From a virus, in IMG/VR virus record IMGVR_UViG_3300010334_000118, positions 1 to 38,459 of that record: a stretch of DNA of 38,459 bases; one strand, given 5' to 3'. The position numbers and the translations under genes are program-made. Shown piece after piece: positions 1 to 38,459 of the stretch (positions are counted from its first letter, which is position 1; every line of letters begins with the position of its first letter). The notes below the pieces were generated by a model that was given only the letters and a program-made list of their open reading frames with translations, did no database searches and had not been told where the DNA came from.

Positions 1-5
1 CTCCC

Positions 6-25
6 AAAACGATACAGATCGTTTT
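6..25. repeat. Perfect 8-bp inverted repeat
   Basis: The arms aaaacgat and atcgtttt flank a 4-nt spacer (acag). It could form a small hairpin or a protein-binding dyad at the edge of the window. It lacks a long T-run, so a terminator role is weak. If the genome is circular it lies about 0.1 kb upstream of the packaging genes, where a cos or promoter-proximal site would be expected; that placement is inference. Confidence 0.45.
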
Positions 26-67
26 AGTTTCTCAAGTCGCGACCGGTGATCAGCGTGAAATCCGCGC

Positions 68-93
68 AAGTCGTTGATTTTTAACGGTTTTTT
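68..93 (+). repeat. 26-bp direct repeat, copy A
   Basis: The 26 bases starting aagtcgttgatttttaacgg and ending in T's are identical to 1968-1993, with starts exactly 1900 bp apart. Both copies are in the same orientation. Inside the repeat TCGTT and AACGG can pair (one G.U) and are followed by T's, so each copy is also a minimal terminator-like hairpin. The copies bracket the rightward cassette and the 9-mer array, so they may be recombination sites or att-like cores that delimit an inserted segment. Confidence 0.7.
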
Positions 94-339
94 TGCCGAT
101 TTTTTGCCATGATGCATCGATTGGCAGGTGGCGTGAGGCGGTTTTTTGGGGGGCGGCGGCGTGAGGCGATCCGCTGATTGCCAGGTAATGGCAGCTGCAG
201 GTAGTTGACCATGCGATCAGCGCTCACCCAAGCTGACGATAGTGGATGTATAGGGTAAACACCTAGGTTTTGACTATTCACCCATGCCTAGAATGCGCAC
301 ATGCCTGTATATCCAGGTCTGTTTAATAGGATTTAAAAA
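94..339. other. Non-coding leader of the rightward cassette
   Basis: No credible gene is seen here. The stretch is more GC-rich than the phage genes and contains two copies of ggcgtgaggcg (about 130-140 and 157-167) and a gatgcatc palindrome near 111. A promoter for the 340-999 gene is expected, but I could not find a well-spaced -35/-10 pair: TTGACT near 270 and TAGAAT near 288 are only 13 nt apart. A ribosome-binding site (tagg at 327-330) precedes the ATG at 340. Confidence 0.5.
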
Positions 340-999
340 ATGCGCGTTCATCTCACTCTCAAATCGGCTAATGCAAAAGTCGGCCCTGTGCCTGTTAGCA
401 CTACAGAAAAAGCAAGCTGTCCCGTCGATTGCGCATTGCGCGCAGAATGCTATGCATCCACAGGTCCGCTTGCTCTACATTGGGCGAAAGTCTCAAAGAA
501 AGAGCGGGGCACCGACTGGACAGGGTTTACCTTTGCGATTTCAGCTTTGCCAGAGGGGCAGTTTTGGCGCCACAATCAAGCTGGTGACCTGCCAGTAGCT
601 AACGGCTCAGTGGATCCTGTAAAACTTGGTCAATTAGTCGCAGCAAATATGGGCAAACGCGGGTTTACCTACAGCCACCATCGTGACGCTTCAAGCATTA
701 CATGGATCCGGCACGCTAATGCATGGGGGTTTACAGTTAATTTGTCGGCCAATAATTTAGCCGATGCCGACTATTTGGCAGATAAAAATGCCGGTCCTGT
801 GGTGGTGGTGTTGCCATCTACACAATTTACAAATACTGTGACGCCATCAGGGCGAACTGTGGTGGTCTGCCCAGCGACTCAGCGCGATGACGTGAGTTGT
901 GCGACCTGCCAGCTTTGCCAGCGTCAACGTAAAACCATTGTGGGCTTTCCCGCTCATGGATCGCGCAAAAAAGTGATAAATATTCGTTTGTCCGCTTAA
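340..999 (+). CDS. DUF7227-like cysteine-rich protein
   Basis: A 219-residue soluble protein without signal peptide or membrane segment. It resembles the DUF7227 group of conserved proteins found on phages and plasmids of Proteobacteria; their function is unknown to me. Recognisable features are an N-terminal Cys cluster (C27-x3-C31-x5-C37, then YASTGPLALHW), a central RHNQAGDLP motif, GKRGFTYSHH, a GFTVNLSANN segment, VVVCPAT near 174-180, and a C-terminal CxxCxxC (C187, C190, C193) followed by GFPAHGSRKK. The two Cys clusters could hold a metal or Fe-S centre; this is inference. AGG at 328-330 supports the ATG at 340. It is transcribed opposite to both flanking phage operons, is more GC-rich than the rest of the window, and heads a small cassette, all consistent with an acquired moron gene. 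An overlapping frame at 284-598 is rejected. Confidence 0.85.
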   Translation: MRVHLTLKSANAKVGPVPVSTTEKASCPVDCALRAECYASTGPLALHWAKVSKKERGTDWTGFTFAISALPEGQFWRHNQAGDLPVANGSVDPVKLGQLVAANMGKRGFTYSHHRDASSITWIRHANAWGFTVNLSANNLADADYLADKNAGPVVVVLPSTQFTNTVTPSGRTVVVCPATQRDDVSCATCQLCQRQRKTIVGFPAHGSRKKVINIRLSA

Positions 1000-1038
1000 T
1001 CTAGGGTTGTCTGTTAGCCCTGCGCGTCAGGGTTAACG

Positions 1039-1059
1039 GGCCGATCTTGGCCGTTTTTT
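1039..1059 (+). terminator. Possible weak terminator after the DUF7227-like gene
   Basis: GGCC (1039-1042), loop gatctt, GGCC (1049-1052), one G, then six T's (1054-1059). The stem is short, so read-through into the small genes starting at 1070 is likely. A second small stem, ccctg/caggg, lies just before it at about 1018-1032. Confidence 0.5.
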
Positions 1060-1069
1060 GGGGTTTTTT

Positions 1070-1288
1070 ATGATTACATGGTCCGCAAAAAATAACAGCA
1101 GCTATCTTAATGGGAGCCAAAAAGCAAAATCAGTGCTGGCCGCTGTACGAGCTGGTCGCGCTTATGTCAGGGGCGAATTGTACGGCGATGGTATTGTGAC
1201 CATCTACAAAAATGGTAATCCAGTGCGCCAGGATGAGCGATCAATTTTTACGGGTTTTACCTGGTCAGTTTCTGATTTGCAAAGATAA
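1070..1288 (+). CDS. Small hypothetical protein (72 aa)
   Basis: I chose the ATG at 1070 (MITWSAKNNSSY...) over a TTG at 1058. The product has 72 residues, is mildly basic and has no membrane segment. It contains an Ala/Arg-rich central part (SVLAAVRAGRAYVRGELYG) followed by beta-prone segments (GIVTIYKNGNPV). I recognise no family. Its composition is protein-like, and it sits 3 nt before another small gene in the same direction, which supports translation. It is the second gene of the rightward cassette; function unknown. Confidence 0.5.
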   Translation: MITWSAKNNSSYLNGSQKAKSVLAAVRAGRAYVRGELYGDGIVTIYKNGNPVRQDERSIFTGFTWSVSDLQR

Positions 1289-1291
1289 ATT

Positions 1292-1399
1292 ATGCGCCAC
1301 CATTATTGGCAGGCACCATTGCGCAGCGTTATCGCTGACTGTGTTTTTGCGACTTGTATCGGGTTGTTTTTTGCGACTTTTCTTTTTTTGTACCTATGA
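1292..1399 (+). CDS. Tiny single-span membrane protein (35 aa)
   Basis: ATG at 1292 opens a 35-codon frame. The first dozen residues (MRHHYWQAPLRS) are polar or basic, and the rest is one hydrophobic helix rich in Phe and Leu ending LFLYL. The positive N-terminus predicts a cytoplasmic N-end. It begins 3 nt after the preceding stop, and its TGA (1397-1399) overlaps the next ATG (1396-1398), a standard coupling arrangement. No family is recognised. Small membrane proteins in phage accessory cassettes often act in exclusion or lysis control, but nothing here shows that. It is short enough to be missed by usual gene finders. Confidence 0.4.
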   Translation: MRHHYWQAPLRSVIADCVFATCIGLFFATFLFLYL

Positions 1400-1503
1400 C
1401 CTGGCCGTTTCCACCACCTAGTGGACCTGTGCCCTGGTCGCCAGCCCAAAAAAAAGAATATGATCGACTTAAACGGGATCAACTCCCGACTGCGCCCTTT
1501 TAA
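1396..1503 (+). CDS. Tiny proline-rich protein (35 aa)
   Basis: ATG at 1396 overlaps the preceding TGA as ATGA. The 35-residue product starts with a Pro/Trp-rich part (MTWPFPPPSGPVPWSPAQ), followed by a charged segment (KKEYDRLKRDQLP). The stop is 8 nt before a perfect terminator hairpin, so this is the natural last gene of the cassette. No family is recognised. Coupling on one side and the terminator on the other are the main evidence that it is translated. Confidence 0.4.
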   Translation: MTWPFPPPSGPVPWSPAQKKEYDRLKRDQLPTAPF

Positions 1504-1510
1504 AAAATAG

Positions 1511-1533
1511 CCCTGAGTTATCAGGGTTTTTTT
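1511..1533 (+). terminator. Strong intrinsic terminator of the rightward cassette
   Basis: CCCTGA (1511-1516), loop gtta, TCAGGG (1521-1526), then seven T's (1527-1533). It is a perfect 6-bp stem with a U-tail in the rightward direction, closing the 340-1503 cassette. Confidence 0.85.
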
Positions 1534-1899
1534 GCGCCTGTGCTTTTTTGGCATCGGTGCGCCTGTGCTTTATGCGTTGGCGTGCCTGTGGTTCGGTGCG
1601 CCTATGGTGCGCCAATGGTGTTTTGCGCCTGTAGCGTGCCTGTGCGTTAGTTGCGTGCGCCTGTAGTGGTTTGCCTGTGCTTTGACGTGCCTGTGATGCG
1701 CCTGTGGTGCTTTGCTTTGTGCTTTGCCTGTCGGATTTATTGCGCCTAAGGCGCCTGTACTGATGTTTTTTGAGGGTGACAATTCCAAAAATTGTCTCTC
1801 TTTTTTAGGGATTGCCTATGGTCCGACCATGCATTTTTGCGACTGGCGAGCGGGTTAAACGTGTTTTTTTGCTGGTTTTTTGGTGTTTTTGCGCCTGTC
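1534..1899 (+). repeat. Iteron-like array of about 15 degenerate 9-mers (GYGCCTRTG)
   Basis: Copies begin at 1534, 1559, 1582, 1598, 1609, 1625, 1636, 1657, 1671, 1687, 1698, 1724, 1742, 1751 and, isolated, 1891. All have the same orientation. The core is GCGCCTGTG, with variants such as GTGCCTGTG, GCGCCTGTA, TTGCCTGTG, GCGCCAATG and GCGCCTAAG. Spacings of 11, 16, 21 and 26 nt recur, close to half-integral turns of the helix, which suggests protein binding. Spacers are not conserved, so it is not a CRISPR. An origin with iterons, or a terminase-binding (cosB-like) site, are the two readings I favour. Confidence 0.7.
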
Positions 1900-2159
1900 T
1901 GATGCCAGCTTGAAAAATGTCGGTGTCCGATGCATGCGACGCCTAGTTTTTTTTGGAAAAAGAGTGTAAGTCGTTGATTTTTAACGGTTTTTTGTTGCAA
2001 ACCCGATAATTATTGTCAATCCGACCAATTTAGGCCTAAAAAAAGGGTTTCATTAAACCGTTTATAGATACCTTACTTGCAAAACCCCTTACGTCGGCTT
2101 TTAAAAAAAAAAAATTGTCTCATTTTTTGCCATATTTGCAAAATTTTTGGCAAGCCTTT
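1760..2159. other. AT-rich non-coding region beside the 9-mer array
   Basis: No credible gene. It contains the isolated 9-mer at 1891, direct-repeat copy B (1968-1993), the palindrome ttaggcctaa (about 2029-2038), a run of twelve A's (2103-2114) and two copies of aaaattgtctc (about 1789 and 2111). The low-melting tract from 1994 to 2159 next to the array would fit an origin unwinding element; that is inference. Confidence 0.45.
1968..1993 (+). repeat. 26-bp direct repeat, copy B
   Basis: Identical over 26 bases to 68-93, same orientation, starts exactly 1900 bp apart. Similarity stops abruptly on both sides. See copy A for interpretation. Confidence 0.7.
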
Positions 2160-2161
2160 TT
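2127..2161. terminator. Weak bidirectional terminator-like dyad after ybcO-like gene
   Basis: TTGCC (2127-2131) and GGCAA (2149-2153) flank an AT-rich loop and are followed on the plus strand by GCC and T's. On the minus strand the A/T-rich tract at 2103-2114 supplies T's after the dyad. It sits immediately downstream of the last gene of the leftward replication operon. The stem is only 5 bp. Confidence 0.3.
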
Positions 2162-2447
2162 ATTTTTCAGCCAGCAATTTAATTGTTTTGATGTATGCAT
2201 TGCGCCACATTTCAATGCGCTCTTGCTTGCTCATTTTTCCTTGATCTAGGTTTGCGTGGCAAGTAAAGCATAAAGCGGCTATAAACTCATCGCTGGCTTT
2301 AATTCCTCGCCCTTTACCGTGAGAGCTTTCGTTTGAGTGTGCAGCTACCACTGTCCCATCTTCTGCGCCGCAATGTTGACAAGGTAAAGCGCGGCAAGAT
2401 TCCAAGCGTTTTTTGTCCCTTACATATTCAGTCTTAGGAAACATCAT
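2160..2447 (-). CDS. ybcO: YbcO-like HNH-type nuclease (DUF1364)
   Basis: A 95-residue protein of the lambdoid YbcO/DUF1364 family, small metal-dependent nucleases. Seen: C23 and C26 (PCQHCG), AAHSNES with H37, the hallmark GKGRGIKASD at 44-53, then LCFTCH with C60, C63 and H64, and a C-terminal ERIEMWRNAY helix. Two Cys pairs plus His fit a zinc-stabilised beta-beta-metal fold. In lambdoid phages this gene lies in the nin region, downstream of replication genes and next to ninB, as here. Its ATG overlaps the ninB-like stop as ATGA, so it is the last coupled gene of the leftward replication operon. A second ATG one codon in is equally possible. Confidence 0.8.
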   Translation of the reverse strand: MMFPKTEYVRDKKRLESCRALPCQHCGAEDGTVVAAHSNESSHGKGRGIKASDEFIAALCFTCHANLDQGKMSKQERIEMWRNAYIKTIKLLAEK

Positions 2448-2839
2448 GATTTAAACATCACGCCTTGTTCTGCTCCAAACGCTTCCATTAATGTTTGTAA
2501 ATCGCACATTTCCGCTTTTGTCATTTTGCTGGTTGACGTGCCAAGCACTACAAACCCGCCTTCAATCCCTGGCACAACATCCTGTTTTTTTAATTGGGAT
2601 GTAAAAATATGTTTCCAATCGTCTGTTGACAAATACCTACCATACCAATTCACCTGTTCACTAATATCTGTCAGCATAGCCCAAAGCCTTGCGTTTTGTT
2701 CTAGACTGCGATTAGATGGCTTGACTTCTAAAATCATTTTGTGACCAGCCATCAAGGCGCTTTTCAACATAGGCCAAATGCTTTTGGTCATTGCCATATG
2801 CGCTTGGACTGGGTTTACACATTCAACTGACAGTTTCAT
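2444..2839 (-). CDS. ninB: NinB-like recombination mediator (Orf family)
   Basis: A 131-residue protein matching NinB/Orf, a single-stranded-DNA-binding recombination mediator that helps load annealing proteins onto SSB-coated DNA. The diagnostic stretch is RSLEQNARLWAMLTDISEQV followed by WYGR and WKHIFTSQL, with the C-terminal part (TSKMTKAEMCDLQTLMEAFG) typical of the family. Length is close to lambda NinB (about 146 aa). It overlaps the upstream nuclease gene by 17 nt and the downstream ybcO-like gene by 4 nt. Its partner in this phage is probably the ERF annealing protein in the divergent operon (7569-8117). Confidence 0.85.
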   Translation of the reverse strand: MKLSVECVNPVQAHMAMTKSIWPMLKSALMAGHKMILEVKPSNRSLEQNARLWAMLTDISEQVNWYGRYLSTDDWKHIFTSQLKKQDVVPGIEGGFVVLGTSTSKMTKAEMCDLQTLMEAFGAEQGVMFKS

Positions 2840-3101
2840 TTACAACTCCAATCATTCTTAATGCGGCTTCAGGGCCATCAATGCGTGCCAAGGTACTACC
2901 AGACCAATTGTTAAAAAAGTCCTCTTGTAGCGCCGTTAAACGCTTTTTAGGACCATTCTTGATTTCAACTAAAAAACTATGGCCTTTGTAGCCCACCAAT
3001 AAATCTACTGGTAACCCAATAATCCAGACGTAAGCGCCAGCAGCCCTTAATGCGCTGACAATTTGAGCTTGATTTGCATCTACTCTTGCTGCATATCTCA
3101 T
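2823..3101 (-). CDS. Small PD-(D/E)XK / VRR-NUC-like nuclease
   Basis: A 92-residue protein with the core of a restriction-endonuclease-like fold: P-x-D at 31-33 (GLPVDLLVGYKG), then FLVEIKNG with E46-x-K48, the ExK catalytic pair, and LTALQEDFFNNW as the closing helix. It starts RVDANQAQIVSALRAAGA, the usual N-terminal helix of virus-type replication-repair nucleases (VRR-NUC). Such stand-alone nucleases occur in phage replication/recombination modules and may process branched or recombining DNA. It overlaps its neighbours by 4 nt upstream and 17 nt downstream. Exact substrate is unknown. Confidence 0.7.
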   Translation of the reverse strand: MRYAARVDANQAQIVSALRAAGAYVWIIGLPVDLLVGYKGHSFLVEIKNGPKKRLTALQEDFFNNWSGSTLARIDGPEAALRMIGVVNETVS

Positions 3102-3358
3102 AAATTTGCAATTACCTTTTCTATCGTTCTGATTTTTACACCAAAAGAATTAGCTAATGCCTCATTGGATAAATTGTCTTTTATGTATTGCCGAAGCGAG
3201 TTTCTTTGCTTGATTGCGCTTTTTATCTTGTCTTTTTCCTCATCCAATATCTTGGTTTGAGGAAGTTCAATGCCTCTTGCACAAAATTCCCGCGCCCTGG
3301 ATAAATATTCGTTTCGTTCCATTTGCCCATCAGGGCGGTGCATTTTCAATTGCGACAA
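3098..3358 (-). CDS. Small protein with C-terminal helix-turn-helix-like segment
   Basis: An 86-residue, highly charged, probably all-helical protein. The C-terminal part LSNEALANSFGVKIRTIEKV looks like a helix-turn-helix, suggesting DNA binding, perhaps as a delayed regulator of the operon. I recognise no named family. It overlaps the upstream gene by 13 nt and the downstream nuclease gene by 4 nt. MSQLK is taken as the start; MHRPDG (residue 6) is an alternative. Position near the end of the replication/nin operon could suit a late-gene activator role like lambda Q, but there is no sequence evidence for that. Confidence 0.65.
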   Translation of the reverse strand: MSQLKMHRPDGQMERNEYLSRAREFCARGIELPQTKILDEEKDKIKSAIKQRNSLRQYIKDNLSNEALANSFGVKIRTIEKVIANL

Positions 3359-3555
3359 AGTTCAGTCTCCGTTATTTCGCGCATGTATCCACGGCATCGA
3401 GCGTCAAACCCTTTGCCGTAATGCTTTTCAATTAATGAAATCTGCTTTGTTAGCCAAGCGTTAGCCTTTGGTCTTCCAAGCAGTGCAACAGTTGCAAAGT
3501 AGGACGGGACAAGCATTCTTGCTTCTGCTTTTTCTAATTGCTTACGGTCAGACAT
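3346..3555 (-). CDS. Hypothetical protein (69 aa)
   Basis: I place the start at the ATG at 3555 (MSDRKQLEKAEARM...), because that ATG shares one base with the upstream TAA (TAATG), a coupling arrangement; six further codons upstream are possible. The 69-residue product is basic with a helix-rich pattern (WLTKQISLIEKHYGKGFDARCRGYM). It vaguely resembles small conserved proteins of phages (DUF7696-type), but I am not sure. It lies between the PP-loop enzyme and the helix-turn-helix gene in the leftward operon. Confidence 0.6.
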   Translation of the reverse strand: MSDRKQLEKAEARMLVPSYFATVALLGRPKANAWLTKQISLIEKHYGKGFDARCRGYMREITETELCRN

Positions 3556-4382
3556 TAGTCGCCACAAAAGCAAGCAATTGCTTTTTCATTTTTGTCAAAC
3601 ATATCGGTTTGTTCTGCTGCATATTTAACCATTGACGCATAAGAAGGGCGATCTGAACGAAAAACCGCACCGCTTGGCTTGGACGCCAACGCCAACGCCA
3701 ACGCCTCCATTTTTGCCCACCAAATTGCGCGTTCTGGTTTTTCGGCAATCAAACTCAAAACTTGTGCTCCACCTTTCAAAAAGCACAAATCACAATTACC
3801 GTGCATAGTGACGCCATTTATGTTTGGCAAACCAAGGTCAAACGGTTGCGACCTCCAAAAAGCGCCAACATCTTCTTTGGTAATGCCAGCAGTCACAAGA
3901 GGAATGCGAGATTTGTCCACAATCTTGGCTGCTCTACGTTGTTCATCAGCCCTCATCCCGACCCAATCCATATTTTCGTTGTGTTCCCATCCAAGAGATT
4001 TAAGGTACTTGTGGATAGTGCGAATCTTGAGTTCTGCGGTACAAAAGCGCGTGACAGGATTGGGTAAGTAGTTTCGCTTGCGAATAAGCGCCTCAAATGG
4101 CTCACCCTGACGGCTGGCTGTCTCAAAGGTAATACGCTTAAACGCTGGGTCTGCGTTTTGGAACTCAACCCAATGGATTTCTACATTCCAATGCTCTGAG
4201 CAATCCTGCACAAACCTTAGTGTGGCTTCATCTTCCTTGCCGGTGTTGGCAAAACAAACAATTGCCTCCTCTGGAAGTTTGCCGCCGTTAGACTGAAGAA
4301 CACGCCAAAGCATATATGCGCTCGTCCTACCTCCGCTGAAAGAAATGCAAGTTGGTTCAATAATTTTGAATGGATCATTCAT
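3555..4382 (-). CDS. PP-loop ATP pyrophosphatase, PAPS-reductase-like
   Basis: A 275-residue member of the adenine-nucleotide alpha-hydrolase (PP-loop) superfamily. The PP-loop is ISFSGGRTSAYM (SGGRTS at 16-21), with FANTGKEDEATLRFV as the next conserved strand-loop. Cysteines in NPVTRFCTAELKIR, in HGNCDLCFLKGG and at the C-terminus (ACFCGD) suggest a metal centre or thiol chemistry. Relatives reduce PAPS, modify tRNA or act in DNA phosphorothioation. Phage copies are common but mostly uncharacterised. It sits between the replicative helicase and the nin-type genes, so a role in nucleic-acid modification or host sulfur metabolism is possible but unproven. A tandem of three gccaac units (about 3685-3702) encodes an Ala-Leu repeat near residue 230. 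Confidence 0.8.
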   Translation of the reverse strand: MNDPFKIIEPTCISFSGGRTSAYMLWRVLQSNGGKLPEEAIVCFANTGKEDEATLRFVQDCSEHWNVEIHWVEFQNADPAFKRITFETASRQGEPFEALIRKRNYLPNPVTRFCTAELKIRTIHKYLKSLGWEHNENMDWVGMRADEQRRAAKIVDKSRIPLVTAGITKEDVGAFWRSQPFDLGLPNINGVTMHGNCDLCFLKGGAQVLSLIAEKPERAIWWAKMEALALALASKPSGAVFRSDRPSYASMVKYAAEQTDMFDKNEKAIACFCGD

Positions 4383-4388
4383 TTTGCT

Positions 4389-5348
4389 TTACTCGTAGTT
4401 AAAAGGTCTGTCACCAACGTTGCCGGTAAATTGTCCAGAGTCTTTGTGCAGCCAAAGGCCGATTGACGGTTCTCCGTCCCCATTGCCTTCGTAGTGCCTT
4501 TGCTTACGACAAAACAAAATTGAATCGGGTTCATCTTGCTTCTTGCCAAACTGTCCAGCAGTACGCTTATCGTCTTCTTTAACCTTATTGCGCCATACGA
4601 GCATTACATTGTCCACTTGGTCAGTTATTGATCCGCTTCCCTTAATGCTGTGCTTATCAGGAATTTCTGCTTCATTTGATGGTTTGCGCAAGTGGTGCAG
4701 CAAATGAATGTGTACACGCAAGTCTTTAGCAATACTAAATAGTTCGCCAACCAGTCTTTTCTGACCGTTCATATCATCCTCGTCACCCACCACTTTCATC
4801 AGCGAATCAATGAAAATGTGCTTGATGCCTAATTCTTTCGCGCAATAGCGACTCATTCCAATCACGGTTTCTGGGTTTGTAACGCCCATTTGATCGTAAA
4901 TCCAAAGCCGGTTATCGCTCCATGCGCCAAATCCGTCAAACATGGCATCCAATGCTTCAAAACCTTCGATATTCTGATACTCGGGCGTATAGGGGTTTGT
5001 ACCTATAAACATCCTGCTCATCAATCGGATTGTCTCTACTGGCTTCATTTCAAAAGATGCCATGCAAACCTTTTCTCCCTGGTGCATTAGGTGCATTGCG
5101 ATCTGCGCGGTTATCTGACTTTTACCGTGTCCGTTTTGACCGGCCCATACGGTCATTTCTCCCTCACGAAAATAAAAAGAATCGTAAGATTTAACCCAAG
5201 GCAGGAACAGCTTTCGCTCGTTTGCCATTGTACGCATCCGCTCTTTTATTGCGGGAATGTAATCGGCAGCAGGCTTTACCTTCTGTTTGTTGTCAGTCTC
5301 TCGAAGGTACTGAGAAAAGTCTATGGTGTCAGGTATTAATTCGGCCAT
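4389..5348 (-). CDS. DnaB-type replicative helicase / RecA-fold ATPase
   Basis: A 319-residue helicase containing only the C-terminal RecA-like domain of DnaB, without an N-terminal primase-binding domain. Seen: Walker A GQNGHGKS (about 70-77), a SFEMKPVE segment after strand 2 as in DnaB, Walker B HIFIDSLMKV, HLLHHLRKP (DnaB motif H3-like), and a GSGSITDQVDNVM segment with an R-x-K finger nearby. It would unwind the replication fork as a hexamer, loaded by the O-like protein encoded upstream. I start at MAELIPD (5348), with a GGA 5 nt upstream; an in-frame ATG four codons earlier (5360) is possible. It overlaps the previous gene by 13 nt. Confidence 0.85.
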   Translation of the reverse strand: MAELIPDTIDFSQYLRETDNKQKVKPAADYIPAIKERMRTMANERKLFLPWVKSYDSFYFREGEMTVWAGQNGHGKSQITAQIAMHLMHQGEKVCMASFEMKPVETIRLMSRMFIGTNPYTPEYQNIEGFEALDAMFDGFGAWSDNRLWIYDQMGVTNPETVIGMSRYCAKELGIKHIFIDSLMKVVGDEDDMNGQKRLVGELFSIAKDLRVHIHLLHHLRKPSNEAEIPDKHSIKGSGSITDQVDNVMLVWRNKVKEDDKRTAGQFGKKQDEPDSILFCRKQRHYEGNGDGEPSIGLWLHKDSGQFTGNVGDRPFNYE

Positions 5349-5677
5349 GATTCCATCCATTCGGTTTTGGCGCTTTCGCCTTTGATTACTACATATCCAG
5401 CAATAACTGTCTTTGCACCTGCTTTTTTAACAAGATCAAACAGAGTTTTGGCCCGTTGTTCTATTTCGCTTGTAATGTTGACAGTAAGGTTAACCAAAAA
5501 TCGCAGGTCTAGCATTTCAAGTTGATTACCACTTACGCAAACAATCGGTGTAAAAGTCTCATCAAACTTTTTTTGCCATTCAATCATTGGGTTTGGTTCT
5601 GCGAAGTCGTCTAAATTGACGTAATCAGGAACAAAGCCTTTTAATCGCATCTTTATTATTTCTTCATGGCCTCTCAT
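5336..5677 (-). CDS. Conserved phage hypothetical protein (113 aa)
   Basis: A 113-residue, mildly acidic, soluble protein. Hydrophobic strands (FTPIVCVSG, TVIAGYVVIKG) alternate with helices (EIEQRAKTLFDLVKKAG), suggesting an alpha/beta fold. I recognise no family. Its position between the O-like initiator and the DnaB-type helicase is where lambdoid phages place a helicase loader or accessory replication factor, but the sequence has no AAA+ motif, so it is not a DnaC-type loader. Its ATG overlaps the O-like stop (ATGA). Confidence 0.7.
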   Translation of the reverse strand: MRGHEEIIKMRLKGFVPDYVNLDDFAEPNPMIEWQKKFDETFTPIVCVSGNQLEMLDLRFLVNLTVNITSEIEQRAKTLFDLVKKAGAKTVIAGYVVIKGESAKTEWMESWPN

Positions 5678-6360
5678 AAAACACCTGCCATAACGTTACT
5701 TTGAGTTGCATTCTTGTCTGTCACCCAATCAGCTTTAAACGATTGCCAGTTTCGTACTACCGTTTCTTTCAAAGCGTTTTCCAATGTCCAACCAGCTTTG
5801 TCTGCTTCTTCAACAATGCCTTTTATTACCAATGGTGTGACTGATGCCTTCTTTGCTTTGCGGTGTTTAATGAATTCCTGCCAAACTTCTTGCGATACGC
5901 CATCAGGCGGTATATTTATGTTTGAAGATGAAGATGAAGAAGAAGATGAAGGGGTTTGTTTTTGTTTAACCTCTTTTTCAACCATATGGATAACCTTGTG
6001 GTTAACCTTCAGATTAGGGTTTCCCCCTAGTTTTCCACCCTCTGCCCTCTTGTTTCTCAAGTGTTCGTCTCTAACCATGCGTTTTGAGTAAATTTCTCCA
6101 GCATCAGCAAGTTCGTAAACACCGGCCTGACGTAACTCATCTAACCAACCTTCAACTTCAGGTAAGGTTGCCCCGACCATGCTTGCAAGGTTGGACGGAA
6201 GGATAACCTTGTTACCAACCTTCAAGTGTCCGTAAGGATTACCTTCGTGCATGAAACAAATCATGTCAATCCACAAACCCCGTGCGCCTAACGAGCATGA
6301 TCTGAGTGCCGTATCCCTTAGCCAGTCTGATGGATAAAACTGAAAGGATGGCCGCTTCAT
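5674..6360 (-). CDS. O-like phage replication initiator
   Basis: A 228-residue protein with the layout of phage replication proteins of the lambda O / DUF1376 type. The N-terminal winged-helix region runs from FQFYPSDWLRDTALRSCSLG to about 110 (ARGLWIDMICFMHEG, EVEGWLDELRQAGVYEL). A serine tract (about ten Ser, encoded by a ttcatc microsatellite at 5920-5945) forms a flexible linker. The C-terminal part (GVSQEVWQEFIKHRKAKKAS to NWQSFKADWV) is the domain that usually contacts the helicase. It probably binds the origin and recruits the 4389-5348 helicase. If the 9-mer array at 1534-1899 is an origin, this protein is the natural candidate to bind it. Overlaps both neighbours as ATGA. Confidence 0.75.
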   Translation of the reverse strand: MKRPSFQFYPSDWLRDTALRSCSLGARGLWIDMICFMHEGNPYGHLKVGNKVILPSNLASMVGATLPEVEGWLDELRQAGVYELADAGEIYSKRMVRDEHLRNKRAEGGKLGGNPNLKVNHKVIHMVEKEVKQKQTPSSSSSSSSSNINIPPDGVSQEVWQEFIKHRKAKKASVTPLVIKGIVEEADKAGWTLENALKETVVRNWQSFKADWVTDKNATQSNVMAGVL

Positions 6361-6548
6361 TCCTCACCATCCTGTTGTTCATTCGCCTCAGCAATAACAG
6401 ATTTTTCTCTGTTAAAAATTTCTGCAAATTGGTGAATGCTCAATCTAACCAATGACAGCTGGTTGCCATCACGATCAAATTGTTCAAAATAAATTACACC
6501 ATCTTGCCCATAAACATGAGTCTCAAGTTCTCTTGGAAAAACTAGCAT
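6357..6548 (-). CDS. Small hypothetical protein (63 aa)
   Basis: A 63-residue acidic protein with a beta-strand N-terminal half (LETHVYGQDGVIYFEQFDRDGNQLSLVRLS) and a helical, Glu-rich tail. No family is recognised. Its Shine-Dalgarno sequence (GGAG, 6557-6554) is 5 nt before the ATG and directly abuts the U-tract of the 6558-6639 terminator. It is therefore the first gene past the terminator/attenuator, in the place lambda uses for cII. It lacks a visible helix-turn-helix, so I do not call it a CII. Confidence 0.65.
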   Translation of the reverse strand: MLVFPRELETHVYGQDGVIYFEQFDRDGNQLSLVRLSIHQFAEIFNREKSVIAEANEQQDGEE

Positions 6549-6557
6549 AAAAGCTCC

Positions 6558-6639
6558 AAAAAAAAAGACTTAGGTGGAACTCTCACCGTTTCCGGTGTTG
6601 GCGGACTGGGTAGTACCAGCAGAGTTCCATCTAAGTCTT
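6558..6639 (-). terminator. Branched intrinsic terminator/attenuator (tR1-like position)
   Basis: Arms 6565-6583 and 6621-6639 form a 19-bp stem with one A.C mismatch on the minus-strand RNA (G.U on plus), followed on the minus strand by nine U's (6566-6558). The enclosed 37 nt form two further hairpins: CACCG/CGGTG (6584-6597), whose minus-strand loop is GAAA, and CTGG/CCAG (6606-6619). It lies 33 nt after the Cro-like gene and just before the replication genes, the position of lambda tR1. It probably limits replication-operon transcription until anti-termination or read-through. Confidence 0.8.
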
Positions 6640-6672
6640 ACTACAGAATCCCCGCCAAGGGATTTTCAAATC

Positions 6673-6852
6673 TTACGCTAACTTCTTAGCTTCCGCAATC
6701 TGTTTACGAAACTTTATCTTAAGCACCGTTTCCCAGCCTCTTGGAACGCCCCTGGTGCGCCAGTTGGAGACTACGTTGGGCTTAACGTCCAGCTTTTCAG
6801 CCAAGCGTGCTATGCCGCCAGAGTCTTTGATTGCGATCTCTAAAAAGTTCAT
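6673..6852 (-). CDS. Cro/YdaS-like helix-turn-helix regulator (59 aa)
   Basis: A 59-residue DNA-binding protein just below common length cut-offs. It begins MNFLEIAIKDSGGIARLAEK and contains a classic helix-turn-helix (IARLAEKLDVKPNVVSNWRT, about 14-33), followed by RGVPRGWETVLK, as in Cro and YdaS-type regulators. It is the first gene leftward from the divergent control region and precedes the replication operon, as cro does in lambda. It has no Shine-Dalgarno sequence, and the likely -10 ends 5 nt before the ATG, so its mRNA is probably leaderless. It should bind the paired CATCACANNNGTGT sites at 6864-6877 and 6930-6943. No CI partner gene is present. Confidence 0.8.
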   Translation of the reverse strand: MNFLEIAIKDSGGIARLAEKLDVKPNVVSNWRTRGVPRGWETVLKIKFRKQIAEAKKLA

Positions 6853-6857
6853 GCCGA

Positions 6858-6884
6858 TTTATAACACAAATGTGATGAGTACAA
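6858..6884 (-). promoter_or_regulatory. Leftward early promoter (PR-like)
   Basis: Minus strand: -35 TTGTAC (6884-6879), 15-bp spacer, -10 TATAAA (6863-6858). The predicted start falls at or within a base or two of the Cro-like ATG at 6852. The short spacer lowers confidence. Confidence 0.5.
6864..6877 (-). promoter_or_regulatory. Operator-like site O1 (CATCACANNNGTGT)
   Basis: Minus strand CATCACATTTGTGT sits between the -35 and -10 of the leftward promoter and has partial dyad symmetry (CACA/TGTG). The same motif with a different centre occurs at 6930-6943 on the plus strand. Confidence 0.5.
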
Positions 6885-6921
6885 TTTTTAGAATTGACAC
6901 CTAAAAAAAAGTAAAAAAAAG

Positions 6922-6950
6922 TTCAGAAGCATCACAAACGTGTGTAAGAT
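6922..6950 (+). promoter_or_regulatory. Rightward early promoter (PL-like)
   Basis: Plus strand: -35 TTCAGA (6922-6927), 17-bp spacer, -10 TAAGAT (6945-6950), each 4/6 to the sigma-70 consensus. An A-rich UP-like tract (6903-6920) precedes it. It would start at about 6957, giving a roughly 40-nt leader to the gene at 6997. Confidence 0.5.
6930..6943 (+). promoter_or_regulatory. Operator-like site O2 (CATCACANNNGTGT)
   Basis: CATCACAAACGTGT lies between the -35 and -10 of the rightward promoter, mirroring O1. The two sites match at all 11 fixed positions and are inverted relative to each other, about 66 bp centre to centre. Confidence 0.5.
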
Positions 6951-6996
6951 AGCGCCAAGCCCAAGCAATCCCGCTAGGGTCTTTTTAAGGAAAATT

Positions 6997-7179
6997 ATGA
7001 AGTCAATCTTAACAAAGCGCGGATCTAGCGTTAGCGTAGACAAATATGATGCATGGGATGAAGCCAAAGAAGTTTGGCTTAGTATTTCTTTGCCGTTAGC
7101 AAGCATTAGCGCAATTCTTAGCAAAGACCAAGCTACTGAATTGGCAAAAATGTTAATTGAATTTGCGGAACAAGCATGA
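6997..7179 (+). CDS. Small hypothetical early protein (60 aa)
   Basis: The true start is the ATG at 6997 (MKSILTKRGSSV...), preceded by AAGGA at 6987-6991; an upstream in-frame alternative at 6940 is rejected because it runs through the promoter. The 60-residue product has a basic N-terminus and a helical second half (AILSKDQATELAKMLIEFAEQA). Its SLPLASISAILSKDQA region resembles small conserved phage proteins, but no function is known. It is the first gene of the rightward recombination operon, and its TGA overlaps the next ATG (ATGA). Confidence 0.7.
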   Translation: MKSILTKRGSSVSVDKYDAWDEAKEVWLSISLPLASISAILSKDQATELAKMLIEFAEQA

Positions 7180-7265
7180 ACGCAATACGACTTTTTTTCA
7201 TGTTTCGCCGCAAAGGCTGGACGTTGACGCAAGCAATTAAACAAACATATAGGATTACAAAATGA
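7176..7265 (+). CDS. Micro-protein (29 aa) coupled on both sides
   Basis: ATG at 7176 overlaps the previous stop (ATGA), and its own TGA (7263-7265) overlaps the next ATG (7262). The 29-residue product is basic (MNAIRLFFMFRRKGWTLTQA...) with a short hydrophobic start. Similar micro-proteins of the form LxxxLRRKGxx...A occur in phage early operons in my recollection, but I cannot name a family. The two overlapping junctions are the main support. Confidence 0.5.
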   Translation: MNAIRLFFMFRRKGWTLTQAIKQTYRITK

Positions 7266-7567
7266 CAACATACGCAGCAATTGAGATGGACATTGTTCGC
7301 TGGGCAGAGGCTAGAAAAATTGTGCCCAACTCTACGCCGGCAACGCAACTGCTAAAAGCCGTTAGCGAAATGGGAGAATTGGCAGACTCCACAATCAAAG
7401 GCCATCATGACGACATTGTGGACGCCGTTGGCGACGTAATGGTTTGCTTGATTGTGTATTGCGCTTTGCAACGTATTAACCTGGTGTCTTGCATGGAAGT
7501 GGCATACGACCAGATTAAGAACCGCAAGGGAACTTTGCTGCCCAACGGCGTTTTTGTGAAAGAATGA
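7262..7567 (+). CDS. MazG-like nucleotide pyrophosphohydrolase
   Basis: A 101-residue all-alpha NTP pyrophosphohydrolase. The metal-binding pattern is visible as VSEMGELAD (E36, E39) and HHDDIVDAVGDVMV (D51, D54, D58), the E-x2-E ... E/D-x2-D arrangement of MazG. Such enzymes hydrolyse NTPs or dNTPs to monophosphate and pyrophosphate; phage versions may lower host (p)ppGpp precursors or adjust nucleotide pools. The size fits a single MazG domain. It sits 1 nt before the ERF gene in the recombination operon. A second, smaller relative may be the gene at 10641-10847. Confidence 0.8.
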   Translation: MTTYAAIEMDIVRWAEARKIVPNSTPATQLLKAVSEMGELADSTIKGHHDDIVDAVGDVMVCLIVYCALQRINLVSCMEVAYDQIKNRKGTLLPNGVFVKE

Positions 7568-7568
7568 A

Positions 7569-8117
7569 ATGAAAGAAATTGCAACAGCGTTTGTTAAAGC
7601 GCAAAAAGCCTTTGGGCCTGCGCTTAAAACGTCTACAAACCCTCATTTTAAAAGTCGGTATGCTGACCTTGCCGCTTGCGTGGAGGCCGTAATTGACGCC
7701 TTAAACGCCAATGGAATAGCTCTTGTACAGGTCATGCACGAATGTAGTGATGGAGTGATTGTGTCCACCACTTTTATTCATGAATCAGGCGAAGTTATAG
7801 ACTGCGGCAAGTTGCATGTTCCAGCCGCTAAACACGATCCGCAGGGTTATGGAAGTGCCCTTACTTATGCTAGGCGGTACAGTTTAATGGCAGCTTGCGG
7901 TATTGCGCCAGAGGACGATGATGGCAATGCGGGAAGTAAGCCGCCACCAAAATTAACGGACGCAACCCTAAAAGCATTGCTTGCAGATATTTCTGAGTGC
8001 AAAAATGAAGCAGAATTAAAAAATGCTTACTTTGAAGCAATTAAAGCAGCAGGCAACAATCAAGTAGCCAAAGATCAAATTATTGCGGCTAAAGACGCAC
8101 GAAAGGCAAAATTATGA
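7569..8117 (+). CDS. erf: ERF-family single-strand annealing protein
   Basis: A 182-residue ERF recombinase, the P22-type protein that anneals complementary single strands and circularises or recombines phage DNA. The family signature is clear: AFVKAQKAFGPALKTSTNP, FKSRYADLAACVEAVIDAL, then DPQGYGSALTYARRYSLMAA and GIAPEDDDGN. The C-terminal 60 residues are a variable, charged region. It is followed at a 4-nt overlap by a YqaJ-like exonuclease, making the usual two-component recombination pair. The NinB-like mediator on the divergent operon would assist it. Confidence 0.9.
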   Translation: MKEIATAFVKAQKAFGPALKTSTNPHFKSRYADLAACVEAVIDALNANGIALVQVMHECSDGVIVSTTFIHESGEVIDCGKLHVPAAKHDPQGYGSALTYARRYSLMAACGIAPEDDDGNAGSKPPPKLTDATLKALLADISECKNEAELKNAYFEAIKAAGNNQVAKDQIIAAKDARKAKL

Positions 8118-8737
8118 TTATCCGAGCAAGCGCATTGTCGTCAATCATGACGGACGGTAAAGGTAAAGACGAACTTTCTGTAGGCGCTAAAACCTACGTC
8201 ACCAAACTGGCAAAAGAATTTGTTTATGGTTACGAAGAACGCATCACCAGCAAGTACATGGAAAAAGGAATCCGAGTTGAAAATGCGTCAATTGACCTGT
8301 ACAACGCTGTCAAGCTGACCAGCTACGTTAAAAACACAGAGCGCCGCACTAATGAATGGATTACTGGCGAGGCCGACATTGTGGCAACCCACAAGATCAT
8401 TGACATCAAATCAAGTTGGTGCTTGACTACTTTTCCTGTAACTGAAGAACAAGGCGAAGATAAAGGATACGAATGGCAATTGCGTGCTTATATGATGCTG
8501 TGGGACAAACCTTATGCAGAAATTGCGTATTGTTTAATTTCCACGCCAGATGATTTGATTGGATGGGAATCGCAAAGCCTGCATCAAGTTGACCACATTA
8601 ACCGTGAACTAAGAGTTACGCTAGTACCATATGAAAGAGATTTAGCTTTAGAGGAAAAGATTAAAGTTAAAGTACAAGCCGCCAGATTTTACTACGCCGA
8701 AATTGTTCGGGAAATATCTAATCAACACATTCATTAA
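8114..8737 (+). CDS. YqaJ-type phage exonuclease
   Basis: A 207-residue PD-(D/E)XK exonuclease of the YqaJ/lambda-Exo type. Conserved elements are GIRVENASIDLY (glutamate of motif I, E56), TGEADIVATHKIIDIKSSW (D88 and the D97-x-K99 catalytic core), and GYEWQLRAYMMLW, the Q-L-x-A/G-Y-M motif of the family. It would resect double-stranded ends 5' to 3' to feed the ERF annealing protein encoded just upstream (ATGA overlap). Length is typical of the compact versions. Confidence 0.85.
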   Translation: MIIRASALSSIMTDGKGKDELSVGAKTYVTKLAKEFVYGYEERITSKYMEKGIRVENASIDLYNAVKLTSYVKNTERRTNEWITGEADIVATHKIIDIKSSWCLTTFPVTEEQGEDKGYEWQLRAYMMLWDKPYAEIAYCLISTPDDLIGWESQSLHQVDHINRELRVTLVPYERDLALEEKIKVKVQAARFYYAEIVREISNQHIH

Positions 8738-8744
8738 GGTTTAT

Positions 8745-8981
8745 ATGTCTAAAATTCTCAAAGAAATCACCATAATTGCCGGTCAATATAAAAACAAAGA
8801 AGGCACTCAAAAGAACCGTTACCAACGTATTGGTAGCATTATTGAAACCAAAAATGGAGAAATGTTAAAACTTGACCAAATGCCTTTGATTGATGGCGGC
8901 TGGAATGGCTGGGCATATATTAATGACCCGCGCCAAGATGATGCGCCAAAATCACGGAATGATGACGATATGCCATTTTAA
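8745..8981 (+). CDS. Small protein with SSB-type acidic tip
   Basis: Start at ATG 8745 (MSKILKEITIIAGQYKN), 9 nt after an AAGG that overlaps the end of the exonuclease gene; a longer frame from 8703 overlaps that gene heavily and is less likely. The 78-residue product has strand-rich N-terminal residues (EITIIAGQY, RIGSIIETKNGEMLKL) and ends NDDDMPF, nearly the DDDIPF tip by which bacterial SSB recruits partner proteins. Right after the ERF and exonuclease genes this suggests a minimal SSB-like or SSB-mimicking protein. No full OB-fold signature is visible, so whether it binds DNA is inference. Confidence 0.7.
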   Translation: MSKILKEITIIAGQYKNKEGTQKNRYQRIGSIIETKNGEMLKLDQMPLIDGGWNGWAYINDPRQDDAPKSRNDDDMPF

Positions 8982-8987
8982 TTTTTA

Positions 8988-9058
8988 GGGAGATGCGTAC
9001 TCCATGACCAGATGCACTGTAAAAACTCTGGGCTTAATGAGGCAAATCTCCCTTTTTT
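8988..9058 (+). terminator. Long-loop terminator with alternative hairpin (attenuator-like)
   Basis: GGGAGAT (8988-8994) pairs with ATCTCCC (9046-9052), followed by six T's (9053-9058). Inside, CCAGA (9008-9012) pairs with TCTGG (9027-9031). Alternatively GGAG (8989-8992) pairs with CTCC (9000-9003), which removes the terminator's left arm. It lies between the recombination genes and the distal accessory genes, so it could control entry into the distal half of the operon. A possible 18-codon reading frame (9004-9060) runs through it. Confidence 0.65.
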
Positions 9059-9073
9059 AACAGTAAAAATATT

Positions 9074-9325
9074 ATGAAATTAGCAGCAGGTAATCCAAAT
9101 TTAAGAGTAAACAGAGAAACATCTTTAGGATGTTTTGCAGTATCTATTGGAGACAAAGAGAGGGCTAGATATAGAACTGGTTTTATGCCATCAGCAAAAG
9201 AACCAAATGCAGTTCCTGCGCCAAGAATGAGTTTATGGGAAAGAGGAATTTACGAGCCGCCAAAGAACGAATACGTTCGCCCAGGTGCGAACGACTTTTT
9301 GAATATTAAAAGCAGGGGGTTTTGA
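9074..9325 (+). CDS. Hypothetical protein (83 aa)
   Basis: An 83-residue basic protein starting MKLAAGNPNLRVNRET with no membrane segment. The middle is Pro/Ala-rich (GFMPSAKEPNAVPAPRMSLW) and the C-terminus is Asn/Gly-rich. I recognise no family. It is the first gene after the attenuator-like hairpin, and its TGA overlaps the next ATG (TGATG). Consistent operon context is the main support. Confidence 0.6.
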   Translation: MKLAAGNPNLRVNRETSLGCFAVSIGDKERARYRTGFMPSAKEPNAVPAPRMSLWERGIYEPPKNEYVRPGANDFLNIKSRGF

Positions 9326-9549
9326 TGAAAAGAACTGTTTGCCCCCAAGGGATGGTCGATACTTGTTGTGAAAATTACTGGAGGTGTGGTCATGGTTGGT
9401 TGCGCGGCGAGCAGTGCGAAATCTGCAACGCACCCAAACGCGAATGGGTAGGGCTGACGGAGGAACAAGCTGCGTGGTGTCAAGCACCTACAACAAGAGA
9501 AACATGGAAGCGAATTGAAGCTGCCCTGAAGGAGAAGAACAATGGATGA
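9325..9549 (+). CDS. Small Cys-rich, possibly zinc-ribbon protein (74 aa)
   Basis: ATG at 9325 shares a base with the previous TGA; an upstream TTG at 9322 is less likely. The 74-residue product has Cys at 6, 14, 15, 21, 30 and 33, including CxxC in GEQCEICNAPKREW and a CGHGW motif, consistent with a zinc ribbon. A Trp-rich helix follows (TTRETWKRIEAALKEK). Zinc-binding micro-proteins are common in phage early operons and often bind DNA or RNA polymerase, but there is no direct evidence here. Confidence 0.65.
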   Translation: MKRTVCPQGMVDTCCENYWRCGHGWLRGEQCEICNAPKREWVGLTEEQAAWCQAPTTRETWKRIEAALKEKNNG

Positions 9550-9826
9550 CGACACCGTTAGATTTTTGTCCGAGGTCGCCAAGCGCAGCCAAAACCCTCA
9601 AATGATGCGCAGCATTATCAACTCTGCCATAGGCGGATGCGAACGCGCTGCACGTCTTGCCTGTGAGCAGGCTGCCGATATGGAGGTGGTGGCAAGCATG
9701 GCCATGAATACGCGGCTGTTCAAAGGCAACGAAAAGTTTCTGGCCGACAAGCTAAATAAATGGAAAAACAAAACAGCCCTGCGCTGGGATGACCAGATCG
9801 CCAAACTCAAGGAGAAGAACACATGA
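9542..9826 (+). CDS. Hypothetical helical protein (94 aa)
   Basis: A 94-residue helical protein (MDDDTVRFLSEVAKRS...) with an Ala-rich centre (AARLACEQAADMEVVASMAM) and a basic C-terminal half (FLADKLNKWKNKTALRWDDQ). No family is recognised. It overlaps the previous gene by 8 nt and the next by 4 nt. Its end (KLKEKNT) and that of the previous gene (ALKEKNN) share the DNA stretch aaggagaagaac, hinting at small-scale duplication at gene ends in this run. Confidence 0.65.
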   Translation: MDDDTVRFLSEVAKRSQNPQMMRSIINSAIGGCERAARLACEQAADMEVVASMAMNTRLFKGNEKFLADKLNKWKNKTALRWDDQIAKLKEKNT

Positions 9827-10029
9827 ACGAACGAGACATTGAACTTGCAAAACAAGCTGAAATAGCAGCAAACAAGGGTAATCATGTTGATGTAAAAATT
9901 ATGATGGACAAGTTCGCCGAACTCATCCGCGCCGACGAGCGTGAGGCTTGTGCAGTTATTGTTGAAAATATGAACAGTCTGCTTTCACCAGAGATAGCCG
10001 CTGCAATCCGAGCAAGGGGGAACACATGA
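9823..10029 (+). CDS. Small phage protein of the 'EREACA...AAAIRARG' type, copy 1
   Basis: A 68-residue helical protein containing ADEREACAVIVENM and ending IAAAIRARGNT. Proteins with this EREACA ... AIRARG pattern are common, uncharacterised members of phage early operons. Its last codons and the junction to the next gene are nearly identical to the end of the following gene (9997-10030 versus 10176-10209, one difference in 34), as is gagcgtgaggcttgtgca (9937-9954). It overlaps both neighbours by 4 nt. Confidence 0.75.
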   Translation: MNERDIELAKQAEIAANKGNHVDVKIMMDKFAELIRADEREACAVIVENMNSLLSPEIAAAIRARGNT

Positions 10030-10208
10030 CACAAGATGAAATCATTGAACTGGCTATACAAGGTCATGCAAGCACCCGTGATGCTATTCGTTGGGCTATG
10101 AATCAAGAGCGTGAGGCTTGTGCAAAGTTAGCCGATGCGGCTAGTGTGTACAACCGCTTTATTAGCATAGAAATTGCCGCTGCAATTCGAGCAAGGGGGA
10201 ACACATGA
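10026..10208 (+). CDS. Small phage protein of the 'EREACA...AAAIRARG' type, copy 2
   Basis: A 60-residue paralogue of the preceding product: it shares QEREACAKLAD and the identical ending IAAAIRARGNT, while its N-terminus (MTQDEIIELAIQGHASTRDA) differs. The pair looks like a tandem duplication with divergent N-terminal halves. Function is unknown. It overlaps both neighbours by 4 nt. Confidence 0.75.
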   Translation: MTQDEIIELAIQGHASTRDAIRWAMNQEREACAKLADAASVYNRFISIEIAAAIRARGNT

Positions 10209-10402
10209 CTGAGCAACGCTACTTTGCCGGAGGGCAAGAATTTCTTTACCCCCACGCTGGCGACCCGCTAGCACCCCTAGATACTAAAGTGCTTTTATTA
10301 TCCAAAGGTGGTATTTGCACTACGGGATACTGGGGAGCAAGTTGGTGCATTGGCTGGCTGCCTTTGCCTAAGCGAAATATGGATAAAGAAGATATTAAGT
10401 GA
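10205..10402 (+). CDS. Small Trp/Gly-rich phage protein (65 aa)
   Basis: A 65-residue protein with strands VLLLSKGGICTTGYWG and WCIGWLPLPKR. The ending W-x-x-GWLPLP is typical of the small phage proteins often labelled DUF551-like, so I place it tentatively there. Function is unknown. It overlaps the previous gene by 4 nt, and its TGA overlaps the next start (GTGA). Confidence 0.65.
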   Translation: MTEQRYFAGGQEFLYPHAGDPLAPLDTKVLLLSKGGICTTGYWGASWCIGWLPLPKRNMDKEDIK

Positions 10403-10638
10403 CAACATACCATCCAATAATACGCGACTTGTTGAGGTTAAAAGATGACGGACTGACAACGAAAGAAATAAGCGACGAGTTAAAAATGGGTAGGAACGTT
10501 GTCCGAACCGCGCTGCGTAAGATGCCCGATGCATACATAGACCGATGGCTTTGCGCAGACAACCCAAGCATTCCACCTGAAGCTGTCTGGTGCGTCGTAG
10601 TTCCACCCGAAAATTGCCCTAAACCAAATAGGAATTAA
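10399..10638 (+). CDS. Helix-turn-helix protein, GTG start
   Basis: A 79-residue protein beginning at GTG 10399, whose last two bases start the previous TGA. Residues 4-40 (PIIRDLLRLKDDGLTTKEIS, DELKMGRNVVRTALRKM) form a clear helix-turn-helix of the type that recognises DNA by sequence. The C-terminal part is Pro-rich with several Cys/Trp. It could be a regulator of the middle or late genes: it is the only strong DNA-binding candidate near the 3' end of the rightward operon. Confidence 0.7.
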   Translation: MTTYHPIIRDLLRLKDDGLTTKEISDELKMGRNVVRTALRKMPDAYIDRWLCADNPSIPPEAVWCVVVPPENCPKPNRN

Positions 10639-10640
10639 AA

Positions 10641-10847
10641 ATGACAACAGGAACAGAATTAGCAGTTTGCAATGATATTGCAAGGCGTCAATCAATGGGA
10701 ATCAAAAAGTACGGAATGACCGTATCCGAAAATCCTTTGACCAAAGCCCAATGGCGTCAGCATTTGTATGAAGAATTATTAGATGCCGTAATCTATTTAA
10801 AACGGGAAATGCAAGAAGAAACAAGGCTACTTGACGACCAAAAATAA
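10641..10847 (+). CDS. Small MazG-like / phage nucleotide-hydrolase-like protein
   Basis: A 68-residue helical protein with the pattern NDIARRQSMGIKKYGMTV, NPLTKAQWRQHLYEELLDAV, IYLKREMQEE. The HLYEELLDAxxYLKR segment has the E-E-x2-D spacing of the all-alpha NTP pyrophosphohydrolases, and similar proteins are widespread in phages. It is short, so catalysis is uncertain. It is the last gene of the rightward operon; its stop is 1 nt from the stop of the convergent endolysin gene, with no terminator hairpin between. Confidence 0.65.
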   Translation: MTTGTELAVCNDIARRQSMGIKKYGMTVSENPLTKAQWRQHLYEELLDAVIYLKREMQEETRLLDDQK

Positions 10848-10848
10848 A

Positions 10849-11358
10849 CTAAGCCATACTTGATGCATTGGATTGGACGTAAGAAATTCTATTTCCCCAG
10901 CCCTTTCCAAAAACGGTCCAAGTTGGAAGTTGCTCCAGAAACTGTAGTCTTGTGTCGTTGTAATGCGAAATCAAAAAATGAATTGGGTAGGTTTCAATTA
11001 TTGCCAAAGTCTTAGGGCCAATAAACCCGTCTACAGGAACATTTACAAGCTCTTGCAGCCACTTGGCAGCTCTACCTGGTCCAGAGTTAATTGCAGCGTC
11101 AAATACGGCGTAATCAAGGCCAGATGGAAGCAAATCGCCAGATACTTTGTCCCAGTATTTGCGTTTGTAGAGTGGCATAACGTCGGATTTTGTCAAATTT
11201 TTCATATCTTTTTCGGATACTTGATGTCCTACGTATTCTTCCCAAACCGCTTTGGTAACACCTAAATTGGTCATTCCGCCTGGATCTTGTTTGTTGTTTA
11301 CAAACCCGCCCTCAGAAGAAAGTACGTTTTTGAGTGCTTGTTCAAAGTTTGAAATCAT
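10849..11358 (-). CDS. Endolysin, glycoside hydrolase family 108
   Basis: A 169-residue muramidase-type endolysin. The N-terminal GH108 domain has the family's catalytic EGG in LSSEGGFVNNKQDPGGMTNL (E16), and a C-terminal region (GPGRAAKWLQELVNVPVDGF, IGPKT) matches the associated peptidoglycan-binding domain. It cuts the peptidoglycan glycan backbone at the end of infection. It has no signal peptide, so release should depend on the holin encoded at 12775-13161. It is the last gene of the leftward late operon and is separated from the rest of the lysis cluster by an inserted rightward gene and the phosphoesterase. Confidence 0.9.
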   Translation of the reverse strand: MISNFEQALKNVLSSEGGFVNNKQDPGGMTNLGVTKAVWEEYVGHQVSEKDMKNLTKSDVMPLYKRKYWDKVSGDLLPSGLDYAVFDAAINSGPGRAAKWLQELVNVPVDGFIGPKTLAIIETYPIHFLISHYNDTRLQFLEQLPTWTVFGKGWGNRISYVQSNASSMA

Positions 11359-11411
11359 AGTGTTGTAAGATTGTTTTGCAGCGTTTTGCTGCGATTAATT
11401 TGGAGAACGAA

Positions 11412-11714
11412 ATGCTTTTTACTGTAACCGTAAACGTTGGCGATTGTGGCTATTTTGAATTTTCTACCGAATCTTTGTATCAGTTGGCAGAATTTGCACA
11501 AAAGATGGGAAATACTGATGTTGTTGATGAAGACGAAGATTTTGAAGAAGAAGAAGAATTTTTTGGCATCCCTGATGAGTTGCTGCAATATTTTGATGAC
11601 AGCGAAACTTATTGCTACGATGAAGAAGCTGGACTTTACAAGTGGTATGACAATGAACACGATGCTTGGTATCAACTGGATGAAGAAACTGGAGATTGGA
11701 TTTTGATTGAGTAA
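11412..11714 (+). CDS. Very acidic small protein (100 aa), possible DNA mimic
   Basis: ATG at 11412 has GGAG 6 nt upstream; a longer frame from 11376 lacks such a site. About 31 of 100 residues are Asp/Glu and only two are Lys, with no Arg, giving a net charge near -29. The middle has an acidic block (VVDEDEDFEEEEEFF). The C-terminal 35 residues hold three aromatic/acidic units (ETYCYDEEAGLYKWY, DNEHDAWYQ, LDEETGDWILIE) that recall OCRE-like repeats. Charge this extreme fits a DNA-mimic inhibitor (Ocr-like anti-restriction, anti-CRISPR), but that is inference. It is transcribed against the late operon, between endolysin and phosphoesterase, with its own terminator: a moron arrangement. Confidence 0.8.
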   Translation: MLFTVTVNVGDCGYFEFSTESLYQLAEFAQKMGNTDVVDEDEDFEEEEEFFGIPDELLQYFDDSETYCYDEEAGLYKWYDNEHDAWYQLDEETGDWILIE

Positions 11715-11726
11715 TAAAAATTCTAT

Positions 11727-11775
11727 AAGGTCAAATAGGAATGCTTTGTACACATAAAAGCTCTTATTTGACCTT
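11727..11775. terminator. Bidirectional terminator-like hairpin
   Basis: aaggtcaaata (11727-11737) and tatttgacctt (11765-11775) form a perfect 11-bp stem around a 27-nt loop. It ends the rightward acidic-protein gene and overlaps the last base of the leftward phosphoesterase stop. T-tails are poor on both strands, so its strength is uncertain. Confidence 0.6.
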
Positions 11776-12731
11776 TAAAGGCCACTTACATCAATCACTT
11801 CACCTCGAAATTCAATCTGTCCATCAGCCCATTTGTGAACCAACTCAGGCCAAAGCAGTTGACCATCCTTAAACGTCAATACAGCAAACCCAGAGCGATG
11901 GTTCTGCGGGTTCTCCTCGGCGTAATCAAACTGAGGGCCGTTAATCTCTGCCAGAGTGCCCGTATCTACGCCGAACCGATTGCCGTTGTAGTCTGCATAG
12001 GGTGTAACCTTTAAGCTGTGCAAATGACCCGTTACGATGGTTTTGCCAGCGCCCACCGTGTTGTTGTGTGTAGCATGGATGCCGCCCTTGTAACGGTGCT
12101 TGACTACTACATCGTCTGTTACCCAGGTTGACATACAAAAAGACCATTCAGGAAAGTGGTCTGATAAGGTAAAACCTGGTGTTTGAACGTATTGAGGCGC
12201 ATTGGATGCTAAACGCGCTTCATATCGAGCATCGTGATTTCCCATCGTAAAAATTAATTTAACGTTATGGCGTTTCTGTTTGGCTTTTGCAACAATTTCA
12301 CCTAACATTTCTTTGCAGGCGTTTAGCTCGTCAATCACGCTTGGTGTGCGAGTCCAGCCCAAAGGTGGATGGCGAGATATAGATGCACCATCAAAAGCAT
12401 CGCCATTGCAAATAACTGCTTTCGGTTCAAATTTCTCAATCGCCCAAAGTAGACCTTGAAAAGCAGTAGTCCGTATCCCAGGCCAGAAATGAGCGTCAGA
12501 AAAAACAATAACTGTGCCATTTTCAATTCCAAGTTCTGTCCTTGGACGTACTGGTGAATTTGTAAAAGAGTCTTTGTAGGTTGCAAGAATAATTCCAGCT
12601 TTGCCTTGTATGTCGTTTCTTTTTCGGTAAACTACTCTCTCCGAAATGCCAGTAACTTGTGAAATTTTTGATGGAGACTTGTAAGTGTTCCATAGTTCAA
12701 TAAATTCTTGATCCGAAATAAGCGGTTTCAT
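11775..12731 (-). CDS. Calcineurin-like metallophosphoesterase with N-terminal helix-turn-helix
   Basis: A 318-residue protein. Residues 1-50 look like a helix-turn-helix (SPSKISQVTGISERVVYRKR). The phosphoesterase part carries all dimetal motifs: SDAH at 78-81, NGDAFDG at 109-115, MGNHDAR at 163-169, HATH at 219-222 and GHLH at 235-238. Such phage enzymes are thought to act on nucleic acids or nucleotides, but substrates are mostly unknown. The combination of DNA-binding and hydrolase parts suggests action on DNA; it may work late, given its place between lysis genes. It starts 43 nt after the holin gene, with a weak ribosome-binding site. Confidence 0.85.
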   Translation of the reverse strand: MKPLISDQEFIELWNTYKSPSKISQVTGISERVVYRKRNDIQGKAGIILATYKDSFTNSPVRPRTELGIENGTVIVFSDAHFWPGIRTTAFQGLLWAIEKFEPKAVICNGDAFDGASISRHPPLGWTRTPSVIDELNACKEMLGEIVAKAKQKRHNVKLIFTMGNHDARYEARLASNAPQYVQTPGFTLSDHFPEWSFCMSTWVTDDVVVKHRYKGGIHATHNNTVGAGKTIVTGHLHSLKVTPYADYNGNRFGVDTGTLAEINGPQFDYAEENPQNHRSGFAVLTFKDGQLLWPELVHKWADGQIEFRGEVIDVSGL

Positions 12732-12774
12732 GTCAGTCCTTTAAAGCAAACTTTTAGAACTTAACATACTTACG

Positions 12775-13161
12775 TTACTTGGATGCTACGCCATTGATTT
12801 TTTCAATAGTTCTAAGCCCACCAAGGCCAAGCATTCCCATTAGAACTGGAAGCATTTCTGTTAAGTTTGCGGGAGCAAGTGATATATCCACTTGATATAT
12901 TTTGAGCGCCATTGCCGCGATAGGTAAGCCAATCCAATTCCATGCGCAGGCTGCGCCGCAAACCCAGCCGATAAAAGGACGCCAGCCAGAGACAAAAACA
13001 TTAGGGTTTGCAGCTTCAACTTTGTTGGTGTCAATCTGTCCTTGAACAACCATTACAGCGGCTGCAAGTTGTTGTTTCTCAGCCTCAGTTTTGTCGGGCC
13101 AGATTTTGTTGATTGCAGTATTTACAAGTTCAGATACGGACCCAAATCCAGTGATGTCCAT
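12775..13161 (-). CDS. Holin, three-TM family
   Basis: A 128-residue protein of the 3TM holin family. A soluble, helical N-terminal half (KTEAEKQQLAAAVMVVQGQI) is followed by the signature WRPFIGWVCGAACAWNWIGL, the first membrane segment, then further hydrophobic stretches around IAAMALKIYQV and LPVLMGMLGLGGLRT. It would open the inner membrane so that the endolysin (10849-11358) reaches the cell wall. It shares a base with the preceding gene's stop (13161). Confidence 0.85.
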   Translation of the reverse strand: MDITGFGSVSELVNTAINKIWPDKTEAEKQQLAAAVMVVQGQIDTNKVEAANPNVFVSGWRPFIGWVCGAACAWNWIGLPIAAMALKIYQVDISLAPANLTEMLPVLMGMLGLGGLRTIEKINGVASK

Positions 13162-13394
13162 TATTTATCCTGCTTGTTTTCTAAACGATCAAAAACTTTG
13201 TTCATGATGTCCTTCAACTCTCGTATGTCTTGCCGATAATCGTCTTTGCTGACGTATTCTTTTGGCAAATCTTCGCGCAACTTTGACAAATCAGATTTTA
13301 AATCCTTGACTGCTGCCCAAAGCTCTCTGGCAAGCCATCCAATAACAGCCATTGCAACACTAAGGATAATATTGAGTAGCTGCTGGGTTTCCAT
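13161..13394 (-). CDS. Single-TM coiled-coil lysis-cluster protein
   Basis: A 77-residue protein with one N-terminal membrane segment (NIILSVAMAVIGWLARELWA, about 8-27) and a long charged coiled-coil (AVKDLKSDLSKLREDLPKEY onward to the C-terminus). The topology fits an inner-membrane accessory lysis protein, for example an i-spanin or holin regulator. I see no lipoprotein o-spanin next to it, so a spanin role is unproven. It directly precedes the holin gene. Confidence 0.7.
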   Translation of the reverse strand: METQQLLNIILSVAMAVIGWLARELWAAVKDLKSDLSKLREDLPKEYVSKDDYRQDIRELKDIMNKVFDRLENKQDK

Positions 13395-13401
13395 AAGTTT
13401 T

Positions 13402-15075
13402 TTAAAAGAACGTTAAAAAATTACCCGTGCCGCCTAAGAATTTCCAGCCGGTGTTGTTGCCACTATTTACTGAATTATAAGCATTCCATGATGCGCCGCC
13501 AATAGCATTAGAATCACGAATGTTCATAAAGTTAGCAACCACTGTGCCGCTTGCTTGTTTTAAATTTCTTGCTGTACCCAGTGAATTGCTTATTATTGAT
13601 ACCGTAGAGCCTGATTGTCCAGTCATTGCAAAAGTTGTTACGGTAAAAGCTGCAGTACAAGCATTAACCAATGTAAAAGTTAAACCAGCAGTATTGCTTA
13701 ATGTCGTGCATCTCGCAGTGGTAGCTCCATTTCCCAAGTAAAGCGATCCTCCAGAAGAGGCTGCCACTGTAACCGTGCCAAACTGATTCCCATCCGTTCC
13801 TCCACTGCCACCAGAAAAACACCTTGACGTAACACCAAGTGAAAATTCAATGGTAGAGTTAATTACGTTGTAAGTTGTGTTAGTGTTTGACCCAACAAAA
13901 CCCGTAGTGCTTGTGCCGCTTAGAATTGTTACTGTGGATGTACCTAAAATTAAAGTTTTTGTATTTGTGTTGTTGTAATCAAAAGTAGCACAACTAATAT
14001 TGTAATTATTAGAATCAAAAGATCCTCTAAGAAGCGTTATATTTGCATTTGTATTTCCACCAGATAATGCTCGTTGTAATTGCCAAGATCCACCAGAACC
14101 GCCAAATAAAATTGGATAATCAAAGGTATTGGCTATATTAATTGTTCTTAATGTTGCGCTAGTTGATAAAAAATTAGTTGTACTTGTACCAGATGTCCAA
14201 GTATTATCTGGAGCAGTTAAATTTCCGTAAATATTTCTGGTTGCATTAGTTACGTTACTTGTGCATCCAGTTAAATTTAAATTTAAATAACTACCTAAAA
14301 TTGCAACTGAACTTGCTCCACCTGCTTGAATAGAAAGATTTATTGCATTAGTTTCAGAGCCGCCTGCCGTGCCTCCGTGATTAAATGTTCTGGTAAAACT
14401 AGCGCCCGTACTAGCATTTGGTACGTTGACAGTAGAAGTTCCTGTATAACTAAACCCTGTCAATGTTGGCAAATTCCATAAAGTTTGATTGCCAGCAGTA
14501 GAAGTTCCTGTTATGGATATTGAACCGCCGTTAAATGCTAAAGTTCTAGTATTTGAGTTATTTGATGCAAAACTAAAACAAGAAAGAGTGAATCCACCAA
14601 GGTCTAAAGACCCGTTGGTTAGGGTAACGGTTGATGAGTTTGTAAGCGCGTTAGATAATGTCCATCCTCCACCAACCCCATCAAAAATAACGTTAGCTCC
14701 AAAAGTTTTACCGTTTGGACTTATGGTTTTTCCAGTGGTTGTGGCTCTAAATGTTGTTGTACCTGTATAAGAACGAGTAAATAAAGTTGCAGGCCATGAT
14801 AAATTGCCATATATATCAAGACCAACAGTACCCGCCAATGTCATTGTGCCATCAAGGCCAGAAACAGTAAAGTTGTTACATATTGCATTCACACTAGCCA
14901 TTGTCACCGTAAATGCACCAGTTCCACTATTTGAATTGGCATCAAAAAATACATTGTCTGCGGATGATGGTGGATTTGCGTAAGCAGGGGCGGCACCGCC
15001 GCTAGTATTAGACCAATTGACTACATTTATATTGTTCCACGTTCCAGAACCGCCAACCCAATAATAATCTGCCAT
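13402..15075 (-). CDS. Repetitive beta-rich fibre/adhesin
   Basis: A 557-residue protein starting ADYYWVGGSGTWNNINVVNW, followed by many Thr/Ser/Asn/Gly-rich strand repeats (for example TTTGKTISPNGKTFGANVIF, GSLDLGGFTLS, TSTVTILSGTSTTG), consistent with a beta-helix or beta-solenoid. Proteins with this YWVGGSGTWN start occur as phage and environmental adhesins. It most likely forms part of a receptor-binding fibre or spike. It is the last structural gene before the lysis cluster, and its start shares a base with the small gene at 15075-15245. Confidence 0.75.
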   Translation of the reverse strand: MADYYWVGGSGTWNNINVVNWSNTSGGAAPAYANPPSSADNVFFDANSNSGTGAFTVTMASVNAICNNFTVSGLDGTMTLAGTVGLDIYGNLSWPATLFTRSYTGTTTFRATTTGKTISPNGKTFGANVIFDGVGGGWTLSNALTNSSTVTLTNGSLDLGGFTLSCFSFASNNSNTRTLAFNGGSISITGTSTAGNQTLWNLPTLTGFSYTGTSTVNVPNASTGASFTRTFNHGGTAGGSETNAINLSIQAGGASSVAILGSYLNLNLTGCTSNVTNATRNIYGNLTAPDNTWTSGTSTTNFLSTSATLRTINIANTFDYPILFGGSGGSWQLQRALSGGNTNANITLLRGSFDSNNYNISCATFDYNNTNTKTLILGTSTVTILSGTSTTGFVGSNTNTTYNVINSTIEFSLGVTSRCFSGGSGGTDGNQFGTVTVAASSGGSLYLGNGATTARCTTLSNTAGLTFTLVNACTAAFTVTTFAMTGQSGSTVSIISNSLGTARNLKQASGTVVANFMNIRDSNAIGGASWNAYNSVNSGNNTGWKFLGGTGNFLTFF

Positions 15076-15245
15076 TATTTTTCTAAGATGGGTTCACCAT
15101 CCGATGTAATAAATTTAATCCAATTATCAAAACGTTCTTGTTTCATTGATTCAATTTCAGAATCAGTAAAATTATGATCGTCAGGTAATGTCAAAGCATC
15201 TTTAAATGCAATTCCGTTGTAATCAAATTCAAAAAGTATTTGCAT
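15075..15245 (-). CDS. Small fibre-associated protein (56 aa)
   Basis: Start at ATG 15245 (MQILFEFDYNGIAFKD), 2 nt after the fibre gene's stop; a longer frame to 15281 would overlap that gene. The 56-residue product is acidic and contains QERFDNWIKFITS, a pattern I associate with small proteins encoded next to phage tail-fibre genes. A fibre chaperone or minor component is possible; function unproven. Confidence 0.65.
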   Translation of the reverse strand: MQILFEFDYNGIAFKDALTLPDDHNFTDSEIESMKQERFDNWIKFITSDGEPILEK

Positions 15246-15247
15246 GA

Positions 15248-16489
15248 TTAAATTTGTGTTGCAACTGCAATCACATCCCACCGAGTATTATTGGCGTTGT
15301 ACATACAACCTATATATGTAGTTTTTCCAGTAATTGTTGACGATGGCAAAATTGTTCCAATTACAGTATAAGTAGCGTCCCAAGTCAAACTGTAAGGGCC
15401 TGCACTATCATCAAGTATTCTAAATATTAATTTATTTCCATCCAGCGGAGTTCCGGTAGGGGCGTTGATTGTTAAGGCAGACGCCAAAGCCGTGTACGCA
15501 TAAACATCCGCAGTTGCAATACTTGGGGTTAGTGATGTTGCAGTTGCTGCGCTAACTACTCTAGGGTTAACACGAGACCCTCCGACTGTTCCTCCAGTAA
15601 TAGTAACGTTGCTTGCAGATTGTGTTGACATCGTGCCAAGTCCAGAAACTTGGGTGCTTGGGAGGCTTAAACTGCTTAGTGCAGTGAGCGTGCTGTTGGT
15701 TGTTGCCGTAATGTTTGAAGCAGTGCCAGTAGTGCTTTGATTAAGCTGTGGAACATCTTCTTTCATAATTGCAGCAAGCAAAGTATTAGTGCCATTAGAT
15801 CGTAAATAATACCCCGATGTTTGCGTACCTGACAAAGCCGTAATTGCTGCTGATTGAGTAGTTTGTCCTGTACCACCATTATTAATAGCTACAGTACCCG
15901 TCACATTTGCTGCTGTTCCTGTAGTGCTTTGATTCCATGTTGGAGCTGTGCCTGATAACTGAGAATAAGGAAGGCTAAGTGCGCTTAAAGTAATTAGAGT
16001 GCTATTGCTAGTAGCTGTGATGTTAGTTGCTGTAGCGGCGTTACCTGTTGTGTTCTGATTAAAGGTGGGCCATATAAATGTGCCTGTGCTGAAATTTCCA
16101 GATGATGGCGTTCCTAACGATGGTGTTACAAGAATTGGAGAAGTAGCTAAAACGACTGAACCTGATCCTGTTGCTGTAATTGAACCAGTGCCGCCATTGG
16201 CTACTGGAAGGGCTGTTCCTGAGTACGTTATAGATAAAGTGCCAGTTGTTGTAATTGGGCTTCCGGTTATAGATAAAAAAGGTGGAACACTAGCTGAAAC
16301 TGATGTAACTGTTCCTCCACCACCACCAGAGCCTCCAGCATAAGCAAGGCTACTCCAAGAATTAACGCCATCTCCAAATTTAAATTTAGATGTATCTGTT
16401 TCCATCCCCATTTCGCCTTGAGCAAGAACAGGGTTTGTTAAAGTCCATTGAGAAGCCGTTCCACGGCGCATTTGTATTTGTACTGGCAT
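15248..16489 (-). CDS. Tail fibre with Mtd-type N-terminal domain
   Basis: A 413-residue fibre. The N-terminus QIQMRRGTASQWTLTNPVLA followed by GEMGMETDTSKFKFGDGVNS matches the N-terminal beta-prism domain of the major tropism determinant family, which attaches fibres to the tail. A glycine hinge (GGSGGGGG) follows, then repeats such as LPVANGGTG, FNQNTTGNAATATNI and LNQSTTGTASNITATT, typical of trimeric beta-fibres. The C-terminal about 100 residues (TINAPTGTPLDGNKLIFRI, WDATYTVIG, CMYNANNTRWDVIAV) form the distal head. No reverse transcriptase is present, so variable-region diversification is not indicated. Confidence 0.8.
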   Translation of the reverse strand: MPVQIQMRRGTASQWTLTNPVLAQGEMGMETDTSKFKFGDGVNSWSSLAYAGGSGGGGGTVTSVSASVPPFLSITGSPITTTGTLSITYSGTALPVANGGTGSITATGSGSVVLATSPILVTPSLGTPSSGNFSTGTFIWPTFNQNTTGNAATATNITATSNSTLITLSALSLPYSQLSGTAPTWNQSTTGTAANVTGTVAINNGGTGQTTQSAAITALSGTQTSGYYLRSNGTNTLLAAIMKEDVPQLNQSTTGTASNITATTNSTLTALSSLSLPSTQVSGLGTMSTQSASNVTITGGTVGGSRVNPRVVSAATATSLTPSIATADVYAYTALASALTINAPTGTPLDGNKLIFRILDDSAGPYSLTWDATYTVIGTILPSSTITGKTTYIGCMYNANNTRWDVIAVATQI

Positions 16490-16893
16490 TATGGACTCCC
16501 GCCATCTATTGCTGATATACCGCCATAAGTAGAATTATAATAACCACCATCAAGATTTGGAGATCCAGGTCCCATTGGACCAACTGGGCCAACTGGGCCA
16601 ACTGGGCCTGCAATACCTCTATCCAAAACAAGAGAAATGTTATTAACTTCGCCAACAGTTAAATTAACATTGTTTTTATCTTCTACAAATAAATTTACAT
16701 TGCGCTCATTATCTGCAATTAAATTGATTGGTATAGTTACATTTTTATCAACAATTAAATTGACATTTGCAACTTCATCAACAATTAAATTTACATTGTT
16801 AGAGTCGTTTGTTATTACATTGGTATTGTTTGAACTACTAACAGCAAAACTAATGCCATTTTTTTGTTCAACAATAACTGACGAGCTACTCAC
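16489..16893 (-). CDS. Tail protein with NVNLIV repeats and collagen-like stretch
   Basis: A 134-residue structural protein. Residues 20-90 hold five or six short repeats built on NVNLIVD (NVNLIVDEVA, NVNLIVDKN, INLIADNER, NVNLFVEDKN, NVNLTVGEV, NISLVLD). These are followed by a collagen-like tract (GPVGPVGPVGPMGPG), encoded by a visible ccaactggg DNA repeat, and a C-terminal LDGGYYNSTYGGIS typical of phage tail-fibre-associated proteins. It probably connects or trimerises fibre parts. It overlaps the previous gene by 4 nt. Confidence 0.7.
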   Translation of the reverse strand: MSSSSVIVEQKNGISFAVSSSNNTNVITNDSNNVNLIVDEVANVNLIVDKNVTIPINLIADNERNVNLFVEDKNNVNLTVGEVNNISLVLDRGIAGPVGPVGPVGPMGPGSPNLDGGYYNSTYGGISAIDGGSP

Positions 16894-17378
16894 AGAACAA
16901 TTACTCCATCAGAGCGAACCAAGAAAAGTAAAAATATGATTAGGTCGTCTGCTGGTGTAGTGCCTGACGCTGGAAAAGACACCTTAATTCTGCCAGAATA
17001 GCCTACTGGATTGACTGCGTTTATCTCAAGCTCTGTATCACTTGACATTAAACTCCATGCGCTTGAATCAATAACCAATGTGCAAGTGCCAGACGCAGCA
17101 ACAACATTTGAAACTGTCAGCGTAATTGGTGATGGAGCAGGGTTGTAGTCTGCAATATCAAACGTCAAACCATTGCGCGTATCGGTTACGTTTGACAATT
17201 CTCGCCTAACAATTTGCGCAGATATTGTTGCTCCAGTCAGGTTAATCGGAGCGCCGGTGCTAGAGTTTTGAAACGTCAAATTCCAATAGGTACTTTGATT
17301 CCAAACTAATTCGCCCGACAATATTGGATTGTTAAAACCAGATACTTGAGCAAGACTGTTTTTGTTAAAAATTGCCAT
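16890..17378 (-). CDS. Baseplate/fibre structural protein, BppU-like
   Basis: A 162-residue beta-rich protein. The stretch YWNLTFQNSSTGAPINLTGA, followed by TISAQIVRR, resembles the N-terminal domain of baseplate upper proteins (BppU) and similar tail components; later strands (SPITLTVSNVVAASGTCTLV) complete a jelly-roll-like pattern. It probably attaches fibres at the tail tip. It is preceded by 48 nt of AT-rich non-coding sequence (17379-17426) in which I see no hairpin. Confidence 0.6.
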   Translation of the reverse strand: MAIFNKNSLAQVSGFNNPILSGELVWNQSTYWNLTFQNSSTGAPINLTGATISAQIVRRELSNVTDTRNGLTFDIADYNPAPSPITLTVSNVVAASGTCTLVIDSSAWSLMSSDTELEINAVNPVGYSGRIKVSFPASGTTPADDLIIFLLFLVRSDGVIVL

Positions 17379-17426
17379 AATTTGCCTTATTTATTTAGTA
17401 AATATAATTGTATTAATATTTTTAAA

Positions 17427-18191
17427 TTAAAGCATAGCATAAACTTTAATTCTCCAATTTGTATTATTTATAATTGTTGCAGCATAACTATTAGTTAAAT
17501 TCCCAACCACCATTGCTGAACCAGAGAAATATCCAACATTTGTTGCATTTGCATAAGGTAAAACTTGAACATTTCCGTTATCTGCGCAACTTATTACAAG
17601 TTCAACTTCATCGCCAACACTATATCCATAACTGGCTGTATTGCAATATCCAACTACACGTACTTGTCTTGGTGTAGCGCCTAATCCATGAGCAACGGTA
17701 AAATATTGACCTGCAGCAGTTGGTACAGCTAATAATCCAGATGTAAATTTAGTTACGCCTGTAACTGTAGACCAAATGGGCACTCCAGACCCTTGAGAAG
17801 TAAGAAGTTGACCTGTTGTTCCTGCCGCTGTAGCCGCATAAGCTGTTCCAGTGCCATAGATAACAGCGCCAGCAGTAGGTGTTGCCGAACCATTTGTGCC
17901 GCCGTTTGCAATTGGTAGTGTGCCGCTAATAGCAGTTGTCAAATTTACTTTGCCATAGCTTGGCGCAGCACCAACACCGCCAGAAATCAATACGTTTCCC
18001 GTAGCCACATCAGGCAGCCTTGCAAGGGCCGTAGCGCCGCTTGCGTAAAGAATATCGCCAACTGTATATGTGGATTGCCCAGTGCCGCCATTAGCCGCAG
18101 GAACGGCGTTTACAAGGCCGTCAGTAGCGTCAAGTTGACCAGCAGTGTTTAGGTTGTTGGCAAGTTGCGATAAGTTGTAGCTTTGTGTCAT
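17427..18191 (-). CDS. Tail fibre protein with GGTGQSTY repeats
   Basis: A 254-residue fibre. The N-terminal two thirds carry NGGTGQSTYTVGDILYA, LPIANGGTNGSATPTAG and TAAGTTGQLLTSQGSG, motifs widespread in phage fibre shafts. The C-terminal domain (FTVAHGLGATPRQVRVVGYC to NTNWRIKVYAML) looks like a small receptor-binding or capping module. It shares shaft motifs with the Mtd-type fibre at 15248-16489. It starts 1 nt after the J-like gene's stop. Confidence 0.75.
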   Translation of the reverse strand: MTQSYNLSQLANNLNTAGQLDATDGLVNAVPAANGGTGQSTYTVGDILYASGATALARLPDVATGNVLISGGVGAAPSYGKVNLTTAISGTLPIANGGTNGSATPTAGAVIYGTGTAYAATAAGTTGQLLTSQGSGVPIWSTVTGVTKFTSGLLAVPTAAGQYFTVAHGLGATPRQVRVVGYCNTASYGYSVGDEVELVISCADNGNVQVLPYANATNVGYFSGSAMVVGNLTNSYAATIINNTNWRIKVYAML

Positions 18192-21100
18192 TTATGCGGC
18201 TCCGTCACGGGCAAATGTTTGTTGGTTGAGCAGTGTAATGTTGTCTGGAAATGCGGTTGACAAAATCCAGTTTGTTGATGTCGCGGTGTAGTCGTATCCT
18301 GAGCCTTTAGCTAACAAGACGCCATTTGCGTAAACCTCCATTGCCAATGGATTACTTGCGTAAGTATACGCCAATTGACTAGCAACTGAATAAGCAACAG
18401 TGTTAATAATGTTGGAACAAGGAACGCCTAAATTGTTTTGATTCCACTGCACAACTGTAAAGTTTCCAGTCACAGCCGCAGGAAATCCGGTTAATGTTCC
18501 ACTTGAAATATCGTAATCAATTTCGTTAAATTGGGATCCATTGACAAAGATTTCTTCATAGCCATTGTTTACCGCCCATGTTGTTGGTGTCAGCGTAGAA
18601 ACCAAAGTTACAGATTGCGTGTATCTGCTCCAGGGATGATATGTTGACCCAGCAGCACGGAATCGGTAAACGGTCAATCCTGCTGTTGCACCTGAAATAG
18701 TGGTTGTAAATGTAATTACTTTGGTTGTTGTGTTGATTGACTGAACCGTGTAAGTTGTTGGTGTTCCAGTATTGGCAAAACAAAGTAAATTTCCCGAAAC
18801 AATATTTTGAAACGGAAGTCCGCTATAAGTTATGGTGTTGCTTGTGCTTGATGCAATTGTGATGTTGTTTGTTTCGTAATAGTCTGACGTGCTTACTGCT
18901 CTTGCATTTATAACCACAATAATTTCACCAGCCGTACAAGCTGTTGCAAGAACAACGGTTGTGCTTGTTTCGCTGTATTCAGTTAAATCAAGCAATACAC
19001 CATTTTTAAATACTAATACATCTCCAACTGTATGAGTTACGCTAAATGTAGTTTGGGAAGCTGTTGCAGTAAATACTGTTTCTGTATAGTAAAAAGCATC
19101 TGGAGAAGTAAAACCAATTACTCGACCGTAAATATCAATAGTAAGATTAGAAACAGCCGCAGTTTTAGAATAAACGCCTGCACCAAAATTTAGAAATTGT
19201 GCAAGAGAAACAACCATGCTTCCGCTTGTGTTGTTAGTCACGTTAAGAAGTCCATTAGCGCTGCTTACAGATGTTGTTCCTACTGTAGTAAGTTGTCCAG
19301 TTCTAGAGTCCAAATCTATGGAATTAATTCCATCAGGTAAACCAGACCACAATGTTGCATCGTAAACCGATGTAAGCGTTGGAACAAATGCTCCTGTTGA
19401 GTTAGCTTGTGCAGCAGTGCCAACATCAAAACTAAACTTGCGATTACCGCGATTTGAAAATAACAAATAATTTAACGGATCAACAGAGCCAAACGCCGTT
19501 GGCGCAAGATACCATGTGTAATCAGAGGCGTTGGTGCTGCCAGTTGTTGTAGTGGTATTTTGCAGGCCATAGTAAGTAAGACCGCGAGGGCTTGTGCTAA
19601 ATCCAGTGCCTGTAATGCTGCTTCCGTAGCGAACGTTTATGTATCTATTGACGTATTGAAATGTTGTAGGACGCCATTGAAGTACAGCCGAAGCATCAGA
19701 AAAATTGCTTTTGCCCAAGCCATTAACCATTTGAACAAAAAAGTACCAATCACCCTGAGCAATGTTTGTTAACGTTACCGTGCCAATGATTGCGCTTGGT
19801 GTATATGGATTGCCGTCAGAGCTAATTGCTGTGGTTCCTGCAAAGATTCTTTGTGATGGGCTGGGGTTAGCATATACGCTATACCAAACTTCAGCGTACT
19901 GCACAATACCTGCGCTAGATGCAGTAACACTAAGGCTAATTGATGGAGTTGCTGCACTTGGCGAAGAACTAACAACCACTGGCGCAGTTATAGTTCCAAA
20001 ATTCAATGGATTGCCAATGCCAGTGTTTGGTGCTGGCGTAAATTGAGTTACGTTTAAATCATCATAAACTGCTGGATTAAATTCCATCAAAGACAAGGAA
20101 GTGGTAATTGAGCCATCATCGTTAAATTCTTCTACCACTTGACCAATGCGAAATAATTTTGCAGTCCATCCGTAATTTGCATTAGTCAGAGTAACTATGT
20201 CGCCAGCTTCTAATTGCAATCCAACATAATTAACTTTGCATTTAACTTGCAAATCTTCTCTAGCACCTTCAAGAAATCTGTTTGCAAGATATTGCGCTTG
20301 AACAGAATTATTTACCAATGGCAAAGAAATAACTTGTTTGTTAACTGGCTCGTTTGGATAAAGCAAAGATGGATTAAGAACTGCAAGATTAAATGTTGAA
20401 GTAACAAATGAATCTTGTTGTGTGCCATCTACAAACTTAACTTCAGCTATGTTGTAGCTACTAGCAATGTCAATCGGAGTAACTTGAATAGATGAAATGA
20501 TATTAGAATCATCCAAATCCATTGCAACCGTATATGTTGGCTGCTGAACAATAACTCCCCACAATCCTGTAATTTCGTTATAACGCAATAAGCAATCACA
20601 GCACGATGCCATGATTTGCAAGTTATTCATAATAGTTTGATTGGCGTCTATAACTCCGTCAAACTCAAAACGCTTTTGTGTTGCAGTGCCGCCAGTGTAT
20701 GGCGTAAAAGTCATTGTTTGATTTGAGTAAACATTAAGTGCTGTTAAGGATGCAGTATCAACCCCAGACAATGGGATTGCAGCCCCGTATGTTGTGGATG
20801 TTAAATAATCAAGAAAACAATCGCCAGGAGAGCCGCGACTGTTAATAATTTGAAATTTTGTTGGCTGTAATCCTGTCAATCCTGCATTTTGATTGTAAGT
20901 AATTTTAACAATTGCAAAAGCGCAATTTGTCATCAGCTTTGTTGCATCCCATTTGTAAACAAGATTAGTGTCTTGCATAACTGAGATTGCACTCAACGTG
21001 GAATTAAAAGGCGTTAAAGAACCATTTCGGTAAAGATATATGTTTAAATATCCATCTACAGATGTATCTGTCAATCCTGTTGATTGGTCAAGCAAACCAG

Positions 21101-21866
21101 AGACACGAGTATCATCTTTTGTATACATTGTCTGTGATGCATAGTTACCACCAATTGAAACTATATATCTGTTATTGCTATCAATTTGAAGAACAATTGT
21201 TGTTACTTGACCGAGACTTATTCCAGAAGCAGAATAAACTGTCATTCCAACTTTAAGACGTTGACTAGCAATTAACAACGTTCCAGTGCAAGATGCTGTA
21301 AACGACGAGGTCCCCGAATAAAACACGCATTTTTTGCCGCCAAAAAATATATCACCAAAACTTACAATATCTTCATCAACCAAAGCGCCACCAGCAAGTG
21401 TTCCAGATGCAGTAGCTAAAATAGTTTGATTAACAATAGGGACTGAAGTTAATCCACTAAAAAGTGCCTGCCATTGCGCAAGAGTGGTTGACCCCAATGA
21501 TGAAACAATGTAAGAGCGTGCTGAAACTATTGTTGATGTTGTGCTGCCCGTGCATTCAGAAAGCGCCAAAATGTAATACATTACTTGATTGTTTGTAGTA
21601 ATGCTTAGATCGGTGACGACACCTCCAACCCAGCCTGTACCGTAAACTATTGGAAGTTTGTTGTCCGATGCTGGCGGCTGCTGTTGAGGGTTTCCAGGAT
21701 TAATTGCATTAATTGCGTTGTTGTCAATGTTTGGTGCAAAGGCTTTGCTGATAATTGAAGACGCAATTAAAGTAACCGCAAATTGACCCACTATACCAAT
21801 AGCCGCCCAAGTCACTGCCGCAAATTCAGCCGCAATAAAATAGCTAACAATAATTGATCCGACCAT
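18192..21866 (-). CDS. J-like tail tip / host-specificity protein
   Basis: A 1224-residue tail tip protein, by size and position the lambda J equivalent that forms the central tail tip and touches the receptor. The hydrophobic N-terminus (to about residue 40) is followed by NKLPIVYGTGWVGGVVTD, characteristic of the family. Further on are LRYNEITGLWGVIVQQP, typical of the phage tail-hub domain, and LQLEAGDIVTLTNANYGWT. The C-terminal half carries fibronectin-III-like and fibre-like modules, including two copies of an ETVFTATASQTTFSV-type strand region. Start ATG at 21866 shares a base with the acetyltransferase stop. Confidence 0.85.
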   Translation of the reverse strand: MVGSIIVSYFIAAEFAAVTWAAIGIVGQFAVTLIASSIISKAFAPNIDNNAINAINPGNPQQQPPASDNKLPIVYGTGWVGGVVTDLSITTNNQVMYYILALSECTGSTTSTIVSARSYIVSSLGSTTLAQWQALFSGLTSVPIVNQTILATASGTLAGGALVDEDIVSFGDIFFGGKKCVFYSGTSSFTASCTGTLLIASQRLKVGMTVYSASGISLGQVTTIVLQIDSNNRYIVSIGGNYASQTMYTKDDTRVSGLLDQSTGLTDTSVDGYLNIYLYRNGSLTPFNSTLSAISVMQDTNLVYKWDATKLMTNCAFAIVKITYNQNAGLTGLQPTKFQIINSRGSPGDCFLDYLTSTTYGAAIPLSGVDTASLTALNVYSNQTMTFTPYTGGTATQKRFEFDGVIDANQTIMNNLQIMASCCDCLLRYNEITGLWGVIVQQPTYTVAMDLDDSNIISSIQVTPIDIASSYNIAEVKFVDGTQQDSFVTSTFNLAVLNPSLLYPNEPVNKQVISLPLVNNSVQAQYLANRFLEGAREDLQVKCKVNYVGLQLEAGDIVTLTNANYGWTAKLFRIGQVVEEFNDDGSITTSLSLMEFNPAVYDDLNVTQFTPAPNTGIGNPLNFGTITAPVVVSSSPSAATPSISLSVTASSAGIVQYAEVWYSVYANPSPSQRIFAGTTAISSDGNPYTPSAIIGTVTLTNIAQGDWYFFVQMVNGLGKSNFSDASAVLQWRPTTFQYVNRYINVRYGSSITGTGFSTSPRGLTYYGLQNTTTTTGSTNASDYTWYLAPTAFGSVDPLNYLLFSNRGNRKFSFDVGTAAQANSTGAFVPTLTSVYDATLWSGLPDGINSIDLDSRTGQLTTVGTTSVSSANGLLNVTNNTSGSMVVSLAQFLNFGAGVYSKTAAVSNLTIDIYGRVIGFTSPDAFYYTETVFTATASQTTFSVTHTVGDVLVFKNGVLLDLTEYSETSTTVVLATACTAGEIIVVINARAVSTSDYYETNNITIASSTSNTITYSGLPFQNIVSGNLLCFANTGTPTTYTVQSINTTTKVITFTTTISGATAGLTVYRFRAAGSTYHPWSRYTQSVTLVSTLTPTTWAVNNGYEEIFVNGSQFNEIDYDISSGTLTGFPAAVTGNFTVVQWNQNNLGVPCSNIINTVAYSVASQLAYTYASNPLAMEVYANGVLLAKGSGYDYTATSTNWILSTAFPDNITLLNQQTFARDGAA

Positions 21867-22315
21867 TACAGTTCCTTAAAATATGTTGTTTGCATCAGTC
21901 GGTATCCACGTTTTTCATAATTTATTTTTGGCGAATCTGCAATGATTGATGAGCAAATAATTTGAACACGGCCACTATCTAGCATTTCTTGTGCAAGCAA
22001 ATCAAACTCTTTCCAAAGCCTGCCTCCAACTGTACCGCCTCGATATTCTGGCTTTACCCACCAAGCTAACTCATGCAATTCAAGAATTGATTGACACCAA
22101 ACATTTTGCGTAACCATAGCCGCAATAAATCCACGAGCTTGAGTGTCAATTAATATAAAACCTCGGCCAACCATAAGACCAGAAAACAAAGACTCAACAT
22201 AATTCCAGTCGTAAATGCTAGAGTCTTTTAGTGTTTCCATTGGCGCTTCTGCAACATAGCTATGCATCATTTCAATAAGCGCAGGCATATCAAATGGCGT
22301 AGCTTTGCGAATCAT
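21866..22315 (-). CDS. GNAT-family acetyltransferase
   Basis: A 149-residue GCN5-related N-acetyltransferase. The acetyl-CoA-binding region is ELAWWVKPEYRGGTVGGRLW (R/Q-x-x-G-x-G/A variant: YRGGTVGGRL), followed by a helix and the C-terminal NYEKRGYRLMQTTYFKEL typical of the fold. Homologous genes are common between tape measure and J-like genes in phages with this tail type, but the acetylated target is unknown. It may modify a tail protein or a host factor. It overlaps its neighbours by 4 nt and 1 nt. Confidence 0.85.
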   Translation of the reverse strand: MIRKATPFDMPALIEMMHSYVAEAPMETLKDSSIYDWNYVESLFSGLMVGRGFILIDTQARGFIAAMVTQNVWCQSILELHELAWWVKPEYRGGTVGGRLWKEFDLLAQEMLDSGRVQIICSSIIADSPKINYEKRGYRLMQTTYFKEL

Positions 22316-22908
22316 GGCGTTTTACCAAAAGCGTAATTAATGGTAGAAATGTATGTCACTCGATTCATTGATGTATCGCCAGGGTTTACAGACTGCCAAG
22401 CATTGTCGTTTGTATACCGTCCCGCTGTTCGGTTTTGCAATACTAATTGAAAGCTGGATGCACTCATTGTGACAACGCCAACATACTGACGAATTTCTTC
22501 CATCCATTGCTCAGAGATAGAAAAAGAGTTGACATAGCCACTAAAGTATTTGTATACGCCTGTTCCGTCGCCTGACGATGTAATCAATTGATTGTTGCTA
22601 TCAAAGAATCCGTGCCAAAGATCAATAGAAGATCCTTTGATTTTTGAATTAAGCACCAATCCAAGCATTGAAGTATCAACGCCAATCAACGTAATTGTGG
22701 TTTCGTTTGCAGTGCTTTTTATGTCTCGCTGAATGTTTCCGACGCTAACCAGTTGACCCAAGGCCGTGAATGGCGTTGAAGATATTGATGGTATGGTAAT
22801 TGGTGCAGGCGTTGTTGCAAAATAATACGTACCATCAGCCATGCCAAGGCGAAAGAAATCAGCGTATCGAATTACGTTAGTATTTTGAACTGGACCAATT
22901 ACGTTCAC
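22312..22908 (-). CDS. Tail assembly/tip protein, GTG start
   Basis: I start at GTG 22908 (MNVIGPVQNTNVIRYADFF), because a 10-nt perfect Shine-Dalgarno (GGAGGTGATT, minus strand 22920-22911) lies just before it, and the GTG overlaps the preceding TGA (GTGA). This gives 198 residues, not the longer 210-residue frame. Beta-rich segments (TITLIGVDTSMLGLVLNSKI, VYKYFSGYVNSFSI) and a long tail-like pattern resemble DUF2163-type or distal tail proteins. It is probably a tail-tip component that joins the tube to the J-like hub. Confidence 0.7.
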   Translation of the reverse strand: MNVIGPVQNTNVIRYADFFRLGMADGTYYFATTPAPITIPSISSTPFTALGQLVSVGNIQRDIKSTANETTITLIGVDTSMLGLVLNSKIKGSSIDLWHGFFDSNNQLITSSGDGTGVYKYFSGYVNSFSISEQWMEEIRQYVGVVTMSASSFQLVLQNRTAGRYTNDNAWQSVNPGDTSMNRVTYISTINYAFGKTP

Positions 22909-23585
22909 AAAATCACCTCCACTGCAGAGAATGCGCCATCCCAAGAAATGAAGCTGTCGTTTGTAATTGGAACTAAGTTATAGGTAGGGTAATCTTTTGC
23001 TATTACGCAAAACGTAATGCCGGTATAGGTTGAACCACCAAGTGATGTAGTCGTGCCATATTGACCAATTACAGCCCCTACAGGAGACGAAACCGTCGTA
23101 AGCACAGAACGATGCACTGGAATGTTTACAGTGCCAGCAACACCCCTTGGAACGTCTGCTGTAGCTATGTATGCGTAACGATCAATCTGAATAAAGTCTC
23201 CAGCATCAACAATGTTTAAGGTTGACGTTATTGCAGGCAGGTTTCCAAGCACAATAGTTTTTCCTGCCGTGCTGGTTTGCACTTGGCAGGCTGCTGCTTG
23301 CACGCCAGTCATATCACCACCATAAGCAATGTAGTTGAGCCAGCCACTAGACCCAAAATTTAAGTATTGTTCCGTAATTCTGTCAGCCACGCGCAAGGAA
23401 GAAAGCACTGCTTTGTTCTTGGAATACAACAAATAATTGTTAGGTTTTATGGTGAACTGAAAAGGCTGGCTTGTCAGAATCTCGGATGTACTAATACGCA
23501 TGTTGCGCGACATCATTTGACCTGCAAACTTGTGATCGTTAATTCCGATTGTTTCGGCCACCGAAAGAATTGTTTGCAAGCTCAT
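22905..23585 (-). CDS. Tail tip structural protein (226 aa)
   Basis: A 226-residue, beta-rich protein (PFQFTIKPNNYLLYSKNKAV, DFIQIDRYAYIATADVPRG) with no signal peptide. It sits immediately downstream of the tape measure gene, where phages of this kind encode a distal tail or tip protein equivalent to lambda M/L. No motif identifies it further. It is followed by the GTG-start gene at a 4-nt overlap. Confidence 0.65.
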   Translation of the reverse strand: MSLQTILSVAETIGINDHKFAGQMMSRNMRISTSEILTSQPFQFTIKPNNYLLYSKNKAVLSSLRVADRITEQYLNFGSSGWLNYIAYGGDMTGVQAAACQVQTSTAGKTIVLGNLPAITSTLNIVDAGDFIQIDRYAYIATADVPRGVAGTVNIPVHRSVLTTVSSPVGAVIGQYGTTTSLGGSTYTGITFCVIAKDYPTYNLVPITNDSFISWDGAFSAVEVIL

Positions 23586-23590
23586 ATATA

Positions 23591-26500
23591 TTATCTCGAC
23601 ATCGGTATGCTGCGATTAGCTGATTGGTAGGTTGCCCAAATCGCCTGCTTGTTTTTTGCTAAGAACGCCACACCACTTTGCGTGTCAATCGCGTTCATGT
23701 TAGCAATGTATGGGCCATTGTAGTTAATCGTTGGGCCGCTGTCATTGCCTTTTAGCATGTTGTTCGGAATAATCGTTCCCGCCGTTTTTGGCACAAACAA
23801 CTCAGGTCCGCGCTCACCTACCATAGAAACCTGATTAACTGGTGGCTCTCCTCCGCTGGCAAAGCCAAGCAACGTAGCTCCAGCAGCAACTAAGCCCATC
23901 ATGCCTCCACCACCACTTGCGGTTTCAAACAGTGCTAAGGCTTGTTTCTTAATTTGAATCTTCAATAAGTCTTGAAGAATGCTTTGCGTCAACTTGCTGA
24001 AATTTAGCGACCCAGTATTGACAAATTCATCCAGCGCGGATGTCATGTCTTTCCATACAGTGTCATTTACCTCTTTCATGTAGGTCAATTGTTCTGTAAG
24101 TTCAATATTTAACTTTGCGTCATTTTTCTTTGCCTCTGCAAGTTTGTTCCATTGATCTAATACAGCCTTGTCACCTTTTGATTCAAGAATATTTCTTGCA
24201 ATGTCCTCTTGATATTTAGCCTCAAGTTCAGCCAGTTTGACTTGCTTCTCACTCATGCCAACCATTTTGATCTGGGCTTCTAACTTGTCCTTTTCTGCGG
24301 CTGCTATATCTTGAGAAGCGTAATATTTATTTGTGTACTCACCAAGCCGCTCAAGCCTTTTATTGTTTTCTTCATCTTCAATTTTTTGACGAGCAAAGCG
24401 TTCTGCTTGAGCAGCGTCTATAGTTTTATTTAATTCTTTTTGACGATAATCATCCATGCGATTTTCGCGTTCAACCATTTCTTTCTGCATTTCTGCAATA
24501 TAAGTTTCATATCGAATTCCTGCCAATTCTTTATCTTTGTCTTTTATATCTGACAAATATTGAGCATACAAATCTTCTTGTTTGTGCGCTGAATCATAAA
24601 TAATTCTTGTTTCTTCATCTGCAATACTCATTAAGTTTGCGTATTTCAAATCGCGCTTGGCTTTTTCATATTGCTGAACAAGAGCAAATTCAGCGGAAGC
24701 ACCTCCGTCTTTAGCCCGTTTATCAATCTTTTCTTTTTCGCCAGTTAAATCATTTTTCTTTGCGGCAAGACGTATGTTTTCTTGCAATGCATCTTTTTCA
24801 GCTTCAAGCTCTTGTATTCTTGCGTTTTTCTTTGCTTCAAATTTTTCTTGACTTGCAATATTAGAACCTAATCCAGCAGATATAAATTTGCTTTTTCTTA
24901 CATTTTCTAATTCGTCTTGTATTTTTTTTAATTTTTCTTGAGGCGTATCTGGTTTGCCAAGATTCATTGCGGCATTCCAAAACTCACTCCATTTTTTTGT
25001 TGTGTAATCTAATGCTGTATCAATGTATCCCAATTCTTTTGTTGTATTACCAAAACTTTGTTTTAATAAATCACTGGTATAAATAATTGATTCTTGAATT
25101 TTTCCTTGCTTTTCAAGTGCTTCAATGTGCTTGTATTGCTCAAGCGTCAAAAAGTTGTATTGATCGTTTAATTTTTTGGCACTTGAAGCCGATCCATCCA
25201 AAGCAGGAATTAGTTTGGCGGCTGCTTCTTTAGACGTTAAGCCACTCAATTCGGAAAAGCGTTGAATGGTTTTAGATACAGAATCAAATGTTTTGTTAGT
25301 AAATTGGCCTGAGCCAATCATGGCGTTCAATATGTCTTTAGCGTCACCAATAGATGCCCTAGATGTATTGGCAATGGTAGATGCCATCTTTCCAAAATCA
25401 TCCGTCGTTACCTTGGAGTAATTGCCGGTCAAGATAATGGAATTGGTCAAGGCATCAAATTCCTTGCGGCCAGAGTAGGCTGCAAAAGCAGCAACACCAA
25501 TTCCAGCACCAACAGCAACCATTGCGCCAGTGACGCTAAACACCAAAGGTGTAAGCACCCTAAACATATTGCCTAGGCCACCCATCTGATCTTTTAGCTG
25601 CCCACCCTGTTGGATGGCTGCAATCAAAACGTTTTGACCCGATGCGACTTGAGTAAAAAAGTCTGTTGTCTGGTATGCCAAACCTTGCTTTTGCCATGCT
25701 GTAAGGCCACCAGCGGCCTTGTGCGCGCTTGCAGCCACTTTGTCATAAGCAGCGGCTTGGGCAAGCAGTTGAGCCTTTACGTCGGCTCCTGCACCCTGTA
25801 GACGGCCTGATGTGATCTCGCGCTCAATGATTTGAACCTTGGTCAAGGTTTTGCCATAATCATCGGTGGCATTCTTCAAATTCTGAAGTTCTGTTAGTGC
25901 CGGTTGATTTTGCTGTTTAACTTTATCGGCAGCAGCTATTACGTCAGCCTTATGTTTAGCGGCTGCGACTACCTTGTCATATGCAGCAGCCTCCTCTAGT
26001 AGCTTTTCTTTGTTTTCTTTAGAGAATTCTGAGAATTTGCCGCTGGACACCTCGCGCTGGATTTGGGCCACTTTAGTCAATGTCTGGCCGTAATCTTCTG
26101 TGGCAAATTTAAGTTCTTGAATATGCTTGGTGGCCAATTGCTCTTGTTGGTCAATTGATTTTGCTTTTTCAGCAATCTCTGCCCGCTTGGTGGCGGCGGC
26201 TACCACGGCATCATATGCAGCGGCCTGGGCAAGAATTTTGTCCTTCATGTCGTCTGTGGCAAATTTAAGTCTGCCACCGGCCATCTCACGCTCCATAAGC
26301 GTGACTTTGTTTAAAGTCTTGCCATAGTCGTCAGTTGCGTTTTTCAGGTCGTTCAGGACGGCAACTGAATTATTTGTGTCTCGTTTAATTGCTTGAGACA
26401 ACTTTTTGTTTTCGCTAATGGCTTTATCAATTGAAGCGGTAAATTCTGCTGTATCTAAACCAAGAACTACGCCAAGCCTAGCAATATTATTTGATGCCAT
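23591..26500 (-). CDS. Tape measure protein
   Basis: A 969-residue tape measure protein that sets tail length and later helps DNA cross the envelope. The start ARLGVVLGLDTAEFTASIDK is typical. The N-terminal 240 residues hold three imperfect repeats of about 70 residues (LKNATDDYGKTLNKV, LKFATEDYGQTLTKV, LKNATDDYGKTLTKV, each followed by EREM/REV/EREI and QAAAYDKV). A hydrophobic segment (VFSVTGAMVAVGAGIGVAAF) follows, then long charged coiled-coil. At about 0.15 nm per residue the tail would be roughly 145 nm, fitting a siphovirus. Start ATG shares a base with the gp10-like stop (TAATG). Confidence 0.9.
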   Translation of the reverse strand: MASNNIARLGVVLGLDTAEFTASIDKAISENKKLSQAIKRDTNNSVAVLNDLKNATDDYGKTLNKVTLMEREMAGGRLKFATDDMKDKILAQAAAYDAVVAAATKRAEIAEKAKSIDQQEQLATKHIQELKFATEDYGQTLTKVAQIQREVSSGKFSEFSKENKEKLLEEAAAYDKVVAAAKHKADVIAAADKVKQQNQPALTELQNLKNATDDYGKTLTKVQIIEREITSGRLQGAGADVKAQLLAQAAAYDKVAASAHKAAGGLTAWQKQGLAYQTTDFFTQVASGQNVLIAAIQQGGQLKDQMGGLGNMFRVLTPLVFSVTGAMVAVGAGIGVAAFAAYSGRKEFDALTNSIILTGNYSKVTTDDFGKMASTIANTSRASIGDAKDILNAMIGSGQFTNKTFDSVSKTIQRFSELSGLTSKEAAAKLIPALDGSASSAKKLNDQYNFLTLEQYKHIEALEKQGKIQESIIYTSDLLKQSFGNTTKELGYIDTALDYTTKKWSEFWNAAMNLGKPDTPQEKLKKIQDELENVRKSKFISAGLGSNIASQEKFEAKKNARIQELEAEKDALQENIRLAAKKNDLTGEKEKIDKRAKDGGASAEFALVQQYEKAKRDLKYANLMSIADEETRIIYDSAHKQEDLYAQYLSDIKDKDKELAGIRYETYIAEMQKEMVERENRMDDYRQKELNKTIDAAQAERFARQKIEDEENNKRLERLGEYTNKYYASQDIAAAEKDKLEAQIKMVGMSEKQVKLAELEAKYQEDIARNILESKGDKAVLDQWNKLAEAKKNDAKLNIELTEQLTYMKEVNDTVWKDMTSALDEFVNTGSLNFSKLTQSILQDLLKIQIKKQALALFETASGGGGMMGLVAAGATLLGFASGGEPPVNQVSMVGERGPELFVPKTAGTIIPNNMLKGNDSGPTINYNGPYIANMNAIDTQSGVAFLAKNKQAIWATYQSANRSIPMSR

Positions 26501-26988
26501 TATTTTTTCCTTCGCTTGGATAATTTCAGCGCATATTCTGGGATGATAGTTGCAAGTTTAGTTTTCAACAAAGCAAGAACTGTATTTGCGTTTGAATCAA
26601 GCGCAGGTCTTAAAAATGGGTGCATTGGCATTTTAGCCGTTCCAAATTCGTTTGCCAAAGATACCGCGCTTCGTTTTACGGATACAACAGCAATAACAGC
26701 ATCAGTTTTGTTAACGTGATCTGATCGTTTGTCTTTTTCATTAGGAATTCTGAATTCAGTGCGGATAGTGTCCCGCATGTGAATATTTTCTGTGTTATTT
26801 TCATCGTAAGCCGCCATTGCTTTTGCGGCCTGCTCAACAGGTTGCATGGCATCCCTCGCTGCCAATGCAAGAGTTCTACGGGCCAGTGTGTCTGCCCGAA
26901 AGCCTTCTGCCATAGCCTTTAATTGCTCCTCAAACTCAGCAAAGCCTTCCAGCTTGATCGTCCTGTTGTTTGGGGAGTAATCGGCCAT
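26500..26988 (-). CDS. HK97 gp10-like tail component
   Basis: A 162-residue protein matching the HK97 gp10 family of head-tail joining/tail-completion proteins: IKLEGFAEFEEQLKAMAEGF at the start, then ALAARDAMQPVEQAAKAMA, and the hallmark SLANEFGTAKMPMHPFLRPA near the C-terminus. The C-terminus is very basic (KLSKRRKK). It lies between the tail chaperone and tape measure genes rather than its more common place beside the head-tail connectors, which is a mild rearrangement. Confidence 0.8.
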   Translation of the reverse strand: MADYSPNNRTIKLEGFAEFEEQLKAMAEGFRADTLARRTLALAARDAMQPVEQAAKAMAAYDENNTENIHMRDTIRTEFRIPNEKDKRSDHVNKTDAVIAVVSVKRSAVSLANEFGTAKMPMHPFLRPALDSNANTVLALLKTKLATIIPEYALKLSKRRKK

Positions 26989-26989
26989 T

Positions 26990-27334
26990 TCACACTTTCA
27001 GAAATTCCTTCGATTCAGGTCTTGACATCATGAATGAAAGCAATTGATTTTGAACCTGCACTTGCTTTACTTCATCGCTTTGAGGCGGGATGATGTAGTC
27101 GTGCATTGACGGAAGAACATCTTTTATTGTGTATGAAGAAACCCCTTGCTTTAGTTTTGCATTTAGGTTTCCTGTTGTTAAACAACTAAGAGCAAGCAAT
27201 ATTGCTTTATTGCCTATATAACCATCACTTAGTAATATCTCAATATTTCTAAAATTTTCAGAATCAATTTCATCAGGACACCCACCGTGAGCCAGAACGT
27301 ATGCTCTAGCTTGTAAGCGTGTGTCCTGAGTTAG
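26990..27334 (-). CDS. Tail chaperone T-part, read by -1 frameshift from the G-part
   Basis: This segment has no good start of its own: the only start-like codon is a TTG at 27199, but the same frame is open upstream to the end of the G-part gene. Reading -1 at the slippery site at 27340-27334 continues into this frame for 114 codons (LTQDTRLQARAYVLAHGG... to SRPESKEFLKV). The fusion of 265 residues (26990-27786) is the G-T type tail assembly chaperone. T-parts recruit tube subunits around the tape measure. Confidence 0.85.
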   Translation of the reverse strand, partial: LTQDTRLQARAYVLAHGGCPDEIDSENFRNIEILLSDGYIGNKAILLALSCLTTGNLNAKLKQGVSSYTIKDVLPSMHDYIIPPQSDEVKQVQVQNQLLSFMMSRPESKEFLKV

Positions 27335-27786
27335 TTTTTTCTAGCGTCCTTGTAGCCAGGTTGAATTGCATCAGAAATTTTTTCAAGCAATTCCATCTGA
27401 ACTTGAGTCGGCCATTCAGCTTCAATTTCTTCGTAGGTAATGTCGTCTAGCGTGCCTTCAATTGGCACAAGCAGCTTTACGTACTCAACAATCCTAGATT
27501 CCATCATTGAGACAGTTTTTACCAAATCGCGCAAAGAGCGGCCATCTACAACTACATCGTCTTCTTTGATCTCTACGCCACTAATAGTGGTATCGGCCAA
27601 AAATGGTGCAGCCATTTTGACATAACGTGCTTCTGCCTTGTCTTTGTCAACAGCGTTAACACGAGTCTGAATGTCTTCAAGCTCTTTTTGCAGAGGCACC
27701 CGAACTTTGAACTCATGTTCGCCAAGGGTAAAGGTTTTAATACGAAGGGATTTTGAATCGCCGAAAGCAGAACTTAGTTTGCTCAT
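27331..27786 (-). CDS. Tail assembly chaperone G-part
   Basis: A 151-residue acidic protein (FTLGEHEFKVRVPLQKELED, DDITYEEIEAEWPTQVQMEL) in the position of the lambda G-type chaperone, between tail tube and tape measure genes. Its end codes for KDARKN and then stops at TAA just after the slippery heptamer A AAA AAC. Most ribosomes should stop here, giving the short form; a minority shift to make the G-T fusion. The pair coats the tape measure and guides assembly of the tail tube. Confidence 0.85.
   Translation of the reverse strand: MSKLSSAFGDSKSLRIKTFTLGEHEFKVRVPLQKELEDIQTRVNAVDKDKAEARYVKMAAPFLADTTISGVEIKEDDVVVDGRSLRDLVKTVSMMESRIVEYVKLLVPIEGTLDDITYEEIEAEWPTQVQMELLEKISDAIQPGYKDARKN
27334..27340 (-). 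promoter_or_regulatory. Programmed -1 frameshift slippery site A_AAA_AAC
   Basis: On the minus strand the zero frame reads GCT AGA AAA AAC TAA, so the heptamer A AAA AAC is in the correct X XXY YYZ phase, directly before the stop. A -1 shift enters an open frame of 115 codons. Both tRNAs can re-pair fully. No stimulatory structure was examined. Confidence 0.85.
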
Positions 27787-27789
27787 GTT

Positions 27790-28017
27790 TTATCCTTTGA
27801 TAATTTTGTTGAAAATTTCTTGATTGAGTGCCAACGCATACGCAACAATTTCACTTGGAGTCATGTGATGAGCGTGATGTTTGGCAATCTCATGGGCAAG
27901 TGTAACAGCGGTCATCCGTTGCTGCATAAACCCAAACCAGTCTTTGCGAGTCTCTGATTGTTTTGCAAGAAAGTTGAGTAGGTCGCCCGTATTTTGTATT
28001 GTTGTTGGTTGTGTCAT
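27790..28017 (-). CDS. Small hypothetical tail-region protein (75 aa)
   Basis: A 75-residue, helical, His-rich protein (LAHEIAKHHAHHMTPSEIVA). The HHAHH cluster might bind metal, but no family is recognised. It sits between the ferritin-like gene and the tail chaperone, coupled by a 4-nt overlap with the former. A chaperone-like or assembly role is possible because of position only. Confidence 0.6.
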   Translation of the reverse strand: MTQPTTIQNTGDLLNFLAKQSETRKDWFGFMQQRMTAVTLAHEIAKHHAHHMTPSEIVAYALALNQEIFNKIIKG

Positions 28018-28529
28018 TTTAAGAATCGTAGTTTATAAATTGTGCTGTCAATCAATTGTGCAATTTCATCAGTAATGTTTTGCAATTCAGTGTCTTTAGG
28101 AAACTTTTCTGAATTACGAAGTGCAAAAACTTCATCTTTTAAATAAAGCATGTAATCCATAGGATCATCTGGAGTTTCAAATCCGCTAGTGAAATTTGTT
28201 AGCAATCCATACTTACCTTGAAACGCTTCCACAAAATCATCAACATGATCGCCAATTTCTGTGTAATAAGTTTCAAGAGCTTTATGCTGAGAATACGAAA
28301 GGCTTATCAAATGAAGAATGTGAGCGCCAGTAACGCTATGCAACAAGCACATCACAAACTCCATTACTGGATCATCTTGCTTTTGCTCTACGCTAAATTT
28401 CATAGGATTGTTTTGCTTTGAATATCCATTAGCATATGCAGCACGGGCAACGGCTTGAGCCTTTGATTTTGTAGCAAATGGCCCTTTGCCGCCCCAATAC
28501 CACCCATCAGATTTCTTTGCTATGGGCAT
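28014..28529 (-). CDS. DUF5856-like ferritin-fold protein
   Basis: I start at MPIAKKS (28529); MKMPIAKKS (28535) is possible. The N-terminal 40 residues (SDGWYWGGKGPFATKSKAQA) look like the small DNA- or membrane-adapting motif seen at phage protein ends. The rest, DDPVMEFVMCLLHSVTGAHI onward (HLISLSYSQHKALETYY, EAFQGKYGLL), matches the DUF5856 ferritin-like family of four-helix proteins found in phages. Glu, His and Asp residues spaced along the helices could bind metal. A role in the tail region is unknown. The start overlaps the end of the preceding gene. Confidence 0.75.
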   Translation of the reverse strand: MPIAKKSDGWYWGGKGPFATKSKAQAVARAAYANGYSKQNNPMKFSVEQKQDDPVMEFVMCLLHSVTGAHILHLISLSYSQHKALETYYTEIGDHVDDFVEAFQGKYGLLTNFTSGFETPDDPMDYMLYLKDEVFALRNSEKFPKDTELQNITDEIAQLIDSTIYKLRFLK

Positions 28530-28710
28530 TTTCAATTACAGGGTTGTACTTCGCCAGCAAGCGCAATGCTACGCCTTCAGCCGAGTCAGCTTCAACAGAA
28601 GCCAATTCGGCAGCAACTTCGTTGGCATCAACCACTGAAAACCTGGCAATTAAATCCAAGTCTCCAGTGGCTGTTGTCAACCCCTTAACCACTTGGTCAA
28701 GGGTTTCCAT
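28507..28710 (-). CDS. Small hypothetical tail-region protein (67 aa)
   Basis: The ATG at 28710 (METLDQVVKGLTTATGDLD) shares a base with the tail protein's TAA (TAATG), so I prefer it to an upstream frame at 28764 that overlaps the tail gene. The 67-residue product is acidic and helical (VDANEVAAELASVEADSAEG). No family is recognised. The downstream ferritin-like gene overlaps it by 23 nt. Confidence 0.6.
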   Translation of the reverse strand: METLDQVVKGLTTATGDLDLIARFSVVDANEVAAELASVEADSAEGVALRLLAKYNPVIENAHSKEI

Positions 28711-29228
28711 TAAGTGTTGCTCCAGCCATACTGACCGCCGCGAGGATGGATCGTAAACACGCACTTGGCTTCAGCGCCGGGTTGAGCATCAATCTGGAAC
28801 TGGCTCACTCGACCATTGAAGGCGTAGGCGATAGTAGTTGCACCGTTAACGGCTGCCACAACGAAAGTGCGATCAATGATGCCGCTATAAGCATCGCCAC
28901 GAATCAACAACAAACCGGCATCCGAAGGATTCCAAGCAGCCGTAATAGTCAAGCTGGTAGGCGCAGATTGAGTCGGCACCTTGTCAGATTGACGGGAACC
29001 GGCCACACTAAAAGATGCCACAGCATCGTCTTGGCCAAAGGCTGGGACTGCTTCCACGTTTAACTGAGTACCTGCTGCGCCAGTGCCGTTGGCCACAGTA
29101 CCGACGATTGTTGCAACTTGAGCCGTCCATACCGCCAAGTTGGCAGTCGTGAATGCCGTGGGCGTAGCGCCCGATTGCATCCACATTGAGGCACTAAAGC
29201 CTGGGAGAATAACTGCTGGTGCTGCCAT
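28710..29228 (-). CDS. Major tail tube protein, second paralogue
   Basis: A 172-residue beta-rich tail tube protein, clearly homologous to the neighbour at 29241-29735. Shared stretches are ILPGFSASM at the start, VEAVPAFGQDDAVASFSVAG, RQSDKVPTQSAPTSLTIT, AWNPSDAG, DAYSGIIDRTFV, FNGRVSQFQIDAQPGAEAK, and FTIHPRGGQYGWSN at the end. The pair must be a tandem duplication. Which copy forms the tube and which forms, for example, a tip or terminator ring is unknown; both may be incorporated. Confidence 0.85.
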   Translation of the reverse strand: MAAPAVILPGFSASMWMQSGATPTAFTTANLAVWTAQVATIVGTVANGTGAAGTQLNVEAVPAFGQDDAVASFSVAGSRQSDKVPTQSAPTSLTITAAWNPSDAGLLLIRGDAYSGIIDRTFVVAAVNGATTIAYAFNGRVSQFQIDAQPGAEAKCVFTIHPRGGQYGWSNT

Positions 29229-29240
29229 GATTTGCTCCTG

Positions 29241-29735
29241 TTATGCGTTGTTAGACCAGCCATACAAGTTGCCACGAGGATGAATCGTGTAAACCGCTTT
29301 GGCTTCTGCGCCTGGTTGGGCATCGATTTGAAATTGAGATACGCGACCGTTGAATGCGTAGTAGACAATGTTGGTGCCATCGGTGGCAGCAATTACAAAC
29401 GTGCGATCCACAGTGCCGCTGTAGGCGTCTGTGCGCAACAACAGAGTAACCGTATCAGAAGGATTCCAGGCCGATGTGATGGTCATCGAAGTTGGTGCCG
29501 ACTGAGAAACAATTTTGTCGCTTTGACGTGCGCCAGCAACGGTGAACGAGGCAACTGCATCATCTTGGCCAAATGCAGGAATTGCCTCAATGTTCATCAA
29601 ATTGCCTGAAACTGCAATAGCAGAAACGCTGGCCAGCGTAGACAATTGACTCAGCGTCAATGGAGTAGGAGATGCAGTCGGTTGAGCGTACATCGAGGCA
29701 CTAAAGCCAGGCAAAATTTTATTAGGTAAAGCCAT
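29241..29735 (-). CDS. Major tail tube protein, first paralogue
   Basis: A 164-residue beta-rich tail tube protein (ILPGFSASMYAQPTASPTPL at the start, IEAIPAFGQDDAVASFTVAG, YTIHPRGNLYGWSNN at the end). It builds the stacked hexameric tube around the tape measure. It lies directly upstream of a second, homologous copy, 12 nt apart, with no terminator between. It is positioned just after the tail-completion protein, as in lambdoid maps. Confidence 0.85.
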   Translation of the reverse strand: MALPNKILPGFSASMYAQPTASPTPLTLSQLSTLASVSAIAVSGNLMNIEAIPAFGQDDAVASFTVAGARQSDKIVSQSAPTSMTITSAWNPSDTVTLLLRTDAYSGTVDRTFVIAATDGTNIVYYAFNGRVSQFQIDAQPGAEAKAVYTIHPRGNLYGWSNNA

Positions 29736-29768
29736 TTACATTTCCTTCAAAAAGTGGGACAAAATATT

Positions 29769-30188
29769 TTATGTTGGAATGTCTAATGTGCAATCCAAGA
29801 ATACTTGCGCCAACTTGTTTTCGTTGTCGTAAGAATTATATAGCCACTGCACATCTGCTTTAGAAATTTGAAATCCATCAGTTGCGCCGCCGAAAAGACC
29901 AGCGTAGCCATGAAGTGATTGCAGAATTTGATTAGATATTGTAAATCCATCCTCAATCACTTGAGTGAAAATAGAAATTTGGATAACTGGCCTGTCAATC
30001 CCTTTGTTGGCTTGATTTCCACCAGTGTAAACAGGTTGATGGACATTGCGCAACATCCAAGTAATAAATTTAGGTTGTGTGGCAAAGTTTCGGTTAAAAG
30101 CGGCATATACCGGAACAGGCGTAACGATGCTTGCCAGTTGATACTGGATTGCTTTTGCATACTGAACCGGATTTTGTTGTGTTGCCAT
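29769..30188 (-). CDS. Tail completion protein (DUF3168-like)
   Basis: A 139-residue protein with the pattern of the DUF3168/gpU-like tail-completion proteins: a VPVYAAF-type strand near the start, RPVIQISIFTQVIEDGFTIS, and DVQWLYNSYDNENKLAQVFL leading to DCTLDIPT at the C-terminus. It would cap the tail tube and join it to the head connector. The gene shares a base with the preceding head-closure gene. Confidence 0.7.
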   Translation of the reverse strand: MATQQNPVQYAKAIQYQLASIVTPVPVYAAFNRNFATQPKFITWMLRNVHQPVYTGGNQANKGIDRPVIQISIFTQVIEDGFTISNQILQSLHGYAGLFGGATDGFQISKADVQWLYNSYDNENKLAQVFLDCTLDIPT

Positions 30189-30532
30189 TAAACCGCCACA
30201 GCAGGATCGTTACGAACGCACAAAAACAATGCTGACATACGATCATCAGCTTCACGCACATTGTCAATTCGCCAGTCAAAACCGCGCCATGTAATTGAGT
30301 AAGCGTTTTGATTGTCAATAATTGTTTTTATGTTTGGAGTGTAATTCAATGTAAATTCAACAACGTCAGAATAGATTCGATATTTGTCGGTAATCTTTAC
30401 ATGGTTTGCAACTGCATGAACACGTCCGCGAGTAACAAACCAAACAGATTGAGTTGTACTTTGCTCTCCAAAGGTTGATTTACCAAAGGAAAGATTATTT
30501 ACTGAAAGATTCTCAAACCGTGCTATTCCCAT
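30188..30532 (-). CDS. Head closure / head-tail joining protein
   Basis: A 114-residue beta-rich protein with VWFVTRGRVHAVANHVK, VEFTLNYTPNIKTII and ITWRGFDWRIDNVREADDRM, a pattern typical of phage head-tail joining (stopper) proteins. It closes the portal after packaging and offers the tail docking surface. It is 1 nt from the connector gene and overlaps the tail-completion gene by one base. Confidence 0.75.
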   Translation of the reverse strand: MGIARFENLSVNNLSFGKSTFGEQSTTQSVWFVTRGRVHAVANHVKITDKYRIYSDVVEFTLNYTPNIKTIIDNQNAYSITWRGFDWRIDNVREADDRMSALFLCVRNDPAVAV

Positions 30533-31207
30533 TTACATCACCAAAGGCTTATATGGGCGAAGCAATGTAGCAACACCAAAAGGGATGTCGTTTAATTTTT
30601 TATCTACTGTATTACTGCGATTGTTGTACAGGTGAGTAATCAGCAAAAGTCCAGCTTGTTTGATGACTTGGTATGTAGCCAATGGATTAGCTACTGTAGA
30701 GTAGTCAACCACAATAGGTGCTGTCATTGTTGAATTTATGCTAGTAGGCAAACTTTGCACAATAAGTTTATTGCCCGATGTATCATAGTAATACTGTGAG
30801 CTTGCAACCGTTACAGCAACAGGTGGAAAAGCATCTGTCCAATATTTCAACGATGTGATTGTGACTCCAGCCAAAGAAGAATCTGAGTTTTGACTGACTT
30901 CTGGAATGTCTAAGCATACTGGTGATGCTACAAGGCTCTCCATGCCGTACCAGACGCGATATGACACTGGAAAGATAGACATACCAAGGTAATCTTCTAT
31001 TGCCTGCCTAACAGCCACTTCTAGACCCGCCAAATAGGCATCCTGACTTTCATCACCAAACAAATTTAATTGATTAGTGATTTCAGAAAGGGAAAGCCAA
31101 GGCGTTGCATTGTCACGGTTTATCTGCTCAACTTTTACATAGTTGAACGGATTGCGCGTCGCTGCCCCAAAGGGCAGACCGGCTTGGTAGTTTTCTGCAG
31201 CCATCAA
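30533..31207 (-). CDS. Head-tail connector (gp6-like adaptor)
   Basis: A 224-residue adaptor that binds the portal. Its helical N-terminal core contains YLAGLEVAVRQAIEDYLGMS, the classic gp6-like motif (A...I..YLG), followed by a beta part (VYRVWYGMESLV-type strands) and a helical C-terminus (TYQVIKQAGLLLITHLYNNR). It forms the adaptor ring between portal and stopper. The start overlaps the stop of the second capsid gene by 4 nt. Confidence 0.8.
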   Translation of the reverse strand: MMAAENYQAGLPFGAATRNPFNYVKVEQINRDNATPWLSLSEITNQLNLFGDESQDAYLAGLEVAVRQAIEDYLGMSIFPVSYRVWYGMESLVASPVCLDIPEVSQNSDSSLAGVTITSLKYWTDAFPPVAVTVASSQYYYDTSGNKLIVQSLPTSINSTMTAPIVVDYSTVANPLATYQVIKQAGLLLITHLYNNRSNTVDKKLNDIPFGVATLLRPYKPLVM

Positions 31208-32241
31208 ACACCAACCAAACGGATGCCAGCAAAAGGGTCGCGCACAGTTGACACCATACGTTTTTCAGAATACAGGGTCACAAAGCCGGGTGTAGTTTCT
31301 TCCATCGCTTGAATGGTCATTTCTTCCACATCAGCAATGGTGACGAAACGAGGCCAATTTGCAAGATAGATGGAAAAGTTACCAGCGCCAACAACTTCCA
31401 TGTATGGATTTGGAATTACTGGAAATCCAAAAATGTTTTTAACAGCGCCGCCATCATCATCACCAACTTCAGCAAATTGTTTAATATTGGGTGCCGCTGT
31501 AGGGCCAAGGTTTCGCAAGTCGTGAATGGTTTGTGGGTGCATCATCCAAGCTGTACCGGGCAGATTCCAATACTGAGCAGGGAATAAGCGAACCATATCT
31601 GTAATATCGGCATATGCAACAGCCGCAGCCGCTTGTGTTTTTGTTGCAATTGAATGAATGCCGTTAGTAATTGCTGTGCCACTTGTGCCAAAAGCAGAAG
31701 ATGCTGCGCTTGTGTACATATCCAAACCACGCAAGCCATCTGTGCCGCCTGTCGTTGTGGTTGTGCTGCCAGCCTGATCATTGTTGAGCACCATTGAAGC
31801 GCCCTCAATAGCCGCAAACTCCAACATCAAATCTTCAACAATAGTTTCGTTCAAGTAATTGATGTCCGACATAGCAGCCGTGCGGATTGGCAACTGTGCC
31901 GTAATCACGCGAGTGGGAATCTGCCAGATAGTAGTGTTAGTGCCGGGTGTGCCGGTGTTGGGACTAAAAGTGTATCCCCAAGGATTTGTTTGGTTTGCCG
32001 CATTACCTGTTTTAGCAACGAATTGGGCGCTAGAACCAGATACAGGAATAACACGCGACATTTCACGAATTGGGTTCGCAAAGCGTAATGCAGCAAATGC
32101 ATTATCAAAGAAAGTACGACCACCTTGTCCATTGCCGCTGCCACCCAAAGAGGCTGCTTCACGCAAATCAATATTTACTTTTTCTCCGGTTTCCAGAGTT
32201 TGCTTAATGCCGTCAAGGATTTTTTCGGTGATAGTTTTCAT
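31204..32241 (-). CDS. HK97-fold major capsid protein, second paralogue (short N-arm)
   Basis: A 345-residue HK97-fold capsid protein, homologous to the upstream one at 32291-33640. Shared blocks: GQGGRTFFDNAFAALRFANP, VKTGNA/AKTGNAA, IRTAAM(L)SDI, NNDQAGS, TTGGTDGLRGLDMY, PAQYW, and the end VTLYSEKRMVSTVRDP. It lacks the roughly 75-residue coiled-coil scaffold (delta) arm of the first copy, beginning directly with a 25-residue helix before the N-arm. A protein without a scaffold arm could be co-assembled with the first or form a minor face or vertex component. A hairpin at 32264-32279 precedes it. Confidence 0.85.
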   Translation of the reverse strand: MKTITEKILDGIKQTLETGEKVNIDLREAASLGGSGNGQGGRTFFDNAFAALRFANPIREMSRVIPVSGSSAQFVAKTGNAANQTNPWGYTFSPNTGTPGTNTTIWQIPTRVITAQLPIRTAAMSDINYLNETIVEDLMLEFAAIEGASMVLNNDQAGSTTTTTGGTDGLRGLDMYTSAASSAFGTSGTAITNGIHSIATKTQAAAAVAYADITDMVRLFPAQYWNLPGTAWMMHPQTIHDLRNLGPTAAPNIKQFAEVGDDDGGAVKNIFGFPVIPNPYMEVVGAGNFSIYLANWPRFVTIADVEEMTIQAMEETTPGFVTLYSEKRMVSTVRDPFAGIRLVGV

Positions 32242-32263
32242 ATTTTTTCCAAGTTTAAAAGAC

Positions 32264-32279
32264 GGGGGCCGAAGCCCCC
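32264..32279 (-). terminator. UUCG-loop hairpin between the two capsid genes
   Basis: On the minus strand GGGGGC-TTCG-GCCCCC is a perfect 6-bp GC stem closed by a UUCG tetraloop, followed by GTCTTTT. It lies 12 nt after the first capsid gene and 23 nt before the second. The weak T-tail suggests partial termination or mRNA processing that lowers expression of the second copy. Confidence 0.75.
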
Positions 32280-32290
32280 ATCTACCACAA

Positions 32291-33640
32291 TTAAGCGTTA
32301 GCAGTACCAGTTGAACGATAGCGAATCAATGCGTTAGGGTCACGCACCGAGGTTGCCAAACGTTTTTCACCATAGAAAGTAATGTAACCAGGCAAAGTTT
32401 GGTCATAACGGCGCATAACCATATTCAAACGATCAATGATTGTGTGCGAACGAGTCCAATCACCAAAATACATTGGATACTTGCTAACAGTACCAGCCGC
32501 GCCGGTAGCCAATTGGCTTGGTGCGTCCAGATACTTGTTCATCACCACATCAAAGCCCAACAATTGACCGATGATACCGTCTGGGTTCAGAGATTCAACA
32601 GAATTGAAAATCGGGCGACCGTTGGTATCTTGCAGGCCACGGATGGCTTGAGCAAGAATCGGGTTAATCATGAACCGAGTTGCAGGAGTCCAGTATTGTT
32701 GCGGCAGGGCGTAAATCGTGTTAATAACGTCTTTGTATTGCACGTTGTTTGCGCCAACAGTATTGGAGTTGGTAGTAATCTGGTCGTAAGTTGCTACGCT
32801 GTGCAAGCCAGTCGTAGAACCTGTTCCAGAAGTACCAAATGCAGCAGTTGACGTAGTGCCACCGGCATAAGTTGCATTAGCGCCAGGATACTGATTCAAA
32901 CCACGCAAACCGTCAGCGCCACCAGTGGTTACAGAAGAACCTGTACCGCTTTGGTCGTTGTTGGAAATCATGGATTGCGCCTCTGCCTGAGCAAACTCCG
33001 CCAACATATCGTCAACAATGTTTGCTTCCAAACCATCAATGTCGTCCAGAGCCGCAGTACGGATCGGGAACTGAACGTTAATGTCTTTTAGAACCAATTG
33101 CCAGATGCTGGTGTTCTCAGTTGTGGGCGTACCGTTGTTTTGGACTGCATAACCCCATTGAGCGCCAGCGTTACCAGTCTTAACACGGAACTGATAAGAG
33201 GAACCGTCAGTAGCCACGGTGCGAGACATACCGCGCATGGGGTTAGCCAGACGCAAAGCAACAAACACGGGATCGTAGCTAGTGCGACCACCTTGACCGT
33301 CACCGCCAGCGGTAAGACCAGCAGCTTCCTTCATATAGGCATCATACTGATCGACGCTTTCAAACATCTTCAGTTCTTTTTCGCCTTGACGAGAAGCTTT
33401 GTAATAGGTAGACAATTGCTCACGTACAGCGCGATTTACATCGCTGCGAACGGTTTTGGCAATCTTAATAACGGGGGCGGCGTTCAAAGAGGCAACTTTA
33501 GCCTCCAAAGCAGCAACCATTTCAGCCATTTCAGCTTTGACAGCTTCAACAGCAGCGGGGATTTTGGCTTCAACAGCCGACACAGCTTCAGCTTGTTTGG
33601 CTTCAATAGCGTCTAGTTTTTCAATAATAGCTTGAGACAT
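32291..33640 (-). CDS. HK97-fold major capsid protein, first paralogue (with scaffold arm)
   Basis: A 449-residue HK97-type major capsid protein. Residues 1-100 form an Ala/Glu/Lys-rich coiled coil (EAKQAEAVSAVEAKIPAAVE), the delta-domain scaffold removed by the prohead protease; EAAGLTAGGDGQGGR probably marks the maturation site. The body carries VALRLANPMRGMSR, FRVKTGNAG, VQFPIRTAALDDIDGLEANI (E-loop/spine helix) and LPGYITFYGEKRLATSVRDP at the C-terminus. It lies directly after the protease, as in HK97, and is probably the main shell protein. Confidence 0.9.
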   Translation of the reverse strand: MSQAIIEKLDAIEAKQAEAVSAVEAKIPAAVEAVKAEMAEMVAALEAKVASLNAAPVIKIAKTVRSDVNRAVREQLSTYYKASRQGEKELKMFESVDQYDAYMKEAAGLTAGGDGQGGRTSYDPVFVALRLANPMRGMSRTVATDGSSYQFRVKTGNAGAQWGYAVQNNGTPTTENTSIWQLVLKDINVQFPIRTAALDDIDGLEANIVDDMLAEFAQAEAQSMISNNDQSGTGSSVTTGGADGLRGLNQYPGANATYAGGTTSTAAFGTSGTGSTTGLHSVATYDQITTNSNTVGANNVQYKDVINTIYALPQQYWTPATRFMINPILAQAIRGLQDTNGRPIFNSVESLNPDGIIGQLLGFDVVMNKYLDAPSQLATGAAGTVSKYPMYFGDWTRSHTIIDRLNMVMRRYDQTLPGYITFYGEKRLATSVRDPNALIRYRSTGTANA

Positions 33641-33642
33641 AA

Positions 33643-34419
33643 TTAACCTTTCAGTCGTTTATCAAGGGATTTGAGAAGTTCACGTTGCTCAAGAGCCGCG
33701 AGAATTTCCGCATTGGTTGCCTCCGCATCAGAATCACTCTGTTTTGGTGCAGTTTCATTAGGCACAACAACAGCATCACGCTGTTCAAGCACCTTTTTGA
33801 AAGTAGATGCAGCGGCAACCGCATCACTCTTGGATAGACCGGCATCACGCAGGGCTTGTTCCATAATCTTTAAATCAGCAGTTCCATCAGGTCGGAAATA
33901 CTCCAATTTACTGATGTTTGCTTCAGGATTGTTTGGGTACATTACCACGGACACTTCGCGAAGGCCACCTTTGGTAATTTGAAAATACGCATCTTCCGAT
34001 TGATCTGGTTCGCCATTGGCATTAACCATTTGATAGTCTTCAGCATAAGCGCCAACAGAAACACCTCCAAACATTGAAGGAGATTCGGACATTACAGTGT
34101 AAATATCTTTGCCTGCACTGGTATTCATATAAATGCGGCCTTCTGCCATCATTCCAGAATCTGTCATTTCAAATGATGTCCATTCTCCAATGGGCATTGC
34201 ATCAGCATTGTGATTCATGAACATTGGCAACGGTTTGCCAGCGTTGGCAAAGGCTTCTGCCCAGTCCATAAAGCCTTCTGGTTGATAATTGAACCTGCGA
34301 CCATCAGCGCCTTCACGAGCGCCCCATGTTGTCACAGTGGCTTCAATTTTCCCTATTTGCCCTTTGGCTTCGCTCACAAGCCGTGCTTCGCACAGCATCG
34401 TTACATTTTTTTGCGTCAT
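33643..34419 (-). CDS. Prohead maturation protease (U35 / HK97-type)
   Basis: A 258-residue serine protease that matures the capsid. Visible catalytic elements are the histidine in PLPMFMNHNADAMPIGEW (H70) and the serine in MFGGVSVGAYAED (about S121), with KGGLREVSVVMYPNNPEA as the conserved third block. The C-terminal 90 residues are variable and charged, a probable scaffold-like tail. It lies directly upstream of the capsid gene. Its N-terminal 77 nt overlap a small ORF read in another frame (34343-34525). Confidence 0.9.
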   Translation of the reverse strand: MTQKNVTMLCEARLVSEAKGQIGKIEATVTTWGAREGADGRRFNYQPEGFMDWAEAFANAGKPLPMFMNHNADAMPIGEWTSFEMTDSGMMAEGRIYMNTSAGKDIYTVMSESPSMFGGVSVGAYAEDYQMVNANGEPDQSEDAYFQITKGGLREVSVVMYPNNPEANISKLEYFRPDGTADLKIMEQALRDAGLSKSDAVAAASTFKKVLEQRDAVVVPNETAPKQSDSDAEATNAEILAALEQRELLKSLDKRLKG

Positions 34420-34525
34420 TGATTACTCCATCAACTTTGGTTTTGTCAATGTCATATGTTTTGATGGGTTTCTTTGCAATACGTTTTAACTGTTGTGCAA
34501 AGATTTGTTTAATTGTATCTTGCAA
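34343..34525 (-). CDS. Small ORF between portal and protease (60 aa, overlapping)
   Basis: The ATG at 34525 lies 5 nt downstream of the portal stop. The first about 35 codons (MQDTIKQIFAQQLKRIAKKP...) fill the otherwise empty gap, and the last about 25 overlap the protease in another frame and look out-of-frame (RSTACERSQRANREN). It may be a genuine basic coupling protein or simply a re-initiation frame that delivers ribosomes to the protease. I recognise no family. Confidence 0.4.
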   Translation of the reverse strand: MQDTIKQIFAQQLKRIAKKPIKTYDIDKTKVDGVINDAKKCNDAVRSTACERSQRANREN

Positions 34526-34530
34526 AATGA

Positions 34531-35928
34531 TTATTTTCCAATATTCATTTTTCTGGACTGACTTCCACCCCCACCACCCGTGTCTTGGGGACTTGTTCCA
34601 GAAATAGTATCAGTTTTTGCTGAAGGGTCAAGCAATTTGTCTGCACCGTCTATGTTACACATATTCATGTATTCACGGGCCTCATTGGGAGTCATTATAC
34701 CTGCGCCAACTCCAGCAACAGCAAAGTTCATCTGATCTAACGGAGCGCCCTTCAAAAAGTCTCGCGTATCAAACTCAATTTTTAAGTTTGGGTATCCTTG
34801 AAACAATTGCATCTTTAACTTCTGCTGAATATTGACTGTAGTTGGATAAATTGTGGATTTATAAAACTCGTCCAAAAGAGTTTGAGTGTTGTTGTACTTT
34901 TGATCTTGAATTCCAATAAGTGCAGGAGGAACTCCAAACAATCCGCAAATACGCTTCATAGTTTGAATTTTCAAATTATGAGCATCAGCATCTTGTAAAG
35001 TGAGCATTTGCAAAGGCGTGTATTTCATGCCTTGATCTAGCAACATTCCCTGTCCAGGCTTGCTTGGATCGGATTGACGTGAACCTGTCATGCTTGACCA
35101 TGCTTCTTTTAGTCTTGCAGCAATCTCTTTGAATTTGCCATCAGGAATAACTTGTTCAGTTGTAAACATACCAGAAGGTTTTGCGCCGTTCTGCATGACG
35201 TAATTAGCGTACAAATCAATATCTTGGTCTAAGGATACTAATTCAGCAGCCAAAATGCCCTTATTAAAGCCAGCAGAGCCTTGCCATGCCATGTCTTTGA
35301 CGTGCATAACTTGGTGGGCGCTTAAAGGCTCGTCACGGCTAAATCCGTAGCTTGGCGTGGACAAGCGATAACTAGGGTAGCGTGCTGGATTGATAGTTAC
35401 CGCAATTAGCGTACTGTCAAGCAGGTACATCTCCAACGGAGTCTCCAAAGGATTGTTTTGGTTTTGCCTCCACCACAAAGTAAACGCTTCGCCAGACAAT
35501 TCGTACCACATAATCCACTGATACCAGAACTCATAGGCACTTTGGAACTTGTTTGGCTCTGCCAACAATGATGCTACTTGCTTGGCCTTGGCCTTGTCGC
35601 GCTTGCCAACATTTTCATCTTTGCAAGCATCTACATATGTCCCATCGTCCAATTCAGCCATTACTCGAATTGGCAATTGAGAAATGGCTCTTGCTTTTGC
35701 TGCAACGCAAGCCAATACGGTGGAATTGCGCGTAAGCAGCGACATATCCACCGGACGACCAGCATTGTTTGTGGACGACGTGGTTACATAAAGAATCTGG
35801 GTGTTAACTGGAACTTGCTTTTTTCCAGACTGATAAACAATGTTATTGCCTAGCGCAGTCTGTCCAAATAGCGTATTTGCCTCGTTTGAAACGTCTTCTT
35901 TACGCTTGAAAATATCCAAAATAGCCAT
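34531..35928 (-). CDS. Portal protein (HK97 family)
   Basis: A 465-residue portal of the HK97 type. Typical blocks are NSTVLACVAAKARAISQLPI, EPNKFQSAYEFWYQWIMWYE, LSGEAFTLWWRQNQN, MKRICGLFGVPPALIGIQDQ and KYNNTQTLLDEFYKSTIYP, with a Gly/Ser-rich C-terminus (TGGGGGSQSRK). It forms the dodecameric DNA channel at one capsid vertex and is where terminase docks. It starts 24 nt after the large terminase gene. Confidence 0.9.
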   Translation of the reverse strand: MAILDIFKRKEDVSNEANTLFGQTALGNNIVYQSGKKQVPVNTQILYVTTSSTNNAGRPVDMSLLTRNSTVLACVAAKARAISQLPIRVMAELDDGTYVDACKDENVGKRDKAKAKQVASLLAEPNKFQSAYEFWYQWIMWYELSGEAFTLWWRQNQNNPLETPLEMYLLDSTLIAVTINPARYPSYRLSTPSYGFSRDEPLSAHQVMHVKDMAWQGSAGFNKGILAAELVSLDQDIDLYANYVMQNGAKPSGMFTTEQVIPDGKFKEIAARLKEAWSSMTGSRQSDPSKPGQGMLLDQGMKYTPLQMLTLQDADAHNLKIQTMKRICGLFGVPPALIGIQDQKYNNTQTLLDEFYKSTIYPTTVNIQQKLKMQLFQGYPNLKIEFDTRDFLKGAPLDQMNFAVAGVGAGIMTPNEAREYMNMCNIDGADKLLDPSAKTDTISGTSPQDTGGGGGSQSRKMNIGK

Positions 35929-35952
35929 GTTTTTCTCCGGTTTTGCCCGATT

Positions 35953-37632
35953 CTACCAATCAACTGCTCGAAAACCAAACGAATCATTGACAAACACATT
36001 ATCTAAGTGGCAGTGCATCGCCATAATTAATGTAATGATGCCGTCAACTTTGGCAGACGGATCAGATTCATTCTTTCTGACCTTGACGTTTCCATTTACA
36101 TCAGTGTAAACCTCGCAATTACCAAGTTGCCAGCCAACAAATGGATTGCCATTGTGTTTAATAGCTTTCTTTAGAATTAATTGTTCAGTAGTCTTAGATG
36201 GGTTAGATAGCACCGACATACTTTGACCGACTTTTTTTACAGGCAAAGCACTCCCAAAAAGATTAGCAACCAATGATGCTGCGTTGTAAGGATCAAAGCC
36301 AATTTCTTTGACTTCATTCTCTTTGCATTCATTGTTGATGTATTTTTCAATCTCGTTCATATCCGTGACGTTGCCTTGCGTCAGTTTTAGGATGCCAGAT
36401 TCCACGGCTTGCATGTAAGTTGAGCGATAGTGATTGGGAATAAACGACAAAGATTCTTCAGGCAAAAAGAATTGAAACTTAGCGTAAAAATCTTCTTCTC
36501 CATATCTCTTTACTGTAGCCACTGCGTTTAAATCTCGACTGTGAGCCAAGTCAAACGCCATAAACACAGCTTCAGGTTTTTCAGTTGGCTCTGGTGCAAC
36601 AGATTCATCCCAATGCCTGCGATCCACCCAAGCAGTATTTGCACTTACATAAATGTTTAATTGTTTGCACAAAAACTCGTTTAAGCTGGCAGGTTTTGCA
36701 GACGCCTCTGCTGCCATGTGCGCAATGTGTTCTGTAGTGACTGAGATTCCGAGCATAGGGTTAGCTTTACGCCAAACCGCTGGATCACTCCATTCATCAC
36801 CAGGATCAATGCTGTACAGCAGGCCAAACCAACGGTAATTGTCTGGTGCAGCGCCACGCAAGATATTACGAAAATGACTCAAATCTTCGTAAAACTTGGT
36901 TTCTTTAGTAAAAGATGCCGTGGTTAAGTACATTCGCAATGGATTCTTACGAGCGCCCATACCTGAGTGCAACACCTCAATAGAGGACCGTTCCACAATC
37001 TGCGCTGCTTCATCAATCATGGCGCAAGACGGGTTCTTTCCGTCACCAGTCTTTTTGTTGTCTCTAGACAGCGCACGATAAGTAGAAGTGGAATCTCCTG
37101 CCTTCTTTAACTCATTACGGTAAACAATGAATTTTGATGTCAATTCAGCCTTCATGTTTTCCACAATGGCTTTAGACGAATCAAAACAAATTGTTGCCTG
37201 TTCTCTATTTGTCGCCAATGTAAAGACTTCAGCGCCAGCATCGCCAAACTGAAGTTCGTAAAGAGCAATAATTGAAGCCAAAGTTGTCTTGCCAGACTTC
37301 CGCGGAACGAAAAGAATAACGTCAGTTGTCCAGCGGAAGCTGTGGTCACGCTTGTCGCGGAAACCGTAAATAGCCGCCAACAGCAAGACCTGAAAGCCGC
37401 TTAACTCAATTGTTTTGCCAGCATCTGCGCCCTTAACGTGTCTAGTAAATTTGACAAATTTAAGAATATGCTCAGCTTTAGCACAAACAAACTCATAAGG
37501 AGCATCTTTGCGCTCCACCATATCAAGGAATCGTTGACAAGCCAACCTAACGTCTTCGCAGGCCGCTATATCTCCACGCACTACTCCAATTGCGTACTCA
37601 AAAGCCGGTTTAAGCAGAGGCGAATAATTCAT
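35953..37632 (-). CDS. Terminase large subunit
   Basis: A 559-residue packaging motor of the HK97 family. ATPase: Walker A VPRKSGKTT (109-117), Walker B PSCAMIDEAAQ (203-211), and a motif-III-like YLTTASFTKE. Nuclease: FMAFDLAHSRDLNAVA (D361) with later acidic residues (GFDPYNAASLVA, SAKVDGIITLI). It cuts concatemers and drives DNA through the portal with the small subunit. Members of this family include cos-cutting phages, which fits a cos site near the window ends, but that is inference. It overlaps the small-subunit gene by 23 nt. Confidence 0.9.
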   Translation of the reverse strand: MNYSPLLKPAFEYAIGVVRGDIAACEDVRLACQRFLDMVERKDAPYEFVCAKAEHILKFVKFTRHVKGADAGKTIELSGFQVLLLAAIYGFRDKRDHSFRWTTDVILFVPRKSGKTTLASIIALYELQFGDAGAEVFTLATNREQATICFDSSKAIVENMKAELTSKFIVYRNELKKAGDSTSTYRALSRDNKKTGDGKNPSCAMIDEAAQIVERSSIEVLHSGMGARKNPLRMYLTTASFTKETKFYEDLSHFRNILRGAAPDNYRWFGLLYSIDPGDEWSDPAVWRKANPMLGISVTTEHIAHMAAEASAKPASLNEFLCKQLNIYVSANTAWVDRRHWDESVAPEPTEKPEAVFMAFDLAHSRDLNAVATVKRYGEEDFYAKFQFFLPEESLSFIPNHYRSTYMQAVESGILKLTQGNVTDMNEIEKYINNECKENEVKEIGFDPYNAASLVANLFGSALPVKKVGQSMSVLSNPSKTTEQLILKKAIKHNGNPFVGWQLGNCEVYTDVNGNVKVRKNESDPSAKVDGIITLIMAMHCHLDNVFVNDSFGFRAVDW

Positions 37633-37981
37633 CTACGTCACTTACTTTATTTGATTTTTTAGGGCGTCCACGGGCAACTAAAGCCAGTTCTGCCAATATC
37701 TTGATTGCTTTGTCTAATGATTCTGTACGGATTTTGTACCAAGGGCTTGGCGCGTCACCAGAGTTGTAATGATAAATTGGGCCGCTTTCCTGCACTTGCA
37801 GATTAGCCTGTACTAGCGTTTCAATAGTCATTACCAGCGAACCAATAAGTAGTTCATCTGATGCAGTAATGTTGCCTGTATTGTTTTCTACTTCATTGCG
37901 AATAGATGTCTCAAACACCTTCTCATCCCATTTAGATGGGTTACGCATGAATTCAATAATTTGTCTTGGAGCTGTTCTCAT
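37610..37981 (-). CDS. Terminase small subunit (P27 family)
   Basis: A 123-residue small terminase of the P27-type. An N-terminal basic helix (APRQIIEFMRNPSKWDEKVF) precedes a long helical core with the family's SGPIYHYNSGDAPSPWYKIR, then SLDKAIKILAELALVARGRP with a basic end. It recognises the packaging start on the concatemer and hands it to the large subunit. It is flanked by an HNH endonuclease gene upstream (29-nt overlap), the usual trio in cos phages of this type. Confidence 0.85.
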   Translation of the reverse strand: MRTAPRQIIEFMRNPSKWDEKVFETSIRNEVENNTGNITASDELLIGSLVMTIETLVQANLQVQESGPIYHYNSGDAPSPWYKIRTESLDKAIKILAELALVARGRPKKSNKVSDVDELFASA

Positions 37982-38402
37982 GGTCTATTAATACTTTTTG
38001 GTAATCGTGCAACTGATAATCAATTGGTTTTGGTTGAACATAATATCTAAATATACCTTTTTTTTCTAAAGCAGATTTAATGCCGTGGCATTCTGAACAA
38101 AGCGGTTGAAATACATTTCTCATAAAAGCATGTTCGCCAATGGCACTCCAAGCAAATAAGTGATCTACATGGGACGCCATGTTTACATGACCATTGCACT
38201 GGCAGGAACTGCAAAGCGGCGTTTTTGACAACACCAGATTGCGAATCGCATCCCATCCAATCTTTGCATACATTTTATTGAAATCTTTTCTGTTTTTGTC
38301 TACCTTTCTTTTAGGCGCGTGAGCCTCACAAAGTGATTTTCCTTTGGCGCAAGGTAGTTTGCATCCATATTCTGAGCATTTGTCAACTGGGAAGGTAGGC
38401 AT
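37953..38402 (-). CDS. HNH endonuclease next to terminase
   Basis: I prefer the ATG at 38402 (MPTFPVDKCSEYG...) to a TTG two codons earlier; it gives 149 residues. An N-terminal Cys-rich zinc part (C9, C14, C18, C25) is followed by the HNH core: CSSCQC (C64, C67), SHVDHL (H78-D80-H81), and LCSECHGIKS (C102, C105, H106). HNH proteins beside the terminase genes are required for cos cleavage by the large terminase in HK97-like phages. It is the first gene of the leftward packaging and late region. Confidence 0.85.
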   Translation of the reverse strand: MPTFPVDKCSEYGCKLPCAKGKSLCEAHAPKRKVDKNRKDFNKMYAKIGWDAIRNLVLSKTPLCSSCQCNGHVNMASHVDHLFAWSAIGEHAFMRNVFQPLCSECHGIKSALEKKGIFRYYVQPKPIDYQLHDYQKVLIDHENSSKTNY

Positions 38403-38419
38403 TAACAAGATATTAGCAT
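38402..38419 (-). CDS. Possible leader mini-ORF (5 codons) before the HNH gene
   Basis: ATG CTA ATA TCT TGT TAA (minus strand) ends in TAATG, sharing a base with the HNH start. The only good Shine-Dalgarno-like sequence (AGAAGGGG, 38434-38427) is spaced for this mini-ORF (7 nt), not for the HNH ATG, so translation of HNH may depend on re-initiation. Confidence 0.25.
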   Translation of the reverse strand: MLISC

Positions 38420-38459
38420 CGTATTACCCCTTCTGACTTTTGGTTTATACGAAATTAAC

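Follow-up and report, generated by a model that had tools for sequence, protein, structure and literature searches.

The window, a virus record of 38,459 nt, carries two adjacent genes on its minus strand that encode HK97-fold capsid paralogues, and this M–S pair is ancient and fixed in the phage clade to which the window belongs. M (32291..33640) encodes a protein of 449 residues annotated as the major capsid protein, and S (31204..32241) encodes a paralogue of 345 residues. We propose that S has become a specialised minor component of the shell, most likely a pentameric vertex protein analogous to gp24 of phage T4, and hold this reading with slightly better than even confidence. We infer that S is present in the virion, that it occupies the vertices, that it is cleaved, and that it is made at a lower dosage than M.

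Both genes lie within a head module that reads, on the minus strand, terminase, portal, S78 prohead protease, M, S and head-tail adaptor. The terminase large subunit (35953..37632) was identified by PF20441 and PF03354, the portal protein (34531..35928) by PF04860 (E 9.1e-64), the prohead protease (Peptidase_S78; 33643..34419) by PF04586 (E 1.5e-8) and by phrog_80, head maturation protease, and the Ad1-like adaptor (30533..31207), which abuts S, by phrog_40 (E 8.3e-13) and PF05135. M and S both pass the curated cut-off of 24.2 bits for PF05065 (Phage_capsid), with scores of 105.7 bits (E 3.8e-30) and 69.4 bits (E 4.5e-19) respectively, and both match the PHROG family phrog_10, major head protein. 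BLASTP aligns the two over the whole capsid body with 39% identity in 353 columns (E 8e-65), and a search of the genome against itself recovered S as a second copy of M with 46% identity (E 7e-72). The AlphaFold models, which have mean pLDDT values of 71.7 for M and 73.9 for S, both match solved HK97-fold capsids in Foldseek, with best E values of 7e-18 and 1.5e-16; the best match in each case is the capsid of RcGTA (6tb9 for M). The S model contains the complete HK97 fold, comprising E-loop, spine helix, P-domain and A-domain. An earlier note had described two tandem homologous HK97-type capsid genes at this place, and the coordinates, strand and product lengths, the BLASTP alignment, PF05065 and the predicted folds all agree with that description: it is confirmed that M and S are HK97-fold capsid paralogues.

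The most obvious difference between the two proteins is at the N-terminus. S is 104 residues shorter than M, and the difference is mostly N-terminal. In M, AlphaFold predicts residues 1–104 to contain helices at 2–51, 64–82 and 96–104, followed by the HK97-type body. A helical arm of about 100 residues encoded beside a prohead protease gene, as in the HK97-type delta domain, is thus a feature of M and not of S, and on the predicted structure the arm of M may be described as a scaffold-like (delta-domain-like) extension. The N-terminus of S is predicted to consist of a short helix (4–18) and an unstructured linker, which lead into an M-like body; the helix is conserved, and aligns with residues 62–82 of M. 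The arm had been thought to be confined to the first protein, which is correct for the long arm, but S retains this short helix. The linker at the end of the arm, EAxxLTxGGxGxGGRT (residues 105–119 of M and 28–42 of S), is the most conserved region between M and S, being identical at 14 of 20 consensus positions, which makes a common cleavage site here plausible. The S78 protease is presumed to cleave M, and probably cleaves S as well.

Within the body, the A-domain has the lowest consensus identity between M and S (33/89 positions, compared with 115/223 elsewhere; p=0.024), a modest result that depends on domain borders taken from an AlphaFold model of medium confidence, with a mean pLDDT of about 72. 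The axial A-loop of M has the near-invariant sequence R-x-L-x-D-x-x-G-R-P (LxDxxGRP; L336-D338-P343), and aligns with RKMKDADGR in the capsid protein of RcGTA. S does not have this motif, and its residue at the position of D338 varies between S, G, H, T, A and D. In HK97-type capsids the axial A-loop sits at the centre of the capsomer, and the change between M and S therefore falls where five-fold and six-fold rings differ most.

We then gathered loci containing capsid homologues by scanning IMG/VR, using several members of the clade as queries, together with GTDB contigs. This analysis found 412 loci, of which 411 belong to this phage clade; the exception, L294, is a prophage capsid distant from the clade, with a single capsid homologue. 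M and S are both present in 389 loci, and in the other 22 of the 411 clade loci the contig or locus ends within 450 nt of the one gene that remains. A relative without the second gene would have spoken against the earlier note, and the sequence search found no untruncated locus with M but without S among the 411 clade loci. There are 229 distinct M–S protein pairs, with some loci sharing a contig, and because the pair recurs in so many distinct forms the association is far beyond chance. The pair is therefore conserved more strongly than the sequence of the window alone could tell. One contig has an S gene broken into two overlapping reading frames (L375:4383-5336), arising from either a frameshift or an assembly error. 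Relatives of prophage type are limited to four contigs from metagenome-assembled genomes (MAGs), and these could be phage sequences that were placed in the bin of a host; among 398 genomes, the M–S pair occurs in one of these four alone (G001), and the only other homologue is the distant single capsid gene of L294. A search of 249 genomes for tandem whole PF05065 genes listed none, and since it missed the known S gene of G001 it provides no usable base rate.

The sequences suggest that the pair has a single origin. A joint tree built from 65 representative pairs divides M and S into two reciprocally monophyletic groups (support 1.0), and the branch between them measures 1.13 substitutions per site. 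Evolution has been faster in S than in M (subtree lengths of 13.9 and 9.0 respectively), and across 175 compared pairs the lowest pairwise identity is 57% for M and 47% for S. Both genes are under purifying selection, the median dN/dS (omega) of M being 0.136 and that of S 0.140. M is closer than S to other capsid proteins, as seen both in the PF05065 scores given above and in the match to RcGTA (E 7e-7 for M, 0.3 for S), and the simplest account is therefore that S derives from M by a single duplication, with no loss seen since. In three loci (L075, L076 and L078) M is only 60–62% identical to that of the window while S is 77–79% identical, whereas many other members are similar for both proteins; in these three, M seems to have been exchanged by recombination independently of S.

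The spacing of the genes sets M apart from those that follow. In most loci the gap from protease to M is 2–4 nt, and that from S to adaptor is 2–3 nt in 161/214 loci, while the spacer between M and S is 46–77 nt long, with one exception. In the window the spacer contains a GC-rich hairpin on the minus strand (32260..32283), AGATGGGGGC-TTCG-GCCCCCGTCT, followed by TTT; no other minus-strand hairpin in the window has a stem of 7 or more pairs that includes 6 or more GC pairs. A GC-rich hairpin is found in all 184 of the distinct M–S spacers from the clade. In 177 of these the stem has 7 or more pairs, of which 5 or more are GC, as do 0.6% of shuffled sequences, and the other 7 have stems of 6 pairs; at least 5 T within 12 nt at the end of the stem occur in 168/184. 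The stems vary widely in sequence, with 89 kinds in the first 141 spacers. As a control we looked at phages with a single capsid gene, and in HK97, lambda, Bcep176 and Venkman a hairpin likewise follows that gene. The hairpin is therefore not a signature of two capsid genes but a general feature following capsid genes, marking a presumed break in dosage, and is in itself no evidence for a vertex protein. It is likely to be a partial terminator or the 3′-end hairpin of the M transcript, termination itself being presumed, and it places S together with the head-tail adaptor on the presumed low-dosage side.

Close homologues among 50,697 phage records were confined to Methylophilaceae phage P19250A (KX815270). 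Its gp5 and gp6 are direct homologues of M (62–63% identical) and S (57–58% identical), in the same order and with the same spacing. The record describes gp5 as "gene transfer agent capsid protein" and gp6 (L157:6066-7124) as "hypothetical protein", and hence does not recognise the pair; gp6 is a capsid paralogue. P19250A is the sole cultured member of the group that was found, which brings a proteomic test within reach. The marine OM43 phage Venkman has been described as syntenic-like to P19250A (PMC8163748). It was considered as a further relative with the pair and rejected, having a different head module with a separate scaffold and one capsid gene.

Several features elsewhere in the window are of separate interest. 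A protein at the tail end (15248-16489, minus strand) contains the Major tropism determinant N-terminal domain (PF18454, E 5e-14), a domain known from Mtd of phage BPP-1; no reverse transcriptase was found among the window proteins scanned, which were those of the larger reading frames. A holin of the GTA_holin_3TM family (PF11351; 12775-13161, minus strand) lies near a lysozyme-like Glyco_hydro_108 gene (10849-11358). The tail genes include a DUF5856 protein (28014-28535, minus strand; PF19174, E 2.6e-18), and a weak PAPS reductase-type domain (3555-4382, minus strand; PF01507, just below the cut-off) marks a possible auxiliary sulfur gene.

M is the major capsid protein, and in the mechanism that we propose its 104-residue helical arm would act as a covalent scaffold, to be removed by the adjacent S78 protease. 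One ancient duplication of M would have produced S, which would have lost most of the arm and become a minor subunit of the M shell. M would form the hexamers, and S, most likely, the pentamers of the eleven vertices that the portal does not occupy. Contact between S and the M lattice would run through the conserved surfaces of the N-arm and P-domain, while the altered rim of the S A-domain would suit the different symmetry of its capsomer. The hairpin after M would reduce expression of all the downstream genes, and S would therefore be made at levels like those of the adaptor rather than those of the capsid protein. A point against the vertex reading is that HK97, which at 39.7 kb has nearly the same genome size, needs only one protein for its hexamers and pentamers alike, so that a vertex protein is not physically required. 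The earlier note had suggested a minor capsomer, a vertex or decoration-like subunit, or a size determinant for the second gene; of these, which sequence alone does not separate, we favour a minor shell subunit, most likely at the vertex.

The strongest competitor, which we nevertheless regard as fairly unlikely, is that S and M co-assemble, either sharing hexamers or with S at particular quasi-equivalent positions, and that S thereby tunes the size or stability of the capsid by diluting the scaffold arm. The bodies of M and S are 39–46% identical with a conserved N-arm and P-domain, and since S is without most of the arm, mixing would reduce the density of scaffold inside the prohead. However, mixed capsomers should constrain the A-domain, and this is the domain that evolves faster and in which S has lost the near-invariant axial A-loop motif; furthermore, the loci L075, L076 and L078 imply that S tolerates rather different M partners. 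We consider it improbable that S instead makes up or caps a specialised site, for example a collar at the portal vertex, a head completion ring or an outer decoration with the HK97 fold. Its grouping with the connector genes, 2–3 nt from the adaptor and downstream of the break in dosage, would fit such a role; the full HK97 fold of the S model and its retention of the linker region of M are what is expected of a shell subunit, and we know of no decoration protein with the HK97 fold.

The full HK97 fold would also fit S building a shell of its own, for example a smaller head or a second type of particle, rather than joining the M shell, and other capsids of the HK97 type are able to form closed shells of different size. 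We find this slightly less probable again, given that S has no scaffold arm, that no separate scaffold gene was recognised beside it, and that its place in the loci examined is between M and the adaptor. Least probable is that S has no structural role, or is a duplicate in decay or one that the phage can dispense with: the split gene in the L375 contig, if not an assembly error, might be an example of such decay, but S otherwise stands beside M throughout the clade, with an omega of 0.14 and an old single split with support of 1.0.

Most HK97-fold phages of similar size use one protein in both five-fold and six-fold settings. We judge the chances to be about equal, for and against, that in this family of phages of approximately 38 kb, with a head module otherwise like that of HK97 and a scaffold fused to the capsid protein, a shell of two proteins arose independently, one of them a dedicated vertex subunit with almost no arm, and that all members seen have retained it. 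If so, the fixed and ancient division into two subunits in these small phages, whose scaffold is fused, would repeat in a separate lineage the gp23/gp24 division of T4. It would make it possible to ask what causes a capsid protein to stop forming pentamers, and whether hexamers alone require the scaffold arm. The finding also corrects an annotation, in that a "hypothetical protein" in a widespread group of small freshwater phages is a capsid paralogue.

Our search for literature on tandem HK97 capsid paralogues in small phages gave nothing relevant beyond T4, with which a close comparison can be made. In both T4 and the clade, adjacent capsid paralogues occur in the order capsid protein then vertex protein or S, with the prohead protease upstream, and the second paralogue has the shorter N-terminal part; S is, in the manner of gp24, a paralogue of the capsid protein that is encoded directly downstream of it. 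The order in T4 is gp23, a hairpin AGGGAACC-TTCG-GGTTCCCT with a T-run (T6), the GIY-YIG endonuclease gene segD, and gp24, the pentameric vertex protein, so that a UUCG-type hairpin and T-run directly follow the first capsid gene in both T4 and the window. One clade locus has a free-standing homing endonuclease gene (L162:5459-5998, plus strand; phrog_314, E 1.6e-17) inserted after the M hairpin and ahead of S, with a stop codon that overlaps the start of S, at a place matching that of segD; the two endonucleases show no alignment, and we reject a relationship between them. The propeptide of gp24 is the shorter one in T4 (10 vs 65 residues), and mutations that bypass gp24 map to the A-domain of gp23 (PMC9958956). 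T4 differs in having a separate scaffold, a prolate head and a 169-kb genome, and gp23 and gp24 are far more diverged than M and S (28% identity over part of their length). There is no meaningful alignment of S to gp24 (best BLASTP E 2.3), and no detectable sequence relation of M to gp23. The clade pair therefore probably arose by independent duplication, the likeness being one of design.

HK97 resembles the clade in having a portal, a prohead protease, a capsid protein with a fused N-terminal arm, a terminator hairpin and an Ad1 adaptor within a genome of similar size. Cleavage of gp5 in HK97 removes an arm of 104 residues (PMC9024508). HK97 differs in having one capsid gene, with no S between the hairpin and Ad1. 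The RcGTA capsid protein (Rcc01687) is, among solved structures, the best match to M in both fold and sequence and the best match to S in fold, and the RcGTA shell is, so far as is known, built from this single capsid protein.
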